Positions 1-54,024 of a stretch of 54,024 nucleotides of DNA are shown one piece after another. Under the pieces are notes generated by a model that saw only the letters and a list, made by a program, of their open reading frames with translations, was not told the origin of the DNA and searched no databases. The stretch covers positions 1 to 54,024 of the forward strand of contig CAMNJW010000003.1 in NCBI GenBank assembly GCA_946541845.1. The letters are read 5' to 3'. This DNA comes from an uncultured Methanobrevibacter sp. GTDB lineage: Archaea > Methanobacteriota > Methanobacteria > Methanobacteriales > Methanobacteriaceae. The position numbers and the translations under genes are program-made. The first letter of the stretch is position 1, and every line of letters begins with the position of its first letter.

Positions 1-577
1 CTTGTTCTTCTGGGAACTCTTTGTTGATGTCTAATACGAATGCAGAGTCAATTTCATCTGCTAATTCGTCGTCACCAGTGAAAACTTTTACGTAGGAATC
101 TTGTACTACTAATGGGTCAGTTTCTACCATGTGTTCTTGAACTACTGCTGCACCAGGCATAGCGTGGTTTACAGTTTCTAAGTAGTTAGTGATTGTTTCT
201 GGAGTTACTTCAATACCTAACCTTTTTTCAAGAACGTTGTGTGCAGTGTTTAAACCTACAATTACAGTTCTTCTAATGTCATCCCAAGCTTGTTGGATAG
301 CTGCGTTGTTAATAAAGTGTAAATCGTCCCCTTCTACGTAAGTGTCAGTAGTGGATAATTTGTAGGACATTAAAGCTCTTTGACCTAAAGGAGTACCAAT
401 GTCTGGGTTGTACATTGGGATTCCTCTTTTTTCAGCGATTTCTTTACCTTCATTTACAAATGCAGTTTTTCTTTCAGATTGAGTCCAACCGCCCATGTTA
501 TAGAATTGGGTTGTTTTTTCAGTTGGTTCTTCACTGAATTTTTGTTTCATTGCATCTAAGAATTTTTTATCAGCCAT
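1..577 (-). CDS. mcrA: Methyl-coenzyme M reductase subunit alpha (partial, N-terminal part)
   Basis: Catalytic alpha subunit of methyl-CoM reductase, which makes methane and the CoM-CoB heterodisulfide using nickel cofactor F430. Only the first 192 residues lie in the window and the gene runs off the left edge. The translation starts [12 protein letters not shown] and contains the McrA-typical stretches [26 protein letters not shown] and [12 protein letters not shown]. Start ATG at 577 sits 6 nt after the mcrG stop, with AGGATGGT just upstream overlapping the mcrG end, so the two genes are translationally linked. It is the last gene of the mcrBDCGA order. The presence of mcrC makes this the isoenzyme I operon rather than the mrt type, which lacks mcrC. 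Active-site residues lie outside the window. Confidence 0.97.
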
Positions 578-582
578 GTTAA

Positions 583-1341
583 TTACCATCCTGCGTTTGG
601 ATCAAATGCACCAAAGGATCTGGAAACGTGAATATTGTGTAATACTTCAACAGCTTCTACATCGTCTTTGTATGCTTCACCATCTATTCTGTAAATAGTG
701 GTTTTTGCTTTTAATGTTTCTTCGTCTAATGGTTCACCTAAGACTACAGGTTCGTCTAAGTCTACACCAATTTGGTCTCTTACCATTTCAACTTTACCGG
801 TTTCTTTGTTGAATACTTGTCTTCTTAACATATCAAACATTAAACCGTTTTCATCTAATCTTAATGAGTGACCGTGTACACCTGCACCTCTAATACCGGT
901 TCTTGCAGTATCGAAGTATTCAGTTTCTAATAAGATTTTGGATAATCTTTCGATATCTCTTTCTCTTGCTTCGATTACTTGTCTTCCGGATAATGTACCG
1001 GTATCGATTCCTCTCCATCTGCATAAGTAAGATCTAGCTCTTAAGTAAGGTTGAGCTGGAGCGAAGTACATGGAGTCTACGAATTGGATGTATCTAATCC
1101 TGTCCCCTGCTTTTGCACCGTCAATAGGGGTTACTAATTCTCTTACAATGTCGTCAGGCTCATCCATTTCATCTAATGGTGGGTGAACTGATTTGTAGTC
1201 TTCACCTGGAGCTCTGTGACCTAATATTTTTACTACGTCTTCATCAGAAATTTCTCTTAACTTTTCTAACTCATATTCAGGGTCAGTAAAGTTTCTTCTA
1301 TTTTGAGCAACTTGAGAAGTACCTGGATAAATTTGTGCCAT
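583..1341 (-). CDS. mcrG: Methyl-coenzyme M reductase subunit gamma
   Basis: Gamma subunit (252 aa) of the alpha2beta2gamma2 methyl-CoM reductase, cytoplasmic. The length is usual for the family. Typical segments are [16 protein letters not shown] at the N-terminus, [16 protein letters not shown] near residue 42 and [19 protein letters not shown] near residue 146. It starts 2 nt after the mcrC stop and is followed 5 nt later by mcrA, in the conserved B-D-C-G-A order. Nothing looks damaged. Confidence 0.97.
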
Positions 1342-1343
1342 AA

Positions 1344-1943
1344 TTATGCATCTCCTAATGCTAATTTAACTTTTCTAATAATTTCATCTAATTTTTCTTG
1401 TGAGATTGTTTCTCCACGGATAACTCCTGTTACAATATCATCGATAGTTCCTTTAGTTTTAACATTGTCTTCAGTTGGCATGACTTTAGAAGTTTTTACT
1501 CCAATTTTAGCAAAATCTTCACAATCAACTGGTGACTCGCATATAATAATGCAGTGTTTGTTAACATTCCTTAGAATTAATCTTGCTTTGTAAATAATAT
1601 GATTTGCAACTCCGCCTAAGTGAATAACTAATAATTTAAAGTTTTTCATTTGTTCTACTTCCTTATCGGTTAGACCAAATAAAGTACCACCTGAAGCAGG
1701 AGCATCATGAGGAACGCCTGCACCAGCATTTAAAACCATAGTACTTGTTAAAACATTAGCTTCACGTAAACCAAAAGTGATTTCACAAACTGGTTTGGTA
1801 ATATGTCTACGTCCAGGAGACATTGCTACTGCACATACGTCAGTACCACATTCAGCAAAAGTCCCTCTTTGAGCAAGACTTCCACCTTTACCCATACCAC
1901 TTGCTTCTCTACAATCCACAACGTGAGTACAACGTCCTATCAT
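1344..1943 (-). CDS. mcrC: Methyl-coenzyme M reductase operon protein C
   Basis: McrC (199 aa from this start) belongs to the component that activates methyl-CoM reductase and is known as a methanogenesis marker. The N-terminus [20 protein letters not shown] and the block [19 protein letters not shown] are family hallmarks. The start was chosen at 1943 because family members begin [11 protein letters not shown]. An in-frame ATG at 1958 would add five residues and overlap mcrD by 14 nt; there is no clear Shine-Dalgarno site to decide. The gene lies between mcrD and mcrG. Confidence 0.93.
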
Positions 1944-1944
1944 A

Positions 1945-2400
1945 TTAATCAGAGTCATCCTTTCTAATAATTTTCACATGGTCTTCAAAACTTGAATATT
2001 GATCTGTCATTCCTATCAATTCATCTGGCAAATCCACATTCCCATATTTAATTCTATCAGAAACTGTTTGTTCTTTTCTAATATAATTTGTTTTGCTTTG
2101 ATTAATATCAAAACCATAAGGAATATTTTCATTGCAGACTTTTTCAATTTCATCAATAGTTGATTCCATTGTTAATTCAACAAAGATTCTGCCAGTTTTA
2201 ACCTGTAACACTACATCCTCACCATTAACATTGATAACTCTACGTTCCCTATATTGGGGAGGTAAAGTTTCTTCTGTTTTTGGGAATCTTGGACCGTGAA
2301 TAACAGTTCTTTTAACATCATCAATAGATTCTAAGTCGTTTAACAACTTTTCAGTTGTGTCACTTCCAAGAACTCTGTGAGGAAATATCTCAATATCCAT
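1945..2400 (-). CDS. mcrD: Methyl-coenzyme M reductase operon protein D
   Basis: McrD (151 aa) is encoded in nearly all mcr operons and is thought to act in maturation or handling of Mcr; it is not a subunit of the active enzyme. It starts [20 protein letters not shown], with [19 protein letters not shown] near residue 56, both family-typical. GAGGGT stands 8 nt before the ATG at 2400. It is separated from mcrB by 39 nt and its end abuts or overlaps mcrC. Confidence 0.94.
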
Positions 2401-2439
2401 AATTAAAACCCTCTGAAAAATCAGATATTATCAAATTAA

Positions 2440-3771
<1,332 letters not shown>

Positions 3772-3813
3772 TTTTTCCCTCCTAAATAAATAGAGTTTAA
3801 CTAATATACCACT

Positions 3814-3843
3814 CTCAATGGTAAAATTTTTTACCAAATTGAG
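3814..3843 (-). promoter_or_regulatory. Hairpin in the mcr operon leader
   Basis: An imperfect inverted repeat stands 43-72 nt before the mcrB start. CTCAATGGTAAAA (3814-3826) pairs with the arm at 3829-3843, giving 7 bp plus 6 bp interrupted by a two-A bulge. TATA-like boxes on the minus strand at about 3913-3923 and 3951-3959 would start transcripts near 3890 or 3928, so the hairpin would lie in the transcribed leader. No U-tract follows in the direction of transcription, so it is not a simple terminator. A regulatory or mRNA-stabilising role is inference. Confidence 0.45.
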
Positions 3844-4224
3844 TATTTAGCTACAAAGCAAGTTTTTGCAATAGCCAGCCATATGGTATACAAATTTTAT
3901 TTTATTAAAGATATAATATAAAGATTACCTATGAAATATTTTAGAAAAGTTTATAAAGTATAATAAAACATTTTATTTTTAAGATAAATAGCCCCAAAAG
4001 TAATACTTTTTATTTTTGATTAAAATCATTTTAAACTAAAAAATCAATATTTAAATTAATTTTTTTTAAAAATACTAATTTTAAAAATGTTAAAAAAATA
4101 AATAAACTTAAATGACTTATATTATGCAAATTAAGTTAAAATAAAAAATTATTACTTATAATCTTTTGAGTAATAAATAATACTAAAAGTAATACAAAAT
4201 TTTTGTCATCAAAAATATACTCTA
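3844..4224. other. Divergent mcrB / mmp10 intergenic region
   Basis: Very AT-rich stretch without a credible gene, between the divergent starts of mcrB and mmp10. It holds the presumed mcr promoter boxes on the minus strand (about 3913-3923 and 3951-3959). It also holds a perfect 15-base palindrome AAAAGTA-A-TACTTTT at 3996-4010 and a related half palindrome AAAAGTAATAC at about 4187-4197. These are candidate operator sites for the mcr or mmp10 promoters; the regulator is unknown. Confidence 0.4.
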
Positions 4225-4233
4225 TTATAAATA
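4225..4233 (+). promoter_or_regulatory. Probable TATA box of mmp10
   Basis: TTATAAATA is centred about 29 nt before the mmp10 ATG at 4258. There is no Shine-Dalgarno-like sequence between the two, so the transcript is probably leaderless or nearly so. The spacing fits archaeal promoters, where transcription starts about 25 nt after the TATA centre. Confidence 0.45.
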
Positions 4234-4257
4234 AAATGAAAATAAAAATTATAAATT

Positions 4258-5505
4258 ATGCAAGTTGTAGCGGATGTTGGAGGAATACCTGGCAAAGATT
4301 GTAACGGTTTTTGCAAGTACTGTTACTTCAGAAAGGTAAAAGAAGTTAAAAGTTTTGGCTGTGCACATTGTCCCCCTAACAAAATCGGTTGTGAAAGATG
4401 CAGTAAAGGAATAAGCGAAACTCAAGGTGCGTTCAAATCACCTTTTGAAGTAATGAGCGAAGTTCAGAATGCATTAATGATGAATATGGGCAGAGGAAAT
4501 ATTTCAGCCTACATCAGCGGAGGAGGAGACATTAGCTGCTATCCTCACTTAGAAACATTAACTGCAAACTTAAATCAGTTCTCACTTCCTTCAATTTTGG
4601 GATACACATGCGGGAAAGGAATAACCGACAGTGAAGTAGCTACAAGATTAATCAATAATGGAGTTAACGAAGTTTCTTTTACTGTTTTTTCAACTGATTC
4701 CAAGCTTAGAAAAGAATGGGTGAAAGATCCGAATCCACAAGCTGCATTAGACGCATGTAAAATATTCTGTGAAAATATTAAACTGGTTGGTGCTGCAGTA
4801 ATCATACCTGGAGTGAATGATGGGGACGTATTAAGACAAACCTGCAACACACTAGAGGAATGGGGTGCAAAAGGAATGCTTTTAATGAGATTTGGGAACA
4901 CATTCAACGAAGGATTGATTTTAGGAAATGAACCCATACTAAAAGGAATCGAATCACAACCTGTTGAAGAATTTGCAGAACTTGTTCGCGAAATCAACAA
5001 TGAATACAAATTCAGGGTCAGCGGGACACCATTGTGTGACCCCGAAACCGGAGGTCCTTTTGCAATTGCCAAAGATGAAAATGAAATATTTTTACAGTTC
5101 ATTAAACCGATTACCGGCGAAGCTACAATAATAACTTCAAAAATAGCTGAACCATTCATCTCAAAAATATTCAGCAAACTAGAAACCGGAGACAATGTCA
5201 ATATTGTTGCATGTGAAAAGGAGATAGCTTGCTTGATTACGAAGGAAGACTTGGAAAAGCTTGATTTGAGTGAAATAAAAGATGCAGTGATAATTCCTGG
5301 AAGATCATTTGTTCATCAGCTTGATGCTGAAAGAATACTCAGTGCAGACGGAACAGAAAGACTTGTTGGTCGTGGACCAGATACATTAAGCGTTGACGGA
5401 GAACTGAGCATCGACATGACTGACGAAAATGTTATAGAAAGAGAGTTGGAACAATTCAATGATTTAGTGGATGCGGTTAATTTCTTTGGAATGAGATTAA
5501 GATAA
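4258..5505 (+). CDS. mmp10: Methanogenesis marker 10, radical SAM McrA-arginine C-methyltransferase
   Basis: Cobalamin-dependent radical SAM protein (415 aa) that C-methylates the active-site-region arginine of McrA. The radical SAM cluster motif is C15-x3-C19-x2-C22. It is followed at once by a second cysteine set C35, C38, C45 and C48, a hallmark of Mmp10. The N-terminus MQVVADVGGIPGKDC and the later ISGGGDISCYPH agree with the family. The gene is divergent from the mcr operon whose product it modifies, and it is followed tail to tail by marker 7. Translation probably starts on a leaderless message. Confidence 0.92.
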   Translation: MQVVADVGGIPGKDCNGFCKYCYFRKVKEVKSFGCAHCPPNKIGCERCSKGISETQGAFKSPFEVMSEVQNALMMNMGRGNISAYISGGGDISCYPHLETLTANLNQFSLPSILGYTCGKGITDSEVATRLINNGVNEVSFTVFSTDSKLRKEWVKDPNPQAALDACKIFCENIKLVGAAVIIPGVNDGDVLRQTCNTLEEWGAKGMLLMRFGNTFNEGLILGNEPILKGIESQPVEEFAELVREINNEYKFRVSGTPLCDPETGGPFAIAKDENEIFLQFIKPITGEATIITSKIAEPFISKIFSKLETGDNVNIVACEKEIACLITKEDLEKLDLSEIKDAVIIPGRSFVHQLDAERILSADGTERLVGRGPDTLSVDGELSIDMTDENVIERELEQFNDLVDAVNFFGMRLR

Positions 5506-5516
5506 AAAAAAGAAAA

Positions 5517-6440
5517 TTAGTTTGAATCCTCAACAAGAGAACTCTCACTATTTATTTTTACCAAAATATAATCATACATAAATGATTTCTTTATTTCAGC
5601 AATTTCAGATAATTTTTTGCCATCAATAACTACATTGGCAATTACATCAGCATATTTGTCATAATTTAATTTTACGCGCACACCATCTAACTGGGAAGTT
5701 ACGGGAGTTGGTGAAATAACATCTTTAATCTCTTTAACTTGATTTTCAATTGCATTTTTAACAACAATGGATGGAACTAATGGTGCATCGAGAGCCATTT
5801 CACGTTTTTTCTCATTTAAAATACTTTCAACAGTTTCAACCAACTTATCTAATGCACGTACATCAGGACCTCTCCTTAATCTTCTTGGAATTCTACCCAG
5901 GCCCCCAACATAGGCGTCAGCTCCAGGCAGCTCTTCAACAGGAATATCCGGAGCTCCGGTAACAATTACAGGAATGTCAATATCATCATATAAAAAAGCT
6001 TTTTCTTTAATACAGTTTTCAAAACTGCCCAATGCAAAAATTGCAATATCATGTTCTTCAATTAACCTTTTTTCTTCTTCAGTAATTCCTGAAGTACCTT
6101 TACCATCTCCCCTGGCAAGACCCAACATATTATCTTTAGCACCAAACTCACGCAAATATTCGGAAATGTCACATGCAGCATGAGGTAAGTGATGTCTCGC
6201 AAGGGTTGGTGAAACAATAGCTATTTCAGAACCCGCCATAGGAGCAACAGAAATTTTTGCTAAAAGTTCACTGGCCATTTCTTTAATTTTATCAACATCC
6301 TCTAAAGGAACAGCCATATTCAAGATTAATTCCATCTGTTGAACGCTATCTTGAAGTATAAACCCGCCTAAATCTTCAATTAATTCTCTAATTTCTTCAC
6401 TTTTGTGAACTCCACCAGTAAATGTTAATGTTTCATACAT
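5517..6440 (-). CDS. mmp7: Methanogenesis marker protein 7
   Basis: Conserved methanogen-only protein (307 aa) of unknown biochemical role, recognised as marker 7 from the N-terminus [20 protein letters not shown] and the segments [20 protein letters not shown] and [20 protein letters not shown]. The start was placed at ATG 6440 with GAGAG about 8 nt upstream; a TTG five codons earlier (6455) is also open. It converges on mmp10 with only 11 nt between the two stops, and the next gene upstream is another methanogen-type protein. A role in Mcr maturation is only guilt by association. Confidence 0.8.
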
Positions 6441-6495
6441 CTTAACAACTCTCAAAAATGCAATTATATAATATTAATAGTTTTTAATTATATTA

Positions 6496-7014
6496 TTATA
6501 TTAAATTTTCTAAAAGGGAATATCTTATCTCAATTTTTTCAAAAGGATTTTTGGAAATTTCATTATGGGAGGGAATTTCAACAAGGTTTACGGTTTCAAC
6601 AACCTCATTTTTAAGATAATCGGGATAGATTACATAATCAAAATCATCTGAAACTATATTAAATCCCATATCCAACACTATATCCCTTAAAAAATTGGAA
6701 TAAACCTTAACGTCAATATCTCTTTTAAAATTCGAATTGAGATATTTTTTACACATTTCAAAATCATCGAAAAATGCTCTTACATCCTCATCAGACAACT
6801 CATTTTGGGCAATTACGGATACCTTTTTAATGCTTTCAAATACTTGAGAAGGAGTGTTTATCTTAATGGCCAAACTATCCATCTCAACTTTACTTTCAGA
6901 CAACAGAATTGCCAAATCCCCATCCTCTTCATCAGGAAATTTATTCACTACATAATCTTTGATGCCTGCCAATTTGACAATTTCTTCACACATAGGTGTT
7001 GTGATAATTTTCAT
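6496..7014 (-). CDS. Uncharacterised methanogen protein, possibly methanogenesis marker 5-like
   Basis: Soluble acidic protein (172 aa) with no catalytic motif I can name. The N-terminus MKIITTPMCEEIVKLAGIK followed by DLAILLSESKVEMDSLAIKI reminds me of the short methanogenesis marker 5 family, but I cannot verify this and the protein is longer than the ~140 aa I recall. The start was set at ATG 7014; an upstream alternative at 7035 adds MLLYNII. It lies behind the same divergent region as comB and upstream of mmp7, in the same direction, so it may be co-transcribed with mmp7. Confidence 0.6.
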   Translation of the reverse strand: MKIITTPMCEEIVKLAGIKDYVVNKFPDEEDGDLAILLSESKVEMDSLAIKINTPSQVFESIKKVSVIAQNELSDEDVRAFFDDFEMCKKYLNSNFKRDIDVKVYSNFLRDIVLDMGFNIVSDDFDYVIYPDYLKNEVVETVNLVEIPSHNEISKNPFEKIEIRYSLLENLI

Positions 7015-7020
7015 AATAAT

Positions 7021-7028
7021 ATTATATA
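7021..7028 (+). promoter_or_regulatory. Probable TATA box of comB
   Basis: ATTATATA is centred about 28 nt before the comB ATG at 7053 and no Shine-Dalgarno sequence precedes that ATG. This suggests a leaderless comB transcript. Confidence 0.4.
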
Positions 7029-7035
7029 GTAACAT

Positions 7036-7047
7036 TTAATATAAATT
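7036..7047 (-). promoter_or_regulatory. Probable TATA box of the 6496-7014 gene
   Basis: Read on the minus strand, AATTTATATTAA is centred about 27 nt before ATG 7014. It interleaves with the comB promoter, so the two divergent genes share a 38-nt spacer with overlapping, probably leaderless promoters. Confidence 0.35.
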
Positions 7048-7052
7048 AGTTC

Positions 7053-7742
7053 ATGAAAGTAACATTAAGTTTTGAGGATAGTGAAAGCTCAGACATCGCA
7101 ATAATGATTGATGCATTGCGAGCAAGTACCACCATAACCCTCGCCTTGAATCAATTTGAAAAAATCATTCCATGTTTCAGCCCCGAAGATGCTTTTAAAC
7201 TAAAAAAAGAAGTTGGTGGAATAGTTGCAGGTGAGAGGAATGGCAAAAAGATTGAAGGATTTGATTTAGGCAACTCACCAACAATAATGAAAGATTATGA
7301 AACTGATGAAAAACTGCTTATTTTAACAACAACTAATGGAACCCGAGCGCTTGAAAAAATTCAATGCAGGGCATTGATTGGATCCATGATTAATGCGAAA
7401 GCCGTTGCAAAGAAAAGCTGCGAACTTGCAGAAACACATATCGAGCTAGTGATGGGCGGAGTCAATGGAGATTTTGCAATTGAAGACTTTTTGGCAGCTG
7501 GTGAAATAATACACGAAATCAAGAGTATCTTAAAGAAATGTGAAGTCAGCGAGTATGCAGAATCCGCAGTTCTGGCCAGCAGAGATTATGAATCTCTAAA
7601 AGAAGCATTTAAAAATTCAAAGTCTGCAAACATTTTATATAATCTTGGCTATGAAAATGATGTCGAACTTTGCTGCCAAAAAAATATCAGCAAAAATGTC
7701 GCAATATATGAAAATCATGAAATCAAACTTATAAAAGATTAA
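7053..7742 (+). CDS. comB: 2-phosphosulfolactate phosphatase
   Basis: ComB (229 aa) removes phosphate from 2-phosphosulfolactate, the second step of the phosphoenolpyruvate route to coenzyme M. Family blocks are visible: IDALRASTTITLAL at residues 19-32 with Asp20 and Arg23, AGERNGKKIEGFDLGNSP near residue 68, and LTTTNGTRALE near residue 97. The length is normal for the family. comC, the next enzyme of the same pathway, lies at 23252. No Shine-Dalgarno site precedes the ATG. Confidence 0.93.
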   Translation: MKVTLSFEDSESSDIAIMIDALRASTTITLALNQFEKIIPCFSPEDAFKLKKEVGGIVAGERNGKKIEGFDLGNSPTIMKDYETDEKLLILTTTNGTRALEKIQCRALIGSMINAKAVAKKSCELAETHIELVMGGVNGDFAIEDFLAAGEIIHEIKSILKKCEVSEYAESAVLASRDYESLKEAFKNSKSANILYNLGYENDVELCCQKNISKNVAIYENHEIKLIKD

Positions 7743-7803
7743 GTTTATATATTTTTATTCAATAATATTAGATAGCATTAATTAATAAAGAAGTGTTTTT
7801 TTA

Positions 7804-8976
7804 ATGAAAAGAGAATGTTTAACAATAATTGGTACTGCTCATGTATCTGAAGAAAGTGTTAATGAAGTAAAAGATGCAATTTACGAACAACACCCTGACG
7901 TAGTAGCTATCGAACTTGACAGAGGTAGGTACACTAAATTAAAAAAACAGATGATGGGTATTGAAGAGGATGAAGCAATATCAGTTACTCGCATAATTAA
8001 AGAAAATAAAGTAGGATTATTCTTAACAAGTACTCTTTTAGGTTACTTCCAATCAAAAATTGGAGCTGACGTTGATGTTGCACCAGGTTCAGAAATGATA
8101 GGTGCAATTGAAGCAAGTGAAGATTTACAGATTCCAATAGCACTTATTGACCGTGAAATCAATACCACATTACAAAGGGCATTGAATAAAATGGGCTTTA
8201 TGGAAAAGGCCAAATTTGCATACGGATTATTAGCATCCATTTTAGGATTTGATGATGAAGAGGATGAAATCGATATTGAAGAGTTGAAAAATCCGGAAAA
8301 CCTTGATGATTTAATGGAAATGTTCAAGGATGAGGCTCCAAGCGTTTATGAAGTCCTAGTGCATGAAAGAGATGCTTATCTTGCAGGAAGAATAATGCAA
8401 ATTCCACAGGATAAAGTCATAGCCGTTGTAGGTGCCGGACACAGACCGGGAATCGAAAGATACCTTGATAATCCAGAAACATTACCCAACTTGAGCGATT
8501 TGGAAAAGATTAATGAGAAGAAAGGAATTCCATGGCTAAAGATAATTCTAGCAATGATACCTATTTTGTTTGTTGTGATATTTTTTCTGGCATATTTTAA
8601 TGGGATAAACATAGCCTGGAACATTTATGATTTTATTATTATAAGTATGATAATGGGATTTATCGGCTCAATCCTTTCAGGATCAAAAATCCAATCTGCA
8701 ATTGTCGGAGGATTGGTTGCACCATTAACTATCATTCACCCCCTACTTGCTGCAGGATGGTTTTCAGGATTGACAGAAGCCAAGTATAGAAAAGTAAGGC
8801 AAAGTGACATTAAAAACTTAGCCCATATCGAAAGTTTAAGGGATCTTTGGGAAAACAACATATTTAGGATATTGCTGGTAGTTATTGGAACAAACATAGG
8901 AGTCAGCATTGCGACTTTGGTAATCTTGCCTTCCCAAGTTTTCATACCATTATTCATGAAAATATTTGGCATGTAA
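7804..8976 (+). CDS. TraB/PrgY-family membrane protein
   Basis: TraB-domain protein (390 aa). The N-terminal half carries the fold's conserved motifs GTAH (residues 10-13), ELDR (37-40) and GAGH (210-213), as in TraB/Tiki-like putative metalloproteases. The C-terminal part, from about residue 245, is strongly hydrophobic with roughly four membrane helices. In enterococci PrgY shuts down a peptide pheromone; in archaea the role is unknown. It opens a run of plus-strand genes (zinc ribbon, CNNM transporter, CaCA exchanger) but has its own spacer on both sides. A promoter-like TTTATATATTTT lies near 7744-7755. Confidence 0.85.
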   Translation: MKRECLTIIGTAHVSEESVNEVKDAIYEQHPDVVAIELDRGRYTKLKKQMMGIEEDEAISVTRIIKENKVGLFLTSTLLGYFQSKIGADVDVAPGSEMIGAIEASEDLQIPIALIDREINTTLQRALNKMGFMEKAKFAYGLLASILGFDDEEDEIDIEELKNPENLDDLMEMFKDEAPSVYEVLVHERDAYLAGRIMQIPQDKVIAVVGAGHRPGIERYLDNPETLPNLSDLEKINEKKGIPWLKIILAMIPILFVVIFFLAYFNGINIAWNIYDFIIISMIMGFIGSILSGSKIQSAIVGGLVAPLTIIHPLLAAGWFSGLTEAKYRKVRQSDIKNLAHIESLRDLWENNIFRILLVVIGTNIGVSIATLVILPSQVFIPLFMKIFGM

Positions 8977-9043
8977 TAAAAATTTTTATATATAATATTA
9001 ATAGATAATATAATTACAATTAATTTTAAATGGAAAAATTATC

Positions 9044-9256
9044 ATGTATTTTATATTTCGCTGTGATTGCGGACGCGCATTATATGCAAAAGAAGGAGTA
9101 GCTACACGCAAATGTGTTTGCGGTAAAACATTAAAAGTCAAATCCAGAAGGATTTTTCAAAAAGTAGCTACAAGAGAAGAAGCATCTCTTGCAGTTCAGG
9201 AAATGCAAGATAAAATATATGGAAACACTGGATTCAAACGAGCCAGTGAATTATAA
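9044..9256 (+). CDS. Small zinc-ribbon protein, DUF1922 (MTH1184 family)
   Basis: A 70-residue protein with two CxC pairs, CDC at residues 7-9 and CVC at 24-26, that form a small zinc ribbon. The sequence MYFIFRCDCGRALYAKEG closely follows the Methanothermobacter MTH1184 family as I remember it. The function is unknown. The C-terminal half is probably helical. It ends 22 nt before the CNNM transporter start. Confidence 0.85.
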   Translation: MYFIFRCDCGRALYAKEGVATRKCVCGKTLKVKSRRIFQKVATREEASLAVQEMQDKIYGNTGFKRASEL

Positions 9257-9278
9257 TAGTTTTAACGGTTTGTTAAAA

Positions 9279-10598
9279 ATGATTGGAACGACATTAGAAA
9301 TAATTATAATATTAATTTTAATAATACTTACTGGGTACCTGTCAATGGCAGAGCTTGCCGTCGTATCCATTAGAAAAGCAAAAATGCAGAAATATTTAGA
9401 AGATGGAAATAAAAATGCTCAAATTGTATTTGACTTGTTAGAAGACCCGAACGAATTTTTATCAACAGTTCAAATTGGAATTTCACTTATTGGTGTTTTG
9501 ACTGGGGCATTTGGTGGAGTAACCTTAGCAGAACCTCTCTCCAAATACATTTCATTCATCCCATACAGCGAACCAATCAGTGTAGCCATTGTTGTTATTG
9601 TCACTACTTATCTAACTTTAGTCGTTGGAGAAATTGTTCCAAAAGTTATCGCTTTAAACGACCCTGAAAGAGTTTCCCTAAAAGTCGCTAAAAGCATGGT
9701 GGTCCTTTCAAAAATTTCCAAACCTGTTAGTTTCATTCTTGCAAAATCAAGCAGTTTCCTTTTATGGTTAATGAGAATTGAAAACAAAAATGACGATATC
9801 GTCACTGAAGAAGAAATTGAATTGATGATTAAGGAAGGAAGAGAGGATGGAACCATCGAACAAGAGGAAGAAGACATCATTAAAAGGGTTTTCAAACTTG
9901 ATGACCAAAAGGTCGAAAGCATAATGACCCCTCGTAATGAAATCATCTGGATTGACCTTGAAGACGACAGAGATGTGAATAAAGTCAAAATTATCGAAAG
10001 TAAAAGATCAATTTTCCCAATTGCAAGTGGAGAACTGGATGACTTTATTGGTGTTGTACAGGCAAAAGACATTCTTTCTGTAATGTTTTCAGATGAAGAA
10101 TTTGACGTTCACAAAATTGTAAAAGAACCATTGGTTGTTTCCGAACACCTAGAGACATTAGAATTATTGAAAGAATTCAAAGAAAACCAAGGATATGTTC
10201 ATATGTCACTTGTTGTCGATGAGTTCGGAAGTGTTGAAGGTTTAATCACCTTAAACGACCTGCTTGAAGGTATTGTTGGAGACATTCCGGGAATTGATGA
10301 GGAAGATGAACCTCAAGCTGTCGAAAGAGAGGATGGCACCTGGTTAATTGATGGAAGATATCCAATTGACAGATTTAAGGAATTATTCGAATTCAAAGAT
10401 TCATTGCCTGATGAAGAGGAAGACGGATACACAACCCTTGCAGGTTTCATTTTAAGCTTGAGCGGAACAATACCTAATGAAGAAGACAAATATGAATGCG
10501 AAAGATTTGTCTTTGAAATCGTTGATATTGATGGGCACCAAATTGATAAAGTTCTTGTAACCGATTTGGGGCCTCAAGAAGAAATTGAAGAGGAATAA
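9279..10598 (+). CDS. CNNM/CorC-type (hemolysin C family) membrane protein with CBS domains
   Basis: Protein of 439 aa in three parts. A DUF21/CNNM membrane domain with about four helices occupies residues 1-190, a CBS pair residues ~200-330 (SIMTPRNEIIWID marks its start) and a CorC/HlyC C-terminal domain ~345-430. Such proteins act in Mg2+ or other cation efflux and resistance. The start was set at ATG 9279 (MIGTTLEIIIILI), directly before the first membrane helix. A longer frame from 9189 overlaps the zinc-ribbon gene and adds a non-membrane leader. A TATA-like TTATAATA at 9250-9257 and the lack of an SD site fit a leaderless internal promoter. The CaCA exchanger follows after 2 nt. Confidence 0.88.
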   Translation: MIGTTLEIIIILILIILTGYLSMAELAVVSIRKAKMQKYLEDGNKNAQIVFDLLEDPNEFLSTVQIGISLIGVLTGAFGGVTLAEPLSKYISFIPYSEPISVAIVVIVTTYLTLVVGEIVPKVIALNDPERVSLKVAKSMVVLSKISKPVSFILAKSSSFLLWLMRIENKNDDIVTEEEIELMIKEGREDGTIEQEEEDIIKRVFKLDDQKVESIMTPRNEIIWIDLEDDRDVNKVKIIESKRSIFPIASGELDDFIGVVQAKDILSVMFSDEEFDVHKIVKEPLVVSEHLETLELLKEFKENQGYVHMSLVVDEFGSVEGLITLNDLLEGIVGDIPGIDEEDEPQAVEREDGTWLIDGRYPIDRFKELFEFKDSLPDEEEDGYTTLAGFILSLSGTIPNEEDKYECERFVFEIVDIDGHQIDKVLVTDLGPQEEIEEE

Positions 10599-10600
10599 AA

Positions 10601-11545
10601 ATGGATGCGGGAATTATTCTCCAAGTTGTATTGTTGATTGTCGGATTTGTATTCCTAATTAAAGGTTCAGACTTTTTTGTTGATGGAGCAAGCAGTATTG
10701 CTTCTATTTTAAGAATACCTACAATTATTGTTGGTTTGACCATCGTTGCATTTGGAACAAGTGCTCCCGAAGCTGCAGTTTCCATTACTTCATCACTGAC
10801 TGGAATTAATGCAATGGCTGTGAGTAACGTTATCGGAAGTAATTTGTTTAATATTTTAATGGTTATAGGTATTGCTGCATTACTTAGCGAATTGCTTATG
10901 GAAAAAAAGGTATTGGATAAGGATTTGCCTTTCCTTGTAGGAATCACAATATTATTTGCAATATTTATCATAGTTGGATGGGACATTACAAACATTGAAG
11001 GTATAATCTTACTTTTAATTTTAATAGCTTACATCATATACTTAGTTCATGACGCAAGAAAGTCAAATGAAGCGAATGAAGTTGAAAAGCCAAAGTTAAC
11101 CCTTCCAAAAAGTATAGTTTTCATGATTGTTGGTCTTGCAGGAATCATAATAGGAGGAGATTTAGTAGTTGATAGTGCTTCAACTATAGCAATGGCCCTC
11201 GGAATGAGTGAAACATTAGTAGGTTTAACCATTGTAGCAATAGGTACATCTTTACCTGAACTTGTAACTTCAATTACCGCTTTGAAGAAAGGAGAAAATC
11301 AGTTGGTTATAGGTAATGTAATCGGTTCAAACATCTTTAACATATTGTTTGTATTGGGTGCAAGTAGCGCAATAAGTGCAATACCTCTTGACTCAAGCAT
11401 GCTTATCGATGTAATATTTATGATTGCAGTAACCATATTATGCTTCATATTCGGTAAGACACAAGATAAATATGATAAAAGAGAAGGAGCCATACTGGTT
11501 ATATTATTCATCGCGTATATGGCCTTCGCAATTCTCAGAAATTAA
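10601..11545 (+). CDS. Calcium/sodium antiporter, CaCA (YrbG-like) family
   Basis: Membrane exchanger of 314 aa with about ten helices and the internal duplication of the CaCA family. The two alpha-repeats carry GTSAPE (residues 52-57) and GTSLPE (near residue 214), each followed by an NVIGSNxFNI stretch. These glutamates bind the exchanged ion. It follows the CNNM gene by 2 nt, so the two cation transporters are an operon. Its last 42 nt overlap the end of the convergent PP-loop gene. Confidence 0.92.
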   Translation: MDAGIILQVVLLIVGFVFLIKGSDFFVDGASSIASILRIPTIIVGLTIVAFGTSAPEAAVSITSSLTGINAMAVSNVIGSNLFNILMVIGIAALLSELLMEKKVLDKDLPFLVGITILFAIFIIVGWDITNIEGIILLLILIAYIIYLVHDARKSNEANEVEKPKLTLPKSIVFMIVGLAGIIIGGDLVVDSASTIAMALGMSETLVGLTIVAIGTSLPELVTSITALKKGENQLVIGNVIGSNIFNILFVLGASSAISAIPLDSSMLIDVIFMIAVTILCFIFGKTQDKYDKREGAILVILFIAYMAFAILRN

Positions 11546-12379
11546 CTCCTTTAACTCACAAGCCTTACATATATTTGATGAAGTTGGCTCACCGCAAACT
11601 TCACATTCATTTAGGCTTGTGGATATCTCATTTTCAAATGTCAATATTTTATTAAAAGATTCCATTACATTTGTTTTTACACCAGGATATTGATCTTCAC
11701 TAACATTTAGGAATTCTTTTATTTTAGCCCTTAGTGATAAATGAGAATAAGGGCATTCATCAAGATGAATATCAATGTTATTTAAAACAGCCCACATGCC
11801 AACTTCCTTTTCAGGAGTGTTCCATAATGGCTTAATCCTTGGAACCAGTTTTGGATGAATCACATCAAGTTCAGGACCGAATTTTGAAAACTTGATTGTG
11901 TCTCCCCTTGCAAAACTCATTAAAAAAGATTGAATTTCATCGTCCAAATTATGGCCGGTTGCAATTTTAACGGCTCCAAGCTCATATGCTGTTTTATTTA
12001 AAATATTTCTTCTAAAAACACCACATGGGATGCATGCACTCTTAAATCCTTGATAAATGTCATCCAATGCAAAGCCTTCCTCATCCTTAAAAGACTTTTG
12101 AACAAGATCCACTCCTAACTCCTGAGCATTACTAATAGCTGAATCAATACCGTGCTGCCTATAACCTTCAATACCTTCATCAACACTGATTGCCACTAAA
12201 TCAAAATCCAAAAATTGCTGATAATTTTTCAATGCATGAAGCATAAGCACACTATCCTTTCCACCGGATAATGCCACGGCTATTAATTCACCATCTTTAA
12301 TCAATTCATAATCAGAAATCAAATTGTTGATTCTTGTAAAAATCATTTCATTGAATTCATCTTTGTCTAACTTAACCAT
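11504..12379 (-). CDS. TtuA/NcsA-type tRNA 2-thiolation PP-loop ATPase (TIGR00269 family)
   Basis: Adenylating sulfur-transfer enzyme (291 aa) for a tRNA 2-thiouridine. The PP-loop SGGKDS is at residues 38-43. Catalytic cysteines are CIPC near residue 116 and the Cys of DECPYSH near 208. A C-terminal zinc site is CEVC...CKAC. The usual N-terminal zinc finger of TtuA/Ctu1 proteins is missing here, and an in-frame stop just upstream of 12379 rules out a longer start without a frameshift. The last 42 nt overlap the end of the convergent CaCA exchanger gene. Confidence 0.85.
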   Translation of the reverse strand: MVKLDKDEFNEMIFTRINNLISDYELIKDGELIAVALSGGKDSVLMLHALKNYQQFLDFDLVAISVDEGIEGYRQHGIDSAISNAQELGVDLVQKSFKDEEGFALDDIYQGFKSACIPCGVFRRNILNKTAYELGAVKIATGHNLDDEIQSFLMSFARGDTIKFSKFGPELDVIHPKLVPRIKPLWNTPEKEVGMWAVLNNIDIHLDECPYSHLSLRAKIKEFLNVSEDQYPGVKTNVMESFNKILTFENEISTSLNECEVCGEPTSSNICKACELKELISENCEGHIRDE

Positions 12380-12430
12380 TACTAAATTGATTTATAGAAA
12401 GTTAAATAAATAATTTTACTAGGTGAAAAA

Positions 12431-12736
12431 ATGATAACTTGTGATTTTGCAATATTGCCTGTCGGAACTGAAACAACTGAATGTAAAGATTATGTAACCG
12501 CTGCGGTTCAATCCATTAAGGATTCCGGATTAAACTACCAGTTAACCGGAATGGGAACACAAATCGAAGCGAAAAATTTAACTGAATTATATGAAGCGAT
12601 AGCTAATGCTCAGGAAGCCATATTTGAAATTGGAATAGGTAGAGTATACACCATTATAAAAGTTGACGACAGAAGAGACTTGGAAAATAGAACATTAGAT
12701 GCTAAAGTCGAAACAGTAAACAAAATGTTGAAATAA
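12431..12736 (+). CDS. MTH1187 family thiamine-binding-like protein (UPF0045)
   Basis: Small protein (101 aa) of the MTH1187/YkoF-like fold, ferredoxin-like, usually a tetramer; members bind thiamine or similar ligands. DFAILPVGTETTECKDYV at the N-terminus and YQLTGMGTQIEAKNLTELYE in the middle are characteristic. AGGTG lies 6 nt before the ATG. It stands alone between divergent and convergent neighbours, so the context gives no hint. Confidence 0.87.
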   Translation: MITCDFAILPVGTETTECKDYVTAAVQSIKDSGLNYQLTGMGTQIEAKNLTELYEAIANAQEAIFEIGIGRVYTIIKVDDRRDLENRTLDAKVETVNKMLK

Positions 12737-12768
12737 ATAAAAAAAGAAAGGTTAGAAATTAATCTAAC
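12737..12768 (-). terminator. Intrinsic-type terminator of the DegT gene
   Basis: On the minus strand GTTAGA (12768-12763) and TCTAAC (12756-12751) form a stem around a six-base loop that contains the stop codon. A T-rich run at 12750-12737 follows. The short stem makes it a moderate candidate. Confidence 0.45.
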
Positions 12769-13865
12769 TCTGATGAAGCTTTTTTAACAGCTTCAATTAC
12801 TAAATCTAAATCCTCTTTTGTTAAAGAAGGATGTACCGGAAGGGAAATTACATTGTCAGCTGCAAGTTCTGCATTCGGACAATTTCCTTCAATTCCTAAT
12901 GCTTTATAAATTGGCTGATTGTATAAAGGAATTGGATAATGTATACCAGTTCCAACACCACATTCATTAATTATATCAACCCAATCATCCCTGTCACCTT
13001 TTTCAACACGGATTGTGTACTGGTGATATACATGTTTTGAACCAGGTGCACAATAAGGAGTGACCACGCCGTCAACATCTTTTAAACCTTCATTTAAATA
13101 AGCTGCATTAGCAATTCTTTTGTCATTAAATTCATCAATTTTATCCAATTGAGCAAGACCTATTGCTGCTGAAATATCAGTCATTCTAAAGTTATATCCT
13201 ACTTCATCATGATGATATCTTACACTAGCACCATGTGCCCTGAATATTTTTGCATTTTCAGCCAAATCCTCATCGTCGGTAGTGATTATTCCACCTTCAG
13301 AAGTGGTCATGTTTTTGGTAGGGTAGAAACTGAAACAGGACATGTCCCCCATACTTCCAACATTTCTTCCGTTAAATGATGCTCCATGAGCTTGTGCTGC
13401 ATCTTCAATAACAATTAAACCATGCTTTTCAGCAATTGCGTTTATTTTATCCATATCCGCTGATTGACCATATAGTTGGACAGGCAAAATAGCTTTAGTG
13501 TTTTCAGTAATTAAATCCTCAATTGAATCAGGATCAATTGTATAAGTTTTTAAATCAATATCTGCAAAAACTGGTTTAGCACCAGTGTATAAAATTGAAT
13601 TCCCACTTGCAATGAAAGTAAACGGAGTTGTGATTACCTCATCACCTTCACCGATACCACAGGAAAGTAATGCAACATGCAATGCAGCAGTTCCAGAATT
13701 AACAGCAATTCCATATTTTGCTCCAACCCATTCAGCAAATTCTTGCTCAAATTTTTCGACTTTTGGACCTTGAGCAATCATTCCTGACCTTAAAACTTCA
13801 ACCACATTCTCAATTTCTTCTTCTCCGATAATTGGTTTTGCAATAGGAACTTTAATATTTGACAC
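12759..13865 (-). CDS. DegT/DnrJ/EryC1/StrS family PLP-dependent aminotransferase
   Basis: Sugar-nucleotide aminotransferase-like enzyme (368 aa). [17 protein letters not shown] at the start, [23 protein letters not shown] and the PLP-lysine segment [13 protein letters not shown] are family hallmarks. I place the start at GTG 13865 because GGTGATG (13875-13869) matches the ribosome anti-SD and would overlap an ATG start at 13871; ATG 13871 or TTG 13877 remain possible. It likely makes an amino sugar for surface glycans, but no sugar genes are nearby, so the substrate cannot be named. Confidence 0.9.
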
Positions 13866-13962
13866 AATCATCACCAATATAATAAATTTTCTATACTAAT
13901 ATTTAAATCTAATAATATTTAAAACATTACTTATTAGAAAAACTAGCAAAGAGTGAGAATTA

Positions 13963-15129
13963 ATGGACGAATATAAAACAAGAACTATTGAAGAAGGATT
14001 GACAAAAATTGAATTCCCTGAATTTGATAAAGTTTCATCTGACGCACCGGTATTTTACAACCCCCACATGGAATTGAATAGGGATTTATCCATACTCGCA
14101 ATACAGGTATTTCAAAAGGAACAGGATAGAGAAATTAATATTTGCGATTTATTTGGAGGTAGCGGCATACGTGGTATTCGTTATAAAAATGAGATTGATG
14201 GCGTTGGAGAAGTTTCAATAAACGATATAAGCGAAGTTGCCAACCATTACGAAGAACACAACATCAAACTGAATAACCTGGATGACATTGAAGTTTATCA
14301 GCATGATGCAAGCATGTTTTTAAGAATGAAACGTGGGGAATTTGACGTGATTGACATCGACCCGTTCGGAACACCTTCCCCATTTCTTGATTCCGCAGGA
14401 TACTGCGCACGCAGAAACTCACTTTTATGCGTGACCGCAACAGACACTTCAGCATTATGCGGAACCTACAAGGAGCCATGCATTCGCAAATATAATGCAA
14501 AACCATATAAAAGTGAATATTGTCATGAAAATGGAATAAGAATACTGGCGGGTTTTGTTGCACTTACTCTTTCAAAGTATGCAAAGTGCATTGAAGTGAA
14601 AATGTCACACAGCACTGAACATTATATGAGATTATACCTGGAAATTAAAAAAGGTTCAAAAAGGACAGATGAATCTTTGAAAAATATCGGTTACATCAGT
14701 CATTGTAAAAATTGTTTGCACAGGCAAACCAGCAATGGCCTTGCAAGTCCGATTGAAGAAACCTGCCCGGTCTGCGGTGAAAAATTAGTTCATGCAGGAC
14801 CTTTATGGTTGGGAGACATTCAGAATAAGGAATTTATTCAGAAAATGATTGATGAAACAAATTACAAAAAAATAAATAGCGAAAAGGAAGCCTTAAAATT
14901 ACTGAACAAATGTCTATTAGAGGCAGAGGCCCCTGTGACATTCTTTGATATCCATACAATATGCAAATCCCTAAAAATCAGCGCCCCAAAATTCGATTCA
15001 ATTATAGAACAGATGAAAGAAGAGGGATTCATTGCAATCAAAACCCACTACAACCCATTAGGAATAAAAACTGATGCATCAATTGAAGACATTAAAAACA
15101 TTCTTTTAAAATTAACAGCCAAACCATAA
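13963..15129 (+). CDS. trm1: tRNA (guanine(26)-N2)-dimethyltransferase
   Basis: Trm1 (388 aa) makes m2,2G26 in tRNA. The N-terminal SAM fold shows DLFGGSGIRGIRY near residue 62 and the catalytic-region DIDPFGTPSPFLDS near residue 129. The C-terminal domain carries two zinc-type pairs, CKNC near 247 and CPVC near 270. The length is usual. It is divergent from the DegT gene, and a 246-nt AT-rich spacer without visible features follows. Confidence 0.95.
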   Translation: MDEYKTRTIEEGLTKIEFPEFDKVSSDAPVFYNPHMELNRDLSILAIQVFQKEQDREINICDLFGGSGIRGIRYKNEIDGVGEVSINDISEVANHYEEHNIKLNNLDDIEVYQHDASMFLRMKRGEFDVIDIDPFGTPSPFLDSAGYCARRNSLLCVTATDTSALCGTYKEPCIRKYNAKPYKSEYCHENGIRILAGFVALTLSKYAKCIEVKMSHSTEHYMRLYLEIKKGSKRTDESLKNIGYISHCKNCLHRQTSNGLASPIEETCPVCGEKLVHAGPLWLGDIQNKEFIQKMIDETNYKKINSEKEALKLLNKCLLEAEAPVTFFDIHTICKSLKISAPKFDSIIEQMKEEGFIAIKTHYNPLGIKTDASIEDIKNILLKLTAKP

Positions 15130-15375
15130 CTAATGAATATTTTATATCAATGATTTAAAAAAATGTCATAAATATTATCAAAATATACCCTTACATAGCT
15201 AAAAACAAATATATGAAAAAAATTGTAAAAAATCAATTATAAAAAGATTACAATTGTTAAATTTTCTAATAAATTATCAAAAATAATAAAAATATTACAT
15301 AAACTTTTAAATATTATGAAATACTATAATAATACAAATTAAACATTTTAATTAAAATGTAAAAGGGAGATATTT

Positions 15376-15852
15376 ATGGTAAAAACTAAAGATAATATTA
15401 TAAAGTTAGATAAAACTGATATTAACATCCTTAAAATTATTAATGAGGACGTTAGAACCTCCTATAGGCAAATTTCACGCAGTTTAGATGTTTCCGTAGG
15501 TACAGTTCACAATCGTATAGACAAAATGGTGAAATCCGGAGTAATCAAAAAATTCTCACCAGTAATTGACCATGAAAAATTAGGTTTTGTCTTAACAACA
15601 ATCATTGGTGTAAGAGTTAAAGGTGGAAAACTCAAAAACTGGGAAGAAAAAACTTTCTTCAACAAGAATGTAGTTGGAATCTATGACGTAACCGGTGAAT
15701 ACGATGCATTTTTAATTGCAAAATTCAGAAACACAAACGAGTTAAATGCATTCATCAAAGAGCTATTAAAAGATCCAATTATAGAAAGAACTTACACTCA
15801 AACCGTTTTAGACGTTATCAAAGAAGATATGGGATCTTCAAACATATTATAA
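15376..15852 (+). CDS. Lrp/AsnC-family transcriptional regulator
   Basis: DNA-binding regulator (158 aa) with an N-terminal winged helix-turn-helix (residues ~13-60, ISRSLDVSVGTVHNRIDKMV as recognition part) and a C-terminal RAM/Lrp sensor domain (~75-150, GIYDVTGEYDAFLIAKF). GGGAG lies 8 nt before the ATG. It is monocistronic, with long AT-rich spacers on both sides and its own terminator, as expected for an autoregulated regulator. The effector is unknown. Confidence 0.9.
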   Translation: MVKTKDNIIKLDKTDINILKIINEDVRTSYRQISRSLDVSVGTVHNRIDKMVKSGVIKKFSPVIDHEKLGFVLTTIIGVRVKGGKLKNWEEKTFFNKNVVGIYDVTGEYDAFLIAKFRNTNELNAFIKELLKDPIIERTYTQTVLDVIKEDMGSSNIL

Positions 15853-15862
15853 ATTTATTTTT

Positions 15863-15892
15863 AAAAAGTAGTCCATAACCAACTACTTTTTT
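15863..15892 (+). terminator. Terminator hairpin after the Lrp gene
   Basis: AAAAAGTAGT (15863-15872) and ACTACTTTTT (15882-15891) form a perfect 10-bp stem with a nine-base loop and end in a T run, 11 nt past the stop codon. Confidence 0.65.
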
Positions 15893-16072
15893 CTATTTAT
15901 TCTGAAATATTCAAATAAAAAATTTTTTAATTGCTTAAAACTGTTTTTTTAAAGATTGGGGAAAAAATAATTTCCAAAGTAATAATAATATTGCGAAATG
16001 AATAAAATTTACATTTAAGTATATAAATAAAGAGAAACAATAAATATAAATATTTAACTAATAATAGAGGTT

Positions 16073-17020
16073 ATGAAATTGGCAGTTTGCTTACCCGATA
16101 CTCAAGACGACACTCCAAGCATACCTATTAAACTAACCAGAGTAGGTGTAACTGGAGTCAAAAAATTATTACAATTAGAAAGAACAAATAAAAGACCAAT
16201 AATTTTATTACCTACTTTTGATGCATTTGTAGACTTACCAAATGATCAAAAAGGTGTTCACATGTCTAGAAACCCGGAAGCAATTAGCGAAGTTCTCGAA
16301 ACTGTTGCTAAAGATTCTACAGTAGACATTGAATCATTATGTGCAAAGATTGTTGACAAAATGATGACAAAACACGAATATGCAAGACGTGTTGAAATAT
16401 CCATGACAACCGACTTCATGTTCATGAAAGAGTCACCAGTGACTAAAAATAAAACTCAAGAAATGGCAAAACTAAAAGCAAAAGCCATTGGATTTAGAGA
16501 TGAAGAAGGGCACGTTGAAATCAGAAAAAGCATTGGTGCTGAACTTATTGGAATGACTGTTTGTCCATGTGCGCAAGAATCCGTAAAAGAATCTGATAAA
16601 AACAAATTATTAGAATTTTTAGACGAAGAAACAACTCAAAAAGTTTTAGACACTGTTACTTTTGCTTCTCATAACCAAAGAGGAGTTGGAACATTATTAA
16701 TTGAAGTTCCAGAAGATAAAACCGTAAAAGCAGAAGATATTATTGAAATTATTGAAAGTTCAATGAGTTCCCCTGTTTGCGAGTTACTTAAAAGACCAGA
16801 TGAAAATGCGACTGTTATGAATGCTCACAGAAAACCTGTTTTTGTTGAAGACTGTGTTAGAAACATGATGGAAAAAATGGCCACTAAATATGCTGATTTC
16901 CCTGATGATACTTTAATAACAGCACGTCAAGAAAACCACGAAAGTATTCACAGACACAATGCATTTGCTGAAAAAGTAACAACTTTAGGCGAACTAAAAG
17001 GCGAATTAGGACTTGATTAA
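16073..17020 (+). CDS. mptA: GTP cyclohydrolase MptA
   Basis: Archaeal GTP cyclohydrolase of the FolE2-like type (315 aa). It makes 7,8-dihydroneopterin 2',3'-cyclic phosphate, the first step towards methanopterin. Seen are MKLAVCLPDTQDDTPSIPI at the start, GAELIGMTVCPCAQ near residue 158 with the metal-binding cysteine region, and SMSSPVCELLKRPDE near 231. GAGG precedes the ATG. The stop is directly followed by the next ATG (17021), so it forms an operon with the following gene and cofG. Confidence 0.94.
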   Translation: MKLAVCLPDTQDDTPSIPIKLTRVGVTGVKKLLQLERTNKRPIILLPTFDAFVDLPNDQKGVHMSRNPEAISEVLETVAKDSTVDIESLCAKIVDKMMTKHEYARRVEISMTTDFMFMKESPVTKNKTQEMAKLKAKAIGFRDEEGHVEIRKSIGAELIGMTVCPCAQESVKESDKNKLLEFLDEETTQKVLDTVTFASHNQRGVGTLLIEVPEDKTVKAEDIIEIIESSMSSPVCELLKRPDENATVMNAHRKPVFVEDCVRNMMEKMATKYADFPDDTLITARQENHESIHRHNAFAEKVTTLGELKGELGLD

Positions 17021-17461
17021 ATGCAAAAAAAATATGAAATTGCCGGAGAAGTAATGGGTTTCTTTGAATCATTCAAAGGGTCCAGACCTGCAATTGACAA
17101 TGATAAAATTTTAATTGTTAGAGGAAGATCAAGAACCATCATTCCCCTTGATGAATTTGAATCCAAACTTAATGAAATCGGAGAAATCCTTGGCGGAACC
17201 GAATTGGATGCAAGTTCAGGGAAAATAGGAGAAATCCTAAAATCAGGAGATAAACATATCCAAGAAAGTGAAGCGGATACTGGAGCCATTGATGAACATG
17301 GTTTTATCAGAATGAAAGAAGAACTTGAATTAATGGGCCTCGTAGTGGGATACAAAGTATTCGAACTTCCAAAATTCGATGTGGTCATAGCTATATGGGA
17401 AGACAAAAATGAAATTCCTCCACTTTATGTAGAAGTTACTGTTTCAGAACATGAAGGTTAA
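17021..17461 (+). CDS. Conserved methanogen protein (DUF2120-like)
   Basis: Acidic protein of 146 aa without a recognisable catalytic motif. I believe it belongs to the methanogen-restricted family DUF2120, from its length and its place beside F420 or pterin genes, but this is from memory. It starts directly after the mptA stop and ends 2 nt before cofG, so the three are surely co-transcribed. A link to pterin or deazaflavin synthesis is inference. Confidence 0.65.
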   Translation: MQKKYEIAGEVMGFFESFKGSRPAIDNDKILIVRGRSRTIIPLDEFESKLNEIGEILGGTELDASSGKIGEILKSGDKHIQESEADTGAIDEHGFIRMKEELELMGLVVGYKVFELPKFDVVIAIWEDKNEIPPLYVEVTVSEHEG

Positions 17462-17463
17462 AC

Positions 17464-18555
17464 ATGCCATCAAATTTAACAAAAGAAGATATTCTCCAGA
17501 TATTAACTGCAACTGATAAAGATATTATTAAGTATATGTCAGAAACAGCAAAATACAGGGAGAATCATCTCATTACTTATTCTAAAAATGTATTCATACC
17601 ATTGACTGAAATCTGCAGAAATGACTGCGGATACTGTAATTTTAAAAAAAATCCGGATGACCCCGAAGCAATCATTCTTAAAAGCAAGGCAGAAATTCTT
17701 GAAAGTCTAAAAGAAGCTGAACAATATGGCTGTAAAGAGGCAATGTTTGCTTTTGGTGAAGATGCAGATGAAGAGGAAATAGTTCGTCTGAAATTATCTG
17801 AATATGGATATGACGGCATGACCGACTATGTTGTTGACATTTGCCAGATGACACTGGATGAAACAAAGCTATTGCCTCACACAAATGGGGGCAACTATTC
17901 TTTTGATGACCTGAAAAGATTAAAAGAGGTCAACGCATCAATGGGTTTGATGCTTGAAAATTCATCCAGCAGATTAATGGAATTGCCTGCTCATAATAAA
18001 AGTCCCGGAAAGAATCCTGAAGTGAGATTGGAAACAATTTCAAATGCAGGTAAACTTAAAATACCTTATACAACAGGAATTTTAATTGGAATTGGAGAAA
18101 CAAAAGAGGAAATAGCTGAATCATTACTTGCCATTAGGGAACTTTATGATACCTATGGACACATTCAGGAAGTAATCATACAAAATTTCACCCCAATACC
18201 TGGAATTGAAATGGAAGATTGGGCAGAACCTAGCTTTTTGGATATGATAAGAACAGTTATAGCCGGAACATTAGTCTTTAAGGATACTGACGTTAGTATA
18301 CAAGTCCCACCTAATCTAAACAATGATACCGCACAGATATTTTTACTTTGCGGCGCTGATGATTGGGGTGGCGTTTCACCAGTCAGTCCTGACTTTGTAA
18401 ACATAACTTCACCATGGCCAGGTATTGATGAACTTGAAAAGCTTACTGAAGATGCAGGATTTGAATTAATCGAAAGACTATGCGTTTATGAAAAATTCAT
18501 AAACAAAGAGTGGTTAAATGATTACATTCTGGAAAAAATAGCTAATCTATCCTAG
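17464..18555 (+). CDS. cofG: 7,8-didemethyl-8-hydroxy-5-deazariboflavin synthase subunit CofG
   Basis: Radical SAM subunit (363 aa) that with CofH builds the Fo chromophore of coenzyme F420. The cluster motif is C51-x3-C55-x2-C58 (TEICRNDCGYC). IQNFTPIPGIEM and the C-terminal CGADDWGGVSPVSPDFVN are CofG-typical. It is the third gene of the mptA operon. Its last 14 nt overlap the convergent taw2 end. cofH is not in the window. Confidence 0.95.
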   Translation: MPSNLTKEDILQILTATDKDIIKYMSETAKYRENHLITYSKNVFIPLTEICRNDCGYCNFKKNPDDPEAIILKSKAEILESLKEAEQYGCKEAMFAFGEDADEEEIVRLKLSEYGYDGMTDYVVDICQMTLDETKLLPHTNGGNYSFDDLKRLKEVNASMGLMLENSSSRLMELPAHNKSPGKNPEVRLETISNAGKLKIPYTTGILIGIGETKEEIAESLLAIRELYDTYGHIQEVIIQNFTPIPGIEMEDWAEPSFLDMIRTVIAGTLVFKDTDVSIQVPPNLNNDTAQIFLLCGADDWGGVSPVSPDFVNITSPWPGIDELEKLTEDAGFELIERLCVYEKFINKEWLNDYILEKIANLS

Positions 18556-19270
18556 CATCAATGACAACATGCTCTACACCCGGAGCATATTTTTTTATTT
18601 TATTTATTTTTATTAACTCAACATCCCTATTTCCCGCTTGAGATATTATCCTTTCTATCGGCCTTGTTTTCATCAATTTTTCAGGAACGGTCTCATGATA
18701 GTGCAATATTCCGCCCTTGTTCAGGCTATCGATTGCCACCTTCAGATAATGGTGTGTTGTTTTCACATATCCCATCACAATACGGTCCGCCTTGAACTTT
18801 GGAGTTTCAACCATGCAATCGCCCAGGATTGGTGTTACATTATTCAGCTTATTCAATTTGATGTTTTCACATAAGAACTCGTAGGAATTGGGATTGATTT
18901 CAATGGAGATGACCTCTTTTGCATTTGAATGAACGCCTATTGGAATGGAAAAGTATCCTATTCCTGCAAACATGTCCAAAACGGTTTCATCATCTTCAAC
19001 TAATTTTGCAATCCTTAACCTTTCATTATTATTGCCTTTAGACCACATGACCTTTGCCAAGTCCAATTTAAACAGACATCCATTCTCCTTGTTGATTGTT
19101 TCTGTTTCACTGCCATAAAGAATCTTATAGATCGGTTCCCTTTTGGTTCCCTGAATATGGTCGATTTTCATTATTGTTTTTACATTGTGCTTTTTGGATA
19201 ACTCCTCAAAATCATTTTTAGAATAACTGTTATCCAAAATCAGGATATCACCAATCTTTTTATATTTCAT
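18542..19270 (-). CDS. taw2: tRNA(Phe) wyosine aminocarboxypropyltransferase Taw2
   Basis: Class I methyltransferase-fold enzyme (242 aa) that transfers the aminocarboxypropyl group of SAM to the wyosine precursor at tRNA position 37. The SAM site is LDMFAGIGYFSIPIG near residue 98. The segment MGYVKTTHHYL replaces the NLP motif of the related Trm5 methylases, and IHYHETV-like LHYHETVPEKL plus KKYAPGVEHVV match Taw2. GGTGAG stands just before the ATG, and a TATA-like ATATATAAAC precedes it near 19295-19304. It converges on cofG with a 14-nt overlap. Confidence 0.82.
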   Translation of the reverse strand: MKYKKIGDILILDNSYSKNDFEELSKKHNVKTIMKIDHIQGTKREPIYKILYGSETETINKENGCLFKLDLAKVMWSKGNNNERLRIAKLVEDDETVLDMFAGIGYFSIPIGVHSNAKEVISIEINPNSYEFLCENIKLNKLNNVTPILGDCMVETPKFKADRIVMGYVKTTHHYLKVAIDSLNKGGILHYHETVPEKLMKTRPIERIISQAGNRDVELIKINKIKKYAPGVEHVVIDARID

Positions 19271-19453
19271 TTTCTCACCTTTTGAAAGAAAAGTTTATAT
19301 ATGCAAATAGCTAATATTAATATTGTTAGTTTATACTAATTATTGATTCTGATTTTAAATAAAATTAATAGAAAAACATTAATTTATTTTGTTATATTAA
19401 CCTATGAGTAGTTGAAATTAGATATTTTAAATACTTATATGAGGTGTATTTAA

Positions 19454-20068
19454 ATGGATGATAAAATACTAGAAGGTACAACAACCGTTGGAATTACTTG
19501 TAAAGACGGAGTTGTATTTGCAAGCGAAAGAAGGGCTAGTATGGGAAACCTTGTAGCTCACAAAGTAGCAGAAAAAATATTTAAAATTGACGATCACATT
19601 GTTACAACCATTGCAGGTTCCGTTGGAGATGCACAAAGCTTAATGAAAGTTATTGAAGCAGAAGTATCATTATACCAAATGAGAAACAATGATGCAATAA
19701 GTGTTAAAGCTGCAGCTTCATTAACTGCAAACATCTTACGTTCAGGCCCAATGTATGTGCAAACATTACTTGGAGGAATGGACGGAGACAAACCATCTCT
19801 TTACTCCTTAGACCCTGCAGGCGGTATGATTGAAGACACTTATATCTCAACTGGATCAGGTTCTATCGTTGCATACGGTGTTCTTGAAGACAGATTCAGA
19901 GATGACTTGACAACTGACGAAGGAATAGAAATAGCCATAAGAGCTATCAGAGCTGCTGCTGAACGTGACACATACTCCGGGAACGGATATTTGGTTGCTA
20001 AAGTGGATGCAAACGGCTTTGAAATGTTAGATAATGAAAAAATTAAAGAGATTTTGGATAATTTATAA
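19454..20068 (+). CDS. psmB: Proteasome subunit beta
   Basis: Catalytic beta subunit (204 aa) of the archaeal 20S proteasome. A short propeptide of eight residues ends at EG and is removed to expose Thr9 (TTTVG). The other catalytic residues are in place: Glu25 and Lys41 of the precursor, equal to Glu17 and Lys33 of the mature chain. SGNGYLVAKVD near the end is family-typical. GAGGTG lies 8 nt before the ATG. It is followed by fttA. Confidence 0.96.
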   Translation: MDDKILEGTTTVGITCKDGVVFASERRASMGNLVAHKVAEKIFKIDDHIVTTIAGSVGDAQSLMKVIEAEVSLYQMRNNDAISVKAAASLTANILRSGPMYVQTLLGGMDGDKPSLYSLDPAGGMIEDTYISTGSGSIVAYGVLEDRFRDDLTTDEGIEIAIRAIRAAAERDTYSGNGYLVAKVDANGFEMLDNEKIKEILDNL

Positions 20069-20118
20069 GCAAAACTAATTTTTCATAACTAACTATTTTT
20101 TTATATAAATAGGTGTAC

Positions 20119-20168
20119 ATAGTTTATGAAAATTAACTAATTATAGCTTAAGGCTTTTCATAAACTAT
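20119..20168 (+). promoter_or_regulatory. 14-bp inverted repeat in the fttA upstream region
   Basis: ATAGTTTATGAAAA (20119-20132) is a perfect inverted copy of TTTTCATAAACTAT (20155-20168), separated by 22 nt. A TATA-like TTTATATAAATA lies at about 20099-20110, so the left arm covers or follows the expected transcription start. A T7 run at 20183-20189 follows, and the ribosome binding site AAGGGAT comes next. It could be an operator or a leader hairpin. Confidence 0.5.
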
Positions 20169-20200
20169 TATACTACACTAACTTTTTTTGAAGGGATTAT

Positions 20201-22114
20201 ATGACTTCAGATATTTTAGAGGATATTAAAAAAGAGATTTTGCAAAAACTGCCGAACGAAATTCAAGTTTCAAAAGTGGAATTTGAAGGACCAGAAGTGG
20301 TAGTTTATACTAAAAATCCAGAAATTATAACAGAAAACGGAGATCTAATCAGATCACTTGCAAAAGAACTTAGAAAAAGAATTATCATCAGATCTGATAA
20401 AAGTGCCTTACTTGAACCGGAACCAACAATCAATAAAATTCATGAAATCGTTCCAGACGGTGCTGAAATTACAGACATTTACTTTGACACTGTAACCTGC
20501 GAAGTGGTTATTACCGCCAAAAAGCCAGGGCTCGTAATCGGAAAATATGGAGTGACTTCAAGAAACATTGTTAAAAATACCGGATGGGCACCGAAAATAT
20601 TGAGAACCCCGCCAATTAGTTCAGACATTATCGGGAAAATCAGGACTATTCAAAAGAATAGCAGCAAAGACAGGAAAAAATTGTTACAACGTTTAGGACG
20701 TCAAATTCACCAAGGAAGTAAATACCCTAATGATTGGGCCAGAGTTACTTCAATGGGAGGATTTAAAGAAGTAGGACGTTCATCCATGCTTTTACAAACT
20801 CCTAACAGTCGTGTATTGTTAGACTGTGGTGTAAACGTTGCAGCATCTGACAATAAAAACGCATTCCCTTACTTGAACGCACCGGAGTTTTCAATTGAAG
20901 AATTAGATGCCGTTATCATATCTCACGCTCACTTAGATCATTGCGGATTTGTACCATACCTTTTCCATTATGGATATGATGGACCTGTTTACTGTACAAC
21001 CCCGACAAGAGATTTAACCACACTTTTACAATTTGACCACTTAGACATCGCTCACAGGGAAGGCAATCCTTTACCGTTCACTTCCAAACATGTGAAACAG
21101 GCTATTAAAAATACAATCACATTGGATTATGGTGAAGTTACCGACATTTCACCGGACATAAGATTGACTTTGCATAATGCAGGACACATTCTAGGTTCAG
21201 CAATCTCCCATATGCACATTGGAGACGGAGCTCACAATTTAGTATATACCGGAGACTTCAAATATGAACCATCCAGATTATTAGAGCCTGCAACAATCCG
21301 TTTCCCTCGTGCGGAAACAGTGATTATGGAAAGTACATACGGTGGAAGGGAAGATGTCCAACCTTCAAGGAACAATGCTGAAAAAGAAATGATGAAAACC
21401 ATCTACAGAACACTTAAACGTGGAGGAAAAGTGTTAGTTCCAGTATTTGCAGTAGGAAGGGCACAAGAGCTTATGGTCGTGCTTGAAGAATACATGAGAC
21501 ATGGATTGATTGAGGAAGTTCCAATATACATTGACGGTATGATTTGGGAAGCAACCGCAATCCATACTGCAAGACCTGAGTACTTGAGTAAGGATTTAAG
21601 GGATCAAATTTTCCATATGGGAAGAAACCCATTTGTTTCTGAAATGTTTGAAAAAGTTCAAAATTACGATCAAAGAAAAGAAATTGTTGAAAGCAGACAA
21701 CCGGCAATTATCTTATCAACTTCCGGTATGTTAACCGGAGGAAACTCTGTTGAATACTTCAAATGGTTATGCGAAGATGAAAGAAATACCTTAATCTTTG
21801 TAGGATACCAATCAGAAGGTTCCATGGGAAGAAGAGTCCAAAAAGGCTGGAAAGAAATCCCACTTGAAGATGAAGATGGAAGAACAAGAGAGTTCCATGT
21901 GAAAATGGAAGTGAAAACCATCAATGGTTTCAGTGGTCACTCCAACAGAAGACAATTAATGGAATATGTGAAAAGACTCAATCCAAGACCGGAAAAAGTC
22001 ATTACATGCCATGGAGACCCATACAAGACTGTTGACCTTGCATCCTCAATTCACAGAAGTTATAAAATTGAGACAAAAACTCCAATTAATTTAGATTGTG
22101 TCAGAATACATTAA
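20201..22114 (+). CDS. fttA: Archaeal transcription termination factor / ribonuclease aCPSF1 (FttA)
   Basis: Archaeal CPSF73-like ribonuclease (637 aa), the general factor for transcription termination in archaea. The N-terminal ~140 residues are two KH-like RNA-binding domains. Then comes the metallo-beta-lactamase core with HAHLDH at residues 242-247, and a beta-CASP insertion with [18 protein letters not shown] and the late [15 protein letters not shown]. The length is standard. SD AAGGGAT precedes the ATG. It lies between psmB and purM, the arrangement I remember from Methanothermobacter. Confidence 0.95.
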
Positions 22115-22152
22115 TAATTAAATACTAATTAAAACATAGTATAATTATGGAG

Positions 22153-22176
22153 AATGTTGTAAAATATTACAACATT
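22153..22176 (+). promoter_or_regulatory. Perfect palindromic hairpin between fttA and purM
   Basis: AATGTTGTAA (22153-22162) and TTACAACATT (22167-22176) form a perfect 10-bp stem with a four-base loop (AATA). A T-rich tract follows at about 22180-22190, then the purM ribosome binding site. It may terminate fttA transcripts or act as an operator for purM. Confidence 0.55.
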
Positions 22177-22204
22177 TAATTTTTATTTTTAAATAGGTGT
22201 AAAT

Positions 22205-23224
22205 ATGGTTACTTATTCAGAATCTGGTGTTGATATTGATTTAGAAGCTGTTACCGTTTCAAAATTAGCAGACAAACTTAAATCAACATTAGAATGTAGA
22301 GATATTATTACTGACAGTGGTCATTATGCAGCTTTAGTAAAATTAGGTGACAAAGCTATCGCAATGAGTACTGACGGTGTGGGAAGTAAAATTTTAATTG
22401 CTGAAATGATGAACAAATACGATACTGTCGGTATTGACTGTATTGCAATGGTCGTTAATGACATCTTATGCGTTGGAGCAGAACCAATAGCTTTAGTTGA
22501 TTATCTTGCCGTTGAAAAACCAGACCCTGAAAGAGCAAGTGAAATTGCAGAAGGTCTCGTTAAAGGAGCTAACGAATCAAAAATAGCAATCATTGGTGGT
22601 GAAACCGCATCCCTTCCGGGAATCATTAAGGACTTTGACCTTGCAGGAACAGGTATCGGATTTGTGGATATCGATAAAATTATCACTGGGGAAAACATTG
22701 AACCTGGAAACGTTTTAATCGGTATTGAAAGTAATGGTATTCACTCCAACGGATATAGTTTAGCCAGAAAAGCATTGTTTGATGATGCAGGATACTCTGT
22801 TGATGATAAGATGCCGAATGGTGAAACCACAATCGGAGAGGAATTAATCAGACCAACTGAACTATATGTTAAACCTATTGTTGCACTATTTGAAAAAGAA
22901 TATAATATCAATGGACTTGCACACATTACCGGAGGAGGTTTCACTAACCTCAGACGCCTGAAGAAAGGTGTCGGTTATGACATCAATGACCTTCCGGAAG
23001 TTCCAGAAATATTTAAACTTATTTATGAACAAAATGTCGACATCAAGGAAATGTACAGAGTTTTCAACATGGGTGTCGGTTTTGTTGTTATCTGTGATGA
23101 AGAAGAAGCGGATAAAATTATGGGCACTTTAAAAGAATACTGTAACTGCCAAATCATTGGTAGCGTAACTGCTGATGAAAAAATTACTGTAAAAGCTTTT
23201 GAAGGCTCTGAAATTGAATACTGA
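22205..23224 (+). CDS. purM: Phosphoribosylformylglycinamidine cyclo-ligase
   Basis: AIR synthetase (339 aa) of purine biosynthesis; it closes the imidazole ring with ATP. Family motifs are [15 protein letters not shown] near residue 58, [11 protein letters not shown] near 133, [16 protein letters not shown] near 179 and [11 protein letters not shown] near 243. AGGTG lies 7 nt before the ATG. comC follows after 27 nt. Confidence 0.96.
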
Positions 23225-23251
23225 TTTAATTAACTAATAGGGTGTGATAGA

Positions 23252-24280
23252 ATGAATATAATGAAAGATAACGAAATAGCTCTTGTAAAGGAAATATTGA
23301 AAAAATTAGGAGCTAGTGAAGAAGATCAGGAATTAGTAGCAGAAGCTACCATTGATGCGGATTTAAAAGGATTTACATCCCATGGACTCGGCAGATTCCC
23401 ACAATACCTAATTAGTATTAAAGCAGGAACAATCAATTTAGAAGATAATATCACTATTGAAAAAGAAACTCCAGCAATTGCATTAATCAACGGTAACAGC
23501 GGATTCGGACAAGCTGTATCCTACAAAGCTATGCAAATTGCAATTAAAAAAGCTAAAGAAGTAGGTATTGCATGTGTAGGTGTACACAACTCAAACCACT
23601 TTGGAGTTACCGGATTTTATTCTGATTTAGCATTAAGAGAAAACTGCATCGGCCTCGTGCTTGCAAATACCGATCCTGCTATCGCACCGTTAGGCGGTAA
23701 AGAAGCATTGATTGGAACAAATCCTCTTGCATTAGGAATTCCATCCGACACATACATTACAGTGGACATGGCAACATCCGTTACAGCACGTGGAAAAATC
23801 ATCGAATCCAAAAGAAAAGGCCTAGACTTACCGGACGGATGGGCATTAGATAAAGATGGAAACCCAACCAATGACCCTGAAGCTGCACTTGAAGGTTCAA
23901 TCCTACCATTTGGAGGATTCAAAGGATATGCATTATCATTATTAATTGAAATCCTAACCGGACCATTAGTACAGGCTGGATACGGTCATAGCGTAACAGG
24001 TACCGCTTCACCAGAAAAAGACTGTACAAAAGGAGACCTGTATGTTGTAATCGACCCATCCAAATTTGGAGACTTTGAAGACTTCAAGGCAAACACTGAA
24101 GACTTCGTATCCCAAGTTAGGGCAACCGGTGAAACCGTTGCAATTCCAGGTGACTTGGAAGTTAAAAGAATTGCAGAAGCTGAAGCTAACGGCATTGCAA
24201 TAGATGAAAAATTATATGAACAATTAAAAGGAATCTGTGATGATTTAGAAATCGATTTGGATTCCTACCTAGAAGAATAA
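23252..24280 (+). CDS. comC: L-sulfolactate dehydrogenase (malate/lactate dehydrogenase type 2 family)
   Basis: NAD(P)-dependent dehydrogenase (342 aa) of the LDH2/MDH2 family. In Methanobacteriales this gene makes sulfopyruvate from L-sulfolactate for coenzyme M, and such enzymes also use malate. Seen are GVHNSNHFGVTGFYSDLAL near residue 111, LANTDPAIAPLGGKEALIG and FGGFKGYALSLLIEILTG near 221. GGTGTGAT precedes ATG 23252; an ATG three codons later is also possible. comB of the same pathway is at 7053. The specific substrate is inferred from order and synteny. Confidence 0.88.
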   Translation: MNIMKDNEIALVKEILKKLGASEEDQELVAEATIDADLKGFTSHGLGRFPQYLISIKAGTINLEDNITIEKETPAIALINGNSGFGQAVSYKAMQIAIKKAKEVGIACVGVHNSNHFGVTGFYSDLALRENCIGLVLANTDPAIAPLGGKEALIGTNPLALGIPSDTYITVDMATSVTARGKIIESKRKGLDLPDGWALDKDGNPTNDPEAALEGSILPFGGFKGYALSLLIEILTGPLVQAGYGHSVTGTASPEKDCTKGDLYVVIDPSKFGDFEDFKANTEDFVSQVRATGETVAIPGDLEVKRIAEAEANGIAIDEKLYEQLKGICDDLEIDLDSYLEE

Positions 24281-24302
24281 TTTTATTCTTCCTTATTTTT
24301 TT
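24272..24302 (+). terminator. Terminator at the end of comC
   Basis: GAAGAATAA (24272-24280), which includes the stop codon, pairs with TTATTCTTC (24283-24291). A T-rich run to about 24302 follows. Confidence 0.6.
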
Positions 24303-24496
24303 GAAAATATCGATGTTACTTTTAATTCTTATCGGAGTTTATCTAAAATAAACTTGAATTTAAAATGTTTAAAATAAAAATGATTATATATAAAAAGTAC
24401 CAAACTATAAATGTTATAAATATATTAATTAATATTATTAGAAATCATAAACTCTTTTTTTAATATGATTTTTTTATAAAGGAGGATTATAAGATT

Positions 24497-26788
24497 ATGA
24501 AACTTAAAAACTCTTATGTCTTATTAATGGTAATGGCAATATTCCTGTTAATAAGCATTGGGTCTGTTTGTGCAAGTGACATCAACGCAACTGACGATGT
24601 CAGCTTAGCAGATGACGGATCAGATGTTGTCCTTGCTAACGAAAGCACAGCGGCAACCGAAAAGATAGATACAAAAATAGTTTCTGAAAATGTGAAAGTA
24701 AAAAATTCAGAAGCACAAAAAATAAATGTGACTGTGAATGACAAGGAATCCAAAGCGATTTCCATTTCAAAAGAAAACATTACAGTTGCAGAAGGAACAA
24801 AAAAATTAAATTTTACTTATGCAAATAACTCAATAACCCTTAGTAACAAATTAGGTGCAGGTAATCATAGTTTACTCATTACCTACTTAGGTAATGCCCA
24901 ATATAAAAATTCAACCAAGAATATACTTTTATCAGTAATTGGACCAGACCACATTGATTCTGCATCAACAGTCAATGTGAATCAAAGCAATACTGTTGAA
25001 ATACCAATAAAAATTACCGATTATGTTAATGAAAAACCCGTAGACGGTAATAATTTCACAGTTGCCGTTTCCTACAAAGATGGAAATGATACAAAATCCA
25101 TCAACATTAGTAATCTAAAATATGAAAATGGAAAATTAATATTTAATCCTGAATTAGTTGACAACATTACTTCTTACAATATGATAGTAACCTATAAGGA
25201 TAACAAAACTAGTTTACCTAAAAATATTAAACTTAATAAAGTAAGAGGCGTGAATATCACACTAATAAGTTCTCCAGAAGTATATTACCAAGATGGTAAT
25301 TTCACATTTAAAGTTGTGGATGCATATACCGGTGAAGTAATCGCAAATGAAAAAGTTACAATCAGTGGAACTTATAACAAAACAGCAGTCTACTGGGACA
25401 TGAAGCAATCCGGAGGATCAATCAGTATAAGTACAAGTAAAACACTTACAACTGATGCAAATGGTATTGCAACATTAAATAATGTTAATTTCTATCCAGG
25501 TTTACTTTTAACCAATACTGCTATTTATGCTCCTGCTGGAGAATATGAAGTAACAGTCTCAGGGGCAAGCGGTCTTTCAGGACAATATAAAGGAACTATA
25601 AAAATCAAAAAAGTTACTTCAGTAGTAAAAGTTGAAAATTATAATGAATACTACGGAACCAACAAAAATGTGAAAGTTATAGTGACTGCTAAAGAAACCG
25701 GAAAACCATTAGAAGGTGTTGCAGTATTCTTTAACATAACTGACAGTGATGGAAAAGAGATTACTTTCACCACCAAAGGTGCAAATAATACAACTGTAAA
25801 AGTCAATAGAATAGCAACCAATGAAAATGGTTCCTTTGAGTTACCAATAAATAATTTATTGCCTGGAAAATATTCAGTCTATGCATCATTGAATGATTCT
25901 GCAAATTATAATAAATCTGAAAGCAAAAAAACTGCTACTATTAAAGAGATTCCTGTAAAATATACTATCAGTACTACTGGAATTATTACAGTTACAAATA
26001 AGTTAACCGGTAAGAAAGTATCCGGAGCTCTTGTTTTAATAGAATTTGACGGCAGTAAAAACAAAAGATTTATTGGACAAACCAACACTAATGGTAAAAT
26101 CCAAATTGTAACAGTCGGAAAACATAAGATTGCTGTAAGCGATGCAGATCCTAGATATACTGCTACCGCAGTTAAGAAAACTATTACAAACAAAAAAATA
26201 GCTGCAAAAGCTAGCGCTCCAAAAGTGACCACATACTACAAAACAGCAAAATACTTCACTGTCAAATTAACAAACAGTGCTAAAAAACCAATCTATGATG
26301 CTAAACTTAACATTAAAGTGTATGTCACTTCTAAAAAGTATTACAGCTACAAAGGAAATACTGGTATTGACGGTCAAATAAGATTATCAACATCTACCTT
26401 AAAACCTGGAACCTACAAAGTAGTTGTAACAAGCGGCGCTACTAAAAACTTTAGCCTTAAGAAAGTTACATCAAAAATTGTTATTAAAAAAGCTCCAACA
26501 AAATTATATCCTAAAAAATTGACTGCTAAGAAAGGAGTTAAGAAATACTTCAAGGTTACTGTGAAAAACACAAAAACCAAAAAAGTCATTAAAGGCGTTA
26601 AAGTTAAAATCAAAGTTTATACAGGTAAAAAATACAAAACTTACACTGTAAAAACCAATTCAAAAGGAATTGCTAACCTTAACGTAAAATCCTTAAAAGT
26701 TGGAACTCATAAAGTTGTTGTAAGTTCAGCAAACAAATACTGTGTTGCAAAAACTGCAAAATCAACTATAAAAATAACAAAAAAATAA
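24497..26788 (+). CDS. Secreted adhesin-like surface protein with Ig-like repeats
   Basis: Exported protein of 763 aa. An N-terminal signal peptide (MKLKNSYVLLMVMAIFLLIS, cleavage near CAS at 25-27) leads into a threonine- and asparagine-rich chain of beta-sandwich repeats. Several read like bacterial Ig-like/invasin modules, for instance KETGKPLEGVAVFFN and TKTKKVIKGVKVKIK, each ending in a G-x-Y/H-KV-x-V strand. The last ~200 residues are extremely lysine-rich, which would suit binding to an anionic cell wall. There is no C-terminal membrane anchor. It resembles Methanobrevibacter adhesin-like proteins. A strong AAAGGAGGAT site lies upstream of the ATG, and the preceding spacer holds AAAAAGTA plus a TATA-like ACTATAAA near 24392-24408. 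Confidence 0.85.
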   Translation: MKLKNSYVLLMVMAIFLLISIGSVCASDINATDDVSLADDGSDVVLANESTAATEKIDTKIVSENVKVKNSEAQKINVTVNDKESKAISISKENITVAEGTKKLNFTYANNSITLSNKLGAGNHSLLITYLGNAQYKNSTKNILLSVIGPDHIDSASTVNVNQSNTVEIPIKITDYVNEKPVDGNNFTVAVSYKDGNDTKSINISNLKYENGKLIFNPELVDNITSYNMIVTYKDNKTSLPKNIKLNKVRGVNITLISSPEVYYQDGNFTFKVVDAYTGEVIANEKVTISGTYNKTAVYWDMKQSGGSISISTSKTLTTDANGIATLNNVNFYPGLLLTNTAIYAPAGEYEVTVSGASGLSGQYKGTIKIKKVTSVVKVENYNEYYGTNKNVKVIVTAKETGKPLEGVAVFFNITDSDGKEITFTTKGANNTTVKVNRIATNENGSFELPINNLLPGKYSVYASLNDSANYNKSESKKTATIKEIPVKYTISTTGIITVTNKLTGKKVSGALVLIEFDGSKNKRFIGQTNTNGKIQIVTVGKHKIAVSDADPRYTATAVKKTITNKKIAAKASAPKVTTYYKTAKYFTVKLTNSAKKPIYDAKLNIKVYVTSKKYYSYKGNTGIDGQIRLSTSTLKPGTYKVVVTSGATKNFSLKKVTSKIVIKKAPTKLYPKKLTAKKGVKKYFKVTVKNTKTKKVIKGVKVKIKVYTGKKYKTYTVKTNSKGIANLNVKSLKVGTHKVVVSSANKYCVAKTAKSTIKITKK

Positions 26789-26793
26789 ATTAA

Positions 26794-26818
26794 AAGAGAA
26801 TTAATTTTCTCTTACTTT
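26794..26818 (+). terminator. Terminator hairpin between the adhesin and polB genes
   Basis: AAGAGAA (26794-26800) and TTCTCTT (26807-26813) form a stem with a six-base loop, followed by a T-rich run for the plus strand. The right arm overlaps the polB stop codon of the opposite strand. Confidence 0.55.
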
Positions 26819-28602
26819 TTTTCTTTTACATATTTAGCATAGAAACCATCAGTATCAGCATATATTGTATAAAATCCATATTCTTCAGCTTTTTTTATTG
26901 ATGATTTGATATACTGCCTTCCCCATGATGTGATTGCCTTGGCGCATTCAAATGAATACCATCTGAACCTTGGGAAACCATAGATTCCATACATTGTATT
27001 GGCCAATCTCTTAATGGCTTGCTGCTGTACATCCAAGGCCTTTTTTTCGGTTTCATCTTCACATGCTTTCATTTCACGCTTGATTCTGAAACGTTCCTGT
27101 AAAATCTTATCTATAACGGATGGGATAAATCCTTGAGGATCTTTCTTGAACTTGAGGCCATGCTCCGGAGATATATTGTACTCATCCTCATTTTCCACAT
27201 CCCCCAAAACCATCACGTCAGGAGATATGTTTTTTGAAATGATGATACTAGGATACAGACTTCTGAAATCGAACTGAACCAGATTTTCATGCAAGCCCTT
27301 TTCAGGCTCTCTTACATATCCGCCCTCATTGTCCTCTGCAGCAGCACGGTTTGCAAAGTTGGCTCCCTGCTTATTCGGAACGACTTCATTGTCAAAATAG
27401 GCTTGCTTTACTAAAAACCATTCTGCCTGCTGTCCGGTTGCCATACGGGAGACGTCAAATAATGGTTGGCCTATGATACGAGTAAGTTCTAAGTTAAGCG
27501 GAAGTGTCTGTTCGGCTATTTTCAAAGTGGAAACTACATCATCCAAGGAGTAGTCAAAGAGGTTATCCAATTCTTCTCCTCCATTGTCCCAAAATTCCCA
27601 AATGCGGTCTCCCGGAACATCGATTTTCTCTTCGCCAAACAGTTCGTAGTAAACCCTCTCCAATGTGTATCTCTCAAGGGTCATGTACCTTCTCATTACC
27701 AGATACAAATCAACATGAATCAAACCTTTAAAGGAAGCTGCATTGGCATATCCTCTTCTGATGAATCTTACGTCAGTCCCGTCCATTCCAATGTCCAAAT
27801 CAACACCAAGTATTTTTGCTCTGTCCTTGAGGTATGGGAAGTCGAAATTATCAGAATTGTACCCTACAATGATATCCACATTGTTGTCCTTAATGATTTT
27901 GACAAATTCCTCAATCATTTCCTTTTCTGAGGACATCTGGTTTACGAAATCATCCTTGGTGTTTGAATTTGTCTTTGTTGAAATTACCTGATTAACTCCG
28001 AAATTGCTTGCAACGCCAATCATGATGATTTCATCCTCTTCGGAATTTGGCATTCCATGAGGATTTCTTACTTCCAAATCAAAGCTTAAAATACGGAAAT
28101 CATGCGGATACTCCTCAACACGCTTTAAGTCTTCAGTCAATTTGATTATTTCAATATCCTGTTTTGTTGAATCCAAATCCAAAAAGGAATCCAATTCCTC
28201 ACCGATTGCAACAACCTCAGTCATTGGAATTACATCACGGTCCATCAGATATCTTCTGTAAAATGGAATATCGAACTCCCTGATTTGAATTACGCTTTCA
28301 AGATCCCTTAAAGCATCCCTATTTTTAGCAAGCTCCTGCGGATGCTTGAATGTCACCTTCAGGAATTCATTTTCAATTTGAAAGTCCTTTTTTATGACTT
28401 TTTCAATGCGAATAACATCCAAATTGTCCTGAATTTCAGTTATGCATTCATCCAACTCATCGGAAACAACATATAAATACGGTTCGAATGTATCATCGAT
28501 TAAAACTACATTCTTATCTCCATCCTTTGAAAATAACCTTATAACAGGCTTATCTTCATAAGTAACATAATCTATATCTAAAATAACAACATTTCTTTGC
28601 AT
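26812..28602 (-). CDS. polB1: Family B DNA polymerase, large part of a split enzyme (PolB1)
   Basis: DNA polymerase B of 596 aa that ends only 11 residues after motif C. The exonuclease is complete: Exo I FDLEVRN (Asp175, Glu177), Exo II YNSDNFDFPY (248-257), Exo III YSLDD (351-355). Polymerase motif A is DFRSLYPSII (445-454), motif B KRLANTMYG (531-539), motif C YADTD (581-585). The thumb and C-terminus, about 180 residues of a normal archaeal PolB, are absent. This matches the known split PolB of Methanothermobacter (MTH1208 plus MTH208), so the small part should be encoded elsewhere in the genome. The start directly follows the permease gene stop. Confidence 0.92.
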   Translation of the reverse strand: MQRNVVILDIDYVTYEDKPVIRLFSKDGDKNVVLIDDTFEPYLYVVSDELDECITEIQDNLDVIRIEKVIKKDFQIENEFLKVTFKHPQELAKNRDALRDLESVIQIREFDIPFYRRYLMDRDVIPMTEVVAIGEELDSFLDLDSTKQDIEIIKLTEDLKRVEEYPHDFRILSFDLEVRNPHGMPNSEEDEIIMIGVASNFGVNQVISTKTNSNTKDDFVNQMSSEKEMIEEFVKIIKDNNVDIIVGYNSDNFDFPYLKDRAKILGVDLDIGMDGTDVRFIRRGYANAASFKGLIHVDLYLVMRRYMTLERYTLERVYYELFGEEKIDVPGDRIWEFWDNGGEELDNLFDYSLDDVVSTLKIAEQTLPLNLELTRIIGQPLFDVSRMATGQQAEWFLVKQAYFDNEVVPNKQGANFANRAAAEDNEGGYVREPEKGLHENLVQFDFRSLYPSIIISKNISPDVMVLGDVENEDEYNISPEHGLKFKKDPQGFIPSVIDKILQERFRIKREMKACEDETEKKALDVQQQAIKRLANTMYGIYGFPRFRWYSFECAKAITSWGRQYIKSSIKKAEEYGFYTIYADTDGFYAKYVKEKK

Positions 28603-29625
28603 TTAGTCATCACCAACAAGATATTCTCGCCTATAGCTATCTAAAACGGCATATGTTATTCCTAAAATCAACGGCCCGATAATGAATCCGACAATGCCGT
28701 AAACTAAAGGACCTGACAGGAATCCAATAAGTAAGATTAATGGATGTATCTCAGCATAATGGCTTGAAAGTGCAGGTCTTATGTACATATCTATTGTGCT
28801 TAGGAAAAATCCGAACAACAGAACTATCACTGCACGAGGATAATTTCCGCAAGCGACATCTATGAAAAATAATGCCCAATAAATAGGCCAAGGCCCAAAT
28901 ACTGGAATCAACTGCAGAATACCGGTTATTACACCTAAAAATATTCCATAAGGATATCCCAAAAGGGAGTAGCCAATACATCCGAATATACCGATGATTA
29001 CAGAAGTCAGGAAGTGACCGTAAAATATGCTTTTCAACACGTCTTTAACTGATTCAACAGTGTTGTCAAAGAATTCCTTTGAATCATCAGGTACGAAATC
29101 CTTGATAAATGCCAAACATCTGTCACCATCGCGAACGAAATAGAACACTGAACAGACAAGGATGAATAAATCCAAAGTTATGTTGGCAAATTTACTTAAA
29201 AAACTAACAGAATAATTTAAAACGTAAGTTGCAATGTCCTTAATGGATGAATTAAGACTGGAATTGATTGAATTTGTATCAATGTTCAATGGCAAATAAT
29301 TCAATAGCTGTGTAATGGACTCATTGATATCTACGTATGAATTGGTTAAAAGCATTGTAGAGACAACAGATGAAATTTCAAAGACGATATATCCCACAAG
29401 TAAAATTAAAGGTATTAATACAACCACCATTGCAAGCAGTATTGAGATTGAGGAATACTTTAACTTTGACTGAATTTTCAAAGCTACCGGCCTAACACCA
29501 TAAGCCAGAATCGCCCCTAGAATAATCATGTTTAAAACAGGAAAAATAAACATTAAGGAGATTACCAACAGGAATATAATCAATAGAATTGGAGGTGTTA
29601 AATACTCTTTAATGTCAATTGCCAT
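28603..29625 (-). CDS. AI-2E family transporter (putative membrane permease)
   Basis: Integral membrane protein of 340 aa with about eight helices, family AI-2E/PerM/YdiK. The late block GIFLGVITGILQLIPVFGPW and IRPALSSHYAEIHPLILLIG are family-typical. The transported solute is unknown; some members export a signal molecule, others are cation antiporters. The start at ATG 29625 (MAIDIKEYL) is preferred over GTG 29637 because GGATGAT then serves as ribosome site. It follows pyrK by 15 nt and abuts polB, so it is in an operon with pyrDK and polB. Confidence 0.85.
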   Translation of the reverse strand: MAIDIKEYLTPPILLIIFLLVISLMFIFPVLNMIILGAILAYGVRPVALKIQSKLKYSSISILLAMVVVLIPLILLVGYIVFEISSVVSTMLLTNSYVDINESITQLLNYLPLNIDTNSINSSLNSSIKDIATYVLNYSVSFLSKFANITLDLFILVCSVFYFVRDGDRCLAFIKDFVPDDSKEFFDNTVESVKDVLKSIFYGHFLTSVIIGIFGCIGYSLLGYPYGIFLGVITGILQLIPVFGPWPIYWALFFIDVACGNYPRAVIVLLFGFFLSTIDMYIRPALSSHYAEIHPLILLIGFLSGPLVYGIVGFIIGPLILGITYAVLDSYRREYLVGDD

Positions 29626-29640
29626 ATTATCATCCACAAC

Positions 29641-30441
29641 TTAATACTTTACGCCGGAAGCGTCCCTTCTGTATTTTCCAAACTCGGTAATTTGATTAAT
29701 TTTATCGTTTTCAAAAACAGGCCCTTCCACACAGATTCTCCAACCTTCACTATCAACACAACATTGCCCACATACTCCAAGGGCACATTTCATGTATCTT
29801 TCAAGAGAATATTGTGCAGGTATTGATGCATCTTCAAGAATATCAAATATTCCTTTCATCATTATCTCAGGACCGCACACAAATGCATAATCATAAGTTG
29901 AATCTTTAAGTAAATCCACAGTGCAGTCGGTTGCGAAACCTTCAAACCCAAAGCTTCCGTCATCGGTGCACGGATGTATGTTTGCACCCAACTTTTCCAA
30001 TGATTCAATGTACAATAATTCCTCTTTTGTTACTGCTGCAGCAACTACATCAACAGAATTTCCTTTTTTAATCAAATCAGAAGCTATTGCATTGATTGGA
30101 GCCATTCCAACTCCACCACCAATTGCCAATATTTTCTTATTCTCGAATGAGTTGTCAAATCCATTACCGTAACTGCCCCTTACGCCAATTTGATCGCCAA
30201 TCTTCAAATCGTGTAGCTGAGAAGTGAATTCTCCAATGTTTTTTACAGTAATAGCCAACTCATTATCATTAATCTGAGCAATGGACATTGGTTTTTCATT
30301 TTTAAAGTTCCAAACCATTACAAACTCACCAGGATTTGGTTTTCCCAATGTTTCCATATCCCAGTCAAACTTAAAAGTTTTAATTGTAGGAGTTTCATCG
30401 ATAATCTCTTTAATTTCAACAATCTTAGGTTCATTAATCAT
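29641..30441 (-). CDS. pyrK: Dihydroorotate dehydrogenase electron transfer subunit
   Basis: Iron-sulfur flavoprotein (266 aa) that passes electrons from PyrD to NAD. It has an N-terminal FAD domain, an NAD domain (ILAIGGGVGMAPINAIASDL near residue 105) and a C-terminal [2Fe-2S] site with cysteines in MKCALGVCGQCC and RICVEGPVF. It starts 2 nt after the pyrD stop. Confidence 0.94.
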   Translation of the reverse strand: MINEPKIVEIKEIIDETPTIKTFKFDWDMETLGKPNPGEFVMVWNFKNEKPMSIAQINDNELAITVKNIGEFTSQLHDLKIGDQIGVRGSYGNGFDNSFENKKILAIGGGVGMAPINAIASDLIKKGNSVDVVAAAVTKEELLYIESLEKLGANIHPCTDDGSFGFEGFATDCTVDLLKDSTYDYAFVCGPEIMMKGIFDILEDASIPAQYSLERYMKCALGVCGQCCVDSEGWRICVEGPVFENDKINQITEFGKYRRDASGVKY

Positions 30442-30443
30442 AA

Positions 30444-31355
30444 TTACAACTCCCTGTGTGCAAGTCCAACCATTTCATCAATGGATGAGAATCCTTTCTC
30501 AGCCATGAACTTCTCTAAACCTTCATTAATATGACTGAACACCTCTACTCCTTCATCCATTATGGCTGTACCTATTTGAACAGCTCTTGCACCTGCATAA
30601 ATAAATTCAACTACATCTTCCCAACTGTAAATGCCTCCAACACCAATTAACGGAATATCTACAGCCTCATAAACGGAGTATACATTGCTGATTGCAATCG
30701 GCTTGATTGCACGGCCACTCATACCACCAAACTTATTTGACAAAACAGGCCTAGCAACATCGATATTGATTTTCATTCCAGGACCTAATGTATTTATTAA
30801 TGACAAACAGTCCGCACCTGCATCCTCACAGGTTTTTGCGATTTCAGTAATGTCAGTGACGTTAGGTGTTAACTTGGCAATTATAGGCACATCAGCAGCA
30901 TCTTTTGCAGCTGAAACAATAGTGTGGGATAAATTACAATCCTGACCTATGGAAGCGCCGTATCCGTCCATGGCATGAGGACATGAAATATTCAATTCAA
31001 TCATGTCAACAAATTCCTGAACTTCCTCCACCAATCTTGAAAATTCATCGGGTGTTGCCCCATAAATTGAAGCGATGACCACATTGTTTTCCCTTTCGAT
31101 TTTCTTAAGCTCCTCTTTGAAGTTGTCCACACCTGGATTTGAAAGGCCAATTGCATTAATAATTCCACCATCAACTGCAACGGTTGTAGGATTTACATAA
31201 CCAGGATGAGGGTTAATGGAAAATGATTTTGAAACGACTCCTCCCGCACCAGATTTTAAAATCCAATTCATTGATGAGGCATTGCTTCCCATAATACCTG
31301 CCGCCAACATCAACGGATTTCTGAATTCCACTCCACAAATATCTGTTTTTAACAT
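30444..31355 (-). CDS. pyrD: Dihydroorotate dehydrogenase, class 1B catalytic subunit
   Basis: FMN enzyme (303 aa) that oxidises dihydroorotate to orotate in pyrimidine synthesis and works with PyrK. Key segments are FRNPLMLAAGIMGSNASSM at the start, LNISCPHAMDG near residue 142 with the active-site cysteine of class 1B enzymes, and IPLIGVGGIYSWEDVVEFI near residue 237. It heads the operon pyrD-pyrK-permease-polB. Confidence 0.95.
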   Translation of the reverse strand: MLKTDICGVEFRNPLMLAAGIMGSNASSMNWILKSGAGGVVSKSFSINPHPGYVNPTTVAVDGGIINAIGLSNPGVDNFKEELKKIERENNVVIASIYGATPDEFSRLVEEVQEFVDMIELNISCPHAMDGYGASIGQDCNLSHTIVSAAKDAADVPIIAKLTPNVTDITEIAKTCEDAGADCLSLINTLGPGMKINIDVARPVLSNKFGGMSGRAIKPIAISNVYSVYEAVDIPLIGVGGIYSWEDVVEFIYAGARAVQIGTAIMDEGVEVFSHINEGLEKFMAEKGFSSIDEMVGLAHREL

Positions 31356-31379
31356 AATATCAACTTTGTAATTAATTAT

Positions 31380-31919
31380 TTAATTAGTTTTTGTTAATTT
31401 ATCAATTATTTCTTGATATTTTTCATTTTGTAATTTTAAACTTATTACATTAGTCTTATTGGATTTTATTATTTCTTCTTTTGATTTCATTAGATTTGCA
31501 ATTTGCTCATCCTGCTTTTCGATGATTAAATCCTTTTGTTTGAGTAAATCCTCATATGTTTTTGAGATTTTCCTAAGCTGGATTTCAAGGTTTTCAGTGT
31601 TTGAATTAACCTGAGATTTATAATCATCAATCAGGGACCGTAAATATTTAACCTGATCCTGCTTGTCCTCGATTATGGCTTCCTTTTCCTTGATTTTTTC
31701 GGACAAATCGTCAAGTTCGTTGATTCTTGCCTTATCATAGTCTATTTTAGTGTCCAATTTGTCCTCCAAATTTTTATTGGCATATTTGAGTTTGGTGGAG
31801 TATAATTTTAACTTATTAATCTCCTCATTCTTTTCCTGAAGTTCCATATTAAGCTCATCAATCTCGGCATTTTTTAATTCAAGTTCATATTTTAAATCGT
31901 TAACACTTTGTTTTGACAT
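31380..31919 (-). CDS. Coiled-coil protein of unknown function
   Basis: A 179-residue, highly charged protein that is nearly all predicted coiled coil (for example LKNAEIDELNMELQEKNEEI), without signal peptide, membrane helix or cysteines. Heptads run from about residue 8 to 175. I recognise no family. It is placed 24 nt upstream of pyrD in the same direction and is divergent from nop5. A structural or scaffolding role is only a guess. Confidence 0.75.
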   Translation of the reverse strand: MSKQSVNDLKYELELKNAEIDELNMELQEKNEEINKLKLYSTKLKYANKNLEDKLDTKIDYDKARINELDDLSEKIKEKEAIIEDKQDQVKYLRSLIDDYKSQVNSNTENLEIQLRKISKTYEDLLKQKDLIIEKQDEQIANLMKSKEEIIKSNKTNVISLKLQNEKYQEIIDKLTKTN

Positions 31920-32032
31920 AATTACAAATCCAAAAATAGAAATAATTCAATGAAGTTTAATTTAGATTTTAAACAAATTAAATCTTTTCATCATGACAAT
32001 GCTTATTAAAAATAAAAAGAATATTTAATCTT

Positions 32033-33184
32033 ATGGAATGCTATATAACCTACTGTGTTAAAGGATATTACGCCTTCGACAATGAAAACAATTTAATAAG
32101 CGAAAAATTATTTCCAAAAGATGAAATTATCAACAGATTAGCTGAAATAAATGATAAAAAAATAGTCAAAGAGGAATTGGAACTAATTGAAGAAATCTGC
32201 CAGGACTATGACAAGATTATAATCGAATCCAACAAAAGAACCTCCGATTATGATAATGAAAAAATCACTGTTAAAACACCAAATCCTGGTGGAGAATACT
32301 TAAGAAATAATTATGATAAATTCGGATTGGATAATGAAGAAATAACTGAAATTTACAGAAATTTAGCAATATACGATATTAAAAGGGCCTCAGCATCTGA
32401 AGACAAGCATTTAATCCAGGCAATTAATTCAATTGATGAAATCGATGAAAGCATTTCCAAATTGATTGAAAGAATAAGAGAATGGTATGCACTATACTTC
32501 CCGGAAATGGACACAGTGAAAAATAATGAGACCTACATCAAGCTAATTTCACAGAATAAAACAAAGGACAAGATTATAGAAGCAAAACCGGAAGCATTCC
32601 CTGATGAAATCATTGATATCGATGAGGATATTGATCCAAGAGATTTGGAAATAATGAATAATTATGCCAATTCAATATATGAACTTCAAAAATCCAGAAA
32701 AAATATTGAAGAATATGTTGATTCAAAAATGGAATCCATTGCACCAAACCTAAAGCTTTTAGTCGGATCTTCACTCGGTGCAAAATTAATTTCACATGCA
32801 GGAGGTCTAAAAAGACTTGCGATGTATCCATCAAGCACCGTTCAAATAATGGGTGCTGAAAAGGCATTGTTCAGGCATTTGAAAAGTGGAGACAGACCGC
32901 CGAAATATGGATTGATCTACCAACATCCACAAGTAAGGGGTGCAAAATGGTGGAATCGTGGAAAAATTGCCAGAATGCTTGCAGGAATGATATCCCTTGC
33001 AGTCAGACGTGACGTTTTTACTAAAACATTTGATGAAAATGCTTTTGAAGAATTTAAATTGAAAGTGGAAGAAATAGAAAAAAATAATCCGTTTCCTACA
33101 AAAACAACTAAAAGAAGGAAAGAAGAAAAGTCAAAATCCAAAAAAAGTAGGAAAAAAGGTAGAAAAAATAAAAAAAGGAGATAA
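32033..33184 (+). CDS. C/D box RNP core protein Nop5 (NOP56/58-like)
   Basis: Archaeal Nop5 (383 aa) bridges the C/D guide RNA-L7Ae complex to fibrillarin in the RNA 2'-O-methylation machine. The order is an N-terminal fibrillarin-binding domain, a coiled coil (~115-250) and the Nop domain with GSSLGAKLISHAGGLKRLAM near residue 243. The C-terminus is a lysine/arginine tail (KKSRKKGRKNKKRR). fibrillarin follows 3 nt later with GGAG inside the Nop5 end as ribosome site, the universal archaeal pairing. Confidence 0.95.
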   Translation: MECYITYCVKGYYAFDNENNLISEKLFPKDEIINRLAEINDKKIVKEELELIEEICQDYDKIIIESNKRTSDYDNEKITVKTPNPGGEYLRNNYDKFGLDNEEITEIYRNLAIYDIKRASASEDKHLIQAINSIDEIDESISKLIERIREWYALYFPEMDTVKNNETYIKLISQNKTKDKIIEAKPEAFPDEIIDIDEDIDPRDLEIMNNYANSIYELQKSRKNIEEYVDSKMESIAPNLKLLVGSSLGAKLISHAGGLKRLAMYPSSTVQIMGAEKALFRHLKSGDRPPKYGLIYQHPQVRGAKWWNRGKIARMLAGMISLAVRRDVFTKTFDENAFEEFKLKVEEIEKNNPFPTKTTKRRKEEKSKSKKSRKKGRKNKKRR

Positions 33185-33187
33185 AGC

Positions 33188-33829
33188 ATGAATGTCTATT
33201 TTAAGGATGGAAACATTGCAACCAAGAATATGAATCCTGGAGTGTCAGTGTACGGAGAGGAACTAATTCAAGAAGATGATGAATATAGAATATGGAATCC
33301 TAGACGTTCAAAATTATCTGCAGCCCTTTTAAATGGATTAAAAAATTTGGAGCTTGAGGACACTTCAAATGTATTATATCTAGGTGCATCAACCGGAACA
33401 ACCGTTTCACATATTTCAGATATTGCAATTAATGGAAGGATATATGCCGTTGAATTTTCACCAACAACAGCGAAAAAATTGGTCCAACTCTCTCGTCAAA
33501 GGCTTAATATTGCTCCGATTTTAGGTGATGCAACCAAACCTAAAGGATATCTCAACTTAGTCGAAAAAGTGGACTTGGTGTACTGTGATGTGGCCCAGCC
33601 AACACAAAGTGAATTGTTTATGAAAAACATGAACATGTTCTGCAAGGATGATGGACTCGGACTTTTAATGATTAAGGCTAGAAGTATTGATGTTGTACAG
33701 AAACCTAAAAAGATTTTCAAGGAACAAGAGAAGAAATTGAAAGAGAAAGGTTTTAAAATTATTGAAAAAGTCAAACTGGAACCATACGAAAAAGACCATA
33801 TTGCATTGCTAGTAGAGAAAAATTTTTAA
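33188..33829 (+). CDS. flpA: Fibrillarin-like rRNA/tRNA 2'-O-methyltransferase
   Basis: Methyltransferase (213 aa) of archaeal C/D RNPs. The SAM-binding segment YLGASTGTTVSHISDI is near residue 60, the catalytic region VYCDVAQPTQSE near 130, and the GLLMIKARSID lysine strand near 157. It is paired with Nop5 in one operon. The length is normal. Confidence 0.96.
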   Translation: MNVYFKDGNIATKNMNPGVSVYGEELIQEDDEYRIWNPRRSKLSAALLNGLKNLELEDTSNVLYLGASTGTTVSHISDIAINGRIYAVEFSPTTAKKLVQLSRQRLNIAPILGDATKPKGYLNLVEKVDLVYCDVAQPTQSELFMKNMNMFCKDDGLGLLMIKARSIDVVQKPKKIFKEQEKKLKEKGFKIIEKVKLEPYEKDHIALLVEKNF

Positions 33830-33964
33830 AAAAAAATAAGTATTTTTCATAAGCAAATGGGCAAAAAAATAGCTGTGAGAAATATAAAAAAATACTACAA
33901 AAAACCCAAAAAAGTATTACTTAGATACCTTTTTATACTAGAAAATTAAATATTACATATGCTA

Positions 33965-34066
33965 ATGCAAATAAAATAAAAGTTCATTGAAACGTCCTTT
34001 AGGTTGATTCACTCTATTAATCACTCCATTTAACTAAAGCCTAAAGGCATGAACTTATTTTATTGA
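33965..34066 (+). ncRNA. Candidate structured RNA or inverted-repeat element
   Basis: AATAAAATAA plus GTTCAT on the left (33970-33987, two extra As between them) pair with ATGAAC plus TTATTTTATT on the right (34049-34064). Inside, CCTTTAGG (33996-34003) pairs with CCTAAAGG (34040-34047), and TGATT / AATCA may pair within the loop. A TATA-like TTTTATAC at 33931-33938 would start a plus-strand transcript near 33957-33960, just before the outer stem. The strand is not certain. It could instead be a small mobile-element remnant. Confidence 0.4.
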
Positions 34067-34120
34067 AATACTATTTTTTAAGAGATTAATTTTAAAAGAC
34101 TATTTTATATTTTTTGTTTA

Positions 34121-34137
34121 AAAAAGTATTACTTTTT
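34121..34137. repeat. 17-base perfect palindrome AAAAAGTA-T-TACTTTTT
   Basis: Perfect palindrome around a single central base, directly followed by a TATA-like TTTTTATG. The same core occurs at 33912-33922 and, with the other central base, at 3996-4010 upstream of mcr. Confidence 0.5.
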
Positions 34138-34481
34138 ATGGCCTTGTATTCGAGTATAAAATAACAGATTTATTCAAAATTTCAAATGATTTGAATGTAA
34201 ACAACAGAATTAATTTTCAGTTGAATACAATATCACAACTTGAAAATAAAATTAATGTTAAAATCTATTCTAAAAATCAACACCATACCAACCAATTTAG
34301 TCTCACCTAATATTTCCAGACATAGGAAAAATCTGGTTGAAAATTTCTATCAAGAATATTAAAAATTCATACAAGCAAAATATATTTAATTTAAAATTCC
34401 ATCAAATAATCACTTATTAATTTAAAATACATGAAGCTATTTGATAAAAAATAAGTAAAAAAATAGTAAGTGTATATGAAA

Positions 34482-35640
34482 TTATATCTTTTCAGAAATT
34501 ACGTCAAAAATGATTTTTGCAATTTCCCTTTTTGATGCCAATGGGACAGCCAGGACCTCATCATCGACAATTAAAACCTCATTATTATCTGATCCAAAAT
34601 GACATTCATTTTTAGAAATATCATTAGCAATGACCAAGTCTGTACCTGCCTGTTCAATTTGCTTTCTTGCACATAAAATTATATCCTCTTTTGAAATATT
34701 GAACTCGGCTTTAAATCCAACTAAGAAAATATCCGGGTTGATTTTTTTAACTTGACGAATGATTTTAGTTGTTGGTTTAAGATTTAAAAACAAGGAACTA
34801 TTAGAATCTATTTTTTTATCGTCCTTTTTCTTGAATTCAAAATCAGAAACCGCCGCAGTGGATATAAATATGTCAAAATCAGGTATCAGACTTAATATAA
34901 CCTCATTCATTTCACTACTTGTTTCAACATGAATCACATCAAAAACAGATGGGATTTCAACACTAACATTGGCAACAACCAAGGTTAAGTCCGCTCCCCT
35001 GATATAAGCCTCTTTTGCAAGTGCCAAACCCATTTTTCCGGAGGACTTATTGGTAATTCCCCTTACGGAATCAATCGGTTCATAGGTTCCTCCAAGACTA
35101 ATTAAAATTTTTTTGCCTTTAATAAGATCAATCCTTCTTGTTTAAATTAATTGTTCTTAATGATTCAAGAACTATGTCATCTTTTGATGGGAATTTAGCT
35201 TTTCCTTCATCCATTCTTGGATTAATGAAACTAGCAGAACCTTCCTGTTTAATCTTATCAATATTTTCTTTAATCGCCTTAAACATTGAGTCATGCATTG
35301 ATGGGACAAAAATAATCGGTGTGTCATGTCCATAAGCAGTAATCAAAAGAGTAGAAATAGGATCATCAGCAATTTTATGCGCAAATTTTGAAATAGTGTT
35401 TGCGGTGGCCGGTGCAACCAATATCAAATCCTCTTGAGAATACTTAACATGCTCAATTTTACCGGTCAACTTAGTTACAACTTCATTTCCTGTGGCGAAT
35501 TCCATAGCATTTGGATGTATAATTTCACAAGCGGCCTCACTCATGAAGCATTTAACCTCAACATCATTACGTCTAAATTCACGGGCCAGTTTAATTGATT
35601 CAGTAGCGGCAATGCTACCTGTAACACATAATATAATCAT
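34482..35640 (-). pseudogene. coaBC: Phosphopantothenoylcysteine decarboxylase / phosphopantothenate-cysteine ligase, frameshifted
   Basis: Bifunctional coenzyme A enzyme broken into two frames. The CoaC half (35128-35640, 170 aa) starts MIILCVTGSIAATESIKLAR with SD GGAG and shows APATANTISKFAHKIADD and VPSMHDSMF. It ends at a TGA at 35130-35128. The CoaB half is open in the +1 frame from 35141 to 34482. From 35132 it reads IDLIKGKKILISLGGTYEPI and then ITNKSSGKMG, about 216 residues. Together about 386 aa, the normal length. The frames overlap only between 35144 and 35128, so one inserted base (or two lost) there explains the break. It may be a real mutation, a programmed shift or a sequencing error; both halves otherwise look healthy. 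The next ATG in the CoaB frame (35033) would lose the nucleotide-binding segment. Confidence 0.85.
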
Positions 35641-35670
35641 GAAAACACTCCATTTTTTAAAAAAAAAAGA

Positions 35671-36219
35671 TTATGTAACTTGAATATCTGATATGATGTA
35701 ATCAAAGACATACAAGCTATTTTCAAAATCTTGAAGCGGTGCACTGTATAATAAAACATAAGCCTGTCCACCTTTTTCAAACCAAACTGCCTTATGTTCC
35801 TTTTCAACACCATTTTGAGTAGATGTGTAAATATATTCAACAGCATCAATGTTTCCAACCATGACTCCTCCGGAAGAGACTAAATCAAAGGAAGAATCTT
35901 TCTCCATAGATTTGTATGTGTCATTGACATATGTGTAAAAATCTCCTTCAATTGGCTTTTTCTCAACATTGATTGTTACTTGACCTATTCCAAATGAATC
36001 CACAGAATCAAGTTTGGATAATGCCATTATTGAATAATTGGAAGTTGATTCAGAATAACCCCAATTGGATGGATAATGAATGACTAATCCGCTTTTTGAT
36101 AGAGTCATCATGGTAATGTCTGAATTGTCATCAGCTGCATTAACGCAAGCTACAACTCCAACAAGTATCATGAAAAGTGAAATGATTATAATTCCTTTTT
36201 TAAAATTATCATTTACCAT
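35671..36219 (-). CDS. Secreted PsbP-related protein
   Basis: Exported protein of 182 aa with a signal peptide or membrane anchor at residues 8-28 (GIIIISLFMILVGVVACVNA). The mature part resembles the PsbP-related domain common in Methanobrevibacter: GLVIHYPSNWGYSESTSNYS followed by VTINVEKKP and a late GGQAYVLLYSAP. Members are surface proteins of unknown function. GGTGAT stands 4 nt before the ATG. It lies 30 nt after the serine-rich membrane protein gene and may be co-transcribed with it. Confidence 0.75.
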   Translation of the reverse strand: MVNDNFKKGIIIISLFMILVGVVACVNAADDNSDITMMTLSKSGLVIHYPSNWGYSESTSNYSIMALSKLDSVDSFGIGQVTINVEKKPIEGDFYTYVNDTYKSMEKDSSFDLVSSGGVMVGNIDAVEYIYTSTQNGVEKEHKAVWFEKGGQAYVLLYSAPLQDFENSLYVFDYIISDIQVT

Positions 36220-36249
36220 AATATCACCTTTAACTAAGAAGTAGTTAAA

Positions 36250-36972
36250 CTACTCCCCGCTATTTCCTCCTCCATAATCGCTGGATGATGAACTACCACT
36301 TCCACTTGAATCACTTGAAGAACCACTATCAGAGTAAGAGCCTGAATCACTTGAATAACCACTATCAGAACTGCTTGATGAATAATCTGAACTATATGAT
36401 GAATCCTGAGTGGTTTCTACATTATCATAACTGCTGCTGGAATCATCATTATAACTAGAGGTATCGTATGATTTAGTGTATGATGTATTCTGAACTATGT
36501 CTTCATGTATATCAGGGAATGCAGTGTCTTGAACAGTTGCAACAGTAGAGGTTTCAGATAAATTATCGAAGTCTAAATTGAAAACACCATAACCTACACC
36601 AACGGTAAATCCTAAAACTAAAATTAACAGCAGTAATAATTTAAAGGTACCGCTATCCATGGATTTCTTTTCTTTTTTATTATATTTTGCATCATCCTTC
36701 TTAGGATTAATAATGTACTTTTGAACCAAATCTTCTTTTTCTTTCTTATTTTTGGTAGGCTTTTTTCTTCTTTTTTCTTTATTAGGACTAGAAGAAGGTT
36801 TACCTTGCATAGATCTAATTCTACGAGTAGCCTCTCTAGCATCAATAGAATTTAATTTATCTTCATATTTGGAACGAAAATAACTGTACTTTTCTGGAGA
36901 AATTTTTCCAGATGCATAATCTTCTTCCAAACTATCCATAACTTTTAGAAGTTTATCTCTATCGTTTGGCAT
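36250..36972 (-). CDS. Membrane-anchored protein with SHOCT-like N-terminus and serine-rich tail
   Basis: Protein of 240 aa in three parts. Residues 1-45 look like a short SHOCT-type helical motif (LEEDYASGKISPEKYSYFRS), residues 50-105 are a lysine-rich cytoplasmic stretch, and residues 110-130 are one membrane helix (KLLLLLILVLGFTVGVGYGV). The rest is a low-complexity Ser/Asp/Tyr/Gly tail, presumably outside the cell. The function is unknown. GGGAGG lies just before the ATG. The tail's TCA/AGT serine codons form imperfect DNA repeats. Confidence 0.7.
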   Translation of the reverse strand: MPNDRDKLLKVMDSLEEDYASGKISPEKYSYFRSKYEDKLNSIDAREATRRIRSMQGKPSSSPNKEKRRKKPTKNKKEKEDLVQKYIINPKKDDAKYNKKEKKSMDSGTFKLLLLLILVLGFTVGVGYGVFNLDFDNLSETSTVATVQDTAFPDIHEDIVQNTSYTKSYDTSSYNDDSSSSYDNVETTQDSSYSSDYSSSSSDSGYSSDSGSYSDSGSSSDSSGSGSSSSSDYGGGNSGE

Positions 36973-37033
36973 TCCTACCCTCCCTGAATTATTATAATAT
37001 AATTTATTAATAGAACATTAATTTAAAGTTTAC

Positions 37034-37837
<804 letters not shown>

Positions 37838-37877
37838 GTTAATACCCCCGAAAAAAAATAAAAAAAATAAAAAAATA

Positions 37878-38678
37878 TTAAGATTCTAATTTTTCAATTA
37901 GTCTTAATACATCGGTTTGTGTTATAATTCCAACAATTTTACCGTCTTCAACGACAGGCAAACCGTTGAATCCTGTATCCATCATGATTTTAGCAACTTC
38001 GGATATTGCCATATCCTTTGAGACATAAGACGGATTAGAAGACATGATATCTTCAACCAAAAGCTCTTTGATTTGAGATTTTTGATACTTTTCAGGAACT
38101 TTTTTTCTAAAGTCAATGAATGCTCTCATTAAATCTTTTGAAGTAATCATTCCTACAACTTTTTCGTCTTCTACAACAGGTAATCTTCCAACATGAGATT
38201 CAATCATTTGTCTTCTTGCGTGAATGATTCTTTCAGCTGGAGAAACTACAACCAAATCTTTTGACATTATTTCTTTTACAGTAATCTTATCAAATGCAAT
38301 GCCGACAGCAAGAGTTACAAAATCTGCTTTTGAAACGATACCAATCATCTTATCATCTTTCATGACTGGAACAGATCCAATTCCTTTGTCTAACATTATT
38401 TTTGCAACTTCTTCCAATTGCATTGTTTCAGGTACTGTAATTACATCTTTGACCATTACAGATGAAATATGAAGTCTTGATGCAGGCATACTTTCATATT
38501 TTCCAGATCCAAGCTTATTAGCTATGTCTCTTTCAGAAATAATACCAACCAATTTTTTGTTATTAGTTACAGGTAAACGTGAAACATTATGTTTACGTAA
38601 CAATTTTAATGCATCAGAAAGACTTTGATCTTTGTCTACAGTGATTAAATCTTCAGACATCAAGTTCTTAATTTGCAT
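37878..38678 (-). CDS. Four-CBS-domain protein
   Basis: Cytoplasmic protein of 266 aa made only of four CBS motifs (two Bateman modules), at about residues 1-60, 70-125, 135-190 and 208-265. Each shows a xxLMSxDLITV-type start and a GIISERD/GIVSKAD/GMITSKD/GIITQTD end. Such proteins bind adenosyl nucleotides and regulate partners. AGGAGATGAT precedes the ATG. The next gene is a second four-CBS protein in the same direction, 23 nt away. Confidence 0.88.
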   Translation of the reverse strand: MQIKNLMSEDLITVDKDQSLSDALKLLRKHNVSRLPVTNNKKLVGIISERDIANKLGSGKYESMPASRLHISSVMVKDVITVPETMQLEEVAKIMLDKGIGSVPVMKDDKMIGIVSKADFVTLAVGIAFDKITVKEIMSKDLVVVSPAERIIHARRQMIESHVGRLPVVEDEKVVGMITSKDLMRAFIDFRKKVPEKYQKSQIKELLVEDIMSSNPSYVSKDMAISEVAKIMMDTGFNGLPVVEDGKIVGIITQTDVLRLIEKLES

Positions 38679-38701
38679 ATTATCATCTCCTATAATTGTG
38701 C

Positions 38702-39637
38702 TTATAATCTTTTAACTGCGTTTAAGATGTCTCTTTCAGTGATAATACCAACTACTTCATCATCTTTGACAATTGGCACACCACCAATATTTTTTTCAGC
38801 AAATAATTCACATAACTCGCCAATAGTTAAGGATGGCTCGACTGTGATAGGTTCTTTAGCCATGATTTCTGAAACATTAGTTTTCAAAACATCAGTAGCC
38901 AAATTGGAATTTAAATGGTCAAATAATTCTTTTGCATTTAAGAATCTTATTACATCAGTTGATGTTAAGATACCTAATAATTTTTTAGCTGCTTTAGAAA
39001 TGTCCGCTTCTCCACCAACAATTGGAATTCTCCTTAAACCATTTCTTACCATGATTTTACATGCACTTTCCAATGGTGTACCAGGAGTTGTGGTGAATAC
39101 TTTAGGACTCATGTAATCCTGTACGGTTTCTTTACCAGCCATACCTGCTAAGGATAATGCAATATCCCTTTCAGTTACAATACCTGCAAGTTTTCCATCA
39201 GCATCAATAAGAGGAATAGCACCTAATTGGTTGTCTAACATTGTTTTAATGGTTTCACCAATAGAAGCTTTATGAGATAATGTGATTAAATCACGAGTCA
39301 TAATTTCTTTAACTGGTTCATTGATAGCTGCTAAGAAGTTATCTTCGTATTTTTTCTCAATAATGTTGAATTTTTTTCCTCCACCAAAGAAATCTAATAT
39401 ATCCATTACTGTTACAATACCTAATAATTTACCAGAACCAGGATCTGTGATTGGTAATCTTCTAAATTCATGTTCCATCATTACTTTTGCAGTATCTTTA
39501 ATAGATTTAGTTGGAGGGATTGACACAACATCTTTGGTTGCAATAGCCATTATGTCTCCTTCTCTATCATGAACTTTTGTTTCATGTTCAACTGCACCTG
39601 TATTTGATTTTCTATTAATGGATGTTTTATCTTTCAT
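38702..39637 (-). CDS. Four-CBS-domain protein
   Basis: Protein of 311 aa with four CBS motifs and a charged N-terminal extension of ~30 residues. CBS ends are visible as GIVTVMDIL, GIVTERDIA, GILTSTDVI and GIITERDIL. The start ATG 39637 has GAGGTG six nt upstream; GTG 39643 would overlap that site. It likely binds AMP, ATP or SAM; the partner is unknown. It forms a tandem pair with the 37878-38678 gene, but the two are not close copies. Confidence 0.88.
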   Translation of the reverse strand: MKDKTSINRKSNTGAVEHETKVHDREGDIMAIATKDVVSIPPTKSIKDTAKVMMEHEFRRLPITDPGSGKLLGIVTVMDILDFFGGGKKFNIIEKKYEDNFLAAINEPVKEIMTRDLITLSHKASIGETIKTMLDNQLGAIPLIDADGKLAGIVTERDIALSLAGMAGKETVQDYMSPKVFTTTPGTPLESACKIMVRNGLRRIPIVGGEADISKAAKKLLGILTSTDVIRFLNAKELFDHLNSNLATDVLKTNVSEIMAKEPITVEPSLTIGELCELFAEKNIGGVPIVKDDEVVGIITERDILNAVKRL

Positions 39638-39698
39638 TTTCACACCTCTAATTTACAATTGCTATCGTCAAAATAAAATCAAAATATTAAAAACAAAA

Positions 39699-40397
39699 TC
39701 ACTCAATATCCAAAATCTTATGGATTTGAGGAATGGTGGAAACATCAAAATATTGCCCAACAACTTCGGAAAACTCAAATAATTTAAAATTAATGTCTTT
39801 CCATTCTCCTAACGGACTAGAAGGTTGGATAATTATTTTAAGGTCGCTTTTGTTTGAAATATTTTCTGATAATTTTTCAACTACCTCTTTAAATGACTTT
39901 ATTTTTGTTGATGGCAATATAACTACTTTACAATATACATTTATAGACTTTGATATTAATAAATTTAGTGATTTAATTTCATTTAAAAAAATTTCTTCAT
40001 CAAAATCACCGTCAAAATGCTCCGGTAACTTTATATCCAAAGAAACCAAGTCTAATTCATCAATTAAATCAATATTGTCAGGCAAAGTCCCATTGGTCTC
40101 AAGCATAATATCCAAATCAAAATTTTTTGATACTTCAGAAATGAATTCCGGATATAAGCTAGGTTCTCCGCCGGTGAATGAAATAGCTTTACAATCTGGA
40201 GTTACAATCTTATTAATCTCATCTGTAACCTCCTGAGGAGTCATCAATACTCCTGACTTTTCAGATTTACTATCTCCAGTATCACAATAATTGCAATTCA
40301 GATTGCAACCTGCAAATCTGACAAATATCTGTCTTTGACCAATCAAAAGGCCTTCGCCTTGAAAACTTGAAAAAATTTCAATAATTGGAGCTTTCAT
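39699..40397 (-). CDS. queE: 7-carboxy-7-deazaguanine synthase
   Basis: Radical SAM enzyme (232 aa) that contracts 6-carboxytetrahydropterin to 7-carboxy-7-deazaguanine, in archaea a precursor of archaeosine at tRNA position 15. N-terminus IEIFSSFQGEGLLIGQRQIF and the cluster motif C31-x3-C35-x2-C38. SFTGGEPSLYPEF near residue 73 is also typical. Its ATG shares one base with the queD stop, so translation is coupled. Confidence 0.93.
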   Translation of the reverse strand: MKAPIIEIFSSFQGEGLLIGQRQIFVRFAGCNLNCNYCDTGDSKSEKSGVLMTPQEVTDEINKIVTPDCKAISFTGGEPSLYPEFISEVSKNFDLDIMLETNGTLPDNIDLIDELDLVSLDIKLPEHFDGDFDEEIFLNEIKSLNLLISKSINVYCKVVILPSTKIKSFKEVVEKLSENISNKSDLKIIIQPSSPLGEWKDINFKLFEFSEVVGQYFDVSTIPQIHKILDIE

Positions 40398-40912
40398 TAT
40401 AAATCTTTCCTATACAATGCTCCCTGACCTATTCCCTCATTAACACAGACTGAAACTGAATCTAGATTATCATAGGTTTCAGATAGCTTCTTTGCCAAGG
40501 TTTCAGCGAAAAATTTGGATAACTCTTCAGCGGAAGTATAAGGAAGAGGCAATAACACACAATCAACAGAAGGTATGGTGTATCCTTTTTCCTCAATTTT
40601 GAAATAAATTGATTTTTGTTCTTTTAAATCAAAAATTGAATCCTTATTCTTATCGAATTCCTTAAATTCAATTAAATCGTTGAAAACTGGAATTAATAAC
40701 CTGTGGTCAAGTTCATCACAAATAGCTTTAGTATATTTTTTAACATCTTTGAAATCTACAACAAACTCGAATTCCCCTGCCCTTTCACCTTCAATTTCCA
40801 CGTCAACAAAGTAGGAATGTCCGTGGATAAATCCGCAGGATTCATGTCCCGGAATTACATGAGCAGAAGAAAATCTTAAATTTGATTGAATACCATTAAC
40901 TAAAATTTTCAT
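40397..40912 (-). CDS. queD: 6-carboxytetrahydropterin synthase (QueD/PTPS family)
   Basis: Zinc enzyme (171 aa) of the 6-pyruvoyltetrahydropterin synthase family, first step of the deazaguanine branch. The zinc histidines are His18, His30 and His32 ([19 protein letters not shown]), with Cys26 as catalytic residue. It overlaps queE by 1 nt and the upstream DUF366 gene by 4 nt, making one coupled operon for archaeosine precursor synthesis. Confidence 0.9.
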
Positions 40913-41502
40913 CCTAACACCTTGGTTTTACTTATATCATTTTCTATTGTTTCTAATTCGTTGATGAATCTATTAACAGTTTTATTGATTAAATCCAATA
41001 AATTATCTTCATTAAATACTTGGCTTCCATTAACCTTAATATCATAAAGGCCAATTGTTTCCACATCATCTGGAGTTCCCTTATCTTCCAAATTAAGCGC
41101 AAAGTGTATTTTTGCGGAACTTAGGGAAACACTGGCAATTGAAATTGACAGTTTCCTGTCTTCTACAAAAATATCATCACCTTCCCTTTTAGTCGGAATT
41201 CCATATTCAGTCAGGATTTCTCTGAATATCATCACTAAAAGTCTTTGGCGAAGATAAGCAATCCTCATGTTTGTAGGCTGTTGATCGAAGAACTCGCAAA
41301 TGAAGTTAACCATATAATTTGATTTTATCTCCAAACCGACATCGGCAAAGTCCTTCAGATTATCCGGAGTAATATTAACCGGACCAATCCAAGTTATGAT
41401 GGATGAACCGTAAATTCCAAACTCCTGAAAGGCCCAGGACGGATTTATTTGACTTCCATCATATTCAAATATTTCATCAACGTGTTTATGAGTAATAGTC
41501 AT
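40909..41502 (-). CDS. DUF366-like archaeal protein
   Basis: Soluble protein of 197 aa that I recognise as probably DUF366, a mostly archaeal family without known function. Seen are [20 protein letters not shown] near residue 14 and [22 protein letters not shown] near residue 117. It is the first gene of the operon with queD and queE, overlapping queD by 4 nt. A role in archaeosine or pterin chemistry is an inference from that coupling. Confidence 0.7.
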
Positions 41503-41598
41503 AAAATATTATTAGATTATATTTTTATTTAAATATTAAGATTAAATCAAAAGTTAATTTAATATGTAATATAATATAACAAATAAGGAGTCAATAAT

Positions 41599-42672
41599 AT
41601 GGAACAAGTAAGAACAAGAGATTTTATTTACACTACCGATGATTTATATTTCGCATCAACCAATTATATCCACCCAGAAAACAGGGTAATTTCATTTTTA
41701 AGATATGTACCTGATCCTGAAGGTGACCGTGAAAAGGACGGCAAAAGATACAGAAAAGTAGGTTCCGAAGAAGCTTATAGTTACCTAAGAGAAAATCATC
41801 CTGATTATTTGTATTTTTCCGAAGTAACCAATGTGGAAATGATGGGAGTGCCAATAGATAAAGTTGAAAGAGTCATCAAACCTGAAAATAGGCTTTTAGG
41901 TCTCAAAAAGACTTTTGAATCTGGCGGAGAAGTTAAAAACCCTGAACTCATTGCCAAGCTAATGGACGTTGCAGACTTCTTCCATTTCATGGCAGACATA
42001 CCATACGACCATTTGGGAATCTCAGGATCCATCCTACCAGGCCTTCAAAAAAGTGATGTAAGTGATTTGGACTTTGTAGTGTACGGTCTTGACAATCACA
42101 GAAGAGCAATAGCAGCGTTTAAAGAGCACAGAGGAAAAGAAGTCTACATTGAAGAAGTTGACAAGCACATTACAGTCGAAGGAATCACCAATGACTATTG
42201 GGATTTCGTATACGATAAAAGAATGTTTGATGAAAGCCTGACCAAAGAGGAATTCAGATGGTATGAAAACAGAAAAGCGAATAGAGGGACAATAAACGGA
42301 ACATTATTTGATATTCTGGCCACCAAGGATTATGATGAAATTGAAGGTGTCTGGGGAGATACAGTTTATGAACCTCAGGGAATTTCAAAAATCGAATGTG
42401 ATATCGTAAGCGCTCTTGGAGCATTTGACAACCCTTCACAATACACAATTGAAAATGTTAAAGTCCTAGATGGCGTTGATTTCCCATTGACAGAAGTGGT
42501 CTCTTTTACACACACTTATGCGGGAGAAGTTATTGACGGCGAGCATGTAGTTGCAAAGGGCAAAGTTGAAAAAGTCATCATAAACGGCGAGTTTGACCAT
42601 TACAGGATTGTTGTTGGAACTACCCGTGAAGCCATCGATGAATATTTGAAGCTTAAGGAAAGTCCCGCTTAA
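41599..42672 (+). CDS. Predicted nucleotidyltransferase (COG1665-type)
   Basis: Protein of 357 aa with a polymerase-beta-like nucleotidyltransferase signature in the middle: GISGSILPGLQKSDVSDLDF near residue 140, where the GS and the D-x-D pair are the metal and nucleotide site. Flanking parts are archaea-specific. The substrate is unknown. GGAG lies about 11 nt before the ATG. It has its own terminator and no operon partner. Confidence 0.75.
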   Translation: MEQVRTRDFIYTTDDLYFASTNYIHPENRVISFLRYVPDPEGDREKDGKRYRKVGSEEAYSYLRENHPDYLYFSEVTNVEMMGVPIDKVERVIKPENRLLGLKKTFESGGEVKNPELIAKLMDVADFFHFMADIPYDHLGISGSILPGLQKSDVSDLDFVVYGLDNHRRAIAAFKEHRGKEVYIEEVDKHITVEGITNDYWDFVYDKRMFDESLTKEEFRWYENRKANRGTINGTLFDILATKDYDEIEGVWGDTVYEPQGISKIECDIVSALGAFDNPSQYTIENVKVLDGVDFPLTEVVSFTHTYAGEVIDGEHVVAKGKVEKVIINGEFDHYRIVVGTTREAIDEYLKLKESPA

Positions 42673-42691
42673 ATATTATTAGGAACTTTAA

Positions 42692-42726
42692 AATGAGAGA
42701 ATCACTCTCATTAACTTATTTTTTTT
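42692..42726 (+). terminator. Terminator after the nucleotidyltransferase gene
   Basis: AATGAGAG (42692-42699) pairs with CTCTCATT (42705-42712) over a five-base loop, followed by a T8 run. Confidence 0.7.
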
Positions 42727-42927
42727 AAACAAACACATTATAAAATCTATAATAATTATTATTTTTTTACTATTTTTAAAAACGAATATTATTCATTTAA
42801 AAAAACAGCACATATGAAGTTCATTCAGTCATTTTTATAAAAAAATAACACGAGTTAAGCAAAATTAACACAATAATATATAAACTTTAAACACCTAAAA
42901 TAATAATATTCAATTAAATGTGATAAA

Positions 42928-44406
42928 ATGACAGAGACAAACAAATCAGAATGGAATAGTAATTTTGCATTTATGATGGCAATGATTGGTTCTGCTGTCG
43001 GTCTTGGAAATATTTGGCGTTTCCCAAATGTTTTATATTCAAACGGTGGAGGATCTTTCATGATTCCTTATATCGTTTCCTTATTCTTACTAGGTATTTC
43101 ATTTGTTTTAGTAGAATACGCAGTGGGATTCAAGTTTAAAAAATCATTGGCAAGAATATTATTCTCAGTGAGTAAAAAATTAGAGCCTGTGGCATGGTTC
43201 ATATTATTAATTGTATTCCTAATTACAACATATTATGTCTGTGTTGTTGGATGGGACTTGATTTACATATTTTTAAGTTTGACAAAAGCATGGGGAGCAA
43301 ATCCCGATTTATACTTTGCAAACAACGTTTTGCAAGCTACAGATTCAATATCCGGAATATTTACCATCGTTCCAACAGTACTCGCATCAGTATTTGTAAT
43401 TTGGTTTTTAGCATGGTTTATCATTAAAAGAGATTTAAACGACGGAATCGGTAATGTAAGTAAAGTTTTACTCCCATTGCTTTGTGCAATTGTTGTAATA
43501 ATTGTAGCATTCTCCTTAACTTTACCAGGTGCATCAATCGGATACACACAGATTTTCACACCTGATTGGTCTGCATTGACTAATTTAGATGTGTGGTTGG
43601 CGGCATTTGGACAAATCGTATTTTCATTAAGTTTAGGAATGGCAATTGCAATGACATATGCCAGTTATCTTCCTGAAGGTTCAAAACTAGTGGACAATGC
43701 AGTCATTGTTGCATTTTCAAATTCTGGATTTGAAGTGTTTAATTCAATCGGAATCTTTTCCATTTTAGGATTCATGACCTTGAGTTCCGGAATTCCATTT
43801 AATGAGCTTGTTACTGAAGGAACAGGACTTGCATTTGTAGTGTTCCCACAAGTGTTCAATACCATGGGAAGCATTGCATACATTATTGGACCATTGTTCT
43901 TTATATGTATCCTATTTGCGGGAATTACCTCAGTTATCGCACTTCTTGAAGGAGTATGTTATTCAATTTCAGAGAAATTCCTCATTGAACGTAAAAAGAC
44001 TGCAACTGTCGTATGTATTGTTGGATTTTTAATTTCAACAATCTTTGCAACAGGAGCAGGAAGTACAATCCTCGGAGTATTCGATGCATATTTAAACAAT
44101 TTCGCATTACTGTTCGCTATACTTCTCGAATGTTTAATCTTCGGTTGGATTTACAAATTTGACGACTTGATTGAAACCTTGAACAACAATTCATCAATCA
44201 AAGTTGGAAAAACCTGGAAGGCAGTTATCAAATATATCTTACCTATTTGTATCTTCGGTCTTTGGGCTCAAGGAGTTTACTCAACAATAAGTACTGCTGA
44301 TGGATTAAGTCTTACCATCATGGCAATACTGACAATCCTATTAATTGTAGTTCCATTTATCTTTGCAAAATTGCCTGCAATTAACAAAGATTACTACAAC
44401 GTATGA
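42928..44406 (+). CDS. Sodium-dependent transporter, NSS/SNF family
   Basis: Membrane symporter of 492 aa with about 11-12 helices, of the neurotransmitter:sodium symporter family. The first helix carries the signature MIGSAVGLGNIWRFPN (residues ~18-33), where sodium and substrate bind, followed by GGGSFMIPYI. Prokaryotic members mostly import amino acids. GTGAT lies 4 nt before the ATG, and a TATA-like AATATATAAACTTTA is at about 42874-42888. It is monocistronic, with terminators on both sides. Confidence 0.93.
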   Translation: MTETNKSEWNSNFAFMMAMIGSAVGLGNIWRFPNVLYSNGGGSFMIPYIVSLFLLGISFVLVEYAVGFKFKKSLARILFSVSKKLEPVAWFILLIVFLITTYYVCVVGWDLIYIFLSLTKAWGANPDLYFANNVLQATDSISGIFTIVPTVLASVFVIWFLAWFIIKRDLNDGIGNVSKVLLPLLCAIVVIIVAFSLTLPGASIGYTQIFTPDWSALTNLDVWLAAFGQIVFSLSLGMAIAMTYASYLPEGSKLVDNAVIVAFSNSGFEVFNSIGIFSILGFMTLSSGIPFNELVTEGTGLAFVVFPQVFNTMGSIAYIIGPLFFICILFAGITSVIALLEGVCYSISEKFLIERKKTATVVCIVGFLISTIFATGAGSTILGVFDAYLNNFALLFAILLECLIFGWIYKFDDLIETLNNNSSIKVGKTWKAVIKYILPICIFGLWAQGVYSTISTADGLSLTIMAILTILLIVVPFIFAKLPAINKDYYNV

Positions 44407-44417
44407 AATTTCTATAA

Positions 44418-44450
44418 AATAGCTAAATTTTTAGCTATTAACTTTTTTTA
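44418..44450 (+). terminator. Terminator after the NSS transporter gene
   Basis: AATAGCTAAA (44418-44427) and TTTAGCTATT (44430-44439) form a stem whose centre must open as a loop. The T7 run at 44443-44449 follows. Confidence 0.65.
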
Positions 44451-44542
44451 TTTTATTTTAAAGAATTTAGGGCATTTATAACTTCTTATTTTTTATATCA
44501 GTAACTACTAACTAATATTACAAAATTTAAGAGGTTCATTAT

Positions 44543-45337
44543 ATGATAAATATTTCTTCTATTAAAACACATATGTATTGTCCGATGAAGCTGTACATAC
44601 AAAATCATGTAGATTTAGATGAAAATAAAAATTATCAACTTGCAATAGAGATTAAAAAGCTTAAAATTGATATTCTAGATTTAATTCAGAAAAATATGCG
44701 CAAAATCAAAAAAGAGATGGATTTAATCGAAATTGAAAGTATCCTATCTGAAAATATAGATTCCTATATTGAAAGCAGCACCAATGCAATCAAATCAATG
44801 GATTTGAATATAGAACAAAAACAGATCAATGAACTAATGGACAATTCATATTTCAACATTAAAACCACCGCATTAAAAGTAAAGCGAACCATGACCATAC
44901 TTGATAAAAATGCTTTTGAGATAACAGACATGTTCTTTCCCAATTGCATGTATTCCTATCTATTAAAAGACCCTCAGCTTGAACTAATAGGAATGTGCGA
45001 CAAAATTGAAATAATTGACGGCAAGTATTATCCAGTCAGCATCAAAAGCTCAAATCCCCCAGTCAAGGGAGTCTGGGATCAGGATGCAATAGAATTGGTG
45101 GCTCATGCGATTCTTCTGGAAGAGGAATTCGACACTGAAGTCTTTGTAGGGTTTGTTGACTATGAAAAAATTGGAGATCGCCGTCCGGTAGTGATGGACG
45201 TTAATCTAAGAAAAGGATTGTTTGAAGTAATTCGTGAAGTTAAGGAAATAACCGAAAACAAAAAACTTCCAAATGTTAAAAAATATTCTAAAAAATGCAG
45301 CAAATGTGAATATGAAAAAATTTGCTTAAAAAATTAA
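44543..45337 (+). CDS. Solo Cas4-like PD-(D/E)XK nuclease with Fe-S cluster
   Basis: Protein of 264 aa with the layout of Cas4/RecB-like exonucleases. An N-terminal cysteine (C13, in HMYCPMKLYIQN) and a C-terminal triad in CSKCEYEKIC would hold a [4Fe-4S] cluster. ELIGMCDKIEII (the D of motif II) and PVSIKSS (E/D-x-K-like motif III, here SIKSS) mark the nuclease core near residues 146-170. No cas genes or CRISPR repeats are nearby, so it is a stand-alone DNA-processing nuclease, if active. AGAGG precedes the ATG. Confidence 0.75.
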   Translation: MINISSIKTHMYCPMKLYIQNHVDLDENKNYQLAIEIKKLKIDILDLIQKNMRKIKKEMDLIEIESILSENIDSYIESSTNAIKSMDLNIEQKQINELMDNSYFNIKTTALKVKRTMTILDKNAFEITDMFFPNCMYSYLLKDPQLELIGMCDKIEIIDGKYYPVSIKSSNPPVKGVWDQDAIELVAHAILLEEEFDTEVFVGFVDYEKIGDRRPVVMDVNLRKGLFEVIREVKEITENKKLPNVKKYSKKCSKCEYEKICLKN

Positions 45338-45340
45338 TTA

Positions 45341-45368
45341 AAAAAAGGGAGTTAAATTAATAACTCCC
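45341..45368 (-). terminator. Terminator of the ehb operon
   Basis: On the minus strand GGGAGTTA (45368-45361) and TAACTCCC (45354-45347) form an 8-bp stem with a six-base loop, followed by a T run (45346-45341). It stands 21 nt after the ehbQ stop and is the best-formed terminator of the window. Confidence 0.75.
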
Positions 45369-45389
45369 CTATATGTCCATAAACATGAA

Positions 45390-46049
45390 TTAAAATTTGA
45401 TATTGTCGCCTAATCTTTCAATATTAAACACCGCAGTGTCGGCTATTGCCATCACTGCCAAAACACCCGCTTGGATAGGGTCAGTGATTATTAAATCAGC
45501 GTATTCAGTTACGCTTCCAGGCATATTAAGACAGATTACAACCAAGTTGCTTTCCTCTTTTACCTTTTTAACAGCCTGAGTGATTTCTCCACCCATGAGA
45601 GAGCCTGCAAGAACCAATGCTCTAACACGAGGCAATCTTGAAATAGCTTCAATCGCTTCTGCAAGGGGCTTTTCACCAACCAATGGAATAGTGTCGACAC
45701 TGATACGTTCTCCACGTATGTTATGCCTATCAGCCTCTGTAATTGCCCCAGTGGCCACTTGGGAAACTTGTGCTCCGCCACCGACAATGATTATACGTTT
45801 TCCCCAAATATCAAATTGGGAGCCGTGCAATTCAACGGACTTAACTTCAGAGATATTGTTTAAATCTTTCACCAAATCATTAATATCTTCAACATGTTCC
45901 AATTCCAAATTTACAGAACCCATGTTATTGTTCTCAACAAAAAGGTGAACATAACTAATATTAGCACCATGACTGGTGATAACATCAGTGATATCATCCA
46001 ATACTCCTTTTTTTTCATATGTTTTAATAGTTAATGTATAATCACTCAT
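45390..46049 (-). CDS. ehbQ: Energy-converting hydrogenase B subunit Q (ACT domain + DUF5612)
   Basis: Soluble protein of 219 aa. Residues 1-75 form an ACT-type ligand-binding domain ([20 protein letters not shown]). The rest is a DUF5612-type domain with a Rossmann-like [18 protein letters not shown] and [18 protein letters not shown]. It closes the ehb operon and overlaps ehbP by 8 nt. It is no obvious hydrogenase part; a regulatory role with an amino acid or other small ligand is inferred from the ACT domain. Confidence 0.78.
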
Positions 46050-46305
46050 TTTTTGGCCTAATCTTATCTAATTCTGCATGTGCCCTTTTCCACATGCTTA
46101 AATAATTATCATCTTTAGTTACCGGAATAACATCAAGACCCAAATCCCTATGTTCTTGAATCCATTCCTCATGAAATACAGGTATTTCGATTTTAATTGG
46201 TTCAGAGGTTTTATTTACAATGATAAGATCCCTATAAGGAAAATCCCATTCAACAATATATCCTCCAAGACTTACCATATGATATGGTCTCATAACAAAT
46301 TTCAT
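46042..46305 (-). CDS. ehbP: Energy-converting hydrogenase B subunit P
   Basis: Small soluble protein (87 aa) of the Ehb complex, starting [20 protein letters not shown]. It has no cysteines and no membrane helix. AGGAGGAATT precedes the ATG. The assignment rests on its fixed place between ehbO and ehbQ; its function is unknown. Confidence 0.78.
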
Positions 46306-46317
46306 AAATAATTCCTC

Positions 46318-47316
46318 CTATAATAACCCAACTACGATAGACAATATTCCAAGCAATGTTGCACCTAATATTGTAGGCAATAATTGCCTATTGGTGAACA
46401 CTGGACTGAATGCTGAGAAGATCCCCATCATGAATACGAATATTAATGCAACAATGATATTTACTAAAATTCCCCATGAAAATATGTTTGGCGGAATTCC
46501 CAGGAACAATACTGAAAATACTGCACCAAGCACAAACATGAAAAATCCTCTGGTAATGAATACAACTGCCCTATATTTAGCAGCATATTCCATATATGGT
46601 CCTTCAATTACATCAGATTTGGCTTTGATAATTGAAAATGGATATTCGTTCAAGATAATCATGTATCCAATGAAAAATACAATAGCTGCAATTGCACCTG
46701 ATACTGTGAACAGAAACGGTCCGTTTGCTTGTTGGAATGCCACAATATCCTGTAAAAATATACTTCTAACGGCAGTTACAGGTGCAAATAAAGCCAAATA
46801 CAATGGGAATGATCCATAAGTAATCATTCTTAAAGACCTTCTTGCACTGATATCTTCGATGAATGATAAAGGAGCCTTTAAATGAGCTGCACCTTTTACA
46901 CGATCAGGGAAAGGCATCCTAACAGACATTACAGATTTGGATAATGCTCCCATCAACACATAGCAAATCTCTTCAACTTTTAAAAATCCAACTATGGCAA
47001 CTAAGCTTGCAAGAGCTGGAATTTTATAAGCCTGTGGAGTCAATGCAATGAGAACGCATAAAACCACAATGAAACATAAAATCGGCAATATCTTATATAA
47101 CTTTGGAACAGGAGATGAAATCTCAACATTTTCCTTAAACATGAATTTGATTGGAGCCATTATTCCAGGAGCAATAACTGCAGGCCCAATTCTTTGCTGA
47201 ATTCTTGCATGAACGTATTTTCTTTCTATTCCCGGAAGGAATGTTGAAATAACAAAACAAACCAGTACTGTAAGAATTACTGCAACAACTGAATTTAATA
47301 ATGTATTTGAAAACAT
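46318..47316 (-). CDS. ehbO: Energy-converting hydrogenase B subunit O (NuoH/EchB-like)
   Basis: Membrane subunit of 332 aa with about eight helices, equivalent to NuoH of complex I and EchB. It links the hydrogenase module to the ion-pumping part. ERKYVHARIQQRIGPAVIAP near residue 31 is the conserved NuoH loop. DVIEGPYMEYAAKYRA near 239 is the second. It follows ehbN by 3 nt. Confidence 0.93.
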   Translation of the reverse strand: MFSNTLLNSVVAVILTVLVCFVISTFLPGIERKYVHARIQQRIGPAVIAPGIMAPIKFMFKENVEISSPVPKLYKILPILCFIVVLCVLIALTPQAYKIPALASLVAIVGFLKVEEICYVLMGALSKSVMSVRMPFPDRVKGAAHLKAPLSFIEDISARRSLRMITYGSFPLYLALFAPVTAVRSIFLQDIVAFQQANGPFLFTVSGAIAAIVFFIGYMIILNEYPFSIIKAKSDVIEGPYMEYAAKYRAVVFITRGFFMFVLGAVFSVLFLGIPPNIFSWGILVNIIVALIFVFMMGIFSAFSPVFTNRQLLPTILGATLLGILSIVVGLL

Positions 47317-47319
47317 GGT

Positions 47320-48447
47320 TTATCTCCTTATAATTTCAATTGCCCTATCAGTACAGGTGAAACACGGGTCACATTGTACAATACACAATTGAGCATCTGT
47401 AATTTGATCTCCAATACATGCATACTGCATTGCACCAATATTTGCCATGGATGGAGTTCTAATAATACAGTGCCTTACTCTTCCACTTTCAAGTGCATAA
47501 GAATGATATAAAGTTCCCCTTGGAACCTCAATATAACTTTCAGAAAGGTCAGTGTCAAACATTTCCCAATCCTGGTTAACCAATTTACCTTCAGGAAGAT
47601 TAGCAATAGCTTGACGGATAATTTTAATTGATTCGAAAGATTCCAATGCCCTCATAACTAAATTTGATTTAACATCACCATCCGGTTGTGTTATCACATT
47701 AAAATCAAAGTCGTCATATTCAAACATGGTTGTTCTTAAATCTCTTGCAACACCTGTAGCCCTTAAACTTGGTCCTGTTACAGCTAACTCGATAGCTTGC
47801 TTTTGAGGCAATACGCCAATTCCAGTAACCCTGGACAATAGAATAGAATCTGCTAAAAACCTGTCTACGAATCCTGTAAGTCCTTCTTCAATAGCATTCA
47901 AATCATTTTTAAGTCTTTCAATTCTAGCATCATCCAATTCACATCTTGGCCTTACACCACCTAAAACAGAACATCCATATTGAACTCTGTTTCCACCAAT
48001 CATCGCAAGCAGTTCCATGACTATTTCCCTTAAATAGAATACTCTCATTGAGAAAGTTTCATGAGACAGCACTTCACAACCATGCGCTAAATACAAGAAA
48101 TGTGAATGTAATCTTTCAAGCTCTCCCATTATCACACGAATATATTTAGCTCTCTCTGGAATTTCAATACCTAACCCCAATTCTGCAGTTCTGCAGGAAT
48201 TCCATATATGTGCGTTAGAACAAATTCCACAAATTTTTTCAGTGAGTGCATTTGCTTTTTGAACTGGAAGACCTTCCATAATTCTTTCGATACCCCTATG
48301 ATTAACACCAATAGTGATTTCAGCTTCTTGAACTATTTCATCTTCTACAAAAAACCTTACTCTATATGGCTCCAATGCAGCAGGGTGAACTGTACCCATT
48401 GGAATTTCTGTTTCAATAATATCGCTTCTTGGTACTTTTTTATCCAT
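47320..48447 (-). CDS. ehbN: Energy-converting hydrogenase B large subunit N
   Basis: [NiFe]-hydrogenase large subunit (375 aa). The nickel-binding cysteines are present: C73 and C76 in [10 protein letters not shown] and C362 and C365 in DPCFTC. The chain ends ten residues after the last cysteine, so there is little or no C-terminal extension for a maturation protease. It is related to NuoD and EchE. It starts 11 nt after ehbM. Confidence 0.95.
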
Positions 48448-48458
48448 TTAATCCCCTC

Positions 48459-48905
48459 TTAATCCGCATCTAATAATGTAGGTAACAGTGATACAACTCC
48501 TGCCAAAACATCTTGAGGCCTTACGGCACATCCAGGAACTTTTGCATCTACTGGTATAATATTTTCAACAGGCCCTTCAATTTCCTCAGATGGAATATCA
48601 CCATAACAATTCTTGTAAACACCACCCATTAAAGCACAACTTCCTGCAGCTACAACTAATTTTGGATTAGGAATAGCTTCGTAAATTTTTTCTAATGGTT
48701 TTCTATTTAAATGTGTAACTGGTCCTGTAACCACTAAAACATCAGCTTCACGTGGATTCCAAGTTAAGAACACATTATATTGCTCTGCATCAAATCTTGG
48801 TGATAAAATTGAGTTAACAATTTCAATGTCGCATCCGTTGCATCCGCCAGTGTAAACTAACATGACGTGTATTGCTCTTGCTCTTGAAAATGATTTAAGT
48901 CCCAT
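48459..48905 (-). CDS. ehbM: Energy-converting hydrogenase B small subunit M
   Basis: Small hydrogenase subunit (148 aa) like NuoB/EchC with the proximal [4Fe-4S] cluster: C22 and C25 in [12 protein letters not shown], then the cysteines of AGSCALMGG and [10 protein letters not shown]. It carries electrons from the NiFe site to the ferredoxin-type subunits. It directly follows ehbL. Confidence 0.94.
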
Positions 48906-49397
48906 TTAATCACCATCCTCTTTATTTCTTAATACAGTTTTATCAGATAAGTATTGTGCAATGACTTTAAGTTTTTCGTCGGAAATTTTGAATGGTTGCT
49001 CTAGGAACTCATCAATGTTGACCTCCTGGTCACCGACACAACTTGGGTGAACAGTTCCCTTTTGACCATAAAGTGAGAAAATCGGACAATAGTCATGACA
49101 ATAATAACATACAACACATTTTAAAAGATTAATTTCAGGCACTTGATCTTTGGTCCAATCATCAGTTAGTTTAACTGGATTAGCTAAGGGTTTCATTTCA
49201 ATTGCACCTGTTGGACATACATTAGCACAACCAGCACATCCGATACAAGCCTTTTCATCAACTCTGTCATCTACTTCGACTGAAAGAGTGGAAATCTGTC
49301 TTCTTAGTTCCATATCAGTAACTCTGTCAGCTGCAAAAAAGATTCTTTTAAAGTTGGTAAAAGCTCCTTCTAAAGCTATTCTAAGTACATTTCTCAT
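48906..49397 (-). CDS. ehbL: Energy-converting hydrogenase B ferredoxin subunit L
   Basis: Iron-sulfur protein (163 aa) with two complete [4Fe-4S] motifs, CIGCAGCANVCP near residue 52 and CVVCYYCHDYCP near residue 94, resembling NuoI/EchF. It passes electrons between the hydrogenase and ferredoxin. It starts right after the ehbK stop. Confidence 0.92.
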   Translation of the reverse strand: MRNVLRIALEGAFTNFKRIFFAADRVTDMELRRQISTLSVEVDDRVDEKACIGCAGCANVCPTGAIEMKPLANPVKLTDDWTKDQVPEINLLKCVVCYYCHDYCPIFSLYGQKGTVHPSCVGDQEVNIDEFLEQPFKISDEKLKVIAQYLSDKTVLRNKEDGD

Positions 49398-50804
49398 TTA
49401 AATACCCTCTATTGAATCTTTAAAATTTCTTTCGAATAAAAATGCCCTTGCAGGACATGCATTTTTACAAGCACCACAATAAGTACATTTTTCTTCATTA
49501 ACTACAAATTGACCATCAATTTCATCGATTGCATCATATGAACAAATCTTATGACATAATCCGCAATGCATACATAACTTTTGCTCAATGAAATTGAATC
49601 CGTCTTTAATCTCATTTTTATACATTGTGGACTTTGGAATTGCATCAACCGGACAATGTACGGCACAATTTTCACATAAGATACATTCATCCAAGTTAAC
49701 GGATATTGAATCCCTATTTAATGTGATTGCATCTTCTTGACATACCTCTACACAAATTCCACAGGATATGCAATCATCGGACACAGTTCCATCCCATGAA
49801 TGAGTCATCACTTGGCGTGCACCAGTTTCGTCACAAACTTGGACACATTTTCCGCAGGATACACAGAATCCTGACAATGTAGGCAACTCCTCATCATCAA
49901 ATTCATCATAGATAAACATCTCATCGTCTTCAGCCAGAGTATGAATCGGACATGAATTGATGGCAATTTCATGAGTTACATTTTCAGTATCCTCTGTCGG
50001 ATTATATCTTAATTTACCATCATCTCTTTTAAGAGATTCATTTTCACATAAATCTGCACATAATCCGCAGTTTAGACAATAAATGATTGAACCGGAAGGC
50101 TTTTGATTTAATTTATTAATCACAATTCCAGTACCATCAACAGAGATTGCATTATGAGGACAAGCCTTCATACAATTCAGACAAAGTGTACAAGAGGACT
50201 TGTTGACAATTTGATGTTTGTTCATAGACTGATTTGGACAAACATCAGCACAAAGCCTACATTCACTACAAATACCCTCATCTCTGTCAATGCTTACGTG
50301 TATTGCTCCTGTCGGACAATATTCCTGACATCTGCCACATAAAATACATTTTTCTGTGTCAGTTCCGAAGTAGTTTCTTGAAACTAATTTAGTTTTAGAT
50401 TCCTTCTTATGACGGATATTATCCAAAGGAGGATTTAAAATATTTAATGATTTGATTAAAGTAATCTGTTTGTCTTTTTCAAGTTCGAATCCATCTACAC
50501 GATTTTGACAGACCTCTTGGCAGACTCCACAACGTGAACATATTCCATAAACAATTCCATCCTCAATTGTGATATTGCTGGTCGGACAATTGTGCATACA
50601 CATTCCACAGCCGTTACATTTGGCTCTGTCGACAACATATCCTCCATAACCATTTTGGAATATCGCTCCGTTTGGACAGTTTTTATAACATATACCACAG
50701 GTAAGACAGCTAAAGGCTCTGCCGTTGATGAATTTAATAGCTTTTGTAGGACATTGTTTAATACACTCTCTTTTTCCATCACATGTATTAGTTGTTAAAA
50801 ACAT
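49398..50804 (-). CDS. ehbK: Polyferredoxin subunit K of energy-converting hydrogenase B
   Basis: Polyferredoxin of 468 aa. I count twelve complete CxxCxxCxxxC motifs spread over the chain, for example CLTCGICYKNCP, CILCGRCQEYCP, CMHCGLCHKIC and CTYCGACKNACP, plus an incomplete N-terminal set (C8, C14, C18). It can hold at least twelve [4Fe-4S] clusters and serves as an electron wire or reservoir. It lies between ehbJ (12 nt gap) and ehbL. Confidence 0.93.
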   Translation of the reverse strand: MFLTTNTCDGKRECIKQCPTKAIKFINGRAFSCLTCGICYKNCPNGAIFQNGYGGYVVDRAKCNGCGMCMHNCPTSNITIEDGIVYGICSRCGVCQEVCQNRVDGFELEKDKQITLIKSLNILNPPLDNIRHKKESKTKLVSRNYFGTDTEKCILCGRCQEYCPTGAIHVSIDRDEGICSECRLCADVCPNQSMNKHQIVNKSSCTLCLNCMKACPHNAISVDGTGIVINKLNQKPSGSIIYCLNCGLCADLCENESLKRDDGKLRYNPTEDTENVTHEIAINSCPIHTLAEDDEMFIYDEFDDEELPTLSGFCVSCGKCVQVCDETGARQVMTHSWDGTVSDDCISCGICVEVCQEDAITLNRDSISVNLDECILCENCAVHCPVDAIPKSTMYKNEIKDGFNFIEQKLCMHCGLCHKICSYDAIDEIDGQFVVNEEKCTYCGACKNACPARAFLFERNFKDSIEGI

Positions 50805-50816
50805 TATAAAAACTCC

Positions 50817-51068
50817 TTATTTACTCCTTGAAAATAGTAGTTTTCCTACAAAAATTCCTATTAAAGCAGATAAAAATGCTGTGGAAATCGGTAAGTCTGT
50901 GTAAAACGGATAATTACCAGATTGCCATGCCATAATAATTCCTGCAATTAATATCACAATAAATGATGCTAATGTGAATTTTGCATCACTAACATTAAGC
51001 TTAATTTGAGATCCAATAAGCAAGCCTAATATTAAACCGAATATGATTGGGCCTAAACTTAACATCAT
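50817..51068 (-). CDS. ehbJ: Energy-converting hydrogenase B subunit J
   Basis: Small membrane protein (83 aa) with about three helices ([15 protein letters not shown] and [13 protein letters not shown] are clear). It overlaps the ehbI stop by 4 nt. An ATG one codon later is also possible. Named by its position in the ehb order; its own function is unknown. Confidence 0.82.
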
Positions 51069-51541
51069 TCACTCTCCTCTACTATTTTTTTAAATCCTGC
51101 AAATGCTATAACAATTGCGGACAATCCTACAAATACTTTTAAACCTACAAATATATTGAGGTATGGAATGATTCCTGCATTGGTGACATCCGGATAGTGG
51201 AAAACTGTTTGAATGGCAGCCGGAACTACATTCAACAAATCGGTTCCGAAATTGTATAAGTAAAATCCGCCAACGAATAAACCAATTAAACCAAATATTA
51301 TGAATCCTAATGCACCAACAGATTCAAGAACTTCAATATATGTGTGAGACAGTTCTAATGGTGAATTACCTAATCCATAAACAAGAATAGATAATATGAT
51401 TCCACTAGCTATCATTGCACCACCTTGGAACCCACCACCAGGAGTGATGTGACCTCCAAGAATGGTCATTATACCTAAACAAATTAATATGATTGAAATT
51501 GGTAAAGATATTATTTTTAAAATCATACTGCCTTGACTCAT
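51065..51541 (-). CDS. ehbI: Energy-converting hydrogenase B subunit I (MnhB-like)
   Basis: Membrane protein of 158 aa with about four helices and the MnhB/MbhF signature [20 protein letters not shown] near residue 31, shared with multisubunit Na+/H+ antiporters. It overlaps ehbH and ehbJ by 4 nt each. It belongs to the ion-translocating part of Ehb. Confidence 0.88.
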
Positions 51542-51819
51542 TGTTTATCCCCCAATAATCCTTTACCAAATATTAATAATACCACTAAACCAGCAGTTAA
51601 CAATATGATTGATTCACCTAATGTATCGTATGCCCTGAAATCAAAAATAACTACTGTTACTAAGTTCGGAGCTATTTGAGTTCCCAAAGCATTGTAGATA
51701 TTGCTTACACCAGGGTTTATGATGTTACTTAAATGGAATACTGCATCAAATAAAGTAACGGAGAATATTGCTGCCATTACTGCTGCGATTAGATTACGAA
51801 TTGTGCTATCACTAGACAA
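51538..51819 (-). CDS. ehbH: Energy-converting hydrogenase B subunit H, probable TTG start
   Basis: Membrane protein (93 aa) like the MbhE/MnhA C-terminal antiporter segment, with [20 protein letters not shown] near residue 55. No ATG fits: the frame is open upstream inside ehbG. TTG 51819 with GGTGGT 5 nt before it is the best start, giving [15 protein letters not shown] and an 8-nt overlap with the ehbG end. GTG 51828 is the alternative. Confidence 0.82.
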
Positions 51820-52147
51820 GAGTACCACCCCAGTACATGAATACAACAATGATTGAAAGAGTTACAACTGCATAGAACAACATTTTTTCTAAAGAATCTT
51901 CCTGCTCTATTTTAAACTTAGGAATAAGTGGAATATTAGAAATTAAAACAATTGCCAATATTAAAGCAACTAATCCTGCAAGCAAAACACTTACATGTCT
52001 TAAGAGCACTGTTGCCAATATTAATGATACAATTAAAAATATTTCCGCTGTAATACTTCCGGAGACATCTGCATTTGTTACGGGACCCGGTGAAAACAAT
52101 TTCTTGAATTGTTTTACAACATCAAATATCTGATCATAGAGTTTCAT
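51812..52147 (-). CDS. ehbG: Energy-converting hydrogenase B subunit G
   Basis: Membrane protein of 111 aa with about three helices in the second half (AEIFLIVSLILATVLL, LAGLVALILAIVLI, LFYAVVTLSIIVVFMYW). It overlaps ehbF by 4 nt and ehbH by 8 nt. Assigned by position in the operon. Confidence 0.82.
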   Translation of the reverse strand: MKLYDQIFDVVKQFKKLFSPGPVTNADVSGSITAEIFLIVSLILATVLLRHVSVLLAGLVALILAIVLISNIPLIPKFKIEQEDSLEKMLFYAVVTLSIIVVFMYWGGTLV

Positions 52148-53598
52148 AATATCCCTCCTACAAAGTTAGAAATTCCATTAACCACAACATCAGGGAATAT
52201 ACCTAAAACTATAACAAGCAGTAATAATACTCCCATAGCGAATATCATAGCACGAGGAACATCTTTTCCTTCAACTTCCAAATCTTGTGGTTTTGGTCTT
52301 AAAAACATCACATAGAATGTTTTTACAAATACTACAAATGTGGCAATACTTACCATAATTGCCAAAATGGATATTTCAGGGAATCCGCAGTTTAAAGAAG
52401 CTTGAACAAGCATTAATTTAGATTGGAATCCGCTTAATGGAGGAACACCTGCCATTGCCAAACCTGCAATTAAAAGCATTAAACTGACTTTCGGATGGTA
52501 TGCAAGCAAACCTCCAAGTTTACGTGTATCCACTTCATTTGTTGCATCGACTATTGCACCAAATCCAATGAATAATAATGCAGTGATAATAATTTCATTT
52601 AAAGCCTGGAACAAACCTGCAGTGATTGCATATTGAGTTCCAAGACCGATACCTAAACCGATGAAACCTAGTTCTCCAACAGCTAAAAATCCAATCATTC
52701 TTCTGAAGTCAGTTTGAGTAAGTGCTAGAGAGACACCCAATATCATAGCTAAGATAGAGAAGAACACTATGAGAACTTCAAATATTGGTAATGATGAATA
52801 AATCCTAAACATTATTAACACGATGGAAATCATTGAGATAACTGTAAATGATTGGAGCAATGCTGCACCATGAGGTTCCGCTTTTGAATAAATTCCAGAT
52901 TTTATAGTATGGAATGGTGGTAAACCAGAGGCATATAACCAGCCAAAGAATATTAATCCGAGTGAAGTTAAAAATACTGGAGATGAAGCGTCAACTAAAC
53001 CATTATGAACAGCAGCTACAATATCAGTTATGTTTACACTACCTGTCAATGCCAATAGGAATCCAATTCCCAAAAGCATGATTGGACTTCCGATTGATCC
53101 AAGAATCATATATTTTAAAGCCATTTCATAACTGTAATCGATTGAAGAAGCCGCAACGATACCTACTTGCGCCAGAGCTAGAATTTCAAAGAATACAAAC
53201 ATGTGAAATATATCATCAGTCAAAAGCATTGCTGTAACTGCAGCTGTACCTAAGAACAACAGGAACAAATACGGTCCGGAAACTTCCCTATATTTAGTTA
53301 AATATATGAAAATAACTAAAAATGTTAAAAGACCTATCATTGCAATGAATATTTGTTGTAAGAATGTGAATGAATAGGTAATTGCCGGATGATACACTAC
53401 ATTAGTCACATTATCCAGAATAGGCGCATATCCTCCAAAGTAATGCAGTCCATAATTTGACAATATTGGAATCAACGGAAGACATATTGCAACAACAAAT
53501 GCAAAAATCTTAGTTGCCTTATTGAATTTTGAAAAAGCACTAATAATTAATGCAGCCATTAATGGAACAATAACCATAAGTGGAATTAATTCATTCAT
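52144..53598 (-). CDS. ehbF: Energy-converting hydrogenase B subunit F (NuoM/NuoN-like antiporter subunit)
   Basis: Large membrane subunit (484 aa) with about 14 helices, of the proton_antipo_M family shared with complex I and Mrp antiporters. Typical are [17 protein letters not shown] with the conserved glutamate near residue 138 and the central lysine stretch [20 protein letters not shown] near 235. It couples ion flow to ferredoxin reduction. It overlaps ehbE by 8 nt. Confidence 0.92.
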
Positions 53599-53977
53599 TG
53601 TACTCCTCCCGTTTTGATGTGTCTGCCAACATTACTTTAGTGCTTAAAGTACCATATCTTCTATAAAGAACCATTACTAAAGCTAGCATTACCGCTAAAG
53701 TACTTGCACCGATTACGATACTGGTAAGTACCAAACCAAAAGGCAATGGATAAGCAGCGTTTGATGCAAACCATGAGGTGTCCATACCCGGCATTAAAAT
53801 AGGTACAACGCCTCCTGCTTTATAACCAATAGCAACAATGAACAGATTAGCACCTTCTTCAATGAAACTAATACCAATTATCTTTTTTATGATATTATCA
53901 ATAAAAATTGCTGAGTAAAGTCCGATAACAACTAAAGCAACTGATGTCAATAATATCGCAAGTTGTGTCTGTGCCAT
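53591..53977 (-). CDS. ehbE: Energy-converting hydrogenase B subunit E (NuoK/MnhC-like)
   Basis: Membrane protein (128 aa) with three helices like NuoK and Mnh[21 protein letters not shown] near residue 33 carries the buried glutamates, and [20 protein letters not shown] closes the last helix. GGGAGG lies 7 nt before the ATG, which shares a base with the upstream stop. Confidence 0.9.
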
Positions 53978-54024
53978 TAGCTATCCTCCCTTTGAGTTTT
54001 TTTAACAGCCAAAGCAATAAATAC
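53977..54024 (-). CDS. ehbD: C-terminal end of an ehb gene, probably ehbD (partial)
   Basis: The last 15 codons and the stop of a gene that enters from the right edge (reads [15 protein letters not shown]). Its TAA overlaps the ehbE ATG by one base and its end carries the GGGAGG ribosome site of ehbE. By the known ehb order it should be ehbD, but the fragment itself is too short to prove it. Confidence 0.6.

Follow-up and report, generated by a model that had tools for sequence, protein, structure and literature searches.

The window analysed here, the whole stretch of 54,024 nucleotides from an uncultured Methanobrevibacter sp., contains a short element between two genes that could fold into a hairpin, raising the question of whether it encodes an RNA of its own and, if so, what controls that RNA and on what it acts. 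The first-pass annotation had described a possible structured RNA beside the fibrillarin operon, made of two nested complementary arm pairs around a 36-nt loop and standing between convergent genes. Reading of the ORFs bore out the convergent arrangement, and we located both arm pairs and the loop (34004-34039, enclosed by the inner arms) exactly where they had been placed. The left side of the outer arm consists of AATAAAAT (33970-33977) and AAGTTCAT (33980-33987) and its right side of ATGAACTT (34049-34056) and ATTTTATT (34057-34064), giving 16 pairs with a 2-nt bulge at 33978-33979; the far AT portion of this arm is missing from many relatives. The folding energy of the hairpin is -21.4 kcal/mol, against a mean of -10.9 (sd 2.6, z -4.1) for dinucleotide shuffles, none of 200 of which matched the native value. 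A two-conformation switch, in which the inner left arm would also pair with CTAAAG, had been suggested as well; this sequence is present (34034-34039), but the stretch varies freely in relatives, and the suggestion was dropped. The operator palindromes, the conserved 5' segment and the conserved loop described below were absent from that annotation.

The element occurs as a single copy in its own genome, represented by an assembly of 1.58 Mb that is 84.7% complete. When 67 genus genomes were searched at the DNA level, most of them yielded strong matches, and 56 full genus copies were aligned with MAFFT (alignment A1), leaving out the contig-cut pieces L058-L063 and the short chance matches L064-L065, with L001 being a duplicate. 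Covariance model R1 had matches in 65 of the 67 genus genomes and in 95 of 138 family genomes, and model R2, built from a cross-genus alignment of 51 loci (A2), had matches in 99 of 150 genomes of the order, representing nine of 19 genera, all inside the own family; in the 12 order genomes outside this family, R2 found no match. A pattern made from the invariant parts retrieved 39 stretches from a sequence collection, and all of the matches listed were from Methanobrevibacter. In both model searches, each of the other matched genomes had one full match, the extra rows being contig-end pieces; we did not find the many near-identical copies by which the annotation would have recognised a mobile element.

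To assess the structure, we counted pairs in 48 distinct rows of A2 (18 pairs, 863 cells). We found that 97.6% of the cells were paired and that two-sided changes had occurred at 10 of the 18 pairs, including seven of the eight in the inner stem, counts that lean towards the structure because A2 was fitted to model R1. None of 500 shuffles was as good on any of five measures, and slid structures were far worse. In A1, aligned by MAFFT, most pairs were invariant and two-sided changes were seen at only 2 of 18. The covariance search and the check for compensating changes recommended by the annotation thus revealed such changes among the relatives. Read on the + strand, the pairs include 44 G-U cells versus three A-C cells, the pattern to be expected if this strand encodes the RNA, with which the position of the promoter agrees. 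The element is a conserved structured RNA gene on the + strand.

The R1 and R2 matches on this gene span 33960-34072, and the T-run at 34074-34079 likely marks the 3' end, giving a free-standing gene with a likely extent of about 110-120 nt (Table 1). The TATA-like box noted upstream by the annotation, TTTTTATACT, is conserved in relatives. Across genera, TGCTAATGCAA begins 43 of the 51 copies in A2, and the segment TGCTAATGCAAAT might contain the start site, a 3-bp 5' hairpin or both; since it sits roughly at the expected transcription start, it may in part be an initiator. Within the loop, UCACUC or UCACAC is found in 50 of the 51 cross-genus copies. An NTG-initiated mini-ORF at the 5' end, ATGCTAATGCAAATAAAATAA, was rejected, its stop being lost in several genomes as judged by eye. 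With both structure and promoter conserved, and the stop of the mini-ORF not, the sRNA was scored as a non-coding independent gene.

Table 1. Positions of the RNA gene, its parts and control sites, its neighbours and related features
Feature	Position	Strand	Basis or remark
Operator palindrome between mcrB (-) and mmp10 (+)	3999..4007	.	Pattern search; gene identities from NCBIfam
Fibrillarin gene, left syntenic neighbour	33188..33829	+	ORF; beside the RNA in many relatives
Upstream operator AGTATTACT	33913..33921	.	47 nt before the conserved 5' end; pattern enriched genome-wide
TATA box TTTTTATACT	33930..33939	+	Conserved, at near-fixed distance; cbiM promoter laid out likewise
sRNA gene, likely extent	33960..34079	+	R1/R2 model matches, single copy, T-run; ends approximate
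Conserved segment TGCTAATGCAAAT	33960..33972	+	Invariant columns in 56/56 genus copies
Outer stem, left arm AAGTTCA	33980..33986	+	Pairs with 34050-34056; 95.5% of cells paired
Inner stem, left arm CCTTTAGG	33996..34003	+	7/8 pairs with two-sided changes; 99.0% of cells paired
Loop motif 1 UUCACUC	34008..34014	+	UCACUC in 56/56 genus copies
Loop motif 2 CACUCCA	34022..34028	+	ACUCC in 42/56 genus copies, 40/51 across genera
Inner stem, right arm CCTAAAGG	34040..34047	+	Covariation with left arm
Outer stem, right arm TGAACTT	34050..34056	+	Pairs with left arm
Downstream operator AGTATTACT	34125..34133	.	212 bp from the upstream operator
Two ORFs, presumably coaB and coaC, right syntenic neighbours	34482..35640	-	ORFs, synteny
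Candidate target, membrane protein	L103:2798-3952	-	Leader scan, conserved GAGUGA

The surroundings of the RNA are also maintained. Synteny with fibrillarin was seen in 35 of 36 distant loci examined, across genera, the exception (L199) being a short contig without a match to fibrillarin or to the right neighbours, which we take to be coaB and coaC. Within the genus, fibrillarin and the RNA are separated by other DNA in several genomes, and the coaB/coaC side remains close. Upstream inserts were seen in L005, L008, L009, L012, L015, L024, L028, L036, L038 and L039; these carry adhesin-like reading frames and, in L024, an integrase-like frame (both by eye), and the downstream side is constant. 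The region upstream of the element looks like an insertion hotspot, and several contigs terminate at or near the element. The coaB and coaC frames are separate here and in the other genus members checked, but form a single ORF of 396-397 aa in two loci of genus g9 (L175 and L177), a difference that is a natural split or fusion. Having its own conserved promoter, one fixed locus, covariation and no dependence on fibrillarin, the element answers to the independent RNA that the annotation had offered as one of two readings.

What controls this RNA is suggested by a palindrome with the consensus AGTAWTACT, located immediately upstream of the TATA box and present again downstream of the gene. Among the 51 A2 loci, the upstream operator is exact in 47 and has at most one mismatch in 48, lying 47-49 nt before the 5' end; the downstream operator is exact in 44 and has at most one mismatch in 48; and operators are missing at three loci. 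The distance between the two is 212-213 bp in most genus genomes and 222-268 bp elsewhere. Spacing in 14 lineages best fits a 10.5-bp period (R 0.60, naive p about 0.007), but the 14 values were hand-picked as lineages that are not independent, and the spacing is only suggestive of DNA looping.

The same operator is found at nickel genes. Sites were counted with AAAAGTAWTACT, the palindrome including its flanking A-run, using the reversed pattern as control. There were 29 matches versus two for the control in the own genome, corresponding to 23 distinct sites, and 1586 versus 290 summed over 66 genus genomes. Of the 23 sites, 17 are accounted for by the RNA and by loci related to nickel: the RNA is flanked by two, a nik-type ABC transporter cluster has seven (one at its far end), two each are found between hmd and hmdC, at cbiM and at a heavy-metal P-type ATPase gene, and single sites lie upstream of hypAB and between mcrB and mmp10. 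The remaining six comprise two at C104, one each at C1, C18 and C83, and one at tfrA (L101:4029), an operator-like site 26 bp upstream of a frame for the CoM/CoB fumarate reductase subunit TfrA, whose gene has no evident link to nickel. HypA, HypB, Hmd, HmdC, McrB, Mmp10 and one CbiM model passed their NCBIfam cut-offs, and the P-type ATPase exceeded those for heavy-metal ATPases; components of the nik-type transporter were below cut-off, and nickel is its likely but not certain substrate. The layout from operator to TATA box is near-identical, letter for letter, in the promoters of cbiM and the RNA. In the first 1.6 Mb of a second genome, G007, in which genes at operator sites were assigned by eye, 13 of 18 sites were at nik, two cbiM-like, nikR-operon, mcr and RNA loci. 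The RNA promoter belongs to the nickel regulon and carries the operator expected of an sRNA under a nickel regulator. In addition, the operator between mcrB and mmp10, together with the same site in G007, suggests that mcr itself may be under this control in the genus. In nickel-limited Methanothermobacter marburgensis, Hmd is described as rising and Mcr and both [NiFe]-hydrogenases as falling (PMC12350162, PMC3087415), and a nickel regulon containing hmd and mcr fits the changes in Hmd and Mcr. Genus g12 is also rich in operators (84 versus 6 for the control in G116, for example), with no RNA among the matches listed, which counts against the scheme proposed below; in that genus another RNA, or protein genes only, may be under operator control.

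The protein that binds AGTAWTACT is probably NikR. In the own genome we found no other nickel-responsive ribbon-helix-helix regulator; the NikR there passes the nickel responsive regulator model NF002169 and is encoded close to a gene for a hydrogenase maturation protease. A single NikR_C (PF08753) match per genome is present in 63 of the 67 genus genomes, and the Helicobacter pylori NikR half-sites TRTTA/TAWTA, as described (PMC5385501), resemble the core of the palindrome; we infer NikR as the binder from this gene content and resemblance. The described H. pylori half-sites are, however, spaced by 20 nt (PMC5385501), unlike the AGTAWTACT pairs at other loci, which are 31-33 bp apart. The assignment is also weakened by three genomes (G030, G025 and G009) that have the RNA and NikR_C but have lost the operator on both sides, since the N-terminal DNA-binding segment of their NikR is nearly unchanged by eye; their genome-wide operator counts versus control are 9 versus 6, 10 versus 4 and 11 versus 4, respectively.

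The unpaired, conserved loop invited a search for mRNA partners. A scan of 319 leaders (274 kb of the own genome) ranked the gene of a membrane protein first, at -25.4 kcal/mol, and showed a modest excess over control (8 versus 3.2 +/- 2.1 at -22 kcal/mol; 62 versus 50.5 +/- 13.3 at -16 kcal/mol). In G007 the orthologue ranked 20th and the true loop performed like the reversed loop, and extended loop complements with at most three mismatches did not exceed the reversed control in any of the six genomes searched, for example five versus six in the own genome, where one of the five is the RNA's own locus. The leader of the membrane-protein gene was compared in 29 genomes, 23 of which are the genus without six deeper members. 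GAGUGA was the commonest 6-mer at -60 to -15 in this leader (19 of the 23 genomes), although only five of 1767 G007 genes have it at that position, and it was retained in 17 of 21 leaders when the two discovery genomes were omitted. It is broken in four of the 23 leaders and missing in all six deeper members, whose loops keep UUCACUC. Pairing of each loop with its own leader had a mean of -13.9, versus -7.2 for shuffled leaders and -13.0 for species-swapped loops; swapped pairing thus nearly equals own pairing, and no clear co-variation between loop and target site was detected. An operator is located within 200 bp upstream of the gene in 12 of the 29 genomes. Pfam has no match to the protein, and NCBIfam gives only one, weak and below cut-off; of 30 genomes searched in other genera, 28 have orthologues with a conserved C-terminal part. 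From these comparisons, this leader is the best candidate target of the RNA. The leaders of three [NiFe]-hydrogenase large subunits in G007 contain no good loop site, one gene of an frh-like cluster ranked 4th there with a doubtful start, and two 9-mers complementary to the 5' segment lie near starts in that genome. Nop5 was rejected as a target, GAGUGA being found in one M. smithii-like genome only among 46 leaders.

We consider it moderately probable that the element is an sRNA of the nickel regulon, produced when nickel is short, probably under NikR control, and working through pairing of its loop. When nickel is plentiful, nickel-bound NikR would repress the sRNA gene, possibly bridging both operators. 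In nickel shortage the RNA would accumulate, as the uptake genes would, and its open loop, via UCACUC(UA) and, where present, ACUCC, would pair with mRNA leaders or ribosome-binding regions and alter translation or stability of the mRNAs, the cell thereby retuning its proteins to low nickel.

Other explanations differ in what they make of the hairpin itself. Convergent flanking genes and nearby T-runs would suit a hairpin or terminator acting at the DNA level with no RNA function, but the excess of G-U over A-C cells is unexpected of a DNA palindrome, and the unpaired loop and the promoter are conserved, making this very unlikely. A C/D or H/ACA guide for RNA modification would account for the nop5-fibrillarin genes that adjoin the RNA in many genomes. 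Rfam 15, however, gave no match at gathering cut-off in the whole window, and at E<=5 the best match in 33830-34480 was RF00085 at 34181-34245 (19.1 bits versus 50), a chance C/D match outside the element. By eye, C/D boxes and an ACA end are absent, and the RNA is intact in several genomes without adjacent fibrillarin. No C/D or H/ACA match was found and the control sites link the RNA to nickel genes instead; its position beside fibrillarin seems a matter of synteny, not of function, and a guide RNA is scarcely tenable. The small mobile remnant, the other reading of the annotation, might be thought of where contigs end at or near the element or where other genes lie upstream, yet one copy here, one full match per genome elsewhere and cross-genus synteny refute it, and we give it virtually no credence.

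The remaining alternatives accept a nickel-regulon RNA or its operators but change one part of the scheme. In one, the loop motifs would serve as a sponge for an RNA-binding protein instead of pairing with mRNA; the motifs are short and repeated, leader pairing is without global enrichment and the target site without clear co-variation, but one leader does have a conserved complement of motif 1 and a candidate protein is lacking, so that we regard a sponge as unlikely. In the other, the regulator would not be NikR, or the metal would be cobalt or zinc, and the signal would differ. The three NikR-bearing genomes without operators and the spacing unlike that of known NikR operators favour this, and the P-type ATPase and CbiM nearby can serve other metals; on the other hand, nickel is the common factor of hypAB, hmd/hmdC, mcr and the nik-type genes that share the operator, and the described responses of Hmd and Mcr in a nickel-limited methanogen (PMC12350162), as well as the H. 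pylori half-sites (PMC5385501), point the same way. A different regulator or metal therefore seems unlikely to us.

In function, a nickel-regulated sRNA acting through its loop comes closest to two known groups, the sRNAs that NikR represses in H. pylori and those regulated by nitrogen in Methanosarcina mazei. The former, Nrr1, Nrr2 and IsoB (NikS, the subject of PMC8035401), likewise have a nickel-regulator operator at an sRNA promoter (PMC5385501) and, as here, stand beside the nickel regulon, but they are bacterial, and the binding and nickel response measured for them are inferred for our RNA (PMC5385501). Two operators flank the gene here, unlike in H. pylori, and the likeness drawn here is one of description. 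sRNA154 and sRNA41 of M. mazei are likewise archaeal and intergenic, are described as starvation-regulated and base-pair through their loops with leaders or ribosome-binding sites; they respond to nitrogen, belong to another order and have two loops, whereas our RNA has one long stem and loop (PMC5867862). For protein genes, NikR regulation of nikMNQO was predicted in methanogens by Rodionov et al. 2006, as cited in PMC10617489, which involves the same regulator and a transporter of the same type. The M. mazei sRNAs are not linked to the element by any Rfam or model match, and no nickel-controlled archaeal sRNA was found in the open-licence literature. RyhB is a bacterial sRNA of iron metabolism under Fur. 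RyhB-type metal-sparing sRNAs, which PMC5385501 names, share the logic that a metal regulator represses an sRNA adjusting the production of metal enzymes. That our RNA is the nickel counterpart of RyhB in Archaea, allowing methanogens to change over their proteins in nickel scarcity, with NikR bridging two operators separated by some 20 helical turns or more, is conceivable but doubtful; sparing of nickel enzymes is hypothetical here. In this reading loop motif 2, which resembles the anti-Shine-Dalgarno end of the 16S rRNA, may also compete at ribosome-binding sites.

Nickel limits methanogens, in which methyl-coenzyme M reductase and the [NiFe]-hydrogenases need this metal. Under strict nickel limitation, M. 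marburgensis is described as losing both cytosolic [NiFe]-hydrogenases and cutting Mcr to about 10%, and transcription of mvhAGDB had earlier been reported not to fall (PMC12350162), leaving scope for post-transcriptional control. The RNA would not explain that case, since the order was searched and no match lies outside its own family. For the gut and rumen methanogens that do carry it, the RNA probably helps the cell to cope with nickel shortage, and it offers a concrete handle on how these organisms adjust to nickel.
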